DNA of 64,000 nt from Candidatus Binataceae bacterium (GTDB lineage Bacteria > Desulfobacterota > Binatia > Binatales > Binataceae): positions 1-64,000 of the forward strand of contig JADMIL010000004.1 in NCBI GenBank assembly GCA_015478645.1. Direction: 5' to 3'. Positions 1 to 64,000 of this stretch are shown in pieces; positions within the stretch are counted from its first letter, which is position 1; each line of letters opens with the position of its first letter. The notes below the pieces were generated by a model. That model was not told where the DNA came from. It saw only the letters and a program-made list of their open reading frames with translations, and made no database searches. A program made the translations under genes and the position numbers.

Positions 1-54
1 CGGCCGACCCCCTGCTCCCAAGGCAGGTGCGCTACCAGGCTGCGCCACGCCCCG
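1..54 (-). tRNA. tRNA-Pro (anticodon TGG), 3' part cut by window edge
   Basis: Reverse complement CGGGGCGTGGCGCAGCCTGGTAGCGCACCTGCCTTGGGAGCAGGGGGTCGG: acceptor, D-arm and anticodon arm CCTGC-CTTGGGA-GCAGG. Confidence 0.9.
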
Positions 55-385
55 AACCCCTATGGAGTACCATATGGGCGCCCCGCTCTCAACTCGCCTT
101 TGGCGCCAGATAAATTCCCGGCCCGCGAGGCTCCCGCCGCAAGATGAGCTAAACTTCTCTTGACATTCCCAATGCGCAATAAAAGTTAAAACGATAGTTA
201 TAAACTACAAAAACTATTATTCAGCTATACGTTCAATAAAAAACAAGAATATTCATTTTCAGACATTAATTTCATAGATATAACTGGAAATTTGGTGTAT
301 TTACCTGATTAAGACAATTAAATCATTGATTACGCCTTAATCACGATGCATATAGTGTCAAACTGGTTAGTCGCCCAGAAGTCAG

Positions 386-1456
386 ATGTATTCTGAACCA
401 GACCTTGAGCTGGCCGCGATGCTCACCAAATCGGATTATCGCGCAGGAATGGTCATTTCGTCGGCGCGGCTCGCCAGGCTATACGAGCTGATTCAGCGCG
501 TCGCGCCGCATAACGTTACGGTTCTGATTCAGGGAGAGTCGGGATCGGGCAAGGAATTGATCGCCGGCGCGCTGCATCAGTTGGGACCCCATCCAGATGG
601 TCCTTTGGTCACCCTGAACTGTGCGACGCTGGTCGGTCAACTGGCGGGGGCGCAACTCTTCGGGCATGTGAAAGGAGCCTTTACCGACGCGCGCGAAAGT
701 TCGCCGGGCTATTTTCGCGCGGCGCAGGGCGGCACGCTGTTTCTTGATGAGGTTGGTGAACTGCCGCTTGAACTGCAACCCAAAATTCTTCGGGCGGTGG
801 AAAATCACGAGATTCAACCGGTCGGCTCGCATCTGTCCAGTCGCGTCGATGTGCGGCTGGTGAGCGCCACCAATCGCGATCTGCGCGCGATGGTCGCCGC
901 GGGAAAGTTCCGCAGGGATCTTTATCATCGCTTGAACATGATAGCGGTGACCACCGCGCCGCTGCGCGAATGCCGGGAGTCGATTGGCCCGCTGGCGGCT
1001 CATTTTATCAATCGTTATTGCGCTGAGAACGGACGGACCGTCACCCACCTGTCGTACCGGGCATATCGGGCGCTCGTCGCTCACGATTGGCCCGGCAACG
1101 TGCGCGAATTGATCAATGCGGTGTGCACGGCCGTGCTGCTGACGGACGACTCCAGAATCGACCTCGAGCACCTGCCGGCGCTGCTGGCCATGAACGACTA
1201 CCCGCGCGATGATACGGCTGAAGCGCCACGGCCGCCCGGCCGGGCGACGACGATCCTCGAAGCGCCACAGGAGGCCGGCGAGGCGCCGTTGAAGACGATC
1301 GAGCTCGATGCGATCACCCGGTCGGCCCTGCTCAAGTCGCTCCTGCAAACGCGGGGGAATCGTCAACAGGCGGCGAAAATTCTCGGTATCTCGCGGCAGA
1401 AGCTCTACCGGATGCTGGCCCGCTATGACCTGTTCGAAGTCGGCCGACCGGCCTGA
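386..1456 (+). CDS. Sigma-54-dependent transcriptional activator (AAA+ domain plus Fis-type HTH, no N-terminal receiver/sensor domain)
   Basis: GESGSGKE Walker A, GAFTDA motif, GGTLFLDEVGELP Walker B, WPGNVREL, C-terminal HTH GNRQQAAKILGISRQKLYRML. Confidence 0.93.
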   Translation: MYSEPDLELAAMLTKSDYRAGMVISSARLARLYELIQRVAPHNVTVLIQGESGSGKELIAGALHQLGPHPDGPLVTLNCATLVGQLAGAQLFGHVKGAFTDARESSPGYFRAAQGGTLFLDEVGELPLELQPKILRAVENHEIQPVGSHLSSRVDVRLVSATNRDLRAMVAAGKFRRDLYHRLNMIAVTTAPLRECRESIGPLAAHFINRYCAENGRTVTHLSYRAYRALVAHDWPGNVRELINAVCTAVLLTDDSRIDLEHLPALLAMNDYPRDDTAEAPRPPGRATTILEAPQEAGEAPLKTIELDAITRSALLKSLLQTRGNRQQAAKILGISRQKLYRMLARYDLFEVGRPA

Positions 1457-1748
1457 TTCCCCGGTTCTGACCGATTATCGCAGCGCTACGGTCCGGCAGA
1501 GCACCGACAATGCAATCGCGATGAGCCTGCGCAAGGAATAGCGGCGTGCCAAAGAATCCGGCAGGCCGCTAAGAGGACATCGTCAAAAAGCGAAATCCGA
1601 AGGTTCGCGGAGTCGCAAGTTGGCGAAATGCAAAAACGGTTTAGAATCAGGGTGATAAGATAATTTCGAGAATGAAACTGGCGAGTCCAGTCGCAAATTG
1701 AGAAAAAATAATTTCCGACTCTCTAGGAATTATCTGGGCTTTTTTCAC

Positions 1749-1762
1749 GGCATAGAGATTGC
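1749..1762 (+). promoter_or_regulatory. Candidate sigma-54 (-24/-12) promoter
   Basis: GGCATAGAGATTGCT: GG-N10-GC spacing with TT before GC; consensus TGGCACG-N4-TTGCW. Confidence 0.55.
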
Positions 1763-1772
1763 TGTAGTAACG

Positions 1773-1890
1773 GGTGGCGCTGCTATCTCCCCCCGAGAGC
1801 ATCAGCGCTTTGTCCCCAAGCAAGGCCGGGCTGCCGCGACCGTAGGTCCCCCCAACGTACGGTAATAAGGGTAGCCCGGCCGTTTTTTAT
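1773..1890 (+). ncRNA. Predicted small RNA: two hairpins, three UCCCC motifs, intrinsic terminator
   Basis: GCGCTG(1777)/CAGCGC(1808) hairpin; GGCCGGGCT(1824-1832)/AGCCCGGCC(1873-1881) with inner ACCGTA/TACGGT, followed by GTTTTTTAT. Confidence 0.55.
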
Positions 1891-2028
1891 CCAGAATTTC
1901 CATACGCCGATATTCCGCGCGACGCGCGACTAGCGCTGCGCCGTCGATCGGTCCCGCGAGCCCGAGATCCGGCGAGCGCAACTCTGCGCACGTTTTACGC
2001 TCGCCAGCGTCGCCAATAAGATGGCGCG

Positions 2029-3141
2029 GTGGCTGGCAATGCAAGGTTGAATCGCGGTGGCGATCGGCTACCGTCGCTGGACGGTTTGCGCGGCCTGTCG
2101 ATCGGACTGGTACTGCTCGGCCATGCGCTGGCGACGATGCCGGCCTGGCCGCGCTGGCTCTATCCGATCGAGACGGTGGCCGCCAACGCAGAACTCGGGG
2201 TGTCGTTCTTTTTTGTCATCAGCGGCTACCTGATCACCCACCTGCTGATGAGCGAGCGGGCGCGCACCGGGCGGATCTCGCTATACAATTTTTATGTCCG
2301 CCGGGTGACGCGGATCATTCCGGCTTACTATCTTTACCTCGGATTCGTCGGGCTGCTTGCGGCGGGCGGCTACGTGCAAGTCCGCGGCAAGGATTTCTCC
2401 GCGGCGGCGATTTTCCTGTGGAATTACCTGCCGTGGACCGCGGGCTGGTGGCTCGGGCAAAGCTGGTCGCTGTGTATCGAGGAGCAGTTCTACCTGTTGT
2501 GGCCGGCGACGCTGATGATGCTCGGGCCGCGGCGCGCGCTTAAGCTGGCGCTTGCGATTATCGCGCTCGAGCCTTTCATCCGGGTCGCGAACTATTGGCT
2601 GTGGCCGGCGGCGCGCGGGCGAATCCCGGTGATGCTGCATACGCGCGCCGATGTCCTGATGTTCGGTTGCGTGCTGGCGCTGGCGCATGAGGATCGCCGC
2701 GCCGGGGCGATGCTCGAGCGGATCGGCCGGCCGTGGATCGCAGGGCTCGCGGCGGTCTTCATCTTCACGATCGATCCATTCCTGGGCGCGCGCTGGCGCG
2801 GGGCGTGGGCGCTGCCGTTCGGGATGAGCCTGGAGGGCGCCGGGATTGCGGCGATCGTGTGGTGGCTGATGCACAATCCCACGACCCGGGCGGGGCGCCT
2901 GTTCAACCAGCCGGCGCTGATGTGGATTGGTGGAATTTCGTACAGCCTGTATCTATGGCAGCAGATGTTTCTGACCCCGCTCAACCGGACGCTGAGCGGG
3001 CGATTTCCGCTCAACCTCGGATGCGCGATCGGAGTGGCGGCGGCGTCGTATTATCTGCTCGAACGGCCGATCATGCGCCGGCGCGGGCGGCTGATGCGGC
3101 CCGTGGCGGTGGCGAATCCTGCCGCCTCCGATGCGCTTTAG
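2029..3141 (+). CDS. Acyltransferase 3 family membrane protein (OafA/YrhL-like)
   Basis: SLDGLRGLSIGLVLLGH, FFFVISGYLITHLL, SWSLCIEEQFYLLWP. Confidence 0.9.
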   Translation: MAGNARLNRGGDRLPSLDGLRGLSIGLVLLGHALATMPAWPRWLYPIETVAANAELGVSFFFVISGYLITHLLMSERARTGRISLYNFYVRRVTRIIPAYYLYLGFVGLLAAGGYVQVRGKDFSAAAIFLWNYLPWTAGWWLGQSWSLCIEEQFYLLWPATLMMLGPRRALKLALAIIALEPFIRVANYWLWPAARGRIPVMLHTRADVLMFGCVLALAHEDRRAGAMLERIGRPWIAGLAAVFIFTIDPFLGARWRGAWALPFGMSLEGAGIAAIVWWLMHNPTTRAGRLFNQPALMWIGGISYSLYLWQQMFLTPLNRTLSGRFPLNLGCAIGVAAASYYLLERPIMRRRGRLMRPVAVANPAASDAL

Positions 3142-3145
3142 CCAG

Positions 3146-3260
3146 CTAGGAACCTCTGCACAAGTTAGGTTGTCATTCTGAGCGCAGCGAAGAATCCCGG
3201 ATCCGGGACCCATGCGCTGCGCTCAGGGTGACACCAGAGCCTGGTGCAGAGGTTCCCTAG
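3146..3260. repeat. Dispersed palindromic repeat with terminal inverted repeats, copy 1
   Basis: CTAGGAACCTCTGCA...TGCAGAGGTTCCCTAG ends; core GTCATTCTGAGCG.AGCGAAGAATCCCGGATCCGGGACCCATGCGCT shared with 63192-63308. Confidence 0.9.
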
Positions 3261-6200
3261 GCGGCCAGATCGCCGAGCAGGCGGCGGGCCTCGGCCAAGT
3301 CGGGGGTGGTGAAGCCTTCGGTGAATTCACCGTAGATGCCGGCGAGCATCGTATGGGCGGCGGCGCGATCGCCCGCGGCGCCGGTCAGGCGGGCCAGGCC
3401 GATGGTGGCGCGCAGTGCGAACAGGCGATTGCCGGTCTGGCGGGCGGCGGCTAGCGTCGCGCGCAAGATGGCCTCGAGCGCGGCGGCCGGCGCGTCCGAG
3501 ATGCGCAGGATTTCGGCGTGGGTGCAGCCGACGATCGGCCCTTCCATGAGCAGTTCGCCGACGGCGGCGGCGGCATCCTCGATAGTCCCCACGGCCTCAT
3601 CGAAGCGGCCGGCCTGGGCGTACGCCCAGGCCAGCAGCGACAGATACCAGGCGTGCGGCAGGCGCTGCCCTTTCGCCATCCAGCCGGCGATGCCGCGGCG
3701 GACGCGCTCGACACCCTCGTCGGGATTGCCAGTGGCCGCAATCGCCCATCCGATATAGACGTCGAGCGCCGAGGCGAGTTGCTCGATACCATGGGCATGG
3801 CCGAGTTCGGAGGCCTTGTGCGCGACCGCGAGGGTGGCGGCGGGATCGCCGGAAAGCTGATACATCTCGGCGACGTTGATCGAGCAAAAGGCGATATTGG
3901 AGGGCTTGGCCAATACCTCGGCGGCGGCGAGCGCGCGCACCGCAGTCAGGCGCGCCTCGTCGGCGCGGCCGGCGAGCACCAGGGCGACCGCCAGGTAACT
4001 GGTAGCCAGCGGGCCCGCGTCGAACTGGCGCGCGGCGGAATCACGTCCGCGTGAGCGCTCGACGGCGGTGCGCAGATGGACGACGGCCGCGTCGAGGTTG
4101 CCGCGATGGAGATGGGTGGCGCCCAGCGCATAGTGCGACCAGCAGAGCGACGGCGCGGAGCCCTCGCGCTCGGCGATCGCCAGGCGCTGCTCGGCCAGCG
4201 TGGCGGCCGCGGCCAATTCGCCGCGCGCGAGATAAGTCTGCCACAGTCCGAGCAGAGCGGAGGCCTGATTCTTGTCGAGCCGCACGCTCAATTCGCGGGC
4301 GCGGCGGAATACCCGTTCGACCTCGAGCGAGGCCAAGCCCTGGGTCGCCGAATAGATCGAGCCGAGCGCAATCAGCAGGGGCATCTCGTGTCGATCGCGG
4401 GTGGTGGATTCGTCGGTGGCTAAGAGCACGTCGAGCGCGCGCGTGTAGTGGCTCGAGGCTTCCGCGAGGGCGCCGCGCATGGCCGAGCGGTCGCCGGCCT
4501 GCCGCCAGGCGATAAAAGCCTCGGCGGCGGCGCCGGCCTCGGTCAAATGATAAGCCAGCAGCTCGGGCTCGGTTTCGACCAGGCGCGAAAATCTGGTTTG
4601 CAAGGCCTGGGCGACGGCGGCGTGCAATTCGCGGCGGCGCGACTTGAGCAACGAGCCGTAGGCTGCGTCACGGACCATCACGTGCTTGAAGAGATAGGTC
4701 ACGCGGGGCGCCTCGCCGCGCGCGCCGATCAGGTCGGCTTCGACGATCTGGTCCAGGCCGGCCTGCAGATCGGCGTCGGGCCGATCGGCAATCTCGCGCA
4801 GCAGGGCCCAGGAGAATTCGCGGCCAATCACCGCGGCAAGCTGGGCGACCTGCTTGGCCGGGCCGAGGTTGTCGATGCGCGCCATCAGCGAGTCGGCCAG
4901 CGTCGCCGGGATGCGCCGGCCGGAATCTTCGCCGCCGCCGGCCTCGACCACCACGCGGGCCAGCTCCTCGACGAACAGCGGGACGCCGTCGGTGCGCTCG
5001 ACCACGAGATCGAGCGTGCGGTCGGTCAGCGCCGCGCGCGCGACGGCCAACTGGGCCATCTCGCGCGTGTGGCGTCCGCTCAGCCGGGCGAGCATCAGAT
5101 GGGCGTGATGGGAGCGCGTCGGCCACGGCGCGGTGAACTCCGGACGCGCGGTATAGATCAGCATGACCGGCAGGCCGGCGCACTGCTCGACCAGCGCCAG
5201 ATGCAGTTCGAGGGTCGATGGGTCGGCCCAGTGCACGTCCTCGAGCACCATCACGAGCGGCTGCAGGCGGGCCAGCGCGAAGAGCCATTGGACGAGCGCG
5301 GCGATCAGGCGGCGGCGCTTCTGCTCGGGCGGCGAGACCACCGGGGGATAGTGCGCGGGGACGGCCAGGTTGAGCATCTCGGCGACCAGCGGGATGGTCT
5401 CTTCGAGCTTGAGGCCGGCCGCGAGCAGGCCCTTTTCGAGCGCGGCCATCCGCTCGCCGGCGGTTTCGTTGCCGCTCCAGATAAACGATTCGGCGAGCAG
5501 ATCAACGATCGGAGCGAACGGCGTGTTGAGGTTGAAGGGCGAGCAGAAGTGCTCGAGCCAGCTATGCGGCCGGGTCGCGAGGGTCTCACGGAACTGGCGA
5601 ATCAGGCGCGACTTGCCGATGCCCGGCTCGCCGCGCACGACGACCACCTGGCCCGCGCCGGCGGCGACCGGAGCGAACCATTCGGTGAGCGTGCGCAGGT
5701 CCGGTTCGCGGCCGACGAACGGGGTCAGGATCTGCGCCGCATGCAGCCGGCTGCGCACGCCGGTGGCGCGCAGCACGCGATAGATTTCGAGCGGGTGCGC
5801 CAGGCCCTTGAAGTGCTGGACGCCGAGCGATTCGACCGCGAACAATCCGCCGACCAGATGCAGCGTCGCCGCGGTGATCGCGAGGCCGCCGATCGGCGCT
5901 GCCGCCTGAGTGCGCGCGGCGATATTGGGCGTCTCGCCGAGCGCCGTCGGCGCGCGGCGGGCGCCGCCGCCGAGATGGCCGACCATCACGGTGCCGGTAT
6001 CGATTCCAGCGCGGACCGCCAGGTGCTTGCGCGCCGGCAGGTCGCGATTGAGTGCCGCGATCGCCTCGATTAAATCAAGCCCGGCGCGCACCGCCCGTTC
6101 GGCGTCGTCGCCGTGGGCGCGCGGCCAGCCAAAGTAGGCGACGATGCCGTCGCCCTGATACTGCGCGACGTAGCCATCGAAGCGCGCCACCACGCGGCCG

Positions 6201-6541
6201 ACGGCGGCGTGATAGGCCTGCACGATCTCGTGATATTCCTCGGGGTCGAGCCGGGTAGTCAGTTCGGTCGAGCCGGCCAGATCGGCGAACAGAACGGTAA
6301 GCTGGCGGCGCTCGCCACCCGGTTGCGGCACCTCCGTGGATGCGACTCTCGCGAGGGTGGCGGACCATGGTGGCTCGGCGGGGGTGCGCCGCGCGCCGCA
6401 ATTGCCGCAGAATTTTTCGTCGGCCGCGACCGGCGCGCCGCACGCCGGACAGACCGGTTCAAGCTGCAACCCGCATTCGACGCAGAAACGCTTGCCCGCA
6501 GGATTGCTTTTGCTACATGACGGACAGGCGGTCGCAGCCAC
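3257..6541 (-). CDS. Zinc ribbon - adenylate/guanylate cyclase - AAA ATPase - TPR protein
   Basis: N-terminal CxxC zinc ribbons, VLFADLAGSTEL cyclase domain, GEPGIGKSRL P-loop, TPR-like C-terminus. Confidence 0.92.
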   Translation of the reverse strand: MAATACPSCSKSNPAGKRFCVECGLQLEPVCPACGAPVAADEKFCGNCGARRTPAEPPWSATLARVASTEVPQPGGERRQLTVLFADLAGSTELTTRLDPEEYHEIVQAYHAAVGRVVARFDGYVAQYQGDGIVAYFGWPRAHGDDAERAVRAGLDLIEAIAALNRDLPARKHLAVRAGIDTGTVMVGHLGGGARRAPTALGETPNIAARTQAAAPIGGLAITAATLHLVGGLFAVESLGVQHFKGLAHPLEIYRVLRATGVRSRLHAAQILTPFVGREPDLRTLTEWFAPVAAGAGQVVVVRGEPGIGKSRLIRQFRETLATRPHSWLEHFCSPFNLNTPFAPIVDLLAESFIWSGNETAGERMAALEKGLLAAGLKLEETIPLVAEMLNLAVPAHYPPVVSPPEQKRRRLIAALVQWLFALARLQPLVMVLEDVHWADPSTLELHLALVEQCAGLPVMLIYTARPEFTAPWPTRSHHAHLMLARLSGRHTREMAQLAVARAALTDRTLDLVVERTDGVPLFVEELARVVVEAGGGEDSGRRIPATLADSLMARIDNLGPAKQVAQLAAVIGREFSWALLREIADRPDADLQAGLDQIVEADLIGARGEAPRVTYLFKHVMVRDAAYGSLLKSRRRELHAAVAQALQTRFSRLVETEPELLAYHLTEAGAAAEAFIAWRQAGDRSAMRGALAEASSHYTRALDVLLATDESTTRDRHEMPLLIALGSIYSATQGLASLEVERVFRRARELSVRLDKNQASALLGLWQTYLARGELAAAATLAEQRLAIAEREGSAPSLCWSHYALGATHLHRGNLDAAVVHLRTAVERSRGRDSAARQFDAGPLATSYLAVALVLAGRADEARLTAVRALAAAEVLAKPSNIAFCSINVAEMYQLSGDPAATLAVAHKASELGHAHGIEQLASALDVYIGWAIAATGNPDEGVERVRRGIAGWMAKGQRLPHAWYLSLLAWAYAQAGRFDEAVGTIEDAAAAVGELLMEGPIVGCTHAEILRISDAPAAALEAILRATLAAARQTGNRLFALRATIGLARLTGAAGDRAAAHTMLAGIYGEFTEGFTTPDLAEARRLLGDLAA

Positions 6542-6747
6542 TGCGATGCTCTCTTGCCCGGCGATGACGGTGGCGCGGCCAGCCTGCGCGGGGCGCTAGC
6601 GGAACAATAGCCGGCAGACTAGCATGCGGCTCACGCGGCCATCCAGAGAAGTTAAATCGCCGTCAGGCCGACCATCAGAGCGGAGGCGCAGATGAAGCGT
6701 CGCGACGAATCAGCGAAGCCGGGCCAGGGCGTGGACCGGGCGTTGCG

Positions 6748-7728
6748 ATGAAGGCGATGGTCCTCGGAGCGACCGGCCATATCGGCAGCGCGGTCGTGCG
6801 CGAGCTGGTGGCGCGCGGCCATAGGGTGACCGCGACCGGCCGGCGGGCGACGCCGCCGGTCAACCTTGACGGGCTCGCGCTGACGTACGCGGCGGGCGAT
6901 CTCGACACGCCGGGCCAGATCGACGAATGGACCGCCGGCCACGACACGGTAATCGACGCGGCCGCGCCCTATCCGTCGCTGATCGCGGAGCGCAAGCGCG
7001 GCGCGCCCAACCCCGTCGAGTATGCGGCGCGGCGCACACGCCTTGTGATCGACGCGGTGCGGCGTGCCGGGGCGCGCCTGGCGTACGTGAGTTCGTTCGT
7101 CACAATCCCCGATCGGCGCGGCGGACTCGAGCAATGGCAAGGCGATCTGATCCGCCGAATGCATCCGTACTTCGCGGTCAAGCAGCTAATCGAGGATGCG
7201 GTGCTCGAGGCGGCCGGCGCCGGCCTGGCGGCGGTGATCGTCAATCCGACGCTATGCATCGGGCCGTGGGACATGAAGCCGCGCGAGCTATGCTTCGTGC
7301 CACGCCTGCTCGGCGGCGAAGCGCCCGCCTCAATGGGCCATGTCCTCAACGTGATCGACGTGCGCGACGTGGCGGCGGCGATCGTCGCAGCGCTCGCGGC
7401 CGGGCGCTTTGGCGAGCCGATCGCGCTGACCGGCCACAACCTCTCGAACGAATTGCTCTACGGATGGATCTGCGAGCTGGGCGGCGTGCGCGCGCCGCGC
7501 CTGGTCGCGCCGGCCACGCTCGGCGTGATCGCGGCCTGGTGGGGGGAGGTCGCGGCGACCGCCGCCGGGATTCGTCCGCCACTGCCGGCGCTGGCCGCGA
7601 TGCTCACGATGCTGCACGATTCGTTCGATCTGAGCGCGGCGCAGCGCGACCTCGGGGTGACGCCGCGCCCGCTCTCGGCGACGCTCGCCGACACGATCGC
7701 ATGGTACCGGCGCATCGGCTACTGCTGA
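6748..7728 (+). CDS. NAD(P)-dependent epimerase/NAD(P)H-binding protein
   Basis: MKAMVLGATGHIGSAVVRELVARGH Rossmann fold. Confidence 0.85.
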   Translation: MKAMVLGATGHIGSAVVRELVARGHRVTATGRRATPPVNLDGLALTYAAGDLDTPGQIDEWTAGHDTVIDAAAPYPSLIAERKRGAPNPVEYAARRTRLVIDAVRRAGARLAYVSSFVTIPDRRGGLEQWQGDLIRRMHPYFAVKQLIEDAVLEAAGAGLAAVIVNPTLCIGPWDMKPRELCFVPRLLGGEAPASMGHVLNVIDVRDVAAAIVAALAAGRFGEPIALTGHNLSNELLYGWICELGGVRAPRLVAPATLGVIAAWWGEVAATAAGIRPPLPALAAMLTMLHDSFDLSAAQRDLGVTPRPLSATLADTIAWYRRIGYC

Positions 7729-7806
7729 GCGCACGCCGCCTGCCGGCCTGCGCCACGTGCGCGTCGCGGCCGGATGATCGCGGCGCGGGGCTCGCGCGGG
7801 CGCGGG

Positions 7807-10014
7807 CTATGCGCGCTGCCAGTCCATCGCACCGGCGCGCCAGCAGAGATTGTCGCCGCGATCCTGCGTGATTGCACCAGAGACCCAGAAGGGCTTGACC
7901 GGCTCGATCAGATGGTGCGGCCGGCCGTCCGGCCCGGCGATCGGCGGAGCGGCGATCAGGCCTAGCGTTTTGACCAGATTCATCGTGTCGAAGTCGAACA
8001 GGCTGACGCGCAAGGTCTGGCCGATCCATCCCGATTTGGGCGGCGCGCTGAAGCGGCGCTTGAGCGAGACCAGCGCCTGGTAGCAGGCGCGATCGGCGCG
8101 CGTGGCGTCGCGGAATTGCTTGAGCGCGACGCTCTCGTACTGGCGCGCGGTGGCGATCTGGCCGAGGCCGAGTTGCTTGAGCCAGGGGGCGAGCGATTGC
8201 GTGGACGCCCTGGCCGCGCCGGCGCCGGCGGCGAGACCGAGCACGGTCCAGCGGCGGGTCTGCTCGTTTTCGTCGAGGGTCGGGCAGATCGAGGTGCGGA
8301 TGAAGAAAAGATTGTGCAGGTCATGCCTGGGATGCGGCGTCAGATCGCCCATCAGGGCGGCGGGCGGCGCGACGAACGACGAGGCTAAGCTGAAGCGGCC
8401 ATAGACTTCGCGATCCGAAATCGCGTTCCATTCGCTGCCGACGAAGCCGAGCAGCGGCAGGATCACGGGCCGCGCCGGCGCCGAGCGCGCGCGCAGCTCC
8501 GTGCAGTCGGCCGCGATCGCGAAGATTACTTCGCTGTCGGCCCAGCGCGCCGCGGGATCGGAGGCCGCCGCGAGATTCTTGAACTGGTCGGCGACCATCA
8601 GCACGTAGGGCGATGTAGGCGTAAAACGATACATTGAGTTATCCAGATGATCCCGGCAGAGCTTCGCCAGCACGGCCTCGCGCGCCCGAAGCGGCATCAC
8701 GCGCATAATGAAATCGGGATACTGGCTGGGGCCGGCGAGCTCCTCGAGCGCACCGCTGCCGACGGTCACGTAATCGTCGCGCCGCGGCGCCGCCGGGCCC
8801 GGCGCGATAGTGGTCGACCATTGCGTGGTCTTGGCGCGCCAGGCGATAGTCTCGGCGTTGCCGTAGGTCAGGTCGAGATCCCACCAGAACGGACAGACGG
8901 GCTTGAGGGTCACCACCGAATGATCGCCGTCGGCCGCGGCGTCCGCGAGTTCGAGGCCGAGTGTGTCGGCCACCGGCTGATTGGGCAATCCGTGCAGGCG
9001 AATCGAGACGCCGCCGCTCAAGTCGGCGGAGAGCGGATTGAAGAGCAGGCCGCCGCCGAGCACGTGGTCGACGCCGATTTCGGACTTGACCAGCGACTGA
9101 TAGCAGGCCGAGTCCGGATCGTGCGCGTCGCGGAACTGCTTGAGCACGATGTTATTGCGCATGAAGGGCGACGGCGTGAAGGCCTGGTTGCCGGCCGGCG
9201 CGCCGGGGCCGTAATTGGTCCATAGCTCGGGCAGCCACTTACTGAGATAGCCGGTGCCGCGCTGGATCATGGCGTCGTAGGGATCGTTGGGCCGCGGCGG
9301 CTTTGCGAGGTAGTTCCACGGGCGCGCGCCGGCAAGCGTATCGACCCACGCGGAGGCGGCGGTGAGCGAGCTTTGCATCGCGCGCGGAAGCCACGCGCAC
9401 CAGTCTTCGACGCGCGACGGCCACGGCATGAAGGCCGCGGGCGACTGGCGGATTTCGAGGAACGGGCGGAACGGCTCGGAGGCGCCGGGACTGCGCGCCG
9501 AATGGGTGGCGAGATTGAAGGCGACGCGGCCGTGCGGGTCGGGCGGATTGACCAGCGGAAAGAGCCGCGGCACGCGCACCGGAACCTTGGGCCAGCCGTA
9601 CATCTCGCGCCCGATCCAGATCGAGATCGGATGGTCGAGATAGATGAACGGATAGGTCATGGCCCAGTCGACGAAGACCAGATGGTCGCCCTCGCGCCGA
9701 TACCATTCGAGCGGGATGCTGAAGATCGCCTCGTGCTGCACGAGCCATCCGATCTTGTCGATTTCGAGGCGGTCGTAATTGACGGTCTGCAGCAGCACGA
9801 ACGGCGCGGCGGGCTTGAAGTAGACCGGCGGGCGGGCAGCGCCTTCGGCGGCGAAATTAAGGTAGTCGTCGCAGACCTGCTGGAGGCGCGCGAGGCTGGC
9901 GCGCAGCGGATAAAAGCGCATCCCGACAGCCGGAAACTGCATCTTGATGACCGGCGGCCAGTCGAGCAGCGCGGCGACCGCAACGTTGTAGTCGGGCAAG
10001 CGTGGGTCGGCCAT
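7807..10014 (-). CDS. Acetoacetate decarboxylase-fold protein with internal duplication
   Basis: MYGWPKVPVRV and SDREVYGRFSLASS modules; duplicated LKQFRDAxxxDxACYQxLV segments. Confidence 0.65.
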   Translation of the reverse strand: MADPRLPDYNVAVAALLDWPPVIKMQFPAVGMRFYPLRASLARLQQVCDDYLNFAAEGAARPPVYFKPAAPFVLLQTVNYDRLEIDKIGWLVQHEAIFSIPLEWYRREGDHLVFVDWAMTYPFIYLDHPISIWIGREMYGWPKVPVRVPRLFPLVNPPDPHGRVAFNLATHSARSPGASEPFRPFLEIRQSPAAFMPWPSRVEDWCAWLPRAMQSSLTAASAWVDTLAGARPWNYLAKPPRPNDPYDAMIQRGTGYLSKWLPELWTNYGPGAPAGNQAFTPSPFMRNNIVLKQFRDAHDPDSACYQSLVKSEIGVDHVLGGGLLFNPLSADLSGGVSIRLHGLPNQPVADTLGLELADAAADGDHSVVTLKPVCPFWWDLDLTYGNAETIAWRAKTTQWSTTIAPGPAAPRRDDYVTVGSGALEELAGPSQYPDFIMRVMPLRAREAVLAKLCRDHLDNSMYRFTPTSPYVLMVADQFKNLAAASDPAARWADSEVIFAIAADCTELRARSAPARPVILPLLGFVGSEWNAISDREVYGRFSLASSFVAPPAALMGDLTPHPRHDLHNLFFIRTSICPTLDENEQTRRWTVLGLAAGAGAARASTQSLAPWLKQLGLGQIATARQYESVALKQFRDATRADRACYQALVSLKRRFSAPPKSGWIGQTLRVSLFDFDTMNLVKTLGLIAAPPIAGPDGRPHHLIEPVKPFWVSGAITQDRGDNLCWRAGAMDWQRA

Positions 10015-10086
10015 CTTCAGGATCCCCCGGTCCAGGTTACAATGTTCAGCTAAATCCTACTTTGCGTAGACTCAGGCGGGCGGCGT

Positions 10087-11205
10087 TCAGGTCCGCTCGA
10101 CCACCCAGGTCACCAGCTCGCGGATAAAGCGCTTGTCGCGCGAATCGGGCAGCGGCCCGAAGGCGCGGCCGAACTCGTGCAGCGCGGCGCCGGCCAGGCC
10201 ATGCGCATAGCGGCGCGCATAGCCGATGCAGCCGTGGCGATCGATCTGCGCGCGCATCCAGGCCACGTCGCCGGGGCCGCGCGCCTCGCGCGGGGCGCGC
10301 AGAATCGCGGTCAGCCGTTCGCGATCGGCGGGCGGCGCCTGGCCGAGCAGGCGAATCAGCATGAGCGTGCGCTTGCCCTCCCAGAGGTCGCCGTCGCGCT
10401 CCTTGCCGTAGCGTTCGTCGGCGACCAGGTTGAGCAGATCGTCCTGAATCTGGAAGGTCGCGCCGAGCAGAAAGCCGAAGCGCACGAAGGCGGCGTGGGC
10501 GATTGGCGCGCGGCTGGCGATGAGCGCGCCGGCGCGCAGCGGAAAGATAGTCGCGAGCCAGCAGGTCTTCTTGAGCACCATCTCGAGATAGTTGGCGGGG
10601 CCGAGCGCGGTGACGTTGGCGTCGCGCCAGCCGAGTTCGAGCGCCTGCCCTTCGGCGCATTCCACGGCCATCCGGCCGGCCTCCTCGAGAATCCGCAGGG
10701 CGGTGCGATCGCCGAGGCGATCGCGATTATCGACCAGCGGCCGCAGGCTCATCAGGGCGAGCGCGTCACCGGCGTTGAGCGCGAGCGCGACGCCGTGGAT
10801 CGCGTGGAGCGTGGGCCGGCCGCGGCGCGCCTCGCTACCGTCTTCGATATCGTCGTGGACCAGCAGGGCGTTGTGCAGCATCTCGATCGCGGCGGCGGTG
10901 CCGACGGCGTCGGCCGCCGAGGCGCCCAACGCACGGGCGGCGGCGATGCAGAGGCTCGGCCGCATCATCTTGCCGCCGCGCGCGGGATAGTCGGCGGCAA
11001 GATCGTAGAGGTAGCGGCGCGGTTCGCCGGCGGCCAGATAGCGGTCGAGCGCCGCGCGGGTCATCGCGCCGTATTCGCGCAACATCGCGGGCACCAGCGG
11101 CGAGGTGACCTGGGGCGCGGTGATCTGCGGCGCGGGCGCCGTGGCGGGAGCCGGGACAGCCGCGACCGGCGAACCCGGGGCCACGGCCCGGACGCTACTG
11201 GCCAA
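10087..11205 (-). CDS. Polyprenyl (isoprenoid) diphosphate synthase
   Basis: GGKMMRPSLC, HDDIEDGSEARRGRPTLH first Asp-rich motif, FQIQDDLLNL second motif. Confidence 0.92.
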   Translation of the reverse strand: MASSVRAVAPGSPVAAVPAPATAPAPQITAPQVTSPLVPAMLREYGAMTRAALDRYLAAGEPRRYLYDLAADYPARGGKMMRPSLCIAAARALGASAADAVGTAAAIEMLHNALLVHDDIEDGSEARRGRPTLHAIHGVALALNAGDALALMSLRPLVDNRDRLGDRTALRILEEAGRMAVECAEGQALELGWRDANVTALGPANYLEMVLKKTCWLATIFPLRAGALIASRAPIAHAAFVRFGFLLGATFQIQDDLLNLVADERYGKERDGDLWEGKRTLMLIRLLGQAPPADRERLTAILRAPREARGPGDVAWMRAQIDRHGCIGYARRYAHGLAGAALHEFGRAFGPLPDSRDKRFIRELVTWVVERT

Positions 11206-11992
11206 GGCGCACGCTCACGGTGCCGCGCGGCTCGCCGCTTAAGCGGTCGACCACGAGGCCGGTGTAGAGGCCCGGCGGATGAGTATCGGAGATGCGCACG
11301 CGCAGAATGGTCCGGCCGTCGGTCGCGCCGACCACCAGGGCGACCTCGGCCAGCGGCGGCTGGTCCGGCGCGAGCGCGCGCAGCGGCGCAATGGTCAGGG
11401 CGGCGGCAATTGCCGGCGCGGGCAGATCGAGCGTGACCTCAGCCGGGCGGCGCGAGGTGACTTCGATCGCGATCGCGGCGGCACAGCGATCGGATCTGCC
11501 AGGCGCCTGGGACGTCGCCCGGCCGAGCGCACCAGCGAAGTCGCCGGCTGCGCCCGCGGCGGCGACGGCGGCGATAAAATCGGTCCATAGCGGAACGATG
11601 CTCGAGTAGAAGCGCACGCCCTGGGCGATCAGATCCTCGAGGCCGGCCGTGGCGATCGGCGCTGCGCCGGCCGGCGCTTTCGCGGCCGCGCCGTCCGACG
11701 CCGGTCCCGGGGCCGGACCGCCGTCCCGATCCTCGGCCGCGCGCTGGCCGGCGCGCAGATGTTCGTCGATCACGTGGTAGGCGGTCGCGATGTCGCCGGC
11801 GACAGTGTCGTCCGCGACGTGATCGGGGTCGGCGCCATTGGCCGACGCATCATGCGGATGGCCTGGCGCGGAGGGCGTCGCGGGGCCGGCCGAGGCTGCG
11901 GCCGAGCCCGACGGACGCATCATCTTGGACCAGTTGCGAATGGGTCCGTCGCGATCAGGATCGGCGCGGCGATAACGTTGGCCGTCGCTCAT
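11195..11992 (-). CDS. Hypothetical protein overlapping the polyprenyl synthase gene
   Basis: ORF in the same minus-strand cluster; 11-bp overlap with the downstream gene. Confidence 0.6.
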   Translation of the reverse strand: MSDGQRYRRADPDRDGPIRNWSKMMRPSGSAAASAGPATPSAPGHPHDASANGADPDHVADDTVAGDIATAYHVIDEHLRAGQRAAEDRDGGPAPGPASDGAAAKAPAGAAPIATAGLEDLIAQGVRFYSSIVPLWTDFIAAVAAAGAAGDFAGALGRATSQAPGRSDRCAAAIAIEVTSRRPAEVTLDLPAPAIAAALTIAPLRALAPDQPPLAEVALVVGATDGRTILRVRISDTHPPGLYTGLVVDRLSGEPRGTVSVRLGQ

Positions 11993-12175
11993 CAGTTGTC
12001 TCCCCCCGGAGGTGGCTCCCGCGCATTGCGCGCATGCGGCAGACGGTCCTGTCAGGTTCTTCTGACGATCGCCGGGAACGCTAACTTGCGGCGACCGCCT
12101 GCCGCAGCTTAATCCAACGCCTGTTGGCCGGCGAACGTGCGACCAATCCGCGCGGCAGATGCATCTTCATAGCGC

Positions 12176-14437
12176 TTAAGGATGGTCGTAGCCAATTATA
12201 TCCGAGAGCGCCGGCCGCGACGAGATCGCATGCGCCGCGAGCCGCCCGGAGATTATCGCGGCCTCGACGCAGCCGACGTTGAGGCCGCATGCGGTCCAGT
12301 CGCCGGCGACGGTCAGGTTGTCGTAGGTATTATCCAGCGGCGAAATCCGAAAGCGCGTGCTGCCGGGGCGCGATTGCACGTAGCGATCGGAGGGATTGAC
12401 GTTGGCGCTCCAGAACTGCGTGGCGAAGCGTGCCGCGCCGGCGGTGGGCGAGGCGGCGCGCGCGGCGCCGGTGGCCCTCGCGGAGGCTTGCGGATCGACC
12501 AGCAAATCCCAGCGAAAGCCGCCGCCCGGGCGTATCGCGCGCGGCCAGAGCTGGCCGATATCGCGATCGAGAAAGCGGATCGCGCTATCCCGCACGGCGG
12601 CGCGCCGGCGAACGGGATAGTCCGCGTCGGCGCTGCCCGGCGCGGGGCCCTCGGCGTCGGGCAGCGCGCTACAGAAATAGGCAATCGCGCGCGGCCGGCG
12701 CGGCCAGCTCTCCTCGGGAATCAGATGGCGCATGTCGGCCCAGGTATCGAACGGATGGACGAAGCCGGAGAGGCAGGTCTGCGCCCCGCCCCATCCGAGC
12801 GCCGCCATATCCTCGGCCAGCCAGATTTGAAAGGCCTGGGTGGCGACGGTCTTCACATGGCGCACGAGGTCGCGCCAGCGATCGTCGCGATCGATCAGCT
12901 CGCGGCATACGTGGGGAATCGCGCCGAGGCCGACGCCGAGCACGACCACGTCGAAATCCCGGCCGACCCTGAGCGTGCGGGTGACGGCCTTGCGGCGGTC
13001 CCAATGGGACTCGAAGTCGCGGCCCTCGCGCGCCATCGCGGCGCCGCCGGCCAGTTGGCTGAAGTCGGGGCGCGACGGCCAGCAGGGCAGACCGCGGACG
13101 TCGACCAGCGGATCGTATTCGGCACCGTCCTTGAGGTTGGCCTGCACGTCGAACTCGAGCGCGGCGACGTAGGGACGTTCGCCGGGGGCGAGCGCGGCGG
13201 AATCCGCGAGGCGCAGGTTTTCGAGCCGATGGAAAAACTTGAAGGTGACGCCGCGGCGCTTGAGCACCTCGTAAAATGGCGCGAAGACCACGTCGCCCAT
13301 GGCAGCCTGCATACGCCAGAAAAACGCCCCGCGATAGGTGAAGAACATGCGCAGCGAGCCGCGAATCGCGAGGCCGGCGGCCTGGCACGGGCGCGTCACG
13401 TCGCCGTCTTCGTAGGCGAAGGCGAGGTCGTAGATGCCGCGAATCAGGGCCGAATCGAGCGCGCGATCGGAGGCTCCATTGAGGCGCAGCCAGTCGCGCA
13501 ATTCGTAGTCGTCGATCGCGTCGAAGCCGCGCGGATCGGTGGCCAGGCCAAAGCGCACGATCCCGGTCATCACGGCGAGATTGACGTCGATGATCTCCCA
13601 CAGGCGGCGCAATTCGTCGTCGCCGGCGATGAGCGGTTCGATCTGGCGGCGGACGCCCGCGGCAAGCGCCTCGATCAGTCCGAGCACGAGGCTCGCGGGA
13701 TAGAGCGGCACGGCGCGCACCGCCAGCTCGAGCATCGCGGCGGCTTCGGCCAGGGCGGCGATCGTCGCCAGCACGCCGTACTTGATCAGGCGGGCGATCG
13801 CGGCGGCCAATTGATCGGTCGCGCCGGATGGTGGCGCGCCGGCAGTGCCAAGCCGCGATCGATCGAGCGGGCGCGACTCGCCACCGGTTTCCGCCGCGCC
13901 GCCGGTATACGCCCCGCCCGCGGCGGCGGGACGATCGGGCTTGCGCAACTGGATACTGCCGAGCGTAATCCGGATCATCGTCGCCATGCGCATCATATAG
14001 GCGGTGACGCTGAAGGGATTGCCGCGCTCGAGCGGATCGCCGGGCTGCCCCTGGGCGGGCGGAAAGATCGCCTGCCAGGGCGACCATGCGCCGGTCGCGT
14101 TCTGCTCCATCACGCCGACCATCGGCGCGGGGGTGAACGCGTCGCGCCAGTCGGCAAAGCGCGAGGTGCGCGGATCGCGCTTGAGATCGGCGTAGCATTC
14201 GCGCAGAAGCTCGAAGGCGTTTTCATAAAAGCCCATCCAGATGTGCAGGCCGTGCTCCTCGATCCGATCAGCGAGTCCGCGCCCCGACGCGCCCTTGCCG
14301 CCGAGCCGCCATCCGACCTGGTAGACGGTCACGTGATAGGCGCCGCGATGCTCCGGGCGGGACAACTCGAAGGCGGCGGCGATCGAAGCGCATCCGCCGC
14401 CGATTACGGCTACTTCGATCGGCTGGTGAATAGTCAC
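12176..14437 (-). CDS. FAD-dependent amine oxidase/phytoene desaturase-like oxidoreductase
   Basis: VAVIGGGCASIAAAFELSR dinucleotide-binding motif, YQVGWRLGGKGASGR, C-terminal VAGDWTACGLNVGCVEAAIISGRLAA. Confidence 0.85.
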   Translation of the reverse strand: MTIHQPIEVAVIGGGCASIAAAFELSRPEHRGAYHVTVYQVGWRLGGKGASGRGLADRIEEHGLHIWMGFYENAFELLRECYADLKRDPRTSRFADWRDAFTPAPMVGVMEQNATGAWSPWQAIFPPAQGQPGDPLERGNPFSVTAYMMRMATMIRITLGSIQLRKPDRPAAAGGAYTGGAAETGGESRPLDRSRLGTAGAPPSGATDQLAAAIARLIKYGVLATIAALAEAAAMLELAVRAVPLYPASLVLGLIEALAAGVRRQIEPLIAGDDELRRLWEIIDVNLAVMTGIVRFGLATDPRGFDAIDDYELRDWLRLNGASDRALDSALIRGIYDLAFAYEDGDVTRPCQAAGLAIRGSLRMFFTYRGAFFWRMQAAMGDVVFAPFYEVLKRRGVTFKFFHRLENLRLADSAALAPGERPYVAALEFDVQANLKDGAEYDPLVDVRGLPCWPSRPDFSQLAGGAAMAREGRDFESHWDRRKAVTRTLRVGRDFDVVVLGVGLGAIPHVCRELIDRDDRWRDLVRHVKTVATQAFQIWLAEDMAALGWGGAQTCLSGFVHPFDTWADMRHLIPEESWPRRPRAIAYFCSALPDAEGPAPGSADADYPVRRRAAVRDSAIRFLDRDIGQLWPRAIRPGGGFRWDLLVDPQASARATGAARAASPTAGAARFATQFWSANVNPSDRYVQSRPGSTRFRISPLDNTYDNLTVAGDWTACGLNVGCVEAAIISGRLAAHAISSRPALSDIIGYDHP

Positions 14438-14503
14438 AGGACCAGATCAATATACAATTACGCCGATCGGTGCGAGCCCGCCGCCGAGCGGCATGCGATA
14501 TAG

Positions 14504-16023
14504 CTACGACAACGCGGCAGCGTAGCTGGCGCCGAGCGTGCAGAGCCATTCGTCATGCAGCGGCGGCGCGATCAGCGAGATGCCGAAGGGCAGCCCGTTT
14601 CGCGCCGGGCGGCCGGAATCGCAATCGCGCAGAGGTCGAGCAGATTGGTGAAGTTGGTATAGAGGCCGAGCCTGCGGTTGGTTTCGAGCGGATCGGAGAG
14701 CACCTGCTTGACGGTATAGATCGGCGCCGCGGTCGGCAGCGCCATTACGTCGATGCGGTTCCATTCGCGCTGGGTGCGGCGGGCGAGCGTGCGCAAGCGA
14801 TAGTAGGCCTCGAAGACGTCGGCGGCCGAATAGTCAGTCGCGCGCTCGATCGCGAGGCGGGTCACCGGATGAATATCCTGTCCGTCGAGGCCGGCGCCGA
14901 GCAGCGCGACGATTGCCGCGTGGCGCTCGGCCAGCCAGGGTCCGTCGTAGAGTAATTCGCCGGCTTCGCGAAAGGCTGAATAGTCAATCTCGACGATGCG
15001 CGCGCCGAGCCCGCGCAAGCGGTCGAGAGCCCGTTCGTAAAGCTCCTCGGCCTCGCGATCGCCGAAGAATTCGGCTTGCGGCGCGGCCAGCACGCCGACC
15101 CTGAGTTCGACGGCGCCGGGCCGGCGCTGGACGCGCGAGCGGCGCGAGAACGGATCGCATTCGTCGTAGGCCGCAGCGACATTCATCAGGACGTGGGCGT
15201 CGCGCGCGGTCACGGCAAAGAGCGCTACGCAATCGAGCGTGCGGCACGCCGGCAGCATCCCGCGCGCGCTGATCAGTCCGCGGGTCGGCTTGAGCCCGAC
15301 CAGGTTATTGAAGGCGGCCGGTACACGGCCGGAGCCGGCGGTGTCGGTGCCGAGTGCGAAGCCGACGTGGCCGGCCGCGACCGCGACGGCCGAGCCGGAA
15401 CTCGATCCGCCGGCAATGTAGTTGCCGTCGATGGCGTTGCGGCAGATGCCGAGATTCGATCGCGTGCCGGTGAGCCCGGTGGCGAACTGATCGAGATTGG
15501 TCTTGCCGATTGGGAGAGCGCCCGCCGCGCGCATCCGCGCCACCACCGGCGCGTCCTCGTCGGCCGCGCCTATCCGCCCGCGGCATCCGGCGGTGGTCGG
15601 CAATCCGCGCATGTCGATATTGTCCTTGATTGCGAAGGGCACGCCGTAGAGCGGAATCGAGGCGGCGTCGATCCGCCGATGGTCGAGCTCCAGGCGGCGC
15701 GCATCTTCGAGCACTTCGTCTTGCGGGCGGAGCGAGATCCAGATGGGATTGCTGGCGTCGGCAGCGATCCGCCGGTAAGTCAGCCGCACCACCTCGGTAG
15801 GTTTCGCGGCGCCCGATCGATATAGCTCAGAGAGCGAAACCAGGTCGAGGCGAAAGTCGGCTTGGGCGCGATCCGTCACTCCGTTAGATATTCCCGCGCG
15901 CGTACTGGTTATGCCAATGCGATTCGTCCGAATAGCCATTGGCCGGCGGCGTCGCATGCTCCTGCGGCACGCAATCATCATCCGGATTAGCATTCGCGAA
16001 TAGACACTCGGCTCGATAAGCAA
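14504..16023 (-). pseudogene. Amidase-signature / allophanate hydrolase-like gene with apparent frameshift near 14600-14620; true start probably downstream of 16023
   Basis: GGSSSGSAVAVAAGHVGFALGTDTAGSGRVPAAFNNLVGLKPTRG in ORF 14572-16023; expected C-terminus NGLPFGISLIAPPLHDE is in another frame (ORF 14504-14764). Confidence 0.75.
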
Positions 16024-16350
16024 CTACCATACCTTGAGCGATGGCAATCGATTGCCACGGTTCCGGTGAAAGTGGCGGCGTGGCTCACGGCACAATGCCC
16101 TTCGCGTGTGCAAATGCCTTCGCGGCGCACATCGCGAAAGCTGCGATCGCCACGCGGCCACGATCGGGCGCGCTCGCGCGGGATGCCGCCGCGGCAGGCA
16201 TCAACGTAGCGCTGGCGCGCGACCCCCGACTGCGATTAATCTTCGTCCATTGGAGTCACGCAGCCGGATGCGCGATCAGCGGCCGGCGCGGCCGCGGCAA
16301 TCCGCCAGCGCGCGCCGCGTCCGGACACGCGGAAGATTCAGGAGGATGTA

Positions 16351-17142
16351 ATGTCGATTCGCCTTCGCCAGATCTGTCTCGTCGCCGAAAAGCTCGCCCC
16401 CGTAATCGCGGACTTCAAAGCGGTGCTGGGCCTCGAGGTCTGTTTCAAGGATCCCGAGGTCGCGGTCTTCGGACTGGAGAATTCGCTGATGCCGGTGGGC
16501 GACAATTTTATCGAAGTCGTCGCGCCGACCAAAGACAACACCGCCGCCGGACGCTATCTTAAGCGGCGCAAGGGCGACGGCGGCTACATGGTGATCTGCC
16601 AGTGCGACAGCCATGCGACGCAGCTCGCGCGCAAGGCCCGCGCCGCCACGCTCAGCGTGCGGCTGGTGCTCGACCATGAGACGCCGGCGTTCCATGCGAT
16701 GCAGTTGCATCCGGCGGACACCGGCGGCGCGTTCTTCGAGATCGATTGGGACGCCAAGGGCGAGCCGACGGGGACGTGGTCGCCGGCCGGCGGCGCCAAA
16801 TGGACCGCGGCGCGCCGCCTCGAGGTCGTCACCGCCTATCGCGCGGTCGAATTGCAGGCGGCAGATCCGCGCGCGCTGGCCGAGCGCTGGAGCACCATTG
16901 CGGAGATTGCGCTGCGCAAGGACGCCCAGGGGCGCCTCGCGATGCCGCTGGAGAACGCCGAGGTACGCTTCGTCGGGCTGAGCGACGATCGCGGCGAGGG
17001 CCTCGCCGGGATCGATATCGCGGTGGCCGATCGCGACCGGCTGGTCGCCGCCGCGACGGCCCGCGGATGCCGCGTGGGGCGCAATGAGCACGGACAGGTC
17101 GATCAGGTTGAGCTTTGCGGCACGCGCTTTTACCTGGTCTAG
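16351..17142 (+). CDS. VOC/glyoxalase-like family protein
   Basis: SIRLRQICLVAEKLAPVIADFKAVLGLEVCFKDPEV...NFIEVVAP. Confidence 0.75.
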   Translation: MSIRLRQICLVAEKLAPVIADFKAVLGLEVCFKDPEVAVFGLENSLMPVGDNFIEVVAPTKDNTAAGRYLKRRKGDGGYMVICQCDSHATQLARKARAATLSVRLVLDHETPAFHAMQLHPADTGGAFFEIDWDAKGEPTGTWSPAGGAKWTAARRLEVVTAYRAVELQAADPRALAERWSTIAEIALRKDAQGRLAMPLENAEVRFVGLSDDRGEGLAGIDIAVADRDRLVAAATARGCRVGRNEHGQVDQVELCGTRFYLV

Positions 17143-17311
17143 CGGCCCAATTTGCGCGCTCGGTGCCGACCGCCATGATTATCCGTGCCGGTGGGTCGAA
17201 TTAGCTTGTCTTTCGCGGCGGCGATGCTATATCTGATGCAGAATATGCACATCAATCCGGGTCCGGCCGGACGGTCGGCCCACGTCTCTACCATCGAGGA
17301 GGGAACTCGCA

Positions 17312-19048
17312 ATGGCTGATTACGATCTCCACATCAAGGGCGGCACGATCGTCGATGGGACGCGCGTCCCGCGCTATCATGGCGACGTCTGGATCAAAGA
17401 CGGCAAAGTCGTGCAACTCGGCGGGCGCGCGCCGGGCTTCGCCAAAAAGACCATCGACGCCGATGGTCATATCGTCGCGCCCGGCTTCGTCGATCTGCAC
17501 ACCCATTACGATGCGCAGATTCGCTGGGACCCCTACTGCACGATCTCGGGATGGCACGGTGTGACCTCGCTGGTGCTCGGCAATTGCGGTTTCGGCTTCG
17601 CGCCCTGCAAGCCGGATTTCCGCGATCGCTCGATGCTCACGATGACCCGCACCGAGGCGATTCCCTATGCTTCGATGAAAGCTGGCATGAACTGGGATTG
17701 GGAGACCATTCCGCAGTATCTCGATTCGCTCGATCGCACGCCCAAGGGCGTCAACTGCATCCAGTACATGCCGACCGCTTCGCTGATGACCTACGTGATG
17801 GGTCTGGACGCGGCCAAAACCCGCGTGGCCACGGACAAAGAGCGCGCCGAGATGGCGCGTCTGCTGGACGAAGGAATGGACGCCGGCCTGTGCGGCTTTT
17901 CGATTCAGCGGCTTGGCCCGAACTCGGTGCAGGCCGACTATGACGGCTCACCGATGGTCACCGACACGATGTGCGACGAGGACATCTTCAACCTCGCGCG
18001 CGTCCTGCGCAAGCGTGACGAAGGCTTCATGGAAATTACCCAGGGCACCGGCGATGCGCGCCGCGATCTCACCTTCGTCGAAGCGCTGGCTGACGAAGCG
18101 AAGCGCCCGATCCTGTGGCAGGCGATCATCCCGACCCGCAACAATCCCGAGATTCATCGCCGCAGCATGCGCTTTGTCGAGCGCAATCGCGAAAAGGGCC
18201 GTCAGATCTTCGGCCAGGGCGGAACGGTGCGCAGCGGTTTTGCTTTCTCGCTCGAGAACTGGAACCTCTACGACACGCTCCCCGAATGGCGCCTCCTGAC
18301 CACCGGCACGAAGGAAGAGAAGCTCGCCAAGATGCGCGATCCCGAGCTGCGCCGCGCGGTCATCCACGCCAACGACAATTGTGACGCCAACTTCAAGGCG
18401 ATCCAGGCCGGCGTCGGTGGGCATCCCAAGCACCTCATCGTGCAGTGGGTCGAGAACCACGACGCCCTCGAAAAGTACGTCGGCAAGTCCCTGGGCCAAA
18501 TCGGGATGGAGCTGAGCAAGCATCCGATCGAAGTGATGCTCGACTTCGCCGTCGCGACCGATCTCAAGGCCGAGTTCCTGGGACCCAACCGCGGCATGAA
18601 CGCCGACTACATGGCCGAGATCATCAACAACTCACAGTTCACCTTCCCCGGCGTTTCGGACGGTGGCGCGCATACCAAGTTCTTCACCGGCGGCGCCTTT
18701 ACCACCGACTTCCTGCGCTGGCTGGTGCGCGACGAACAGAAGATCACGCTCGAAGAGGCGCACTATCGCCTCTCGGCGCTGCCCGCGCATGCCGCCGGGT
18801 TCCGCGATCGCGGCGTGCTGCGCGAGGGTGCCGCGGCCGACATCGTGGTTTACGACTTGAAGGGTCTCGATGTCGAGCCCGACTGGGTTGGCGAGATCGT
18901 CCACGACCTGCCGGGCGGCGAATGGCGCCGCGTGCAGCGTGCGCACGGCTACCGTTCGATCATCGTTAATGGTGTCGAGACCTTCGCCGACGGCAACTGC
19001 ACTGGCGCGACGCCGGGCAAGCTGCTGCGCAACGGCCGCGCCGCCTGA
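17312..19048 (+). CDS. Amidohydrolase family 3 (N-acyl-D-amino-acid deacylase-like)
   Basis: VAPGFVDLHTHYDAQIRWDP, VLGNCGFGFAPC, SDGGAHTKF. Confidence 0.9.
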   Translation: MADYDLHIKGGTIVDGTRVPRYHGDVWIKDGKVVQLGGRAPGFAKKTIDADGHIVAPGFVDLHTHYDAQIRWDPYCTISGWHGVTSLVLGNCGFGFAPCKPDFRDRSMLTMTRTEAIPYASMKAGMNWDWETIPQYLDSLDRTPKGVNCIQYMPTASLMTYVMGLDAAKTRVATDKERAEMARLLDEGMDAGLCGFSIQRLGPNSVQADYDGSPMVTDTMCDEDIFNLARVLRKRDEGFMEITQGTGDARRDLTFVEALADEAKRPILWQAIIPTRNNPEIHRRSMRFVERNREKGRQIFGQGGTVRSGFAFSLENWNLYDTLPEWRLLTTGTKEEKLAKMRDPELRRAVIHANDNCDANFKAIQAGVGGHPKHLIVQWVENHDALEKYVGKSLGQIGMELSKHPIEVMLDFAVATDLKAEFLGPNRGMNADYMAEIINNSQFTFPGVSDGGAHTKFFTGGAFTTDFLRWLVRDEQKITLEEAHYRLSALPAHAAGFRDRGVLREGAAADIVVYDLKGLDVEPDWVGEIVHDLPGGEWRRVQRAHGYRSIIVNGVETFADGNCTGATPGKLLRNGRAA

Positions 19049-19068
19049 TCGCTGATTATCGATACGCC

Positions 19069-19112
19069 AAGGGCGGGAGCATCGCTGGATGCCCCGCCCT
19101 TTTTATTTTCGT
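19069..19112 (+). terminator. Intrinsic terminator after amidohydrolase
   Basis: AAGGGCGGGAGCATC GCTG GATGCCCCGCCC TTTTTATTTT. Confidence 0.8.
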
Positions 19113-19538
19113 ATCCGCCACTTCGCCGCGATGCACCGGCGCGCGCCTCCCGCACGGCGTTGCGTGACGTGAATGCTCATCACGGCAATCGCAGCCCACC
19201 TTTTCCCGAGTCGCGCAATCGTCGCTGACAGAGCGCGACGTGTCTCCACCGGCTGCTCTGTGCGCCCGGCGCGCTTAAAATTCGTCATCATGGCGAGGGC
19301 GGCTTGAGCATAAGAATAATTTCCGATAGCTGATCAATCGACGGCGAAATTGGGGCGGTTGTGGCGCGATCAGGAAACGGAGACTGGGTCGGAAAACTGC
19401 GGATCGATTTTTCAGATCGTCCATCAGTCTGAGTAGATTCCAACTTCCAAAAGTAGTGTTCCCGGCGTGCGGATGACGGCGGCCGATCATCCGCGTATGC
19501 GCCCAGGCTAGCGGCCGATTTTTTCGCGGAGGTTTTTT

Positions 19539-20258
19539 ATGAAGAGGTATAATTCCCGGATGGTTGCCGCGGTCTTTGGAGTCGCGGTCCTTGGGGCGAT
19601 CCCGATGGAGGCTCGCGCCGCAGGCTTTTACACGGGTGTCCAAGGCGGCGCATCCTTGATGTACGACACAAGCACGCGCGCAACCGCGCCGAGTCAGAGT
19701 GCCGGCACCACGCCCGGAAGCATTACCCTACCGATACCCGTTCAAGACAGTCAGGCGTTATCTACCCACGCTGACACTGGATGGCTGGCTGGCGCCTCGG
19801 CCGGCTATGAGTGGCCGATCGGCCTCGCCCTGGAAGGCGAATTCACCTTTCGCCAGAACCATCTCGACCATATGAGCGCCAATGGGTATAGCTTGTTTGC
19901 CGGCGGTGACGAGCACAGTTACGCGATGATGTTAAATGGCTATTATCGATGGCACAACCGCACGCGCTTCACACCATATATTGGCGCCGGCGTGGGCGAG
20001 GCGGTAATCGTGCTGAATAATCTCCACCCGCCATTCGGCGGCGGCGACTTCAGCGGGACCGACGCCAGCTTCGCCTATCAGGGGATCGGCGGCGTCTCAT
20101 ACTCGCTCACAGAGCATATAAGTCTGGCCGCGGAATACCGCTACTTTGCGGCGCTGGAACCGAGCTTTACCGGTAACGCCGGAGGCGAGAAAAATATAAA
20201 GCTCAGTCCCGGCTACAGTTCCAACAATGCCCTGCTCAGGCTGAACTACAACTTCTAG
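19539..20258 (+). CDS. Outer-membrane beta-barrel protein
   Basis: Signal-like N-terminus, glycine/aromatic strands, terminal ALLRLNYNF. Confidence 0.8.
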   Translation: MKRYNSRMVAAVFGVAVLGAIPMEARAAGFYTGVQGGASLMYDTSTRATAPSQSAGTTPGSITLPIPVQDSQALSTHADTGWLAGASAGYEWPIGLALEGEFTFRQNHLDHMSANGYSLFAGGDEHSYAMMLNGYYRWHNRTRFTPYIGAGVGEAVIVLNNLHPPFGGGDFSGTDASFAYQGIGGVSYSLTEHISLAAEYRYFAALEPSFTGNAGGEKNIKLSPGYSSNNALLRLNYNF

Positions 20259-20264
20259 TCAATG

Positions 20265-20304
20265 GCTTCGGCGGGGCGCGCTTGAACACAAGCCCCGCCG
20301 AAGC
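20265..20304 (+). terminator. Terminator-like stem-loop (13-bp perfect arms, no clear U tract)
   Basis: GCTTCGGCGGGGC ... GCCCCGCCGAAGC. Confidence 0.5.
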
Positions 20305-20412
20305 TGAGGCCATTACTCATTCGCAACATATTGATCCGCTTAACCTGCGCAATCTCCGGTGCAAGCGGGTGCCGCGTATTGCATACATGCGCCGTTCGTC
20401 ACGCGTGCCCGG

Positions 20413-20808
20413 TCAGGTCCAGATCTGGTTGATCAGCGCCGTATCCAGGTAGGCGGTGGCTTCGCGGACTTTGCCGCCCTCGATACGCATCACCCAGCAG
20501 TAGGTCTGGTAGTAGATCGTGCCGTTTTTGGCCGACGATCGCCCGTCCCATTGAAGGACGATCAGATCGCCTTCGGCGATTACCGCGCGGATCGACGGGA
20601 CGATCGGCGCGGCGAGCTTGGCGGTCAGGGGCTGGGCCGCGCCGGCGAGGAAATCCCGCTTGCTGGTATAGGTCCGCGAAACCGGCGTGCTGCCGATCAC
20701 GGTCCAGCGCACGTCGTCGGCCAGCAGGTTGAAAAAGGCGGCGCCGTCGCCGCGCGCCCACGCCGCAAAGGCGTCCTGGATCAGTTTTTTGTTTTCCGCG
20801 GTGCTCAT
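20413..20808 (-). CDS. SnoaL-like / NTF2-fold protein
   Basis: MSTAENKKLIQDAFAAWARGDGAAFFNLLADDVRWTVIG. Confidence 0.8.
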   Translation of the reverse strand: MSTAENKKLIQDAFAAWARGDGAAFFNLLADDVRWTVIGSTPVSRTYTSKRDFLAGAAQPLTAKLAAPIVPSIRAVIAEGDLIVLQWDGRSSAKNGTIYYQTYCWVMRIEGGKVREATAYLDTALINQIWT

Positions 20809-20863
20809 CGTCGGCTTCTCCTGGCTCGCAGATAGTGGAACTCTTGATTTTAGTACTAAAAGG

Positions 20864-21679
20864 TTACTTTTTGGTGGTGAGCTTGCGAATCGCCTGCTCG
20901 ACACCGGGCAGCCGCCGCACTTTCGTATCCTCGCCCTTGTCCCATTTGTTATAGGCCGGCATCCGCGCCAGGAAGTGATGCGAATGAGCGTTGCGCACGG
21001 CGGTGCGGAAGCCCATCGCGTCCTGCGCCTGGTTGACCGCGAACTTGACCATGCGCAACTGGTACTCGTCGCTCTCGGCAATTTTCGCCGCCAGCGCCAT
21101 CGTCGCGCTTTCGAGGTCGGCGCGCGGCACAACGGTATTGACCAGGCCCAGGCGCTCGGCCTCGCGCGCGTCGACAAAGCGGCTTTGGAAGAGGATCTCC
21201 TTGGCCTTGCGCACGCCCACGTCCCACGGGGCGGAGAAATACTGGGTGAGCGAGGGCAGGAACATCGCGTCGTCGGCCGCCACGATCAGATCCATCGCGG
21301 AGGCGAACATGTAGCCGCCGAAGATGCAGTAGCCCTGGACCTGTGCGATAGTCGCCTTGGGCAGGTCGCGCCAGCGCAGCGTGTTGTCGAGGAAGACCTC
21401 CCACGATTTCCAGTGGCGATCCTTGAGGCCGCGCACGTTGATGTAGCTGGCCGAGTCGGCGCGCTCATCGGGCGTGCCGAGATCGTGGCCGGACGAGAAA
21501 TGATCGCCCGCCCCCGCCAGGATAATCACGTGAACGCCGGGATCTTCGGCTGCCGCGGCGAACGCGCGGTCGAGCTCCTTGAGCAGTATGGTCGATTGCG
21601 CGTTGCGGTATTTGGGCCGGTTGAGCGTGATCTTCGCCACCCGGTCGATCTTTTCGTAGAGCACCGTGCTGTATGCCAT
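20864..21679 (-). CDS. Enoyl-CoA hydratase/isomerase
   Basis: VHVIILAGAGDHFSSGHDLG, VQGYCIFGGYMFASAMDLIVAADDAMF. Confidence 0.9.
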   Translation of the reverse strand: MAYSTVLYEKIDRVAKITLNRPKYRNAQSTILLKELDRAFAAAAEDPGVHVIILAGAGDHFSSGHDLGTPDERADSASYINVRGLKDRHWKSWEVFLDNTLRWRDLPKATIAQVQGYCIFGGYMFASAMDLIVAADDAMFLPSLTQYFSAPWDVGVRKAKEILFQSRFVDAREAERLGLVNTVVPRADLESATMALAAKIAESDEYQLRMVKFAVNQAQDAMGFRTAVRNAHSHHFLARMPAYNKWDKGEDTKVRRLPGVEQAIRKLTTKK

Positions 21680-22500
21680 CGTGGTCGTCTCCGCCCGCGC
21701 CGCCGCGACCCCGGTCATCGCTCGACCCCGGTCGGGGCGCGGCGGCGGCTAGCTCCGTTGATTAAGTTGCGGCAGTCGCGCGTGCCGCAGGCGGTTAGGC
21801 TCTCGGCCTACCGGCCAGGGCGATTCTCGCCCCATCGGGGCGGCGCCGACAAGCGCAATCGACCGTTGATCGATCGGCGTGCGAAGCGCCGTCAAATCAA
21901 AAAGGATATCGATTGTCGATTATAGTGGGACGGGGTCGTCCCCCTCTTTCGCAACCCGCATAAACCACAGCGGGTTGCGCATGCGACCCCGTCCCGGAGC
22001 GAGGACTGAACGGCGCGGCGGGTTGAAATGGCAAGGAATCGCCAGCGTCCGAAGTTACTTCACAAGTAGAGTCTAAGCTCAATCACGCTACCCCATGCCA
22101 TGTTTAGTGTCAACTAACAGTCTGTGTCTTGCTAACCGATAGTTAGCATCATCGGGACAATTCATTCTTCGCCCAAACTGCACGACGCGGCAGTGAATCG
22201 TGCGTGCCGGGCCGCAAGCCGCCGCAGAGCTTCGTGGCGGCATTCCGGGGCGCCATGAAGAGCAACGCGCGTAAGGCGGCGCGCCACCCGATCCGGACTC
22301 TTCCGATCGGCACGAGCGTCACGATGCGCCGTCGAATGCGCGCTGGTTCGCCACGGTGCGTGGCGTCGCGGCCGCATCGCGAGAGGTGCACGAGCGCGGG
22401 GCGAGATTGGTTCGCGGGCGGCGGATTGGCCCGCGCCCGTAACACAGCATTTTGTAGGATTGAGCGACAAACCGTTAAATCATGGGCGCGGCGTGATCGA

Positions 22501-23163
22501 TCAGAGGCGGCCGCCAGCCCAGAGCACGCGCCCGAGAAGATTGATCTGGTCGGGCGCGATGGTGACGACTTCGTAGGCGGGATTGTCGCCGCGCATCAGC
22601 AGGTTACCGTCGGGCCGGCGCTGGATGCGTTTGATCGCGAGATCGCCGGCCGAGCGCAGGACGTAGATTCCGTCGTGATGGAAGCGGGGATCGCGCAGGT
22701 CGACCAGCACGAGATCGCGTTCGTCGATAGTCGGCGACATGAAATCGCCGACCGCCTCGATCAGCGCAAGATTGCGCGCCTCCCCGAGTGTGCGCGCGAG
22801 CCATTCGGGCTTGAAGCCGAGGTGGTCGACAATCTGATCGCTCTGCAGCGCGATGCGTCCGCCGTCACTTTTAAGCGTGTGACGCGGCATCGCGAGGAAC
22901 TCGGGCGCGGCGGCGGTCTGCGCTTGCGGATGGGTGTCGGCGGGGACTCCGCGGCCGGTCGCGAGCCATTCGACCGACACGCCGGAGGCCTTGGCGAGAT
23001 TAACCAGGCTCATCATGCCGGGCTGGCCGCGGCCGGAGACCCACTTGTAGATCGCATTATCGGACACTCCGACGGCGCGTGCGAGGTCAGCGACTGACCC
23101 AAATTGTTGCATGATCAGGCGAAGGCGACGCTGGAACGCCTCATCTACTACGATAGTTGACAC
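22501..23163 (-). CDS. Phage repressor, HTH plus S24 peptidase-like domain
   Basis: FGSVADLARAVGVSDNAIYKWVSGRGQPG HTH; C-terminal S24-like domain; GTG start preceded by AGGAG. Confidence 0.85.
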   Translation of the reverse strand: MSTIVVDEAFQRRLRLIMQQFGSVADLARAVGVSDNAIYKWVSGRGQPGMMSLVNLAKASGVSVEWLATGRGVPADTHPQAQTAAAPEFLAMPRHTLKSDGGRIALQSDQIVDHLGFKPEWLARTLGEARNLALIEAVGDFMSPTIDERDLVLVDLRDPRFHHDGIYVLRSAGDLAIKRIQRRPDGNLLMRGDNPAYEVVTIAPDQINLLGRVLWAGGRL

Positions 23164-23300
23164 TATTCTCCTACTGTGGGATATATATTGACATATTTTA
23201 GGCTGTTTACACAATTTAGTCCTCATATCATGCATTTTATCCGACCAAGACACATGTTTTCATTGCAAACAATGTCTGATTTAGACACGACGCGGCAATA
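23140..23300. promoter_or_regulatory. AT-rich divergent regulatory region of repressor and early genes
   Basis: TTGACA elements; inverted repeat TGTCT-GATTT-AGACA at 23273-23287. Confidence 0.45.
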
Positions 23301-23534
23301 CGGCGCGACTCCATTGCCGATGGTCTTCTCGCGGCAAGCCCGATCTCAACCGTCGTACAAAATTATCGGCCAATCCAGTGTAGCCGTCAAAGCGGATGAG
23401 CGCGATGCGGGCAATGCGGGAAATCGCGATGAAGGGGTCGCTGTGAGTAGGGAGGCTCGATGACGGACGGGGCGCGAGAGACGGCGGATCGCGCGGGAGT
23501 CGAAAACATTTGAGAGCGTGAGCAGGGGGCACTC

Positions 23535-23912
23535 ATGATTTCACCAACGAATCGCGGAATCTCGATCAGGCAGGTCCAGGAGACGGTTGCCCGGACCTAT
23601 CACGTGAGCGCGGCCGAACTGGTCTCGCCTAGCCGGCATCAACGGATCACCTGCGCGCGGCACGTCGCGATGTACCTGAGCCGTGAACTGGCCGGGGCGC
23701 GCGGCGCGGTGCGCGGAGCGGAGCGGCGGCGGCCGTCGTTCCCGCGGATCGGGATGGCCTTCGCGCGGGACCATTCCAGCGTGATTCATGCCTGGCGGGT
23801 GATTGAACGGCGGCGGCTCAGCGATCGCGGCTTTGCGCGGCTGCTTGAGCGGCTGGCCGGCGAAGTCAGCCGGCGGGCGGGCGCGGCGGTCAACCCTCCG
23901 GAGGCGGCATAA
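23535..23912 (+). CDS. Stand-alone DnaA domain IV-like DNA-binding protein
   Basis: ITCARHVAMYLSRELAG ... FPRIGMAFARDHSSVIHAWRVIE resembles the DnaA C-terminal HTH signature. Confidence 0.8.
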   Translation: MISPTNRGISIRQVQETVARTYHVSAAELVSPSRHQRITCARHVAMYLSRELAGARGAVRGAERRRPSFPRIGMAFARDHSSVIHAWRVIERRRLSDRGFARLLERLAGEVSRRAGAAVNPPEAA

Positions 23913-24583
23913 TGGACCGTCCGAATCGTCTTACAACCGGAGTTTTCGACGCACCGCCAATATGTGGACCGGGGTACGATCCGGCGCGCAAGTTTCGTGC
24001 GCGCGCGACCGTCGATCCGGATGCACCGGGTGCGGTGAGCATCGCGATGGGCGTCGCGGGCTATAGCAATCTGGCGATAAATTCGTCTAGCCGGTCGTTG
24101 CGGCGCGGGCAATCGGCAACAGCTACCGCGGAGCCGGGCGCGAGTGCGCCGTCCGCCGCGCACGCGTCGGGCGCATCGGTCGCGGCCGATGCGACGGGCG
24201 AGCGGACGGGCGAACGCTTCACGGCCGAGTTCGAGGCCGGGGCGCGCGGCGCTTTGCTGGAAGAGCTAATCGCGGTGATGGGCACGCCGGCGGCGGCGCG
24301 GCTGGTGGCGGCGTTTGGCGGCACGCGGCTTTACGTGCCGCAGACGCCGGACGCCGGCGACGCGTTGAGCGGCGCGGTTGGCCATGAGGCGGCGATAGCA
24401 CTGGCGCAAATCTATGGCGGCGACCGGCTGGAGGTGCCGAATCCGACGCCGCGGCGGGTGCGCATCGCGCAGATGCGGGCCGACGGAATAAGCGTCGACG
24501 CGATCGCGCGGTCGCTCGGCTGTACGCGGCGGCGGGTCTTCCAGGTGCTGGCGGAGGCACGCGCGAACAATCGCGTGCCGTGA
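23912..24583 (+). CDS. Mor/C-family transcription activator-like protein
   Basis: TPAAARLVAAFGGTRLYVPQ...GHEAAIALAQIYGGDRLEVPN...RVRIAQMRADGISVDAIARSLGCTRRRVFQVL. Confidence 0.75.
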   Translation: MDRPNRLTTGVFDAPPICGPGYDPARKFRARATVDPDAPGAVSIAMGVAGYSNLAINSSSRSLRRGQSATATAEPGASAPSAAHASGASVAADATGERTGERFTAEFEAGARGALLEELIAVMGTPAAARLVAAFGGTRLYVPQTPDAGDALSGAVGHEAAIALAQIYGGDRLEVPNPTPRRVRIAQMRADGISVDAIARSLGCTRRRVFQVLAEARANNRVP

Positions 24584-24887
24584 GCCGAACGCGCCGGCGG
24601 ATCGATTCGCCGGCGTGAATCGATTACCCGTCTAATACTCACACGCCCTCGCCCACCCTATCTACAAACTTCCGCACGGATATTTCACCGCGCGAGCGAA
24701 TCCGGATCGAGCCAGCCAAAGCAAATCGGGCGGGCGAACGGCGCGATGGCTCACGCGCGCGGGCGATCGCCGGCGAAGTTGCGGCGAAGATCGCAACGCG
24801 GCGAGCCTATCGGCATAATCCGCAGGATCAACTCCGAGTTAATTTCTGCTAACACCCGGCTACTGACTAATACAAGTTTATCACTGC

Positions 24888-24908
24888 GTGAAAGATTTCA
24901 CCCTTATG
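24888..24908 (+). promoter_or_regulatory. Palindromic motif copy 1, at a Plys-like position
   Basis: GTGAAA-GA-TTTCACCCTTATG. Confidence 0.5.
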
Positions 24909-24930
24909 CCGAATTTGCACCGGGCGTAAC

Positions 24931-25473
24931 TTGCCTGCTGTGACGATTGCAAACTCAGATTCATCGCAGCAATACCCGCCCGCGTTCACACGCGCGCTGG
25001 AACAGTTGCTGCGCGACGAAGGCGGCTTTGTGCGCAATCCGGAAGATCCGGGCGGCGCGACGCGCTTCGGGATCTCGCAGCGTCAATATCCTGATGTGGA
25101 TATTGAGCATCTGACGCGCGCGCAAGCGGCGGTGATTTACTATCGCGACTGGTGGCAGCGTTATCGGTATTCGGACTTGCCGGGAGTGGCGGGCGCGAAA
25201 CTTTTCAATCTCGCGGTGAATATCGGGCCGGAGCATGCCACGCGCTGCCTGCAGCGGGCGCTGCGCGCGTGCGGCAGCCCGGTGACCGAAGACGGCGAGA
25301 TCGGCACGGCGACGCGGGCGGCGGCGGCGGCGGCCAACCAGGTCGCGCTCCTGGCGGCGTTGCGGGCCGAGGCGGCGGGCTACTACCGGACGCTGGCGGC
25401 ACTGGAACGCGGCGCGCGCGCCGATGGGGATCGCGAATTTTTGGCGGGCTGGCTCAATCGCGCTTATGAGTGA
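24931..25473 (+). CDS. Endolysin, glycoside hydrolase 108-like
   Basis: LLRDEGGFVRNPEDPGGATRFGISQRQYPDVDIEHLTRAQAAVIYYRDWW. Confidence 0.9.
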   Translation: MPAVTIANSDSSQQYPPAFTRALEQLLRDEGGFVRNPEDPGGATRFGISQRQYPDVDIEHLTRAQAAVIYYRDWWQRYRYSDLPGVAGAKLFNLAVNIGPEHATRCLQRALRACGSPVTEDGEIGTATRAAAAAANQVALLAALRAEAAGYYRTLAALERGARADGDREFLAGWLNRAYE

Positions 25474-25586
25474 AATGGGCAGCGCAGGCAGCGCAGAAGC
25501 GAAATGATAACGGACGCGCGAAGTTTGACGGTCGCGCGCGCGAATAGTGCGGCGGCGGCGCCGACGACGAATCGGAGGGCATCAAG

Positions 25587-25964
25587 ATGATCGACGCGAA
25601 TGCGGCTGGATACGCAGTAGTGGGAATCGGCGGGCTGGTTGCCGGAGCATTGTGGGGACGCACGCTGGCCAACGACGTGCGCAGTCTCGTACAAGCGATC
25701 GAGTCGCGAGTCACGGCGCTCGAGGGCATGGTGAGCGCGGCGAAAACCGCCCCGGCGGCGGCGAATGCCAGCGCCAATGCGGCGAACGCGCACGCCTCGG
25801 CGATCGAGAAGCACGCGGCGGCGGTCGAGAAGCTGGCAGGAGCGATCGAAAAGCATGCGGCGGCGGTTGACGATCACGGCGCGGCGACGGTCGCGGCGGC
25901 GGTCGAGAGCCACGCCGCGCTGACCGCGGCGCATCCGGTCGCAGCGGCGGCAGCGCGGAGCTAA
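25587..25964 (+). CDS. Small membrane/coiled-coil phage protein
   Basis: N-terminal TM segment plus Ala-rich coiled coil in the lysis module. Confidence 0.6.
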   Translation: MIDANAAGYAVVGIGGLVAGALWGRTLANDVRSLVQAIESRVTALEGMVSAAKTAPAAANASANAANAHASAIEKHAAAVEKLAGAIEKHAAAVDDHGAATVAAAVESHAALTAAHPVAAAAARS

Positions 25965-25969
25965 GGACG

Positions 25970-26371
25970 ATGCCGGCGCTCGCGATCCTCAGCTACTGGA
26001 AGCCAATCGTGATCGTGGCATTGATTGCCGCGGGGCTGATCTATCGCGGCGTATTAGTACATCAGCGCGACGCGGCGCGCGCGCAAATCGTGGAGCTGAC
26101 GCAGCAGACCGGGGCGCTCGAGGCGGACAACAGTGCGATGCGCGCGGCGGCGGTGCAGCAGAACGCGGCGATTGCGGCCTTGCAAAGCCAGATGGCGGCA
26201 GCGAACGCGGCGGCCAAGAGCCGGACGGCCGAGTTCGCGGCGCGCGGCGCGCAGGCGATGCAAGGCGAACTGGCGCATGCGACTCAGCTTGATCACGCCG
26301 CGGTGCCGGCTGGATGCGCCGCCGCAATTCGATGGGGCAACGCGCAGGGACCGGAGTTGGGCCGATGGTAA
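25970..26371 (+). CDS. i-spanin (Rz-like)
   Basis: N-terminal TM anchor followed by coiled coil; overlaps a lipoprotein ORF. Confidence 0.65.
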   Translation: MPALAILSYWKPIVIVALIAAGLIYRGVLVHQRDAARAQIVELTQQTGALEADNSAMRAAAVQQNAAIAALQSQMAAANAAAKSRTAEFAARGAQAMQGELAHATQLDHAAVPAGCAAAIRWGNAQGPELGRW

Positions 26372-26781
26372 GGCGCCTCCTCCCGCCGATCCTGGGCCTG
26401 CTGGCGGCCTGCGCGTCTGCCCCGCCCTCTGTGCCGCCGGCGGAGCCGGTAGCGGTGCAAATGCCGATCTACGCACCGGTCTACTGCGAACCGCCGGCGC
26501 TGACCCATCCGGCGCTGCCGATCGCGGCGCTGACGGCGCGATCGGCGGCGGCCGACACGATGCGCGCGTATGCGGCGACGGTGGAAATCCTAAAAGGGGC
26601 AGTCGACGATCGCGACGCAGTGATTGCGGGCTGCGCATCACCAGCGGGAAACGCGTTACAAGCGCCGGCGCCCACGCCGACGGCGCCGGCGGAGACATCG
26701 CATCCGGGGGCTCCGAGGCAATTGACTACTCGCGTAATCAACGCAGCGCGGGCGATGGCCGGCTTCACGTTCGGCGAATGA
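26365..26781 (+). CDS. o-spanin-like lipoprotein (Rz1-like)
   Basis: MVRRLLPPILGLLAAC lipobox, Pro-rich; ATG overlaps the end of the Rz-like gene. Confidence 0.6.
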   Translation: MVRRLLPPILGLLAACASAPPSVPPAEPVAVQMPIYAPVYCEPPALTHPALPIAALTARSAAADTMRAYAATVEILKGAVDDRDAVIAGCASPAGNALQAPAPTPTAPAETSHPGAPRQLTTRVINAARAMAGFTFGE

Positions 26782-26818
26782 CCATTCGTCAAACAGGCGC
26801 GACGCAGGATGCCGCAAC

Positions 26819-27109
26819 ATGAAGTGGCTACAGGACAGCCTGACCGGCAAGGACAATCTGACCTACGACGCAGCGCGCCTGATCGCCGTGATCGGAGCGG
26901 CCGCGTACATCGTCTTCTGGTCGGCGGCGGTGTTCAACCTTGGCCATTTCAGCGCGTCAGACGCGGCGGCCTACGGCGCGGGCCTGGCGACGGTGCTGCT
27001 GTCGATGTCGGCGGCGGTCAAACTCAAGGCCACGATGGAACCGGAACCCGAGCGCGGGAATGATCGAGGAATGGGCGAGCGCGATCGTCAGATGCAACCG
27101 GGCAAATAA
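26819..27109 (+). CDS. Holin-like small membrane protein
   Basis: Two predicted TM segments; located in the lysis module. Confidence 0.5.
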   Translation: MKWLQDSLTGKDNLTYDAARLIAVIGAAAYIVFWSAAVFNLGHFSASDAAAYGAGLATVLLSMSAAVKLKATMEPEPERGNDRGMGERDRQMQPGK

Positions 27110-27361
27110 GGACGTAGCGTGGCGCATAAGCTGGTCATCAACGGCGCCATTGAATTGACACAGTATCTACTGACTATTCAACACTACACCATGGAATGGG
27201 CGGCACAACAATACATGCGGGACAACTGTGAATAGCCGAGCAACATTCGAGCGTCGAACTACGACAATGATGCCGCCGTGCGCGGCGCGAGCATCGAAAC
27301 GCGGACGTCCGGGGGCTGTGCGGGAAGGCACAGAAGCTGCGCAGGAGCGCAATATAGACCG

Positions 27362-27718
27362 ATGAGTGCGGAAGCGATCGCGACCTTCGCCATGTCGTTC
27401 GTCACGCTGGTGGGACTCAACCTGGGCGCAATCCGCTGGCTGCTGACGCGCTACGAGGCCGAACTGAGTATGCGACTGGACGCGATGAAGCACGAGGGAA
27501 CCGAGTTTTCGCATGAACTGGAGCGCGAACTGCTGCAACTAAAGGCGCAACTGCCGGTGGATTACGTACGCCGGGAGGATTGGATCCGCTTCAGCAATAC
27601 GCTGGAAGCAAAGCTCGACGCGATGCGTGCGGAGGTGCGGGCGGAAATCGCGGAATTGCGGGAGCGACTGTACCATCGCGGCGGCCGGGGCCTCCCGGCA
27701 GAAGAGACGGCGCTATGA
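27362..27718 (+). CDS. Mu gp25-like (DUF2730-type) protein
   Basis: N-terminal TM, coiled coil, syntenic position. Confidence 0.6.
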   Translation: MSAEAIATFAMSFVTLVGLNLGAIRWLLTRYEAELSMRLDAMKHEGTEFSHELERELLQLKAQLPVDYVRREDWIRFSNTLEAKLDAMRAEVRAEIAELRERLYHRGGRGLPAEETAL

Positions 27719-28032
27719 GCGGCGGCGGAATTGACCTGGAACAGAAACAGCGCGAAGAGGCGCGGTGGCGAATCCTGCGGGTGTTGGACGCCGGACGGCC
27801 GATCGCGGTGTCGGAAAATATAGTGTGGCGCGTGCTGCAGGATGTGCGGTTGCCGTTGTCAATCACCGGAGCGCGGCGGGAACTGGACTATTTGCGCAAT
27901 CTCGGCCTGCTGGAAATTGAAAACGAGGACACCGAAACCTGGTGCGCGAAGCTGACGGCGCGCGGGGTCGACGTGGTCGAGTACACGATCGACGCACCGC
28001 CCGGCGTGGCGCGTCCGCGAAAGTACTGGTGA
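27715..28032 (+). CDS. Mu gp26-like winged-helix protein
   Basis: RWRILRVLDAGRPIAVSENIVWRVL...LTARGVDVVE, syntenic position. Confidence 0.65.
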   Translation: MSGGGIDLEQKQREEARWRILRVLDAGRPIAVSENIVWRVLQDVRLPLSITGARRELDYLRNLGLLEIENEDTETWCAKLTARGVDVVEYTIDAPPGVARPRKYW

Positions 28033-28054
28033 GGACGCGCGCGCGCAATCCGCG

Positions 28055-28612
28055 ATGCCAGTAAGAATGAAACTCCTTACGCTCGATCCGAAGCTGCGCG
28101 CGGAACTCGATCGACGCCTGGTCGAGGGGCATTTCAGCGACTACAGCGGACTCGCCAAGTGGTTGGGCGAGAAGGGGTTCAAAATAGCGGCCAAGACAGT
28201 ACACCGATACGGCAGCCTGATGGAACGGCGGCTGGAACAGGTGCGGACCGCCACGGCACAGGCGCGCGCGGTGGTGGACGAGGCGGGCGGCGACGACGAT
28301 CGAATCACAGCGGCGACGCTGAAACTGGTGCAGCAGCGACTGTTCGCGGTGCTGGTCGAGCTCGACGACGCGGACCTCAAGCCGAGCAATCTCGCAGCAA
28401 TTGCGAACAGCGTCGCGCAAATGACGCGAGCGGCGGTGATGCAGGAGCGCTGGACCGAGGAATCGCGCGCGCGGCTGAGCGAGCGCGTCGGCAAGGCGGA
28501 GCGCAAGGTGATCGCACAGGTGCGCACAGCGGTAGAGGCGGCCGGCGGGAAGGGCCTCTCGGACGACGCGCAGAAGCAGATTCGCGCGGCGCTGCTCGAG
28601 ATCACCCGCTAG
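28055..28612 (+). CDS. Mu gp27-like (DUF3486) probable terminase small subunit
   Basis: LDPKLRAELDRRLVEGHFSDYSGLAKWLGEKGFKIAAKTVHRYG. Confidence 0.85.
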   Translation: MPVRMKLLTLDPKLRAELDRRLVEGHFSDYSGLAKWLGEKGFKIAAKTVHRYGSLMERRLEQVRTATAQARAVVDEAGGDDDRITAATLKLVQQRLFAVLVELDDADLKPSNLAAIANSVAQMTRAAVMQERWTEESRARLSERVGKAERKVIAQVRTAVEAAGGKGLSDDAQKQIRAALLEITR

Positions 28613-28637
28613 CACGGCATGAAAGGAGGATCTCGTA

Positions 28638-30230
28638 ATGGCTAGTCGGGCGAAAGCTACAGTGAGTAATGCGCAACAAGACACCAAGGAGGCGAAGGGT
28701 CCGGAAATACTACTGCCCTACCAGGTGCGCTGGATCGCGGATGAGGCGCCGGTGAAGATCGCGGAAAAATCGCGGCGGGTGGGCCTGACGTGGGCCGAGG
28801 CGGCCGATAGCGCGCTGCGCGCGGCGGCGCGCAAGGGTATGGACACCTGGTACCTCGGCTACAACAAGGACATGGCGCTGGAATTCGTCGAAACGGCGGC
28901 GGCGTGGGCGCGGCAATTCGACAAGGCCGCGCGCGCAATCGAGGAGATCGCCGTGGACGACGAGCGGCGAGATATACTAGCGTACCGCATCAGGTTCAGC
29001 TCGGGGCACAAGATCGTGGCGTTGTCGTCGCGGCCGTCGAACCTGCGTGGCAAACAGGGCCGCGCGGTAATCGATGAAGCGGCCTTTCACGACGATCTCC
29101 CCGCGCTGCTCAAAGCCTCACTCGCGTTTACGATGTGGGGTGGCGCGGTGAGGATTATATCAACGCATAATGGAGGCGAAAACGCATTCAACGAACTAGT
29201 CAACGACACGCGCGCGGGACGCCGGCCGTTCTCACTACATCGCGTAACGATCGATGACGCGATCGCCGACGGACTATACCATCGCATATGCCAGAAGACC
29301 GCAGCCCGGTGGTCGAGCGCCGGAGAACGCGAATGGCGTGCGCAATTATTCGAGCAATACGGCGAGAACGGGACCGAAGAACTACTATGTATACCGCGCG
29401 CGGACGGAGGAGCGTTCCTGTCGTCAAGCCTGATCGAAGGACGAATGCGCGATGGAGCGCCGGTGATCCGCTGGGAGCAACCGGAGAGCTTCGCCAGCCG
29501 ACCGGAGGCCGAGCGCGTGAAAGCGGCCCAGGATTTTTGCGACGAGGCGATCGCTCCCGCGCTGGCGACACTGGATCGCAACGCGGCCAGCTGCTTTGGT
29601 GAGGATTTCGGCAGGTCAGGCGACCTCACTGTAATCTGGCCGCTGCAATTAACGCGGGAAACGGTGCGGCGCACACCCTTCGTGGTCGAGCTGCGCAACA
29701 TACCATTTCGCCAGCAGGAGCAAATACTCTTTTTCATAGTCGATCGGTTGCCGCGAATGATCGCGGGTGCGATGGACGCTCGCGGCAATGGGCAGTACCT
29801 AGCCGAGACCGCGATGCAGCGTTACGGCGCGCGGATCCGGCAGGTGATGCTGACGGCGGAATGGTATCGGGAGAATATGCCACGCTACAAGGCGGCGTTC
29901 GAGGACGCGCAGATTGAACTGCCGCGCGACGCGGATATTTTGGCCGACCATCGCGCATTAGTAATGGAACGAGGCATCGCGCACGTTCCGGAACGGCGTA
30001 CCGCCGGGACCACGGGCGGCCAGCGCCATGGCGATACGGCGATAGCGGCGGCGATGGCGTATTTTGCAAGCACAGTCGAAGTTCAGCGCATCGAATACAC
30101 AGCGGCGTCCCGGCGACGATTCGGTCAAGCGGCGGAGATGCCCTACTCGATGCATAGCACGGCAGAGGAAGACGCTCCGCGTCCGGCCCGGGCGGGGGCG
30201 AGATTCAGCATGGCCGGCGGCGCATGGTGA
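28638..30230 (+). CDS. Mu gp28-like terminase large subunit
   Basis: LLPYQVRWIADEAPVKIAEKSRRVGLTWAEAAD ... GKQGRAVIDEAAFHDD ... CFGEDFGRSGDLT. Confidence 0.92.
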   Translation: MASRAKATVSNAQQDTKEAKGPEILLPYQVRWIADEAPVKIAEKSRRVGLTWAEAADSALRAAARKGMDTWYLGYNKDMALEFVETAAAWARQFDKAARAIEEIAVDDERRDILAYRIRFSSGHKIVALSSRPSNLRGKQGRAVIDEAAFHDDLPALLKASLAFTMWGGAVRIISTHNGGENAFNELVNDTRAGRRPFSLHRVTIDDAIADGLYHRICQKTAARWSSAGEREWRAQLFEQYGENGTEELLCIPRADGGAFLSSSLIEGRMRDGAPVIRWEQPESFASRPEAERVKAAQDFCDEAIAPALATLDRNAASCFGEDFGRSGDLTVIWPLQLTRETVRRTPFVVELRNIPFRQQEQILFFIVDRLPRMIAGAMDARGNGQYLAETAMQRYGARIRQVMLTAEWYRENMPRYKAAFEDAQIELPRDADILADHRALVMERGIAHVPERRTAGTTGGQRHGDTAIAAAMAYFASTVEVQRIEYTAASRRRFGQAAEMPYSMHSTAEEDAPRPARAGARFSMAGGAW

Positions 30231-30289
30231 TTGAAGCGTAATCGACCATCGCGAACGCGACCGAGCGAGTAAGTATCGCGGAGACCCGC

Positions 30290-31672
30290 ATGACCATATA
30301 CGACGCATACGGCCGAACGGTGGATACATCGCTGTTGCATACGGAGCAGGCGGCTCCGACGATGATGGGTATCCGCAATATCTACTCGATAATGCATCCA
30401 TCGGCGGGATTGACGCCGGAAAAGCTCACCGCAGTGCTGCGCCAGGCAGAATTCGGCGATCCATTTCTTTATCTCGAACTCGCCGAGGAAATGGAGGAGA
30501 AAGACCTGCATTACCTGGCGGTGATGGAGACGCGCAAGCAAGCAGTCGCGCAGCTCCCGATGAACATACAAGCGGCATCAGGCGAGCGCGAAGATATCCG
30601 GATCGCGGCTATGGTCAGCGAAGCACTGTTCGACGGACCGCTAGATCTGGGTGGTGCGCTATTCGATGTACTGGATGCGATCGGCAAAGGATTTTCGGCT
30701 ACTGAGATTGTATGGGACACGTCGGGACACGAATGGGTACCGGCACGGCTTATCTGGCGAGATCCGCGCTGGTTTATGTTCGACTGGGTGAGCGGCGAGC
30801 AGGTATTGGTGCGCACACTCAGCGACGAAGGCCAGACGATTCCGTTCGCAGCAGAAGACGGACAAGCGCATATGCAACCGCGACTGGCAAGCGGACGAGC
30901 CGCCGGTAGCGCCGGGCCGTGGAACGGCCTGCAACCGATGACGGCTCCCCTCGCGCCATTCAAGTTTATAGTCCATTTCGCTAAAGCCAAATCCGGCCTG
31001 CCAATCCGTGGCGGCCTCGCGCGCGCGGCCGGCTGGTCGTACCTATTCAAAAACTATATATTGAAGGACTGGGTAACGTTCGCGGAAGTATTCGGGCAGC
31101 CGCTACGACTGGGCAAGTATGGCGCGGGCGCAACTGACGCCGACCGGCAGGCGTTACTCAGTGCGGTAGCCAATATCGGCACCGATGCGGCGGCGATCAT
31201 TCCGGATTCGATGCTAATAGAGTTCACGGAGGCACGCCAGAACGGAAGCGCCGAGCTCTATCAGCGCTTTTGCGAATACCTGGATGCGCAGGTGAGCAAG
31301 GCGGTGCTCGGGCAGACGCTAACGACCGATATGCCGCGCGGCGGAGGATCGCGAGCAGCGGCACAAGTCCATGACGCGGTGCGGCGCGATATCCTGGGCG
31401 CCGACGCGCGACGTCTTGCCGAGACGATCAGACGCGACCTGGTCAAGCCGATCGTGGATTTGAACACGGGTCCGCAGCGGCGCTATCCGAACGTGCAGAT
31501 TGCGTTGCCGAACGATCGGGACGACAAGGCGTTCGCGGACATTATCGCGGAACTGGCGGACCGCGGATTGCGCGTCGGACAGAGGACGATACTTGATCGC
31601 CTTGGTCTGCCGGAAGCGAGCATGAACGAGGCCGTGCTCACGCCGGCCGAAGTCAACGGAAGGCGGGGGTGA
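30290..31672 (+). CDS. Mu gp29-like portal protein (DUF935)
   Basis: FLYLELAEEMEEKDLHYLAVMETRKQAV...KGFSATEIVWDT...GQTLTTD. Confidence 0.92.
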   Translation: MTIYDAYGRTVDTSLLHTEQAAPTMMGIRNIYSIMHPSAGLTPEKLTAVLRQAEFGDPFLYLELAEEMEEKDLHYLAVMETRKQAVAQLPMNIQAASGEREDIRIAAMVSEALFDGPLDLGGALFDVLDAIGKGFSATEIVWDTSGHEWVPARLIWRDPRWFMFDWVSGEQVLVRTLSDEGQTIPFAAEDGQAHMQPRLASGRAAGSAGPWNGLQPMTAPLAPFKFIVHFAKAKSGLPIRGGLARAAGWSYLFKNYILKDWVTFAEVFGQPLRLGKYGAGATDADRQALLSAVANIGTDAAAIIPDSMLIEFTEARQNGSAELYQRFCEYLDAQVSKAVLGQTLTTDMPRGGGSRAAAQVHDAVRRDILGADARRLAETIRRDLVKPIVDLNTGPQRRYPNVQIALPNDRDDKAFADIIAELADRGLRVGQRTILDRLGLPEASMNEAVLTPAEVNGRRG

Positions 31673-31747
31673 GGCTTAAGCGAGTGAGTATCTTTTGGCG
31701 AAACCTCTCTATTCCCTCCTTATATCTACAGCACCGACTGACTATAG

Positions 31748-31768
31748 GTGAAACCTTTCACCCTTACG
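31748..31768 (+). promoter_or_regulatory. Palindromic motif copy 2, upstream of the protease gene at a PI-like position
   Basis: GGTGAAA-CC-TTTCACC followed by CTTACG; near-identical to copy 1. Confidence 0.5.
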
Positions 31769-31782
31769 GAGATGGTGAACCG

Positions 31783-32916
31783 ATGTCACACTGCGGCACG
31801 ATGAACGGCACAATCGCAATGCATACAAACAACGCAACGGGTCACGAATGCGGCGTGATTGGAACGATATTGGGCGGCGAGAAGCCCGCGCCTGACTGGA
31901 TCGAGCTGATTCCGGCGGGCGAGTTTGAAGGTCGGGACGGCAGGGGACCGTATCGCCTCGACGATCCCGCGGCGGTTATCGCGGCGACGGCCGAGTTGAA
32001 GATGGAGGCGGGGCTGCCAATCGATTACGACCACGCGACAGACTTCGCCGCACCCGAGGGCCGTCCGGCACCAGCGGCTGGCTGGATTCGAGAATTCGCG
32101 GCGCGCCGGGGCGCTTTATGGGGACGCGTGGAATGGACGCGGCCGGGCGCCGAGGCGGTCGCCACGCATCAGTATCGATATATCTCGCCGGTGTTCGAGT
32201 ACGCGAAGGATGGGAACGTGATTCGTGTGCTGCGCGCGGCACTCACTAACAATCCGAATTTATACCTGACTGCGATCGCAGCACGAGTCGCCCGCGAACA
32301 ACGGGAGATGGCAGGCAAACAATCGGAAGACGCGGACGCGAACGCGATACTGACTCAGAATCTCAGTACGGCATTGTGCACACTACTTGGTCTCGACGAG
32401 GATGCAAGCAGTGAGGAGATCGTAGAGAAGATCGAACGGCTATTGGCCGAGACGCCGAAGGATACTGCGGCGTCGCAGGTGAAGCGTAGCGGGACGCAAG
32501 CAGCTGACCTGGCGCATTACGTGCCGATGGCGGAATTCGAGCGCGCGCTGTCGGAGTTGAACAACTTACGCGCGAAACACGCACGAGAGCGCGCAGAGCA
32601 TCGCGTGGAGAGCGCAATGAAGGCCGGAAAGATAGCGCCGGCGCAACGCGAATGGGCAATCGCATACTGTCAGTCGGACGCGGAGGCATTCGATCATTTC
32701 GTCAAGCGGCAGCCCGCGCTGATTGCAGGTCTTTCGGGTCCCGGGAGCGGCGAAAGGCGGAGCGATGAAAGCGAGGCGAACCGGATGCCGCATGCGAGGG
32801 TCGTATTAACACGCACCGAGGCGGCGGTTTGCGTGAGGCTCGGAATAAGGGTGGAGGAGTACGCGGCAAGCCGACGAACTCACGGCGAGCAATACCTCGA
32901 GGAGCGTGGAGGCTGA
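31783..32916 (+). CDS. Mu gpI-like protease/scaffold
   Basis: WIELIPAGEFEGRDGRGPYRLDDPAAVIAA...GLPIDYDHATDFAAPEGRPAPAAGWI; start uncertain. Confidence 0.88.
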   Translation: MSHCGTMNGTIAMHTNNATGHECGVIGTILGGEKPAPDWIELIPAGEFEGRDGRGPYRLDDPAAVIAATAELKMEAGLPIDYDHATDFAAPEGRPAPAAGWIREFAARRGALWGRVEWTRPGAEAVATHQYRYISPVFEYAKDGNVIRVLRAALTNNPNLYLTAIAARVAREQREMAGKQSEDADANAILTQNLSTALCTLLGLDEDASSEEIVEKIERLLAETPKDTAASQVKRSGTQAADLAHYVPMAEFERALSELNNLRAKHARERAEHRVESAMKAGKIAPAQREWAIAYCQSDAEAFDHFVKRQPALIAGLSGPGSGERRSDESEANRMPHARVVLTRTEAAVCVRLGIRVEEYAASRRTHGEQYLEERGG

Positions 32917-33004
32917 TATGAGGCGGTGTCGAATAGCTATTTCAACCGGTGCGCGCAGCTGAAAGCGGCGCACGCGAGCGCAGCGGACAGAATACGGTGA
33001 CAAG

Positions 33005-33703
33005 ATGGCGGCATTAACGAATTCCCGAAACACGCCGGAGTTGGCGGACGGCGGTCGCATGCAGGTGTATCCGGTTGAGGCGAACACGACTGTCTATCTA
33101 GGCAGTATCGTAGCGCTGAACGCGAACGGTAACGCGGTGCCGGCGTCGAGCGACGCTGGCCTCAAGGTGATAGGCCGGGCAGAGATGATGCACGGCGGGG
33201 CACCGGGCCAGGACGCGATGAATAATCCAGGAGCGGCAGGTGCGATATCGGTCGTATGCCGACGGGGAGTGTTCCTGTACGCGGTGAACGACGCAACGAT
33301 CGGTGCGGCCCAGGTGGGACAGCCATCGTTCGCGGTGGACGACAACTCGGTTTCGCTCAGCGACGGCGGGGGCGCGACGGCGGTGATCGCACAATCGACG
33401 GCGTTTCCAGCGTCGGGTTCACCGCAGATTGTGAATGTGAACCACGAGAACATCTCGAAGGTGCGAGTGCATAGCACGTCGGGCGGCGGCACGGTTTACA
33501 CGGAGGGGATTGACTATGTGGCCGACTACCAGGCGGGACTGGTAATGCTGGTGAGTGGCGGCGCGATTGCCGCGGCGGCGACGGTATTCGTTGATTTCAG
33601 CTGGGGCACGCCGACGCGCAGCGTGGCCGGGCGCATTGTCAACCTCGATCCGAGCGGACAGGTGTGGATCGACTTCTGGCATCAGACGGCACCGGCGGTA
33701 TAG
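33005..33703 (+). CDS. Capsid decoration-like protein with inserted repeat domain
   Basis: Located between protease and major capsid; YPVEANTTVYLGSIVALNANGNAVPA; GIDYVADYQAGLVMLVSGGAI segment. Confidence 0.7.
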   Translation: MAALTNSRNTPELADGGRMQVYPVEANTTVYLGSIVALNANGNAVPASSDAGLKVIGRAEMMHGGAPGQDAMNNPGAAGAISVVCRRGVFLYAVNDATIGAAQVGQPSFAVDDNSVSLSDGGGATAVIAQSTAFPASGSPQIVNVNHENISKVRVHSTSGGGTVYTEGIDYVADYQAGLVMLVSGGAIAAAATVFVDFSWGTPTRSVAGRIVNLDPSGQVWIDFWHQTAPAV

Positions 33704-33823
33704 GCGGAGTCGAACGAGTCATCCGGCCAGTGCGCAGCGAAGACAGCGCCGCGCCGGCTTCTCAAGGCAAATCAACCTTCACCGGGCGACCGCGCACAGC
33801 GGCGGGCCATTAAAGCAGGCATC

Positions 33824-34780
33824 ATGGAAATCACCGCAGCAAACCTGACGGCACTTTTCACCGGCTTCGACGTAATCTTCCAACGCGGCTTCGAGAAACC
33901 TCCGTCGTACTACGAAAAACTCTCGACGGTCGTGCGCTCGACGTCACGACAGACGACTTATCCGTGGCTAGGGCGGACGACAAAATTTCGCGAGTGGCTG
34001 GGCGAACGGGTAATCCAGGCGCTGGAAGCGCACAGCTACACGATTGTGAACAAGGATTTCGAAGACACGGTGAGTATCAGCCGCAACGATATTGAGGATG
34101 ACACCTACGGCGTATACGAGCCGGTCATCGAGCAACTCGGCTGGGACACAAAGGTGCATCCGGACTCGCTGCTATTCACGATGATCAAGAACGCCGTGAC
34201 GACGCCGGGCAGCGTGCTTGCGTTCGACGGGCAGCCGTTCTTTTCGGCCACGCATCCGGTGGGGCCGCTGGGAGCGGCCAACGATGTTCGCGATTCCCTG
34301 GCTTCGAACATCAATTCGAGCGGCAGCGGGCCGTACTGGTATTTGATCGATGCGTCGCGCGCCGTGCGGCCTTTCATTTTTCAACTCAGGCGCGAATACG
34401 CAATCACCCGCATGAATACCCTGACCGACGAAGCGGTGTTCACGCGGCGCGAATTCCGCTTCGGCGTGGACGGGCGCGCAAACACAGGAGTGGGCTTGTG
34501 GCAACTCGCGTATGCGAGCAATACGGACCTGAGCGTACCGACAAATTACGGGGCCGCGCGGGCGGCGATGCGATCGATTAAGACTGACGCGGGATTACCC
34601 TTTGGCGCCCTGACCAGTCCGCGCGATGTATACCTGGTCGTTCCGCCCGCGCTGGAAGAAGTCGCAGCGCAATTGCTGCATTCGGATTTCATGGCGGGCG
34701 CGGGAGCGAGCGCGAGCGTGCCGACCGGGAATATCTGGAAAAATACCGCGACACTGGTCGTGAGCGAATACCTGTCGTAA
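33824..34780 (+). CDS. Mu gpT-like major capsid protein
   Basis: MEITAANLTALFTGFDVIFQRGF...PWLGRTTKFREWLGERVIQAL. Confidence 0.95.
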   Translation: MEITAANLTALFTGFDVIFQRGFEKPPSYYEKLSTVVRSTSRQTTYPWLGRTTKFREWLGERVIQALEAHSYTIVNKDFEDTVSISRNDIEDDTYGVYEPVIEQLGWDTKVHPDSLLFTMIKNAVTTPGSVLAFDGQPFFSATHPVGPLGAANDVRDSLASNINSSGSGPYWYLIDASRAVRPFIFQLRREYAITRMNTLTDEAVFTRREFRFGVDGRANTGVGLWQLAYASNTDLSVPTNYGAARAAMRSIKTDAGLPFGALTSPRDVYLVVPPALEEVAAQLLHSDFMAGAGASASVPTGNIWKNTATLVVSEYLS

Positions 34781-34897
34781 AAGAAGGACGCGCGTTCGCT
34801 CCCGCGTGCGGCACCTATCAGCCGCATCTCCGCGCTCGCTGCGCGCAAGCCGACCCAACAGGGCGGAACCAACAAGTCACAAGCGGCACCGAAGACG

Positions 34898-35356
34898 ATG
34901 GCATACGCATTACCAAGCGACATGGCGGCGCGATACCCAAATCGGGATCTTGTTCAACTGACTAATGAGGATCCCACACAGACAACGGTCAACGCCACGG
35001 TGCTGCAGCAGGCGCTCGATGATGCGTCGGCAGAGCTCGACGGGTATCTCGAAAGCCGCTTCTCACTGCCACTGAACGACCCGCCGGTGGTGCTGAACCG
35101 GCTGGCCTGCGATATCGCGATGTACCGGCTACAGGCGCTGCGTCCGCTGCACGACCTGGCGGACGCGCGCAAGCGATACGAAGACGCGGTCGAGCTGCTG
35201 GTGCGGGTGACGCGCGGCGAAGTGACACTGGGCCTCGCCGCGGACAATCTGGAACCGCCGTTGGCGCAGAGCGCGGTGGTGACACAAGCGGGAGGCGATC
35301 CGAGCGGCGTGCTACCGGCGCGGGTTTTCGATCGGGGTACGCTGAAGAGCTTCTGA
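34898..35356 (+). CDS. Mu gp36-like (DUF1320)
   Basis: AYALPSDMAARYPNRDLVQLTN...ASAELDGYLESRFSLPL. Confidence 0.9.
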   Translation: MAYALPSDMAARYPNRDLVQLTNEDPTQTTVNATVLQQALDDASAELDGYLESRFSLPLNDPPVVLNRLACDIAMYRLQALRPLHDLADARKRYEDAVELLVRVTRGEVTLGLAADNLEPPLAQSAVVTQAGGDPSGVLPARVFDRGTLKSF

Positions 35357-35402
35357 CTATTATAGACGTGCCAGCATCCTGGTCGGGTAAAGGAGAATAG
35401 TA

Positions 35403-35675
35403 ATGCGTGTGACTTTCATCTGCGTGCGAGCCGAACGGCGCAACGAATGGCATCCTGGTTATCTGGCGCATTCCGCGCGGCTGGTGCCGGTAGTCGATGG
35501 AGCACCGCCAGCGCGCGAATACTTTGTCGAGCCGCCAGTGGGCGTGATCGAACTGAGCGGCCTCGCGGCCGAACATTTCACGGTTGGGCGGACGTACGTG
35601 GTGCACTTCGACGAAGTAGGGCTTGACGAAAGCCGCGCTTCCCGCCGCAATGGTCCGCCGGCCGGGCGCGAGTAG
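35403..35675 (+). CDS. Hypothetical phage protein
   Basis: ORF in packed structural operon. Confidence 0.55.
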   Translation: MRVTFICVRAERRNEWHPGYLAHSARLVPVVDGAPPAREYFVEPPVGVIELSGLAAEHFTVGRTYVVHFDEVGLDESRASRRNGPPAGRE

Positions 35676-35684
35676 GAGGTATCG

Positions 35685-36524
35685 ATGGGCGCCGTAATCC
35701 TGGACAGTCCGTGGGCAGGGCAGAGCTACTCGCCGCCGACACCACTGGATATACGGACGATCGAGTCCGCGATCGTCGCCCAGTTGATCGCGCAGATCAA
35801 TGGCATCGAAGTCGCGCATTTTCCGGACAAGCCGGAGTCATACCGAATGATGCATCGCGTCGGAGCGGCGCTTGTCCGCTACGACGGGGCGGAATACGGC
35901 CGGCTGATCGATACTGCGGCGGTGGTGCAGGAGCGCACTTTGAGATTCGAGATCACGCTGATGATGCGCGACCTGGGCTGGAACTATGGCGGCGCGCCGG
36001 ACGGTCCGAGTCCGGGAGCTTACGCTATGATCGAGAACGTGCGCGCAGCGCTGACCGGGTACCGCGTTCCGGGATGCGCCAAGTGTTATCCGGTGCGCGA
36101 ACGCTTCGTCGAACGGGATAAGCAAGGCGGCGCGTGGATATACGCGATCGTCTTCGCACTAAAGACGGCGGCGGTTGAAGCGTCGAGCACGGATAATTAT
36201 CCGACCCTGGTGCTGGCGACTACTCAGGAACAGGGGGGCGTGACGAGCGTGAGCGTTAACGCGGCGGTCTATACGTTCAACTCGTCGGGAGCGATCCAAC
36301 TGCCCAACGGGAATGTAACGGCCGTTGCATTGAGCAATATCACAAGCGGCGCACCATACGCGTTGGGAACCGACTACACAGTCGACTCCGTCAACGGGGT
36401 ACTCGACCAAGTTGCTAGCGGAACGCTTCCGCCGGGCGCAACGATCAACGTCGCATACAGCTACGCCGAGATCGTCACAGCAAGCGCCGGTGGCAGGAGT
36501 GCTCCGTTGGCACCGCGAAACTGA
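35685..36524 (+). CDS. Mu gp37-like (DUF1834) with C-terminal repeat domain
   Basis: TIESAIVAQLIAQINGIEVAHFPDKPESYR...; C-terminal GTDYTVDSVNGVLDQVASG domain. Confidence 0.75.
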   Translation: MGAVILDSPWAGQSYSPPTPLDIRTIESAIVAQLIAQINGIEVAHFPDKPESYRMMHRVGAALVRYDGAEYGRLIDTAAVVQERTLRFEITLMMRDLGWNYGGAPDGPSPGAYAMIENVRAALTGYRVPGCAKCYPVRERFVERDKQGGAWIYAIVFALKTAAVEASSTDNYPTLVLATTQEQGGVTSVSVNAAVYTFNSSGAIQLPNGNVTAVALSNITSGAPYALGTDYTVDSVNGVLDQVASGTLPPGATINVAYSYAEIVTASAGGRSAPLAPRN

Positions 36525-36738
36525 TTACTCGGACGAAGGTGTGACGCAGTATCGTCGACGCTGACTGCACTCAGCGCACCGCACAATAGACAGAAGCTTG
36601 GCGGGAAGACGCTCATAACCGCACAGTTTAACACTCGAGTAAATGAGTAAAGTCACCGCTAGCACCGGCGTCAACATCTATATGCATCGTCACGCGCAAC
36701 AGACCACCGTTCCGCGGTGCGAATCAGAGGTAAACTAA

Positions 36739-38484
36739 ATGCCCGCATCGTTTTTGCATGGTGTCGAAGTAATCGAGGTCACGAGCGGTCCGGCACCGAT
36801 AACCGTGGTCAAGTCGTCAGTCGTCGGTCTGATAGGCAGCGCGCCCCTGTGGTCTTCGAACGCCCCACCGTCGGTGAACTCGCCAACGCTGGTGAGTTCC
36901 GCGCAGCAGGGAGCAGTCTATGGTCCGGCGGTGCAGGGCTACACGATTCCATATGCGCTCAACGCTATCCTTGCACAGGGAGCCGGCCAGGTGATCGTGG
37001 TCAACGTATTTGACCCGACGAGCCACTTCAGCGATATCGTCGCGTCACAAACGTTCAGCGCGGCCGGCGCGATCAATTTGGGCCACATGGGCATCTCCAA
37101 TCTTTCGGTGTTGCCGACTAACACGACCGCGGTGAGCGCGGAATCACATACCTTTGGCGGAACGCCGGCAACGATCGAGCTTGCGCACGGAAATGTGCAA
37201 GCTTCGTCGATGGTAGTGACGAGTAATCCGGCGGGAACGACATACGTCCAGGGTACTGACTATTTGGCTGACGCGCGTACGGGACTTATTACCCGGCTTT
37301 CGAGCGGAGCGCTAACGGCAACACAAGCCGTCCTCGTCGGCTACAGTTACTATTCCGGAACGCCGTATAGTGCCAGCACCGCGTACGCCGCCGACCTGGT
37401 CAACGGTGTAGTAACGTTGGTGGCGGGAGGAGCGATCGCGGCCGGAGCAACGGTAATCGCGTCATTCAGCTACGCGGACCCGAGCAAGGTTCAAGACTCG
37501 GACATTATCGGCACGGTCGGCTCCGGTGGCTATACGGGTTTGCAGGCGCTGCTGACGACGTACGGCACAATGGGCTTTTTCGCGAAACTGTTGATCGCGC
37601 CAGGATACTCACAGAACGGGGACGTCGCGACGGCAATGCTGGCGACGGCGGCCAGTATACGGGCGATGGCACTGCTCGACGCTCCGCCGGGAACCGCGGC
37701 GGCGGCGGTGATCGCAAATCGGGGCGTCGCGGGCAATGCGTTCGACACGAGTTCGACCCGGGCGATCCTGTGTTATCCGCAGGAGACGTTTTACGATATT
37801 GGATTGGTGCCCACCGGAGTGACCTTGAACGGAACGACGCCGGTTCGGCTGGCCGCAAATCAAAACTCGATAGCACCCTATTCTCAGTGGGTAGCGGGGG
37901 CGATGGCCGCAAAGGACCTGTCCAAGGGCTATTGGTGGTCGCCATCGAACACCATGGTGAATGGGATTCTTGGTCCGGATGTTACGCTCTATGCATCGAT
38001 CCTCGATGCGTCATCGGATGTGAACAATCTCAATGCGGCGGGAATTGTGACAGCCTTCAACGCTTTCGGCACCGGCCTCAGAGTGTGGGGCAACCGGACG
38101 GCCGGTTTTCCGGACGTGACGACACCCGATAACTTTATCAGCGTGCGCCGGACCATGGATGTAATTGAGGAATCGGTGGAGCTGTCGATGCTGCAGTTTA
38201 TCGACCAGCCTATTAGCAATGCACTGATTACCGCGATCCTGGCAAGCGCAAACGCGTTTATACGAACGCTTATTCAACGCGGCGCACTGGTCGCGGGATC
38301 GGCCAGCTACAATCCAGCGGAGAATCCGGCCAACCAGATTACAGCAGGCCAGTTGGTATTCGATATTGATGTGATGCCGCCGCCGCCGGCAGAGCGACTG
38401 ACCTTCAACGTCTATATCGACTCGACTTTGCTCAGCCAGCTAGGAACAGCGAGTGCGTTGACCAGTACGACGCTCAACGCATAA
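36739..38484 (+). CDS. Contractile tail sheath protein
   Basis: MPASFLHGVEVIEVTSGPAPI...VVGLIGSAP; C-terminal NFISVRRTMDVIEESVELSMLQFIDQPI. Confidence 0.95.
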   Translation: MPASFLHGVEVIEVTSGPAPITVVKSSVVGLIGSAPLWSSNAPPSVNSPTLVSSAQQGAVYGPAVQGYTIPYALNAILAQGAGQVIVVNVFDPTSHFSDIVASQTFSAAGAINLGHMGISNLSVLPTNTTAVSAESHTFGGTPATIELAHGNVQASSMVVTSNPAGTTYVQGTDYLADARTGLITRLSSGALTATQAVLVGYSYYSGTPYSASTAYAADLVNGVVTLVAGGAIAAGATVIASFSYADPSKVQDSDIIGTVGSGGYTGLQALLTTYGTMGFFAKLLIAPGYSQNGDVATAMLATAASIRAMALLDAPPGTAAAAVIANRGVAGNAFDTSSTRAILCYPQETFYDIGLVPTGVTLNGTTPVRLAANQNSIAPYSQWVAGAMAAKDLSKGYWWSPSNTMVNGILGPDVTLYASILDASSDVNNLNAAGIVTAFNAFGTGLRVWGNRTAGFPDVTTPDNFISVRRTMDVIEESVELSMLQFIDQPISNALITAILASANAFIRTLIQRGALVAGSASYNPAENPANQITAGQLVFDIDVMPPPPAERLTFNVYIDSTLLSQLGTASALTSTTLNA

Positions 38485-38550
38485 TCGAACAGAGACTAAC
38501 GGCGGACGCAGAACCAGCCGTGTCCGCATGAAAGCGGCAAGGATGATGCG

Positions 38551-39069
38551 ATGGACATTTCGGTAAATCGTATAACGAATGCGAATATTTATATGGACGG
38601 CGCGGGTTTGCTTGGAAGGGCTGAAGAAGTCGAGGTGGCACAGCCGCGCCATCGCATGGTCGACCATAAGGGCCTGGGGATGGCAGGGACGGCCGAATTC
38701 TGGGCGGGGGTCGACAAGCTCGAAGCCAAGATCAAGTGGGCATCGCTGTATCCGGAAGCGTTAACGGCGGCGGCCAGTCCCTTTACGTCGCATTCGTTCC
38801 AGGTTCGCGGCAGCCTCGAGCAATACACCAGCCAGGGAAGGAGCGCCGAGCTGCCAGTGGTCTATTTGATGACGGCGGTATTCAAGGATGCGGGCGCCTT
38901 TCGCTTCCGGCAGCACGAGAACGTGGATTCCACGTCCAGCCTTACGGTCTACCATTCGGAGCTCTACGTAGCGGGAACGCAAATCCATTTGTACGATGTA
39001 CTCGCCAATATATACGTGGTGAACGGTGTCGATCAGCTAGCCGTATTTCGTGCGAACCTCGGCGGATGA
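38551..39069 (+). CDS. Major tail tube protein (P2 FII-like)
   Basis: RITNANIYMDGAGLLGRAEEVEVAQPRHRMVDHKGLGMAGTAEFW. Confidence 0.93.
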   Translation: MDISVNRITNANIYMDGAGLLGRAEEVEVAQPRHRMVDHKGLGMAGTAEFWAGVDKLEAKIKWASLYPEALTAAASPFTSHSFQVRGSLEQYTSQGRSAELPVVYLMTAVFKDAGAFRFRQHENVDSTSSLTVYHSELYVAGTQIHLYDVLANIYVVNGVDQLAVFRANLGG

Positions 39070-39158
39070 TTATTTTGCGCTCAACTTTAAGCAGAATTAA
39101 CTAGCGAGTAAGGCATTCGGAATTATAGTTATAGCCGCGGGGCGCGAGAGCAGATGAT

Positions 39159-39230
39159 GCGGCGGCGGAAACACGTGTTTTCAGTTCATCCGGTGCGACG
39201 GTTCGAAGCGATAGGCATTTCCGCCGCCGC
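39159..39230 (+). promoter_or_regulatory. Strong stem-loop in leader of the tail chaperone gene
   Basis: GCGGCGGCGGAAA (39159-39171) pairs with TTTCCGCCGCCGC (39218-39230); inner palindrome AAACACGTGTTT. Confidence 0.6.
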
Positions 39231-39283
39231 GCGCATTTCGGCCCCGACGCCGGCGGGGCGCCGCAAGCAAAAAAGAAGAGGAG

Positions 39284-39622
39284 TTGCATTCGATGGCCGA
39301 TGAAGTGAAGGCGATTATGCTTCCATCTGGGAGAGCTGCGACAATACGCAAGGGAAAAGGGCGCGACCTGATGCGCGCGCATCGCGCAGTCGCAGGAAAT
39401 CAGGAGCCTATGGCCGTCTCGTTCGCACTAGTGGCCGAATTGGCCCAAGTGGAAGGAAGACCGATCGTTTACGAGGACGTGTTGGCGATGGACCTGGAGG
39501 ACGTGCTTGTGCTCGAAGCTGAAGTAATGGGGGCGGCTGAGGGCGAACCAAATTTTACCGTGAGGCCGGAGGACCGCACCGAAGAATCGAACTACCTGGA
39601 GCGGCCGCGGTCGTCAGATTAA
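39284..39622 (+). CDS. Tail assembly chaperone (0-frame)
   Basis: Position between tube and tape measure; overlapping -1 frame extension. Confidence 0.8.
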   Translation: MHSMADEVKAIMLPSGRAATIRKGKGRDLMRAHRAVAGNQEPMAVSFALVAELAQVEGRPIVYEDVLAMDLEDVLVLEAEVMGAAEGEPNFTVRPEDRTEESNYLERPRSSD

Positions 39623-39738
39623 TCGGATTTGGTTTCGCACTGACGGAGCTGGATTCCATGACGCTGGAGGAACTCGAGTACTGGGCGCGAACCACCGCCG
39701 AATACTTACTGGCTAACGAACACGGGCACCAAGGATGA
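39284..39738 (+). CDS. Predicted -1 frameshift tail assembly chaperone fusion
   Basis: In-frame A_AAT_TTT at 39550-39556; -1 frame open to TGA 39736-39738, encoding ...MTLEELEYWARTTAEYLLANEHGHQG. Confidence 0.6.
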
Positions 39739-39778
39739 TGAGCGGACGACGATCATGAATGCGCGAGGAAGCGAGGGT

Positions 39779-40075
39779 ATGAGTAAGCGGTTATACGCAG
39801 GCAACTTGCATTTTGACTTAACCGACACGGCGCTCCAGCAGGTATTTGGGCACGTCGGCGGAGTTGAGAAGGCAGAGGTAATTAAGGACCGGGCGACCGG
39901 CCTGTCGCGCGGTTTCGGCTTCGTCGAAATGATGACGATCGAAGATGGCGAAGCGGCGATCGCGGAACTGGATGGTGCCGACGTAATGGGGCGGGTATTA
40001 CGGGTGGCGCCGGCCAAGCCGCACGAGCCCCCGCGGCGTGGGCGATCAGCCGCGTACGAAACAGGAATAGAATGA
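39779..40075 (+). CDS. RRM-domain RNA-binding protein
   Basis: RNP2 LYAGNL, RNP1 RGFGFVEM, canonical RRM spacing; Shine-Dalgarno-like GAGGAAGCGAGGG. Confidence 0.93.
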   Translation: MSKRLYAGNLHFDLTDTALQQVFGHVGGVEKAEVIKDRATGLSRGFGFVEMMTIEDGEAAIAELDGADVMGRVLRVAPAKPHEPPRRGRSAAYETGIE

Positions 40076-41346
40076 AGTCGCGGGCCGACATGGTGCATGC
40101 GTCACGCTTTGCAGATCACGTCGTCGTGCGGTCGGCGACGATAGCGGGGCGTATCGGCGGACTAGCGGAGTCCACTCGCAAATTGTCGCTTGAATCGACC
40201 GAGACCGCACACGGGATCCTCGCGGCTGCGCGCAGGAGCCGCAGGGTGCCAATCGGCCGGTCGAGTAATCCCTCGAGCAGCGATAGTTTGATCAGCCGCG
40301 TCGAGGACATCCCGACTTGGCGCCAGGCGCCAGCGCGCATTCGCGATCTTGAATCGAATGTAAATAGCCTTATCAGTGCCGCGGGACTAGCCACAGTCAC
40401 CGAACGAGTCGGTTCCGTGATAGGCGATATCGTGACTCATACGACCCGAGCGTCGCTGGCGATGCCGTCATGGTTATCGATTAATAAGATGGAAAGAGCG
40501 TCTCGCAGGTCATTGAATGCCCAGTCGACCGAACCTCAACAACGCAATCGATTAAACAATACTTTCGTCGACACCCGCAGCAGCTCCGCCGCAATCCATA
40601 CTAACTACCTCGGCTTGAGCGCACCTGACGTTATGTCGCCCGCAGGACCCGCACGGGATCAGCCCGCGGTGTATCCGTCGTCGTCAGGGTTCGATCCGAA
40701 GCGTCCAAATGGATATAACGCTCCCCGCTGGGGCGAGATGGGCTTTATACCTCTGACGGCAGCGAATACCCAAGGAGTTGCGCGCCACCGCAGTTTTTCG
40801 ACGCATCGGAATCGGCTTACTACCCTAGAAGCAGACGCCCGCAATAGAGGCCTTGTGCGCGCCGCGCAACGCTCTGCAAGCGACGCTTTCGACACTACCT
40901 ACACGAGATCAAAGACGTCACCCGCAGCGAATGTCGAGAACGCTGCGCGTCACGCTGCGCGACTTGGCTCGGCTGTTTACGCAAAAGGCGGTGCGCCGCA
41001 CGGAAATGGAGTCTCTTCAGACCGCGAATGGAGAAGCAATCGGCTGCGAAGGAACCGCGTTGAGGCTTGGGACCTCGATAATCGGTTTGCACGAGATTAC
41101 CGAAGGCCGAACGAATATTCGAGCGGCGGCGCGAATGACTATCTGAAGGGAAGAGAACGCAGCGCGTCGGGATACCGTGGCGAGAGCGTTCCGCTAATCG
41201 TGAACTACTCGCCCACGGTGACGCTGTTTGACGCCCCGCCTGGGGAGATGGAGCGACGGTTGGTTGAAGCAATCGGCCGCCATGGCAGCGACCTGGTGCG
41301 CGTGCTGAACCGAGAGATGGAAAAGCGGCGACGCGCGGGATTCTAG
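40072..41346 (+). CDS. Short tail tape measure-like protein
   Basis: Position; C-terminal VPLIVNYSPTVTLFDAPPGEMERRLVEAIGRHGSDLVRVLNREMEKR. Confidence 0.65.
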   Translation: MKSRADMVHASRFADHVVVRSATIAGRIGGLAESTRKLSLESTETAHGILAAARRSRRVPIGRSSNPSSSDSLISRVEDIPTWRQAPARIRDLESNVNSLISAAGLATVTERVGSVIGDIVTHTTRASLAMPSWLSINKMERASRRSLNAQSTEPQQRNRLNNTFVDTRSSSAAIHTNYLGLSAPDVMSPAGPARDQPAVYPSSSGFDPKRPNGYNAPRWGEMGFIPLTAANTQGVARHRSFSTHRNRLTTLEADARNRGLVRAAQRSASDAFDTTYTRSKTSPAANVENAARHAARLGSAVYAKGGAPHGNGVSSDREWRSNRLRRNRVEAWDLDNRFARDYRRPNEYSSGGANDYLKGRERSASGYRGESVPLIVNYSPTVTLFDAPPGEMERRLVEAIGRHGSDLVRVLNREMEKRRRAGF

Positions 41347-41415
41347 CGGGCGGACCTCGTAACACGGCCACCGGCCAAGTTAAGGCATACTTCGAGGCCA
41401 TAACTAAAGGATTGA

Positions 41416-42069
41416 ATGATGTTCGCGGTACTCGGCGAAATAGTCTTTGAAGTTCTAAGCTCACCCGAAAAGCTGGAATACACGCGCGACTGGGATTACG
41501 CGGAACTTCGTGTGATCGAGGATCGTCCGCGGCTTCAGTGGATAGCGGATAACCTGGCGTTGATCACGATCGATTTGCGCTTTCACGCCAGCTTTACCGT
41601 GCCCGAACTACAACTGGCCGCACTGATTGCGGCGGGTGACGATCACATTGCACGCCCGCTGGTGTTCGGAAACGGAATTCATCGCGGTTACTTTGTCGTG
41701 ACTTCACTTCGAACGATTGCGACGCAGATGACGGCGGCCGGCGACCTTGCGGGAATTACCGTGCGGACGACGCTTAAGGAATGGGCACTGAGTATTGAAA
41801 TAGATCCGGGGGCGCCGCCCATCGCTCTGTTCCCCCTGCTTGGCGTGGTAGCGGCTCCGGCGGGAACTTCGACCGCATTGGTGTCATACCCCGGAGCAGG
41901 TGGAGTCGCTGAGACGCTCAGCGCATTGATCCCGGTTTACGCATCACCGGCAATTCCCGCTCCAGGAGTCTCACCGATCCTCGACAACCCGGCCGCGACC
42001 GGCGCGGGATCGCCGCATCTGGTAGCCAATGATGTACCGCCGGGCACAATAGTGCGGGCGCCAAGATGA
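41416..42069 (+). CDS. P2 gpU-like tail protein
   Basis: MFAVLGEIVFEVLSSPEKLEYTRDWDYAELRVIEDRPRLQWIADNLALITIDLRFH. Confidence 0.92.
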   Translation: MMFAVLGEIVFEVLSSPEKLEYTRDWDYAELRVIEDRPRLQWIADNLALITIDLRFHASFTVPELQLAALIAAGDDHIARPLVFGNGIHRGYFVVTSLRTIATQMTAAGDLAGITVRTTLKEWALSIEIDPGAPPIALFPLLGVVAAPAGTSTALVSYPGAGGVAETLSALIPVYASPAIPAPGVSPILDNPAATGAGSPHLVANDVPPGTIVRAPR

Positions 42070-42139
42070 ATCGCCTCGCTCGGTTAGCAGGTTTTCCGAC
42101 TGACAGTCATACTCTGCAAGTACTGAAGAAGACAACTCA

Positions 42140-42367
42140 ATGGTCCAAGCACAATTCCTGACACACGTAACAATCCGGGGCGAGCGCTGGGATTCGCTTG
42201 CCTGGAAATACTACGGCGACGCCACCCTGTTTTCACCGATCGTGATGGCTAATCCGCAAATCGCGGTCGAACCGGTCTTCGAGGCAGGCCTGGTGATTGG
42301 TGTTCCGATATTACAGGTGAGCCAGGCGACCACCAGCGACCTGCCTCCGTGGAAACGAACTTCATGA
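42140..42367 (+). CDS. Tail protein X (LysM-like)
   Basis: THVTIRGERWDSLAWKYYGDATLFSPIVMANP. Confidence 0.92.
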   Translation: MVQAQFLTHVTIRGERWDSLAWKYYGDATLFSPIVMANPQIAVEPVFEAGLVIGVPILQVSQATTSDLPPWKRTS

Positions 42368-42663
42368 TGAAGCGGCTGCGGAACTTGTGCGTGCGGTTTT
42401 TTCCAACGCGGCCGTTATGCGCGAAATGCGTGTCCGGACGCATGTCGCATCCGGTGTATTGTAAGGGCGAAGCGTGTGCTCATCGTCGGCAGAGAACCGT
42501 GTATTCATTACACGAGCATTTATACCTTCAATGCAGTAGATGTGGATACGTAGTCTGGTACCCGTGCGCTGATCATCGAGACATTGATCGGCATAAACGC
42601 AAGCGGTGTGCCGCTTCGCCGCTACTGCTAATAATCCGGCAGCGCTGTAAGGATGCCCACTAG
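42349..42663 (+). CDS. Cys/His-rich (putative zinc ribbon) small protein
   Basis: CAKC, CKGEAC, CSRCGYVVWYPC; overlaps X and abuts D. Confidence 0.5.
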   Translation: METNFMMKRLRNLCVRFFPTRPLCAKCVSGRMSHPVYCKGEACAHRRQRTVYSLHEHLYLQCSRCGYVVWYPCADHRDIDRHKRKRCAASPLLLIIRQRCKDAH

Positions 42664-43683
42664 ATGAGCGGCGCGAGTTTTTTTGCGGTGCGATCTCCGA
42701 GTTGGGTATTAACCTACCTTGGGGTCAACATCACGGCCGACATTTCTTCGATGGTCCTGTCGATCATCTATACGGACGCGCTGCAGGGCGAATCCGGACG
42801 CCTAGAAATTGAGATCGAGGATCATGACAAGCGCTGGCAGGGCCCCTGGTACCCGACTGAGGGAGATGCTGTCAATTTACTAATCGGCTATGCGGGCGAA
42901 CCTATGCTGCCTTGCGGAGACTTTCAGGTCGATGAACTCGGGCTGGGCGGGATATCATCGGGGCCGCCGGACGTGTTCCACTTGCGCTGTCTGGCCGCGT
43001 ATATTACGCCGGCGATGCGCACACTCAATAGCGCGGGATATGAAAATCAGACACTGCTTCAGATCGCGGGAACGATTGCAGGAAAATATGGATACAGCGT
43101 TGTCGGCGCGCCGGATGCGCTAAACCTATCGTTTGCACGGGTTACGCAGCGACAAGAGACCGACGTGGCGTTTCTCAATCGGCTTGCGCAAACGCACAAT
43201 TACAATTTTACAATACGTGGTAGTCAACTCGTCTTCTATTCGCGCGCGACTCTCGAGGCCGCGGCACCGGTTGCGACAATCACGCGCAGCGACATAGTCA
43301 CTTTCAACTTCACGAACAAGACGCATCGAGTTTACATGGGGGCGCAAGTCTCATACCAGGATCCAGCGACCAAGCAGTTGCTGACACAGCGATCAGTCGC
43401 CGCACCGACGACGCCCACCGGCGATACTCTAAAGCTTGCACGGCGTTGCGAAAACCAGCAGCAGGCACTCCTTAAAGCGCAAAGCGCGCTGCATCGCGCC
43501 AACATGAAGCGCGCGACGGCTCAGCTCACAACAATTGGTGCGACGATTTACGTGGCAGGCAACAACGTCAATGTCGCGGGTTTTGGCGTCAATGACGGCG
43601 TCTACTTGATCGAAACGGCGCGTCATCGATTGACGCGGGCGACAGGCTATACGACGGAACTAGAAGCGCGGCGCGTCGATTGA
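42664..43683 (+). CDS. P2 gpD-like baseplate hub / late control protein
   Basis: NITADISSMVLSIIYTDALQGESGRLEIEIEDHDKRWQGPWYPTEGD. Confidence 0.93.
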   Translation: MSGASFFAVRSPSWVLTYLGVNITADISSMVLSIIYTDALQGESGRLEIEIEDHDKRWQGPWYPTEGDAVNLLIGYAGEPMLPCGDFQVDELGLGGISSGPPDVFHLRCLAAYITPAMRTLNSAGYENQTLLQIAGTIAGKYGYSVVGAPDALNLSFARVTQRQETDVAFLNRLAQTHNYNFTIRGSQLVFYSRATLEAAAPVATITRSDIVTFNFTNKTHRVYMGAQVSYQDPATKQLLTQRSVAAPTTPTGDTLKLARRCENQQQALLKAQSALHRANMKRATAQLTTIGATIYVAGNNVNVAGFGVNDGVYLIETARHRLTRATGYTTELEARRVD

Positions 43684-43846
43684 TGGATCGGGGCGGCCAT
43701 GGCAGTGGGGTAATATCATGATCACGCCCAGGCAGCAGGCATGGACCGTCGCGGATGATCCGTCTGCACGGTTAAGCGCACACATCGGTACGGCACCTTT
43801 GCACACAACGATCTCCGCAACCCGACGCGGCTGACGAGAGGCCCCT

Positions 43847-44374
43847 GTGTTTCGAGTTGGCATAGTAAAGAGTCTGGATGCGACGAATGCCCGGGTGCGG
43901 GTGGTGTTTCCCGATCGCGATCAGATGCAGAGCTGGTGGCTCCCGGTAGTTTTTGCGAAGACGCAAAACGATAAAGAGTACTGGCTGCCGGATGTGGGCG
44001 AGCAAGTGGTCTGTGTAATGGATGAATACGACGAAGACGGCGCTGTGCTCGGAGCGATTTATTCGAGTGTGGATCGGCCGCCGGTGGCAAGCGCCGACAA
44101 GTTGCACTGGTCGGCAAAAGACGGGGCGGTATTCGAATACGATCGGGCGGCTCACGCGTTCGCAGTGAGTATTCCCACAGGCGGAACGATAACAATAAGC
44201 GCGAACGGCGCGAATATCGCGATCGACGGCTCGGGCGACGTGTTAATCGCGGCCGCCGGAGAGATCACTCTCGCCGGCGGGGGGCCCGCTGTTGCACGCG
44301 TCGGAGATATAACGACTTGTCCCGCGGGTTCGGGACAGATAGTCAGTGGCAGCGCAAAGGTAAATGCCGGATGA
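43847..44374 (+). CDS. Baseplate assembly protein V (spike)
   Basis: VGIVKSLDATNARVRVVFPDRDQMQSWWLPVV...DVGEQVVCVMDE. Confidence 0.9.
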   Translation: MFRVGIVKSLDATNARVRVVFPDRDQMQSWWLPVVFAKTQNDKEYWLPDVGEQVVCVMDEYDEDGAVLGAIYSSVDRPPVASADKLHWSAKDGAVFEYDRAAHAFAVSIPTGGTITISANGANIAIDGSGDVLIAAAGEITLAGGGPAVARVGDITTCPAGSGQIVSGSAKVNAG

Positions 44375-44479
44375 ACCCTCGACCGCTTTTTTCGCAGGGT
44401 TGGCGAACTTGCCAAAACGCAAGAGATGATCGTCGCGATGATCACGGTGTCAACGATGTGTAAGGCGGGTAAATAGGCG

Positions 44480-44923
44480 ATGAGTGTCGGCGCAATCACC
44501 CTGGCGGACATCACGTCTGCCGACTGGTCGTTGGCCCTTGATCAATCCGGAATGCCGGGTACAGGGCTGGGCAACGTGGTCCAAGGTGTGGCGGACGTTA
44601 ACCAATGTATCCGAATCATTCTGACGACTCCGCGCGGCAGCGACCCGCTGCGGCCGACGTTTGGAGCGGACATCTGGCAATACGTAGACTATCCAGTCAA
44701 CTCGGCGATACCCGCGATTGTACGCGAGGTAACCCAGGCGATAGCACTCTGGGAACCGCGGGTCACACTGCTGTCGGTTAGAGCAACGCCAGCGCAGGAT
44801 GATACCGCGCAGTCGGGTGCGCATCTGGATATTGCGATCACCTGGCAGCTCAAATTGAGCACCAAGAACGGAAAAATAATGACCACGCCAAACAGTACGA
44901 CGGTGACTATACCGACCGCTTGA
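44480..44923 (+). CDS. GPW/gp25 baseplate wedge protein
   Basis: DVNQCIRIILTTPRGSDPLRPTFGADIWQYVD. Confidence 0.92.
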   Translation: MSVGAITLADITSADWSLALDQSGMPGTGLGNVVQGVADVNQCIRIILTTPRGSDPLRPTFGADIWQYVDYPVNSAIPAIVREVTQAIALWEPRVTLLSVRATPAQDDTAQSGAHLDIAITWQLKLSTKNGKIMTTPNSTTVTIPTA

Positions 44924-44986
44924 ACGGCCTGGAGTCAGGCTGAGTTCATCGGGAGACGCGCCGATGACGGAATGGAGTGAAAGCTG

Positions 44987-46156
44987 ATGGCTGGTGGTAT
45001 TCCGCTGCTGCCGCCGCCGGTGTTCGTCGACGACGCCGACGGCCTGGACCCCAACCTGATCCTCGCCGACATGGTGTCGGCCTTTCAGACCGCCGCAGGC
45101 CGTACATTACAGCCTGCACAGGTCGAGCGATTGCTGATCAATCTGTATGCGTATCGTGAATCGCTGATACGCAACGCAATTCAATACGCGGGGCAGCAGA
45201 ATCTGCTGGCCTATGCCGCATTCCCGATGCTCGACTACCTCGGCCAGCTACTGAGTATTATCCGGCTGGGCGCACAGGGAGCCACGACGACGCTCCAGTT
45301 TACATTGGCCAACCCGCTCAGTATCGCCTATGTGATTGCGGCCGGCACACAGGTCGGGACCATTGACGGTCAATTTGTTTTCGCCACAATCGAGAGCCTT
45401 ACGATCCCGGCCGGCTCAATCTCAGGTTCCGTGCAGGCCACCAGCACCACGCCGGGGACGGGCGGTAATGGCTATCTGGCCGGGCAGGTGAACGTCCAGA
45501 TTAGCCCGAGTGTATTGATCTCCGCGGTGACCAACTCCGACACCAGCGCGGGCGGCGCGTCGCCTGAAACCGATGAGCACTTGCGTGCCCGGATCCAGGC
45601 GGCGCCCAATCAGTTCAGCACGGCGGGTCCGGAAGGCGCCTACCGTTTTTTTACGCTTAGCGCCGACCCGTCGATTATTGACGCGCAGGTCGTGACGCCG
45701 GCGCCGGGACAGGTGGTGGTTTACGTACTGACCGGTCCGATCACGATCCAGCCGGCGCCGTCGCCGAATCCGGCGGCGATCGCGAGTTCCGGGCTGCTGG
45801 CGAAAGTGGCCATTGCACTCAGCGGCGACAGCGTGCGGCCATTGACTGACACGGTGAGTGTAATGGCGGTGACCGAGACTGACTATCAAATCTCCGGCAC
45901 GATCACCATCTACTCCGACGCCGATCCGGCGGCCACGATGGCGGCGGCGAACGCCGCTGCCCAAAGCTATGCGATCGCGTTGGCCTCGCGTATCCAGCGC
46001 GACATCGTGCCCAGCCAGATTATCGAGGCGCTGTCAGTTACAGGCGTTTATGAGGTGGTGCTGACTTCGCCAAGCTACACTCAACTGCAACCCGGGCAAT
46101 GGGCTAATTGCATCGCGGTGACGCTCAGCCAGGCAACCAGCTCGCAATTGAGTTGA
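44987..46156 (+). CDS. Baseplate J protein
   Basis: LINLYAYRESLIRNAIQYAGQQNLLAYA; SGGASPETDEHLRARI. Confidence 0.93.
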   Translation: MAGGIPLLPPPVFVDDADGLDPNLILADMVSAFQTAAGRTLQPAQVERLLINLYAYRESLIRNAIQYAGQQNLLAYAAFPMLDYLGQLLSIIRLGAQGATTTLQFTLANPLSIAYVIAAGTQVGTIDGQFVFATIESLTIPAGSISGSVQATSTTPGTGGNGYLAGQVNVQISPSVLISAVTNSDTSAGGASPETDEHLRARIQAAPNQFSTAGPEGAYRFFTLSADPSIIDAQVVTPAPGQVVVYVLTGPITIQPAPSPNPAAIASSGLLAKVAIALSGDSVRPLTDTVSVMAVTETDYQISGTITIYSDADPAATMAAANAAAQSYAIALASRIQRDIVPSQIIEALSVTGVYEVVLTSPSYTQLQPGQWANCIAVTLSQATSSQLS

Positions 46157-46175
46157 TGAGAATAGGGCTTAGCGG

Positions 46176-46292
46176 GTGGCAAATAATACCTCGTTATTCG
46201 ATTACCTAACAGGCATTATCGCCGTGGCTGACAAGGCGCACGACGAAGTGTTTCAACCCGACAACACGGTCGAGCAGAAATGGCGCAACTGA
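46176..46292 (+). CDS. Small unannotated ORF (38 aa, GTG start) between J and I
   Basis: VANNTSLFDYLTGIIAVADKAHDEVFQPDNTVEQKWRN, overlaps gpI start by 13 nt. Confidence 0.35.
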   Translation: MANNTSLFDYLTGIIAVADKAHDEVFQPDNTVEQKWRN

Positions 46293-47116
46293 CTATCCAA
46301 CCTTCGATCAACGATATGCGCAGCAACACGCTGCTCGATCTTATTGAGCGGATGGATGCGCTCGACCTGACGCCAATTCTAGTCTATCGGCTGAACTCCA
46401 CTCCGGATAGCGCATTGCTGCTGCTGGCGTGGCAGTTCGACATGCTTGGACCGCAATGGCAATTGGGCGCGCAGTTGACGGAGTCGGTCGACGCGCTAAC
46501 CGCGATCGATCCGCTGATTGACATCGACACACTTAATTCGATCAATAGCATCCTCGGTCCGTCGGATTACGATTCGCTGCGAGCGCTGCTCAAGGTGGCG
46601 ATTCCGTTGCATCGTACGCGCGGTACGCCGTATGCGATCAAGACGGCGCTGGCGTCGCTCGGTTGGGGAAGCGTTACGCTGGAGGAGGGTCAGTCGTCGT
46701 GGGGCGGTACGCAGTATCCGAGCGACCAGGGGTGGGCGGTGTTCCGCGCGCTGATCAATCTCGCCAGCGGGCAGAGCGTTGACAGCGGCGCCGCGACGCG
46801 GGCGATCGCCACAATCAATTTTTTCAAACCGGTACGCGCGTGGCTGGACTCGATATGGTTTATCGGGGCGCCGATCGCTGACGGCGCGCCGGCGCCAGCC
46901 GATTTTGTTCTGTCAATTTTTATGCAGGGCGATCCGGTGCCGGAACCGGGAGATATCATCAACGCGCCGGGCTGGCCACTTGCGGATCTGAAGACTATCG
47001 CACCCCTTTACAACGATCACTTTACGCATGTCGGAATTACTTACGGCGCTAATCAGCCAGCGGTTGCGGACTCTGGTGTAATCGTGAACGGCGCCGCGAT
47101 CGCCGCGCGCGCGTAA
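46280..47116 (+). CDS. Tail protein I
   Basis: LLAWQFDMLGPQWQL...LHRTRGTPYAIKTALASLGWG. Confidence 0.92.
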   Translation: MAQLTIQPSINDMRSNTLLDLIERMDALDLTPILVYRLNSTPDSALLLLAWQFDMLGPQWQLGAQLTESVDALTAIDPLIDIDTLNSINSILGPSDYDSLRALLKVAIPLHRTRGTPYAIKTALASLGWGSVTLEEGQSSWGGTQYPSDQGWAVFRALINLASGQSVDSGAATRAIATINFFKPVRAWLDSIWFIGAPIADGAPAPADFVLSIFMQGDPVPEPGDIINAPGWPLADLKTIAPLYNDHFTHVGITYGANQPAVADSGVIVNGAAIAARA

Positions 47117-47153
47117 CGACGGAGCGAACCGTCAAAGCCAACGAGAGGGACCA

Positions 47154-47798
47154 ATGCGACCATCAGGGATTGTGACGCTATACAAGGGCGGGCGCCTCGT
47201 CTGGACGGGGCACAACCTTTATGTGAACGCGGGGCTGCCGCCGCTGGCTAATCTGATCGCGGGCGTGACCACGGGACAGTACGTTGCCGCGATGGGCTTC
47301 GGTTCCGGTGCGACCGCGCCGGCGGCGACCGATACAGGTCTGACCGCCTCGCCGACGTACTATAATGCGATCGGATCGCACAGCTTTCCTTCGTCGGGAA
47401 GTGTGCAATTCAATTACTCACTGCTGGCGACCGATTACGGCGCAGCGGGCCTGACAATTCAGGAACTCGGGCTCTTTGCCAATGCCAGCGCGCTGGCGTT
47501 GCCCGCGGCTATCGGGACGGCCAATCCCGCGTGGAACGCTGCGACTGCGTACGTCGTCGGCAACCTGGTGACCGATAGCAACGGCAATCTCCAGCGCTGC
47601 ACGACCCTTGGGACCAGCGGCGGCAGCGCCCCGACGTGGTCAAGTATCGTCGGCGGGAGCACCTCGGATGGCTCCGCGGCATGGACACTGGTGGCGCTGC
47701 ATACCGCGCCGGGACCGATTCTGGCGCACGTCGCGGTGCCGGCCTTCGCATATACCGGAACGGGAAACTATTCAGGGACATGGACGCTTACTTTCTAA
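47154..47798 (+). CDS. Tail/fibre-associated protein with carbohydrate-binding-like insert
   Basis: WNAATAYVVGNLVTDSNGNLQRCTTLGTSGGSAPTWSS. Confidence 0.65.
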   Translation: MRPSGIVTLYKGGRLVWTGHNLYVNAGLPPLANLIAGVTTGQYVAAMGFGSGATAPAATDTGLTASPTYYNAIGSHSFPSSGSVQFNYSLLATDYGAAGLTIQELGLFANASALALPAAIGTANPAWNAATAYVVGNLVTDSNGNLQRCTTLGTSGGSAPTWSSIVGGSTSDGSAAWTLVALHTAPGPILAHVAVPAFAYTGTGNYSGTWTLTF

Positions 47799-47905
47799 TA
47801 GCCGCGGCTTCGTAATAAGCGCGCGGCTGCGCCGAATCGCGCGCGCATCCTATACCCGCTTGGCCTGGGACGTAGCGCGCAGATGATTAAAAGGATAATC
47901 AGCTA

Positions 47906-48478
47906 ATGGCGACATTGATCGATAGTCCCGAATTCAGCGCAAACGAGATTTACCAGATCCAACAGACCGATCCGGTCGAAGGGGCGGCCACTGGAGCGAG
48001 CTTCAATGGCGCCGGAGTCAGCAACCAGCCGCATCAGCAACTCGCCAACCGCACCGCGCTGCTCAAACAGCGGCAGGATACGAATATCGCGAATATCGGT
48101 GTGCTGCAGGACTTCATGGCTGGGTTCATCGGTTCATTACAGACTAACGGCTACCTGCAGATACCGATTGTGGACGTCCTGCGAGGGCCGATTACAGCGA
48201 TAATTCAGTGGGGCTATTACGCATTGCCGCAGGTAGCCATTGCGTTAGACACCGAGTACTCAGTGACCTGGCCGCTGCGGTTTCCAAACACAATCCTGAT
48301 CCCGCCGCTGGCGACAAATGTGTATTTCCAGACCAGCGGCCGAAATACCGCGGCGTCGGTGGTGACTTATAGCGAGCGCGGCGCGACCTTCGTGCTGGAC
48401 GTACCCAACAGCAGTTACGGATCGTTCGCAGGCAACGAGAAATCCAATGGATTTTCGTGGCTTGCGATCGGTTTCTAA
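47906..48478 (+). CDS. Tail fibre-associated protein
   Basis: NEIYQIQQTDPVEGAATGASFNGAGVSNQPHQQLANRTALLKQ. Confidence 0.7.
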   Translation: MATLIDSPEFSANEIYQIQQTDPVEGAATGASFNGAGVSNQPHQQLANRTALLKQRQDTNIANIGVLQDFMAGFIGSLQTNGYLQIPIVDVLRGPITAIIQWGYYALPQVAIALDTEYSVTWPLRFPNTILIPPLATNVYFQTSGRNTAASVVTYSERGATFVLDVPNSSYGSFAGNEKSNGFSWLAIGF

Positions 48479-48566
48479 GCGCGCTTAGCGGGTCGAATGG
48501 TGCAGATGCTCCACGGCGGCGAGGGACATCCAGCTGATCGCCCGCCGAGCAGGACATGTAAAAATA

Positions 48567-51500
48567 ATGATGAGATTTCCATCGATGATACGAACTATAC
48601 GAAGCGCGGGGGCGGGGCGGAAGCGGCTTGCGACCCTGATTTTTGCGGGCTTGATTACGGCCGCCGCAGTCGCAATCGCGCAGGCGCAGTACCGGCCGAT
48701 TCCGAACTACATTGGAATCGGCGCCGGGCAGGAATTCCGCAACGACATCAATAATCATCTTTCCGGCGTTACACCGATAGCGCCGCGGATAGTGAGTATT
48801 CCGTTCGCGCAATTGCCAGCGGAGCAGGACGGCCAGGAGTATTGGGTGCCCAATGCCACGCAGGCTAATCCTTGCACCGCCGGCGGATCAGGGGCGCTCG
48901 CGGTCGGGATACGGGGCCAGTGGAATTGCCTGTCCGGCGCGTCGGGCACGGCGCTCGGCGGCTTTCCGCTGACGGCGAACGTCAGTGCGGCGAGCCATAG
49001 TATCCAGAACTTGGCGGTGAATACGGCGACCGGTGATGCGCTCTCGCAGGGACAGTCGCACCTCAATGAGCTGGCACCGGCGCAGAACGTCTACAGCATG
49101 GGCAACAACAGGCTGCAATGGGTGCGCGGGGGCGCGCAGGCTCTCGACGCATTGAGCTATGGACAATCGGGCGCGCAACTCAACGGGCTGGATCTCAATA
49201 ACAATCAGTTGGCTAATCTTTCGGCGGCGTCGGCCAGCGGACAGGCCTTGGCTTACGCGCAGAATGGCGCGCAATTGACGACGAATCAGGCGGCGGGGGC
49301 GCTGGTCTCGTCGAGCCAGAACAACGCGAACGCCACGTCGGTGGCGATCAATGCACCGGCGGGGATCGTCGCCGGGAATGCGCTGGTGGCCAATATCTTC
49401 TGGGTCTCGCCGACTGGCACGTTCACGCCGCCGGCCGGATGGACGCAGATTCGCGCGGATGCGACCAGTGTGAGCTATGGCTTGACGGCTGGGGTGTTCT
49501 GCAAGGTCGCGACGGGCAGCGAGCCAGCGAATTACACGTTCGGCTTTTCGGTCGCGCAGAACGTGGTCGGATCGATCAGCCAGATCAGCGGGATCACTTG
49601 TGCGACTGACGGAAGTTCCGTGAGTGCGGGCGGCGCGAATAGTATTACCGCGCCGGCGTTCGCCACGACGCATAGCAGCGACTACGTGGTTGCGCAGGGG
49701 TCGTCGTACAACCCGGCTTCTTTTACCGCTTCGATCGGCGGTCGGCTGATTTCCGACGGGAACGCCAACGGCGATCTGTTGGTCACCGGACGTATCAATC
49801 CGGGCGTAAACGTCCCGGCGGTTGTCTATTCGGGGACGTTGGCGAACGTCTCGCTGGCCTCGCAAGTCGCCTTTGTCACTGCGACGACGATTCAATCGCT
49901 CCCGGTGCTGAGCGGGCAGATCGGCGCGTCGATTCAATCGCTGACCGCAAGCAATAGCCAGGTGCTCAACGTGCAGGCGGCGCCGTACAATGCGCAGGCC
50001 GACGGCAACACCGACGACGGTCCAGCGATTCAGCAGGCGATTTACGACGCCGAAAGAGCGGTGCCGCCAACGTTTCCTAATCCGAATCTCTATCCGGGAG
50101 GCTTCGGGGCCGTCTATCTGCCACGTTCGGCGACGGGCAAATGCTACGACATCGGCAAGCCGATCCGGGTGGCGTCGGGGGCGATCGAGATCAAGGGCGA
50201 CGACGGCACGTGTATCCAGAAGCTGTATGCCGGGCCGACGATTATCAACGAAGGCTGGGGCATCGACTTTCTCCAGTACGGTCCGGCGCTGGTCGGGACG
50301 GGGCAATCGCTGAGCACGGTTGGCTATTTAAGCAGTAATACTAAAAACGGTTTCATCGATCTTGCGCAGTTGCTCGACACGACGCAGATCAATCTTGCGA
50401 CTCGCTTTGCCAGCGGCTTCGATATTGAGTTCTGGATGGAGCAGACGACTACGTTGGGGGGCAACGTTTTTCGCTCGAATCCGAATAATCCTGGCGGCGG
50501 CAACGGGATGGTTTCGATCACCGCGTCCGGCGGCGCCGGAAATCCGGTCGCGGCCAGCGTGAACACCACAGGCGGATTAGTCAGTCTGGCCGCGTGTCCT
50601 TCGCAGACCCAAAACACCGCCTACGACATGGCGCTCGATTGGGACGGCACGACCTACCGGCTGTTTCAGGGCGGCGTGCTGTGCTCGAGTGTGGCGTCGG
50701 CGAATGCGCCGGTGCTTGGGCCATTTGAATCGATGCAGCTACCGGCGCTCGGCGGTTTTGACTATTGGATGGCGGGGGGCAATATAAGTAGCCCGTTTCA
50801 GGGCTATCTCGACTCGATGAGATTTGAATCGGTCTCGGAGCATGTCGCGAACTACACGCCGCCGACCGCGCGCTTTGCGGCCGACGGCAACACGGTGCTG
50901 CTGCTCAACTGGGATGCGTCGCTCGATGGAACGCAACTCGGCTATACGCAGAACGCGGCGCCGGTCTATTTGCCGGTGTTGGGCGGCGGGCAAAATACGA
51001 TCGGCACGTCGATGCATCTGCATAATCTGGAGCTTTGCGCCGACGATGGCCAAATGGCGCATCGCGGTGACGGCCTGTTCTCGCAGTGGGCGGTCGGTTC
51101 GGAAATCGACCACGTCAGTTGCTCGAATGCGGTCTATGCGGGGCTGAACTTCTACAACAATGACTTCGGCACGATTGAGCATAACAACACGGTGCTGAGC
51201 GGGATGCTCGGAATCCTCCACGGCGTCGCGTGGAATGGCGCGCGCGCCTACGACGATGCGATGGATTCTCAGTCAATTGCGTGTGAGGAGACGGTTGGCG
51301 ACGGCGGTGGCGGCTTCCACGATAGTCATCAGCTATGCACGAATCGCGGCACGCTGCGCTATTGCAAGATGTACATGGGGGAGGCGTTCACCGGGCAGGT
51401 GGACTTTGAGAATTGCGATCAGGAGGCGGGCGATAGCAACTTCGTCGCGTCGGACCTGCTGCAAAACCCCCTGATTTCGCTGCAGTTCAATTCGCCCGAT

Positions 51501-52316
51501 TTTGTCGGCGTCAGCGGCCATCCGTTTATCGAGCAGGACGGCGGCGGGATGGGACCGACGCTGGTCGCGCCGCAATTCCAGGGTGGTGGGACGGCGATCA
51601 TCAATTACGGGCAGACGCCGAGCGCTCCGGCGGTACTGATCAATCCGACACTGCCGGCCGGCGTGCCACTGTCGAACAACCTTTCCTTCGTCGAAGTGAT
51701 TGGATCGAACTCGATTCTGAGCGCGCTGCAACTCCAATCGGTGCCGACCTTCAGCGCCGGACTGAACCATATCGCGGTCAATGCGATCGCCAATCCGGCG
51801 CCGGCGTCGATCGCCGTGGTCGGCGCGACCGGCAGCACCGGCTACGGACCGTATTTCGTGGTCTGTCACGATATCAATGGCGGGGCGACGCTCCCGTCGA
51901 ACTCGTCGAACACAGTGGCTAATGGGCCTGCGACGCTGAGCGGCAGTGACTATATCCGAGTGACCTGGACGGGCCTGACCGGTTGCGCCTCGTGGGATGT
52001 TCTCAAGGGCAGCCTCACGACTTCAATCGCGACCGCGCTGCCGGCCGGCACGACCTCGTACAACGATATCGGCGGATCGACCAGCGCGTACACGCCGCCC
52101 GTCCGCAACACTACTGGCGATATCAGTTATGGCTCTGTGCTGACCAGCGCCGGGATGACCTATGCGAATCTGCCTTCTCCGACGGTCAACGGTGGGCGTT
52201 TCTATTGCAGCGATTGCGATCCGCCGGCGAATCCACCGGCCGCCTGTACGCATACCGGGACCAAGACCGGCGCGTTCGCCGATGGCGTCAACGGCGTCTG
52301 GCTATGCGCACCGTGA
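48567..52316 (+). CDS. Large tail fibre / receptor-binding protein (predicted beta-helix plus LamG-like domain)
   Basis: 1249 aa at end of tail operon; pectate-lyase-like DGNTDDGPAIQQAIYDAE; LamG-like FDIEFWMEQTT...GYLDSMRFE. Confidence 0.75.
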   Translation: MMRFPSMIRTIRSAGAGRKRLATLIFAGLITAAAVAIAQAQYRPIPNYIGIGAGQEFRNDINNHLSGVTPIAPRIVSIPFAQLPAEQDGQEYWVPNATQANPCTAGGSGALAVGIRGQWNCLSGASGTALGGFPLTANVSAASHSIQNLAVNTATGDALSQGQSHLNELAPAQNVYSMGNNRLQWVRGGAQALDALSYGQSGAQLNGLDLNNNQLANLSAASASGQALAYAQNGAQLTTNQAAGALVSSSQNNANATSVAINAPAGIVAGNALVANIFWVSPTGTFTPPAGWTQIRADATSVSYGLTAGVFCKVATGSEPANYTFGFSVAQNVVGSISQISGITCATDGSSVSAGGANSITAPAFATTHSSDYVVAQGSSYNPASFTASIGGRLISDGNANGDLLVTGRINPGVNVPAVVYSGTLANVSLASQVAFVTATTIQSLPVLSGQIGASIQSLTASNSQVLNVQAAPYNAQADGNTDDGPAIQQAIYDAERAVPPTFPNPNLYPGGFGAVYLPRSATGKCYDIGKPIRVASGAIEIKGDDGTCIQKLYAGPTIINEGWGIDFLQYGPALVGTGQSLSTVGYLSSNTKNGFIDLAQLLDTTQINLATRFASGFDIEFWMEQTTTLGGNVFRSNPNNPGGGNGMVSITASGGAGNPVAASVNTTGGLVSLAACPSQTQNTAYDMALDWDGTTYRLFQGGVLCSSVASANAPVLGPFESMQLPALGGFDYWMAGGNISSPFQGYLDSMRFESVSEHVANYTPPTARFAADGNTVLLLNWDASLDGTQLGYTQNAAPVYLPVLGGGQNTIGTSMHLHNLELCADDGQMAHRGDGLFSQWAVGSEIDHVSCSNAVYAGLNFYNNDFGTIEHNNTVLSGMLGILHGVAWNGARAYDDAMDSQSIACEETVGDGGGGFHDSHQLCTNRGTLRYCKMYMGEAFTGQVDFENCDQEAGDSNFVASDLLQNPLISLQFNSPDFVGVSGHPFIEQDGGGMGPTLVAPQFQGGGTAIINYGQTPSAPAVLINPTLPAGVPLSNNLSFVEVIGSNSILSALQLQSVPTFSAGLNHIAVNAIANPAPASIAVVGATGSTGYGPYFVVCHDINGGATLPSNSSNTVANGPATLSGSDYIRVTWTGLTGCASWDVLKGSLTTSIATALPAGTTSYNDIGGSTSAYTPPVRNTTGDISYGSVLTSAGMTYANLPSPTVNGGRFYCSDCDPPANPPAACTHTGTKTGAFADGVNGVWLCAP

Positions 52317-52389
52317 GGGTGTGGGGTGCGCGGGCATGGGACGCGGGCAAGTCTGCGCAGCAGCGATTAATAAAAAAGAGGACAGGCAA

Positions 52390-52412
52390 GTGGAACCTCT
52401 GAGAGGTTCCAC
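52390..52412. repeat. Short palindrome matching the terminal inverted repeats of the dispersed repeat
   Basis: GTGGAACCTCT-G-AGAGGTTCCAC. Confidence 0.7.
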
Positions 52413-52490
52413 ACCTCCCGCAATAATCAGATGCGGGTCTGCTGCGGCCCTCGTTAGAGACGATTGAATCGGGCGCAGCGGGCACGGGGT

Positions 52491-53873
52491 TCAGGCGAAT
52501 TTCAGTTTAAGGACAGGCGAGACGCGGAGGGCCGCACCCGACCATCCGATGCCCGCGAAGATCGCCAGTAGCGGAATCGCGGGCATCCGGTAGCGGGCGT
52601 AGGCTTCCGCTCCCGCAGCCAGCGCGATCATCGCGAGCGCGAGGCCCAGGGGAATAAGCACGACGGCGACCTCGCGGGCGGACTTGCGGCGCACGGCGAC
52701 CAGCGCAAAGGCCACGCCAATCCAGGTAAGGGCGGTCAGCGCCAGTTGGAATATCACCAGCACAGTGAGTAATGGCGAATGCAATAGTTGATGGATTCTC
52801 GTACTCAATTGCCCGGTCGCGGCTAAATATACCGTCGCGCCGGCGTGAGTGCCGAGTAGTTCATTGAGACTGCCGCGGTCGGGCACCACGGCCAGCCACA
52901 GGAACGATCGCAGAGTCATCTCGATGGCGCCGCCCGGATCGTGGAGGAGAATTTGCTCGGCGTCGGCCGTCATACGCGAATCGAGCGCGGCCGGAGTGTC
53001 GGGATAATCGCGCGCGTCGGGCAGTCCAAGGCGGCGTGCGAGATCATCCATCACGGCGGAAAAGTCCTTGTGGCCGCGGTACCAGATGACGCCGCCGGCC
53101 TTGAAGTAGTAAAGATCGATGGCGACGTCGTTGCTGACCGTCCAGACGCCAGTGCGCGCGGCATTGCGGGCGGCCCATCCGGCGCAAGTCAGTGCCGGCA
53201 GGGCGAAAGCCAGCAATGCCACCGCGGCCATCTGGCGCCGGCTGATCGCCGGCAGCATCAGAACCGGTAGCGGCGCGAGAATCGGCAGCAGCAGGCCCAC
53301 CGGCCGCACTATGATCGCAAGCGCGAGCAACGCGGCGGCCGCGAAGATAGCGGCGAGCGCGCGCGCGTCAGATCTGCGGCGCGCGATTACCCACAACTGG
53401 GTAATGACGGCTACTGCAATAAGCGCCTGAAATAGTACATCGGAGAGAATTCGCGAGCCCTCCACGATCGATGAGAGGTCCAGCGCCACGATCGCTTCGG
53501 CGATTGCAGCGGCGCGAAGATCCCACCATACGGCGACGAAGTAGCCGACGGTGAGGCAGAGCGCCGCGCCGATCAGCGCCTGCACGGCGACCATCATGCG
53601 CAGCGACGGTAATACGGCCAGCAACAGCGGATAGCCGGGCGTGCGTAAGATCTCGGCGCCGGCGCAATGCCCGTCGACCAGCCGTGCGAAGCCGCATCCC
53701 GCGCGCAGGCCCTGCGCCAGCTCGACGTAGCGAGGCGAGTCGGCGTTAGCCATCGCCCACGCCGATCCGGGCCGCATCAGCGGAGCGAGGCGCAGCGCCA
53801 GTGCGAGCAGCGCCAGCGCCAAAAGAATCCAGACGCATCGCGCGCGGCGATCGATCGCGCGGTCCGCGGACAT
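52491..53873 (-). CDS. Polytopic membrane glycosyltransferase-like protein (GT39/ArnT-type)
   Basis: Multiple TM segments, LRTPGYPLLLA, periplasmic-loop pattern shared with neighbour. Confidence 0.7.
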   Translation of the reverse strand: MSADRAIDRRARCVWILLALALLALALRLAPLMRPGSAWAMANADSPRYVELAQGLRAGCGFARLVDGHCAGAEILRTPGYPLLLAVLPSLRMMVAVQALIGAALCLTVGYFVAVWWDLRAAAIAEAIVALDLSSIVEGSRILSDVLFQALIAVAVITQLWVIARRRSDARALAAIFAAAALLALAIIVRPVGLLLPILAPLPVLMLPAISRRQMAAVALLAFALPALTCAGWAARNAARTGVWTVSNDVAIDLYYFKAGGVIWYRGHKDFSAVMDDLARRLGLPDARDYPDTPAALDSRMTADAEQILLHDPGGAIEMTLRSFLWLAVVPDRGSLNELLGTHAGATVYLAATGQLSTRIHQLLHSPLLTVLVIFQLALTALTWIGVAFALVAVRRKSAREVAVVLIPLGLALAMIALAAGAEAYARYRMPAIPLLAIFAGIGWSGAALRVSPVLKLKFA

Positions 53874-53902
53874 CGAGGAACCTTGCGGGGGACCACCGGG
53901 CG

Positions 53903-55284
53903 TCAATCGATCGTCTCGCGAGTCATGCGTACGGCGTTCGACCATCCAACCCCCGCCAGCCTCGCGAGGAACGGGATCGCGGGAGTCCGCATACGCCCGG
54001 TGGCTTCCGGGCCAGCGGCCAAAACCATCATCAGCATTGCAACTACCAGCGGAATGAGTAGGAGAAATGCCGGGGTGGCTTGCTCTTTTAGGAGTGCCAG
54101 GACTGCGCGCACGACACCGACCCAGACAAAGATCATCATCAGAACATCGAGTATGATTAGCTCGGTCAGCGCGCGCGAATGGAATAGATCATGTAGCCGG
54201 CGTGTAATTCCAATGGCGGCCGGATACGTCACCGAGGTGCCGCCGTACAGCCCAAGAAATACGTTCAGATCGCTGCGGTCGGGAACAATGGTGAGCCAGA
54301 GAAACGATCGAATCGTCATCCGCACGGTGGCGATCGGGTCGGCGGTGAGTATGTGGATACTGCGGCGAATCGTTTCGTGGTAGAGCTCGGGCGAGTAGTA
54401 CTCTGAAGGTTTTGGGAGGCCCGGTGCGTGAGCGAGAGAATTTATCGCGTCGGCCAGGGTACCACCTTCATGCACCCAAATGACGCCGCCAGCGCGGTAG
54501 TAATAAAGGTTGATGGCTCCGATTGTACTGAGCGTCCAAATGCCGGTGCTACGGCCGTTGCGAATTACCCAGGACCCCGCGATCAGCGCCGGCAGGAGGA
54601 AGGCGGCGGCACCAAGAGCTAGCTTGCGTTTGAGTTCGGCTTCGCGGACGAACACGACCGGAACCGGCGCGAGCAGCGGCAGCAGAAAACCGATGGGCCG
54701 CACGAGCGCCGCCACACCCAGAATTAGCGCCGCGCCGAGGATGCACAGCGTGGCCGCGCGATTAAGGCGAGGCAACAACGCCGCCGAAAGGCCTAGCAGC
54801 GCAGCCGCAGTCAATAAATTTGGAATAGGCATTCGGTCATCAGGCTGCCGCTGGCGACGATTGACGGAAGGTCGCAGGCCAGGAGCAGTGCGGCGATGGC
54901 GCCGGCCGCGATGCCCCAGCGACGGTAGACAAAAGTTCCCAGGAGCGAGCAGATCGCCGCGGACAGGCAGGCTTGCAACGCGATCGCGAATCGCGGCGAC
55001 GGCATCAGGCGCAGGAAAACCGGATATCCAGGGGTGCGCAAGGTCTCCGGCGGGGCGCATTTTGAGTCCACCAGGCGGGCGAATCCGCAGCCATGGCGTA
55101 ACCCGTCGGCCAACTCTGTGTACTGGACCGAATCGTACGATGAAAATGCCCAGCTGATACCCGGGCGCGCCAAGGTCAGGAGGCGCAGGCCCAGGGCAAG
55201 CAAGGTAATCGCATACAGTAGCGCGCGGGCTTTAACGGATGGGCGCAGTGACGCGGTAGTCACAAGGCCTCCGGTCGCACGCAA
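53903..55284 (-). pseudogene. Frameshifted tandem paralog of the 52491-53873 gene
   Basis: N-terminal half in ORF 54811-55284 (...LMTECLFQIY*), C-terminal half in ORF 53903-55060; one-base offset near 54815-54825. Confidence 0.75.
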
Positions 55285-55318
55285 TGCGGCGAAGCATGAC
55301 GATCGATGACGCGGCGGG

Positions 55319-57700
55319 TCACGGCTTGACCGGCGGCACCGGAGCAGCTGGCGGCGCGGCGGGTGCGCCGCCTTCAGAGACCGCCGTGGCGGCGGCGACT
55401 CCGGCAGCGACTCCGGCGGCGCCGGCGGCGGCCTGCGCGATCGGCGTGAGTCCGGTGTGGGGATCGGCAGCGCCCGTGGCGCCAGCTGCGGCGGGGGTGG
55501 CCGACGCGTGATCTGCGCCGTCGGCGGCGTCCGCGCCGCGGCTTTTGTCGGGAGCGGCGGCCGACGCGCCTTCCCCGGCAGTGCGCTCGGCCACGGCCTG
55601 CAGCGCGGGCGTGCCTTGCATCGCCAGGCGCAGACCGGGCTCGCGATCGATAGCGTCGACCAGGCGGCGCGCGATTTCGTCGGCGCTCTGCACGGCGCTC
55701 TGCAGGGGCACCGGATAGCGCACGATGATCTCGAGCCCGGCCACGCCCAGGCGCAGGCGGCTCTGCGGACGGGGAGTCTCGAAGCGGACGTTGAGGGTGG
55801 ATTCGGTGTTGCGGTAATCGCGCTGGACGGCGTCGCGATAGCGCGCGAAGACCGCGCCGACCACCTCCTCGAGGCGTTTCTCCGCCAGCCGGTAGTCGCA
55901 GTCGGGAGCCAGCGTGAGGCGCAGTTCGTTCCAGGAGTAATTCGAGCCCGGAATCTGTTTGAAGAAATTGCCGTTGAACTGGAACACCGTCGAGTTGGGA
56001 AAGACCACCACGCGGCCGGTCGGCTGGCGTCCGTCGGCGTCCTCCGAAAGCTCCATCAGGGTGAGCTTCAAGAGCCCGGTCTCGAGCACGTCACCGGTGA
56101 TGCCGGAAAGCTGTACGCGCTCGCCCACGCGCACGCCAAAGCGGCCGCTCAAATAGAAATAGCCGGCAAACGACAGGATGACGTTCTGCAGCGTAATCGC
56201 GATGCCGGCCGCCGCAAAGCCCATCACGGTGCCGAGCGTGCCCAGCTCATTGGCAAAGTCGAAAACCAGTATGAGTGCGATAATCACGGCGACCGCCAGG
56301 CGCCGCACCTGCATCAATTGATGGCGGCGCGACAGGTCGACGACGTAGCGAAAGGTGAGCGCGCGCCAGATGAAGGCCCCGGCAAAAACAATCGCGAGCA
56401 GCGCACCGAGTCCAAGCAGACGCATCATCAGCGTGCGCAATTCTTCGTGAACCTGGGAACTGAGCGCCGTCCGCCAGCGCGCGAGATTGGCGTTGTAGAG
56501 ATTGAGCAGGACGATCGTCTTGGCCAGCGGCAGAATCGCGCTCGAGACCAGCTTGTGCCGCGCGTTCAGGGCCTGGAAGAGCTGCTGGCTCTGGCGCAGG
56601 GTGGCGATATCGCTCGAAGCGGTGGCGGCGGCCGCGCGCACGCCTTGTTGATCGATATCGTGCAGGGTCGCGAGCAGCGGTGCGCGCTGGGTTTCGGTCG
56701 CGGCGAGGAGCTGGCGGGTGAGCGCCATGGCATCGGCGATCGTCTGATCTTTGCGCTGGAGGCGCAAAATCGCGTCGAGGCTGCCGAAGAAGCCGTCGGA
56801 CGGCGCGCGGGCCGCGGCGGGCGCAGACGCCGGAACGCTAAGCGCGGGCGCCGGCGCGCCGGCCACCAGCGTGGTCGGCGCCGCCTGGCCCTGCGTAACG
56901 GCGACCGGCCGCACCGAGCGCTCGAGTTCGTCGATTTGTCCGCTGAGGCCGGTCTCGACGCCGGTTGCGGCCAACCCGGCGCCGCCCTCGAATTCGATCA
57001 GCGCGTTGAGCAAATCGACGTGCGACTGCGCCAGATCGAGTTCGCCCTGGGTGGCGACGATTTCGCGCGTGAGGCGATCGCGATCGTGCTTGGCGGCTTT
57101 CTGCAACCGCGCACGCAAATCCTTGAGATGGGCCTGGCTGGCGTCGATCGCGGCCTGCGCCTGAGCGCGGCGCGCGACCAATTGGTTATAGTCCGTGCCA
57201 TCGACGCCGGCCCGCGGGCCAGGGGCGGCCGCCGCCCCGATACTGGCGGCTGGATTCCGCGCTCCGCCGTCAGCCCTGATCAGGTCGGCCGCGGCGCGCG
57301 CATACTCGAAAGCCATCGTCAGCACTTCGCCGGCCATCTGGCGATCGTCGGCGACGAACAGGATCTCCACCGGGTCGTGCGCCGTCTGCACCTCGATCGC
57401 CAGATGACGACTCCAGCCGATGACCGCGCTCAGATAGGTGATGACGCCGGCGCGCGCGGCCGCCGCGGGATCGAGGGCCGCCGCCGGGGCAATCGCCGTG
57501 GCGCCGGCCGACGGTGCGACGGACGGCGCGGGTGATCGCGCCGCACTCGCCTCGGCGGCCATTGACGCGGGCGATGCGGCGGGCGAGGCGATCACCGTCG
57601 GCGTCGCCGCGGCCGCACCGCCAAGCGGCACGCCGAGGATCGCCGCGATGAGCGCGCTCGCAAGCGCGATCGCGGTGCGGATATGACGTGGATGAAACAT
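55319..57700 (-). CDS. Mechanosensitive channel (MscS)-family protein
   Basis: GTVMGFAAAGIAITLQNVILSFAGYFYLSGRFGVRVGERVQLSGITGDV. Confidence 0.92.
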   Translation of the reverse strand: MFHPRHIRTAIALASALIAAILGVPLGGAAAATPTVIASPAASPASMAAEASAARSPAPSVAPSAGATAIAPAAALDPAAAARAGVITYLSAVIGWSRHLAIEVQTAHDPVEILFVADDRQMAGEVLTMAFEYARAAADLIRADGGARNPAASIGAAAAPGPRAGVDGTDYNQLVARRAQAQAAIDASQAHLKDLRARLQKAAKHDRDRLTREIVATQGELDLAQSHVDLLNALIEFEGGAGLAATGVETGLSGQIDELERSVRPVAVTQGQAAPTTLVAGAPAPALSVPASAPAAARAPSDGFFGSLDAILRLQRKDQTIADAMALTRQLLAATETQRAPLLATLHDIDQQGVRAAAATASSDIATLRQSQQLFQALNARHKLVSSAILPLAKTIVLLNLYNANLARWRTALSSQVHEELRTLMMRLLGLGALLAIVFAGAFIWRALTFRYVVDLSRRHQLMQVRRLAVAVIIALILVFDFANELGTLGTVMGFAAAGIAITLQNVILSFAGYFYLSGRFGVRVGERVQLSGITGDVLETGLLKLTLMELSEDADGRQPTGRVVVFPNSTVFQFNGNFFKQIPGSNYSWNELRLTLAPDCDYRLAEKRLEEVVGAVFARYRDAVQRDYRNTESTLNVRFETPRPQSRLRLGVAGLEIIVRYPVPLQSAVQSADEIARRLVDAIDREPGLRLAMQGTPALQAVAERTAGEGASAAAPDKSRGADAADGADHASATPAAAGATGAADPHTGLTPIAQAAAGAAGVAAGVAAATAVSEGGAPAAPPAAPVPPVKP

Positions 57701-57866
57701 CGCGAACGCCGATTAGATTATCATTTGCCACCTGGCGCATCGATTGTTGCGCGACCTGCGCGGTTTGCGCGGATCGCCTAGCAACACCCCTCAGCGTCGC
57801 GTCGCGCGCCATGACCGATCGCATGAGAGCAGCGCCCGAAGAAATTTTTCGCGCCGCAAAAAGAAA

Positions 57867-57896
57867 GAGGCAGGCAGTGGGGAGCCTGCCTGCCTC
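57867..57896 (-). terminator. Intrinsic terminator of minus-strand gene
   Basis: Minus strand GAGGCAGGCA...TGCCTGCCTC followed by TTTCTTTTT. Confidence 0.75.
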
Positions 57897-57956
57897 CGGG
57901 GAAGGGAACGAAATGCGAGCGCTTGCGGGGTTCGCGCGCCTCGCCAGCGCGAAGAC

Positions 57957-58388
57957 TCAGCGTGAAACGCGCAGCGGCGCAATCAAGTTGGGAGTTTCGG
58001 GCAGCGTGGCCTCACCCTTTTCGGCATGGGCGACGGCTTCATCGTAATGGCCGAAGTCGTACATGCGCTCGGCCGCAAAATACTCGTGCTCGGCCTTGGG
58101 GCTGTAGAAGGCGTGCCTTTCCGCCGCCTGCAAATGCAGATGCAGTTCGAACAATTGCCACAGGACCTGATCCTGGGTCGGCACGACCTCGGCGGTAACC
58201 TCCTGCATCTGCCCGGCCGGAGGATCAAACGACCAGGCGGGTACGACCGCGGCGCCGGCGATCGCGATCGCCGCGACGATCGAAGCTGAGGTGCGAACAA
58301 CTCTCATTGCGATGCTAATTCCTGCGCAAATTAAATTCGAGCTGGCGTCGGCTCGGAAAGAATCCGTACGCCGCTCGATTTGGATCAA
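57957..58388 (-). CDS. Secreted hypothetical protein; likely start nearer MRVVRTSAS
   Basis: Signal-peptide-like IVAAIAIAGAAVVPAWS. Confidence 0.65.
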   Translation of the reverse strand: MIQIERRTDSFRADASSNLICAGISIAMRVVRTSASIVAAIAIAGAAVVPAWSFDPPAGQMQEVTAEVVPTQDQVLWQLFELHLHLQAAERHAFYSPKAEHEYFAAERMYDFGHYDEAVAHAEKGEATLPETPNLIAPLRVSR

Positions 58389-58661
58389 TGGTAGAGCGAA
58401 GAGCGTGCCATCGCCGGCGCGAAGTCCCGGGACGCGTTAGTCTACCCCTGTCGGCTGCCTGGCGATCGGCGAAACAACCGTGATTGCGGGCTTATTTGAT
58501 CATTTGACGATCGATCGGACGATCTCGCGCGCGGCCGACCGAGGACTCAGTGCGAGCCGTGCGGGGTCGCGTTATGCGACGAAACTGACTATCGCCTCGC
58601 ACGATGCGAATCACCGACGATACGAACCGTCAGCGGCGATGAATGATTCGCGGCGATGCCC

Positions 58662-58701
58662 AAAAAGCGCGGGCGGCGGGAAACCTCCCGCCGCCTGCGC
58701 G
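58662..58701 (-). terminator. Intrinsic terminator after glutamine synthetase
   Basis: Minus strand GCAGGCGGCGGGA GGTT TCCCGCCGCCCGC GCTTTTT. Confidence 0.8.
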
Positions 58702-58742
58702 ACTCAGTTCGACAATCCGCAATCGGCCGCAATCGGCCGCGA

Positions 58743-60182
58743 TCAGCCGTCGTAGTAGAGCGCGAACTCGTACGGATGCGGCCGCAGGCGAATCGCACTG
58801 ACCTCTTTCGCCATCTTGTATTCGATCCAGGTCTCGATCAGCTCCTCGCTGAAGACATCGCCCTTGAGCAGGAACTCATGATCCTTCTTCAGATTGGAGA
58901 GCGACTCCTCGAGCGACGCGGGCATACTCGGCACTTCGGCCAGTTCGGCGGGCGAGAGCGCGTAGATGTCCTTGTCGAGCGGTTTGCCCGGATCGAGCCG
59001 GCGCTGGATACCGTCGAGTCCCGCCATCAGCATCGCGGAGAACGCGAGATACGGGTTGCAGGTCGGATCGGGGAAGCGGACCTCGATCCGTTTGGCCTTG
59101 GGCGACGGCGAGTACATCGGGATGCGCACCGAGGCGGATCGATTGCGCGCCGAGTAGGCAAGATTGATCGGCGCCTCGAAGCCCGGGACCAGCCGGCGAT
59201 AGGAGTTCGTGCCGGGATTGGTGAAGGCGGCGATCGACGGCGCGTGATGCAGGATGCCCGCGATGTAGTGCATCGCGATCTCCGACATGCCGGCGTAGCC
59301 GTTGCCGGCGAACAGCGGCGTGTCGCCCTTCCAGATGCTCTGATGGGTATGCATGCCGGTGCCGTTATCGCCGAAGATCGGCTTGGGCATGAAGGTCGCG
59401 GTCTTGCCATGGCGCACGGCGACGTTCTTGACGATGTATTTGTACCACATCAGCCAGTCGGCCATCTTGGTCAGCGGCTGGAAGCGCATGTCGATTTCCG
59501 CCTGGCCGGCGGTCGCGACCTCGTGATGCTGCTTCTCGATGCGGATGCCGATCTTCTGCATCTCCATCACCATTTCGGTGCGGATATCCTGCAAGGTGTC
59601 GACCGGCGGAACGGGAAAGTAGCCCTGCTTGTTCTTGATCGTGTAGCCGGGATTGTGGCCGCCGGCCAGGGTCTTTTCCTTGCCGCTGTTCCAGTTGCCC
59701 TCGTCGGAATCGATGAAGTGATAGCTCGAGTTCTGCGTGGTGTCGAAGCGCACGCTGTCGAAAATGAAGAACTCCGGCTCGGGTCCGATGTACGAAGTAT
59801 CGCCGATGCCGGTCGATTTCAGATAGGCCTCGGCCTTGGCCGAAATGTTGCGCGGGTCGCGCGGGTACTTCTCGCGCGTGATGGCGTCTTCGACATTGCC
59901 CAGCAGGGTTAACGTCGGCTCCTTGTAGAAGGGATCGAGCACGGCGCTGTCGGGGTCGGGGATGATCAGCATGTCGCTGTTGTTGATCTCCGACCAGCCG
60001 CGAATCGACGAACCATCAAACCCGAGACCGGCTTCAAAGGCCTCCTCGTCCTTGAACTCGGAAATCGGGGCAGTAAAATGCTGCCACGTGCCGAGCAGGT
60101 CGATAAATTTTATATCGACCATCGCTACGCCCTTGTCCTTGATCATCTGTAAAACTTGTTTCGGAGTCATCTGACGCGCCAT
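58743..60182 (-). CDS. glnA: Glutamine synthetase, type I
   Basis: [63 protein letters not shown]. Confidence 0.97.
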
Positions 60183-60791
60183 CCTCCTGGCCGCTTGCGG
60201 GCGACCGGCCCTTCAGTTCACGTGAGTTTAATTGATACCCTTGGCACTTCCATCCGCCCGGCACGATCTCGCCCGCCCCGGCACCGCAGGGGGGGGGACC
60301 GCGCTTAGCGCGCCGGATCCCGGCAGGGCGGACGAGCGTGGCGGCGATCACGGAGTCGTTTTTCTCGAAATTCACCGTATCGCCACGCCTGCCAAATTGG
60401 CATCTGCCTCACCTGTGGGCAATCCACTATACGCTCCCGCCTTCGATCGAATGCTTTCGGCAATGCAAACGGCCCGATGGCCGCGGCATTACCGCCATTT
60501 GCAATGTCGGTAAGACCAAGTTGCCACTATCCACACGTCTGACGGAGCAAGATAAATGCCGTCGAGTGGCGCAGCGCCGCGCAGCACATTATCATATCCG
60601 CCGTTCGGGCGATCGCATACCGGGGAGTTTTCCGCCGGTTATCACGCCTGTGGCCTCAGCCAGCGTCGACCGGCTTCGAGAGATTGCGCTGCGGGGCGCC
60701 ACCGCGCGATTATCAGCCCGTCGAGGGTCGCAGTCGAATCAGCCTGGTGGCGCGTAACCGATCGCCGATCCGGGCAGGGAGTGAGAGCGAG

Positions 60792-61955
60792 ATGGATTTC
60801 GAACTGAGCGAATCGCAGAATGAAATTATCGCCGGCGTGCGCGCGATGTGTCAGCGTTTCCCCGACGAATACTGGCGCGGCAAGGATCTGCGCGGCGAAT
60901 TTCCCCACGAGTTCTACAAGGCGGTGGCGGAGGCCGGCTTCCTCGGGATCGCGATACCCGAGGAATACGGCGGCAGCGGTCTTGGCATCACCGAGGCCGC
61001 GCTGGTCATGCAGCAGATCGCCTACGCCGGCGCGATGAACGCGGCGAGTGCGGTCCATCTGGGAATTTTCGGCCTCACCCCGCTCATCCGCCACGGCAGC
61101 GAGGAGCTCAAGCGGCGCTATCTGCCGCGCGTGATCAGCGGCGAGATGCATCTGTCGTTTGCGGTCACCGAACCCGACGCCGGCAACGACATCACGCATA
61201 TCAAAACCTTTGCCCGGCGCGACGGCGACAACTACGTGATCAACGGCCGCAAGATTTTCATCACCAAGGCCAAGGAAGCGCATCGGATGTTGCTGCTGAC
61301 GCGCACCACGCCGATCGAAGACGTCAAGCGCAAGACCGACGGCATGACGCTGTTCTTCGTCGAACTCGATCGCGACGCGGTCGAGGTCCGCGAGCTGCGC
61401 AAGCTCGGCCGCCACGGCGTCGACACCAACATGCTCTTCATCGACAACCTGCGGGTCTCGGCCAGCGAGGTCGTCGGCGAGGTCGGCCGCGGCTTCCATA
61501 CGCTGCTCGACGGACTCAATCCCGAGCGCATCCTGATTGCCGCCGAGGGTATCGGGATGGGCCGCGCGGCGATCGACAAGGCCGTGCGCTACGCCAAGGA
61601 GCGGGTGGTCTTCGGCCGGCCGATCGGCCAGAACCAGGCGATCGCGCATCCGCTTGCCGACGCCTATTCCAAGCTCGAAGTGGCCGAACTGATGATGCTC
61701 AAGGCGGGCTGGCTGTTCGACCATCACAAGCCCTGCGGCGCCGAATCCAATATCGCCAAGCTGCGCTCCGCCGACGCCTCGTTCGAGGCCTGCGATCGCG
61801 CCGTGCAGACGCTTGGCGGCTACGGCTACATGCAGGAGTACGACGTCGAACGCTACTTCCGCGAATGCCGCCTGCTCAAGATCGCGCCGGTCTCGCAGGA
61901 GATGGTGCTCAACTCGATCAGCGAACACGTGCTGATGCTGCCGCGGTCGTATTGA
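60792..61955 (+). CDS. Acyl-CoA dehydrogenase
   Basis: FAVTEPDAGNDITHIKTFARRDGDNYVINGRKIFIT; GGYGYMQEYDVERYFRECRL. Confidence 0.95.
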   Translation: MDFELSESQNEIIAGVRAMCQRFPDEYWRGKDLRGEFPHEFYKAVAEAGFLGIAIPEEYGGSGLGITEAALVMQQIAYAGAMNAASAVHLGIFGLTPLIRHGSEELKRRYLPRVISGEMHLSFAVTEPDAGNDITHIKTFARRDGDNYVINGRKIFITKAKEAHRMLLLTRTTPIEDVKRKTDGMTLFFVELDRDAVEVRELRKLGRHGVDTNMLFIDNLRVSASEVVGEVGRGFHTLLDGLNPERILIAAEGIGMGRAAIDKAVRYAKERVVFGRPIGQNQAIAHPLADAYSKLEVAELMMLKAGWLFDHHKPCGAESNIAKLRSADASFEACDRAVQTLGGYGYMQEYDVERYFRECRLLKIAPVSQEMVLNSISEHVLMLPRSY

Positions 61956-62013
61956 TTCGGCGGCGTCGATGGCGAATCGCGAGTAACCGGCGGTGCCCGC
62001 CCGGCCGTGACCG

Positions 62014-62367
62014 ATGAAACGTGGCGGATGGATCATGCTGGCCGGCGCGCTGGCCTTCGGCGGCTTCGTCTTTTACTCCCTGGCCACGGTCGAGCCGGTG
62101 CGCGTGGTGCGCAGCCAGCTCGACCGTGCCGGCGATCGCGTCTGCGTGGCGGGCGCGGTGCGCAATACCGCCAATTCGGCCCGCGCGATCGACCTCGAAG
62201 TGCACTATTTCGACCGTCAGGGGCGCCCGTTGGGGCAGGATACGGTGGTAATCGCCGACCTGGCGCCCGGCGCAGTGCGCGACTTCAAGACTCCCGCGCA
62301 CATCATCACGGGCGTAGCCGACTTCTCGATCTACATGAATAAGGGGCGCAATCCCTACGGTAATTGA
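62014..62367 (+). CDS. FxLYD-like domain membrane-anchored protein
   Basis: Single TM plus VAGAVRNTANSARAIDLEVHYFDRQGRPLG. Confidence 0.65.
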   Translation: MKRGGWIMLAGALAFGGFVFYSLATVEPVRVVRSQLDRAGDRVCVAGAVRNTANSARAIDLEVHYFDRQGRPLGQDTVVIADLAPGAVRDFKTPAHIITGVADFSIYMNKGRNPYGN

Positions 62368-62766
62368 GCCCCGGCGGACGCGGCGGGGAAGCCCCCGGGC
62401 GGCCGGGGTAACCATCGGCTGGCCCATTCGTGTTCGATCTGCGATTGGCCCGCGGCGACCCCGTGGATATGCTTGCCCAACGCTCTTCGGTAAGGCTTAA
62501 TAGTTCCGACGTTGAGAGACATCCAGACACGGATTATTACTTTTAGGCAATTCCACAGGGTGCAGGATCGGTTAATCTGGCCATATGGATGCTGACCCGG
62601 GTTTGGGATAGATAAATGCTGGCGAGTGGTGTGATTGCGCGGCCTAAAAGTAGTTGCGCAAATGCATTGAGCGTCACACTCAGACCAATTCCGGGGCCGC
62701 TTTGATGGCACCCTGTAGATCACAATCCGCGGGCACCGGGGCTCGCCTAGCTTGATCGGACGGTCG

Positions 62767-63195
62767 ATGGCAAAACGCAAAGAGCGACAATTTGGTCCGG
62801 TAATTCGGGAACGGCGGCGGCAACTCGATCTCACCCAGCAAGAGGTCGCCCACCGCATCAAGACGTCGACGCCTTATGTCGGCCATCTCGAATCGGGCAA
62901 AAGACACCCCTCGGACAAGGTTCTGAGCAAGCTTGCCGAGGTGCTCGGCCTGGATCGCCGCGATCTGTTTTTTCTCGCCAATCCGCGCGCGGTCGAGCTG
63001 CTGCGCACGCCCACCGAGGGCGGCAAGGAGTCCGCCTGGACGGCCTTTCGCAAGGACGAGCGCATCCGCCGTGTCCATAATATCGCGGCTGACGAGATGG
63101 AGCTGCTGGGGCGCGTCGCCGCGATGGGCGAAATTGGCTCGGCGCGCGATTTGATTTACCTGCTGACGACCGTGCGCCACGTACTCGGCCGCTAG
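62767..63195 (+). CDS. XRE-family transcriptional regulator
   Basis: GPVIRERRRQLDLTQQEVAHRIKTSTPYVGHLESGKRHPS. Confidence 0.9.
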   Translation: MAKRKERQFGPVIRERRRQLDLTQQEVAHRIKTSTPYVGHLESGKRHPSDKVLSKLAEVLGLDRRDLFFLANPRAVELLRTPTEGGKESAWTAFRKDERIRRVHNIAADEMELLGRVAAMGEIGSARDLIYLLTTVRHVLGR

Positions 63196-63308
63196 GGAAC
63201 CTTCTGCGCAAGTTAGGTCGTCATTCTGAGCGTAGCGAAGAATCCCGGATCCGGGACCCATGCGCTTCGCTCAGGGTGACAGCAGAGCCTTGTGCAGAGG
63301 TTCCCTAG
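63192..63308. repeat. Dispersed palindromic repeat with terminal inverted repeats, copy 2
   Basis: CTAGGGAACCTTCTGC...GCAGAGGTTCCCTAG; same core and orientation as copy 1. Confidence 0.9.
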
Positions 63309-63393
63309 GCCGCTCGCGCCACGCCGGCGGACCGGCCGCACCGCGCGCGAGGTCATGCGTCGCGCCGCCCAATCGGCTACGCTGGACGGCCGG

Positions 63394-64000
63394 ATGAGAG
63401 TGCGCATTCTCCATGCGAGCGCCCCGCAATGGTCGGCCGCCGCCGGGCATCTCGACGAGCTGATCGCCGGGTCCGGCTTCCAGACCGTCAAGCGCACGGC
63501 GCGCACCGTCGCCGGCTTCATCGAGGTTGCCGGCGCCCGCGCCTTCGTCAAGCGCGTGGCCGAAGATTCCTGGATCAAGGGCTGGATGAGTAATTTTGCC
63601 GGCGCCCGTGCGCGGCGCGTCCTGCGTGGCGCGGCGATGCTCGAGGCCGTCGGCTTCGCCCATCCGCGACCGCTGGCCGCGGTCGAGTTCGTGCGCCTGG
63701 GGGCGGTTCGCGCCAGCGCGGTTATCAGCGAGGAACTGGCCGGCGCCGAGATCCTGAGCAAGGTCGCCTTCGCCGGCGGACGAGTCCGTTTCCGCCATCG
63801 CGTGGCGGTCTCGCGTGCCGTCGCCGACGCGGTTCGCCGTCTGCACGACGCGGGCATCTACACCCGCGATCTGCAAGAGACCAATCTGTTGCTCGCGCGC
63901 GCGGCCGGTGCCGAAGCAGGCTCGGGCGCCGCCCAATCCGCCAGCGATGCGGCCACGCGATGGACGATCAATTTTGTCGACCTCGAGGACTTTCGCCGCG
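63394..64000 (+). CDS. Lipopolysaccharide kinase (Kdo/WaaP)-like protein, cut by window edge
   Basis: Open to right edge; RLHDAGIYTRDLQETNLLL ... INFVDLEDFRR. Confidence 0.7.
   Translation, partial: MRVRILHASAPQWSAAAGHLDELIAGSGFQTVKRTARTVAGFIEVAGARAFVKRVAEDSWIKGWMSNFAGARARRVLRGAAMLEAVGFAHPRPLAAVEFVRLGAVRASAVISEELAGAEILSKVAFAGGRVRFRHRVAVSRAVADAVRRLHDAGIYTRDLQETNLLLARAAGAEAGSGAAQSASDAATRWTINFVDLEDFRR

Follow-up and report, generated by a model that had tools for sequence, protein, structure and literature searches.

Does the DNA that follows a sigma-54 activator gene at the start of this contig encode a small RNA, and if so, what would switch it on and what would it act upon? The window, by which we mean the whole stretch of 64,000 nucleotides analysed here, had been given a sequence-only reading in which a sigma-54 promoter downstream of the activator gene drives a C-rich small RNA, and in which activator and RNA form a regulatory pair. 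We followed these claims by comparison with related genomes, all of which are metagenome assemblies (MAGs). The features on which the argument depends are collected in Table 1.

Table 1. Features of the small RNA locus and its upstream flank, in window coordinates
Feature	Position	Strand	Basis or remark
tRNA-Pro(TGG), 5' part, cut by contig end	1..55	-	55/55 nt identical to the L183 tRNA-Pro
Receiver-less sigma-54 activator, 356 aa	386..1456	+	Sigma54_activat, AAA lid and HTH_8 (Pfam/NCBIfam)
Distal activator site UAS2, TGGCGAAATGCAA	1621..1633	+	Some 127 bp upstream of the -24 GG; conserved aligned position; 17/33 loci against 0.19 in shuffles
Proximal activator site UAS1, TCGCAAATTGAGA	1691..1703	+	Some 57 bp upstream of the -24 GG; 25/33 loci against 0.20 in shuffles
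Sigma-54 promoter, GGCATAGAGATTGC	1749..1762	+	-24 GG at 1749-1750, -12 GC at 1761-1762, 10-nt spacing
Predicted sRNA transcript	1774..1888	+	About 115 nt; homology start, covariance-model match 1776-1889, promoter spacing, terminator
Hairpin 1	1776..1809	+	CCCCC loop at 1790-1794; fold and covariation
Core seed, UGUCCCCAAGC	1811..1821	+	Highest conservation among the single-stranded elements; rank-1 duplex with permease 5'UTR
Hairpin 2 / terminator stem	1824..1881	+	Inner stem and GGUCCCCCCAACG loop at 1845-1857; fold and covariation
Intrinsic terminator T run	1883..1888	+	Weak or absent in several other genera, stem still present

Distribution of the RNA

A first DNA search found matches in 27 of 97 relatives, with a sharp edge of homology at 1776-1777. 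Next, a covariance model confined to the RNA (R1) placed relatives of it in 33 of the 41 Binataceae genomes, and the other 110 genomes from class Binatia had none. Across a phylum sample of 396 genomes just a few weak matches lay beyond Binataceae, L089 and L091 among them, and these were judged spurious. When promoter and RNA were modelled together (R2), nothing better than an E-value of 0.02 was obtained in the eight Binataceae that had proved negative for the RNA or in 29 further Binatia. Two contigs labelled Acidobacteriota and Nitrospiraceae (L032, L033) carry the same RNA and are probably mis-binned or misnamed Binataceae contigs.

There was no match to an Rfam family: with cmscan, run on the window at gathering thresholds and on positions 1450-2060 at E<=5, the sole results were two matches to other families that are attributable to chance. 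Because no Rfam family matches, and because no full-text paper joining Binatota and 'sRNA' was found within the literature searched, we regard the family as new. Judged by sequence comparison, the element at 1776-1889 of this uncultured bacterium from soil is a real and previously undescribed small RNA gene, conserved across the family Binataceae.

Fold and structural conservation

The RNA has a minimum free energy of -55 kcal/mol (z = -5.15), and 0 of 200 shuffled sequences were equally stable. The two hairpins, the CCCCC loop and the C-rich unpaired motifs that had been proposed from the letters alone were all recovered in the computed fold, with hairpins at 1776-1809 and 1824-1881, and the linker UUUGUCCCCAAGC between them is nearly unpaired. 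In an alignment of 35 sequences (A4), 97.1% of 764 cells are paired and 11 of the 22 base pairs show compensatory changes, with both partners altered. These pairing and double-change values were reached by 0 of 500 shuffles, and slid controls paired at 27-47%.

Conservation extends, in alignments A1, A3 and A4, to the three C-rich unpaired elements (loop 1, linker and loop 2), and these contain invariant columns. The C-rich motifs of the RNA are UCUCCCCCC/CUCCUCCCCC, GUCCCCAAG and GGUCCCCCC, loop 1 of several copies containing CUCCUCCCCC. In some genera the T run is weak and the stem of hairpin 2 nevertheless persists, so that this stem is not kept solely as a terminator.

Promoter and activator sites

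The GG and GC of the promoter lie exactly where the sequence-only reading had put them. GG-N10-GC is found upstream of the RNA in 36 of 36 loci inspected, including several recovered with the RNA-only model, and since that model left the promoter out these copies provide an independent confirmation. The GG stands 26-28 nt before hairpin 1 at all of these loci except one, the divergent middle copy of a tandem triplet in G019, where GG-N10-GC lies further upstream (35/36). This triplet, seen in that one genome only, places three copies of the RNA within 0.6 kb (L168, G019:C24:130108-130685), each with its own sigma-54 site. In 31 first-round copies the promoter takes the form GGC[AG]-N6-TTGC at 13-15 nt from hairpin 1, and the most divergent copies, which came from the RNA-only model, have GGTA...TTGC at the equivalent position.

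Further upstream, conserved blocks in alignment A2 contain a palindrome of the form TCGCA-N3-TGCGA. Measured from the -24 GG, a strong match occurs at -60 to -55 in 25 of 33 loci, a match scoring at least 8 at -129 to -124 in 17 of 33, and a strong match at a third position, -170 to -162, in 10 of 33; the background expected from dinucleotide-preserving shuffles is 0.2-0.3. Two copies have a 12-13 bp shift that displaces both sites and retains their 70-bp spacing, and in another genus the sites lie at about -91 and -162. The direct repeats AGTCGCAA[G/A]TTG noted previously at 1611-1622 and 1689-1700 are present, and the second corresponds to the conserved site at 1691-1703; the first, however, is not itself the upstream site, since the conserved palindrome at 1621-1633 is centred slightly downstream of it and overlaps its end. 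A search of the window's own genome for further members of the regulon, combining activator site and promoter pattern, was noisy and gave no clear candidates. In genus g15, a small membrane protein (MAATT...LSELPGAAFAFLTLAYIVLSFVGL; L179-L181 in G020, G031 and G039) has a conserved sigma-54 promoter of its own.

With its promoter and upstream sites the RNA probably belongs to the class of sigma-54-dependent sRNAs, and the earlier prediction to that effect gains from the GG-N10-GC at every locus, the conservation, the covariation and the upstream sites. The same evidence bears on the simplest alternative, that a chance terminator lies next to C-rich sequence and nothing more. The GC-rich context is all that could be said for it. 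Because homologs across the family keep the promoter spacing, the activator sites and the covarying stems, a chance origin can be set aside as having a negligible probability.

Genomic context

A cluster of tRNA-Pro(TGG), Arg, His and Lys genes is divergent from the RNA in 11 of 16 relatives' regions scanned, at a distance of 243-739 bp in ten relatives and 3076 bp in one. By this synteny, tRNA-Pro is the ancestral divergent neighbour of the sRNA. A conserved neighbouring small protein ('c0') was also considered and proved to be a spurious reading of tRNA genes. Only here does the activator gene sit between tRNA-Pro and the sRNA, and the gap is widened to 1.7 kb. In relatives the activator homologs are on contigs other than that of the RNA, and in G001 and G005, two congeners that have the RNA, no activator homolog was found below 1e-70. 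Synteny and the location of the homologs away from the RNA together indicate that the activator is a recent neighbour that probably regulates something else, and it is unlikely to be the regulator conserved with the sRNA.

What the activator does regulate may be suggested by its closest ortholog (63%), in G002 (L053 216-2553, G002:C40), which is divergent from a pmoC-like gene adjoining pmoA. This position suggests that the window's activator may control a copper membrane monooxygenase. More distant homologs (50-56%; L055, L056, L058 and L062) adjoin an XdhC/CoxI-like gene, possibly as a separate conserved regulator pair. The XdhC-like and PmoC-like products are presumed identities, which we assigned by eye from sequence.

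The dedicated pair of adjacent activator and sRNA that was originally proposed does have some basis, as the two are adjacent in this genome with the activator gene directly upstream of the activator sites, the ribosome-binding region of the genome's own pmoA-like gene matches the seeds, and the G002 ortholog of the activator adjoins a pmoC-like gene. Yet the adjacency recurs in no other genome, two RNA-bearing congeners have no strong activator homolog, the placing of the activator gene between tRNA-Pro and the sRNA is particular to this genome, and the activator sites are conserved at loci with no adjoining sigma-54 activator gene. Conservation next to orthologous activators thus fails for the pair and not for the sRNA, whose independence of this neighbour can be read from the comparison directly. 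We consider a dedicated pair improbable.

A further alternative is that the element acts in cis, as a leader or riboswitch of the gene that follows, which in the window would be an acyltransferase gene on the + strand at 2029. Flanking protein genes vary among genera, however, and the downstream genes of relatives are often on the opposite strand. A leader is hard to reconcile with such changing neighbours, and many copies have a terminator-like end, so that this reading is largely refuted and very improbable. Further downstream in the window, between two genes at 3147-3259, is a short MITE-like element with inverted ends AGGAACCTCTGCAC ... GTGCAGAGGTTCCCT.

Comparison with known small RNAs

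The C-rich motifs of the Binataceae RNA are reminiscent of LhrC1-5 of Listeria, which have such motifs in a loop, a linker and the terminator loop, are multicopy in some genomes and pair with mRNAs without needing Hfq (PMC4132741). The motif context differs, though, Listeria is low in GC where the Binataceae host is GC-rich, and the Rfam search found no sequence homology with LhrC or UCCC sRNAs. LhrC is under LisRK control, and we know of no sigma-54 promoter for it. The alphaproteobacterial ar14 / NfeR1 resembles our RNA in having three unpaired motifs like an anti-Shine-Dalgarno (aSD) sequence, through which NfeR1 acts, and CUCCUCCCCC is found in loop 1 of several Binataceae copies; NfeR1 is without a sigma-54 signature (PMC10746234). 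The layout differs in that ar14 / NfeR1 has three hairpins each with CCUCCUCCC, and the Binataceae RNA has two hairpins plus a linker element. Stems and sequence are unrelated, with no Rfam match.

The promoter region points to other relatives in kind. The Qrr sRNAs of Vibrio, which act with Hfq, likewise have a sigma-54 promoter, palindromic sites upstream and multiplication of the whole unit. Their LuxO site, TTGCA-W3-TGCAA, can be set against TCGCA-N3-TGCGA here (PMC11443567), as a resemblance and not an identification. RNA sequence and structure differ, the Qrr covariance model of Rfam has no match in the window, and where LuxO adjoins qrr1 the Binataceae RNA has no such conserved neighbour. 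NrsZ and CrcZ of Pseudomonas are also sigma-54-dependent and activated by enhancer-binding proteins, and differ in sequence, length and hosts. Both are sRNAs of carbon and nitrogen control; NrsZ is believed to open up a 5'UTR structure that is inhibitory, and CrcZ sequesters Hfq (PMC8395346). By analogy, the Binataceae RNA most likely resembles LhrC and ar14 in its seeds, and Qrr and NrsZ in its promoter.

This would join the promoter logic of Qrr and NrsZ to the multi-seed C-rich layout of LhrC and ar14 in a lineage where Hfq was not found. A search for Hfq (PF17209) had no match in 18 Binataceae genomes, with 5 of 14 controls positive, which bears on how sRNAs work in the phylum. An RNA family whose promoter, activator sites, structure and seeds are all defined by comparison provides a testable entry point to the study of post-transcriptional control in a phylum that is uncultured and has been linked to methylotrophy and alkane use.

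Proposed mechanism and candidate targets

We propose that an enhancer-binding protein encoded elsewhere, probably a response regulator, would bind the palindromes that lie about 57 and 127 bp ahead of the -24 GG, and that sigma-54 RNA polymerase would then start an RNA of about 115 nt near 1774 that terminates at hairpin 2. Without Hfq, the C-rich elements exposed in loop 1, core UUGUCCCCAAGC and loop 2 would act as three seeds, pairing with G-rich stretches that a few mRNAs have in their 5' regions and altering the translation of these mRNAs. Such a stand-alone, sigma-54-driven, Hfq-independent sRNA acting in trans by base pairing, with an amino-acid permease as its best target candidate, is the reading that we hold with reasonable confidence.

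The permease (Pfam AA_permease_2) came to notice post hoc, while another sigma-54 promoter located by pattern was being read, and its 5'UTR contains GCTTGGGGACAA, which complements the core exactly. Leaving aside the RNA itself, no genome has more than one or two occurrences of this 11-mer. Complementarity of 10-13 nt is present in the permease 5'UTR in 7 of 7 genomes of the genus, two of them with G-U replacing a Watson-Crick pair, and the duplex energy is about -25 kcal/mol in five genomes, -23.6 in G002 and -19.0 in G006. For the core seed the permease ranks first of 387 gene starts in its own genome, these starts being drawn from about 0.4 Mb, or approximately 15% of that genome. The permease genes of most relatives have a GGC-N7-TTGC-like promoter and lack the core complement, which is confined to one genus. 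The sigma-54-dependent permease of this genus is put forward as a candidate only, the best that we have.

How pairing would affect the permease can be considered from its position, some 40-50 nt upstream of the start codon. In vivo pairing there, as we infer it, could either free or block the Shine-Dalgarno (SD) sequence. In G003 the 5'UTR contains CCUCCUU, which could mask the AAGGAGG SD, and activation by freeing the SD is possible, in the manner proposed for NrsZ-rhlA. The suggestion that C-rich loops pair with G-rich ribosome-binding sites holds to the extent that the core seed has a strong candidate partner, but the pairing is not at the ribosome-binding site and the two C-rich loops have no general affinity for gene starts. 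Shuffled elements gave stronger energies against the 387 gene starts than the loops did, which rules out a general anti-SD action of the loops.

This lack of a general excess at gene starts would also be expected if the loops did not pair with mRNAs and instead sequestered an RNA-binding protein, in the way that CrcZ titrates Hfq/Crc. An identical motif repeated at three exposed positions fits such a sponge, and so does sigma-54 dependence, which CrcZ shares (PMC8395346). However, neither Hfq itself nor another C-rich-binding partner was found, and a co-regulated 5'UTR contains a complement of 11-13 nt to the core seed. We think a sponge unlikely, and return to the base-pairing sRNA and the one further set of targets considered for its seeds.

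That set is the pmoA-like genes. A broader role for the RNA, as an Hfq-free sigma-54 riboregulator of Binatota that tunes amino-acid uptake and, where present, expression of the copper membrane monooxygenase (pmoA-like), is speculative and rather doubtful. If true, it would tie nutrient status to methane/alkane or ammonia oxidation. The gene is present in just 13 of 32 genomes, and G012, with no detected RNA, has a G-rich region as well, both of which speak against pmoA as a universal target. The G-rich ribosome-binding regions of pmoA-like genes are suggestive of seed targets nonetheless, occurring in 8 of 11 genomes by our own post hoc count, G012 being one of the eight; for comparison, GGGG occurs in 28 of the 387 gene starts of the window's own genome.
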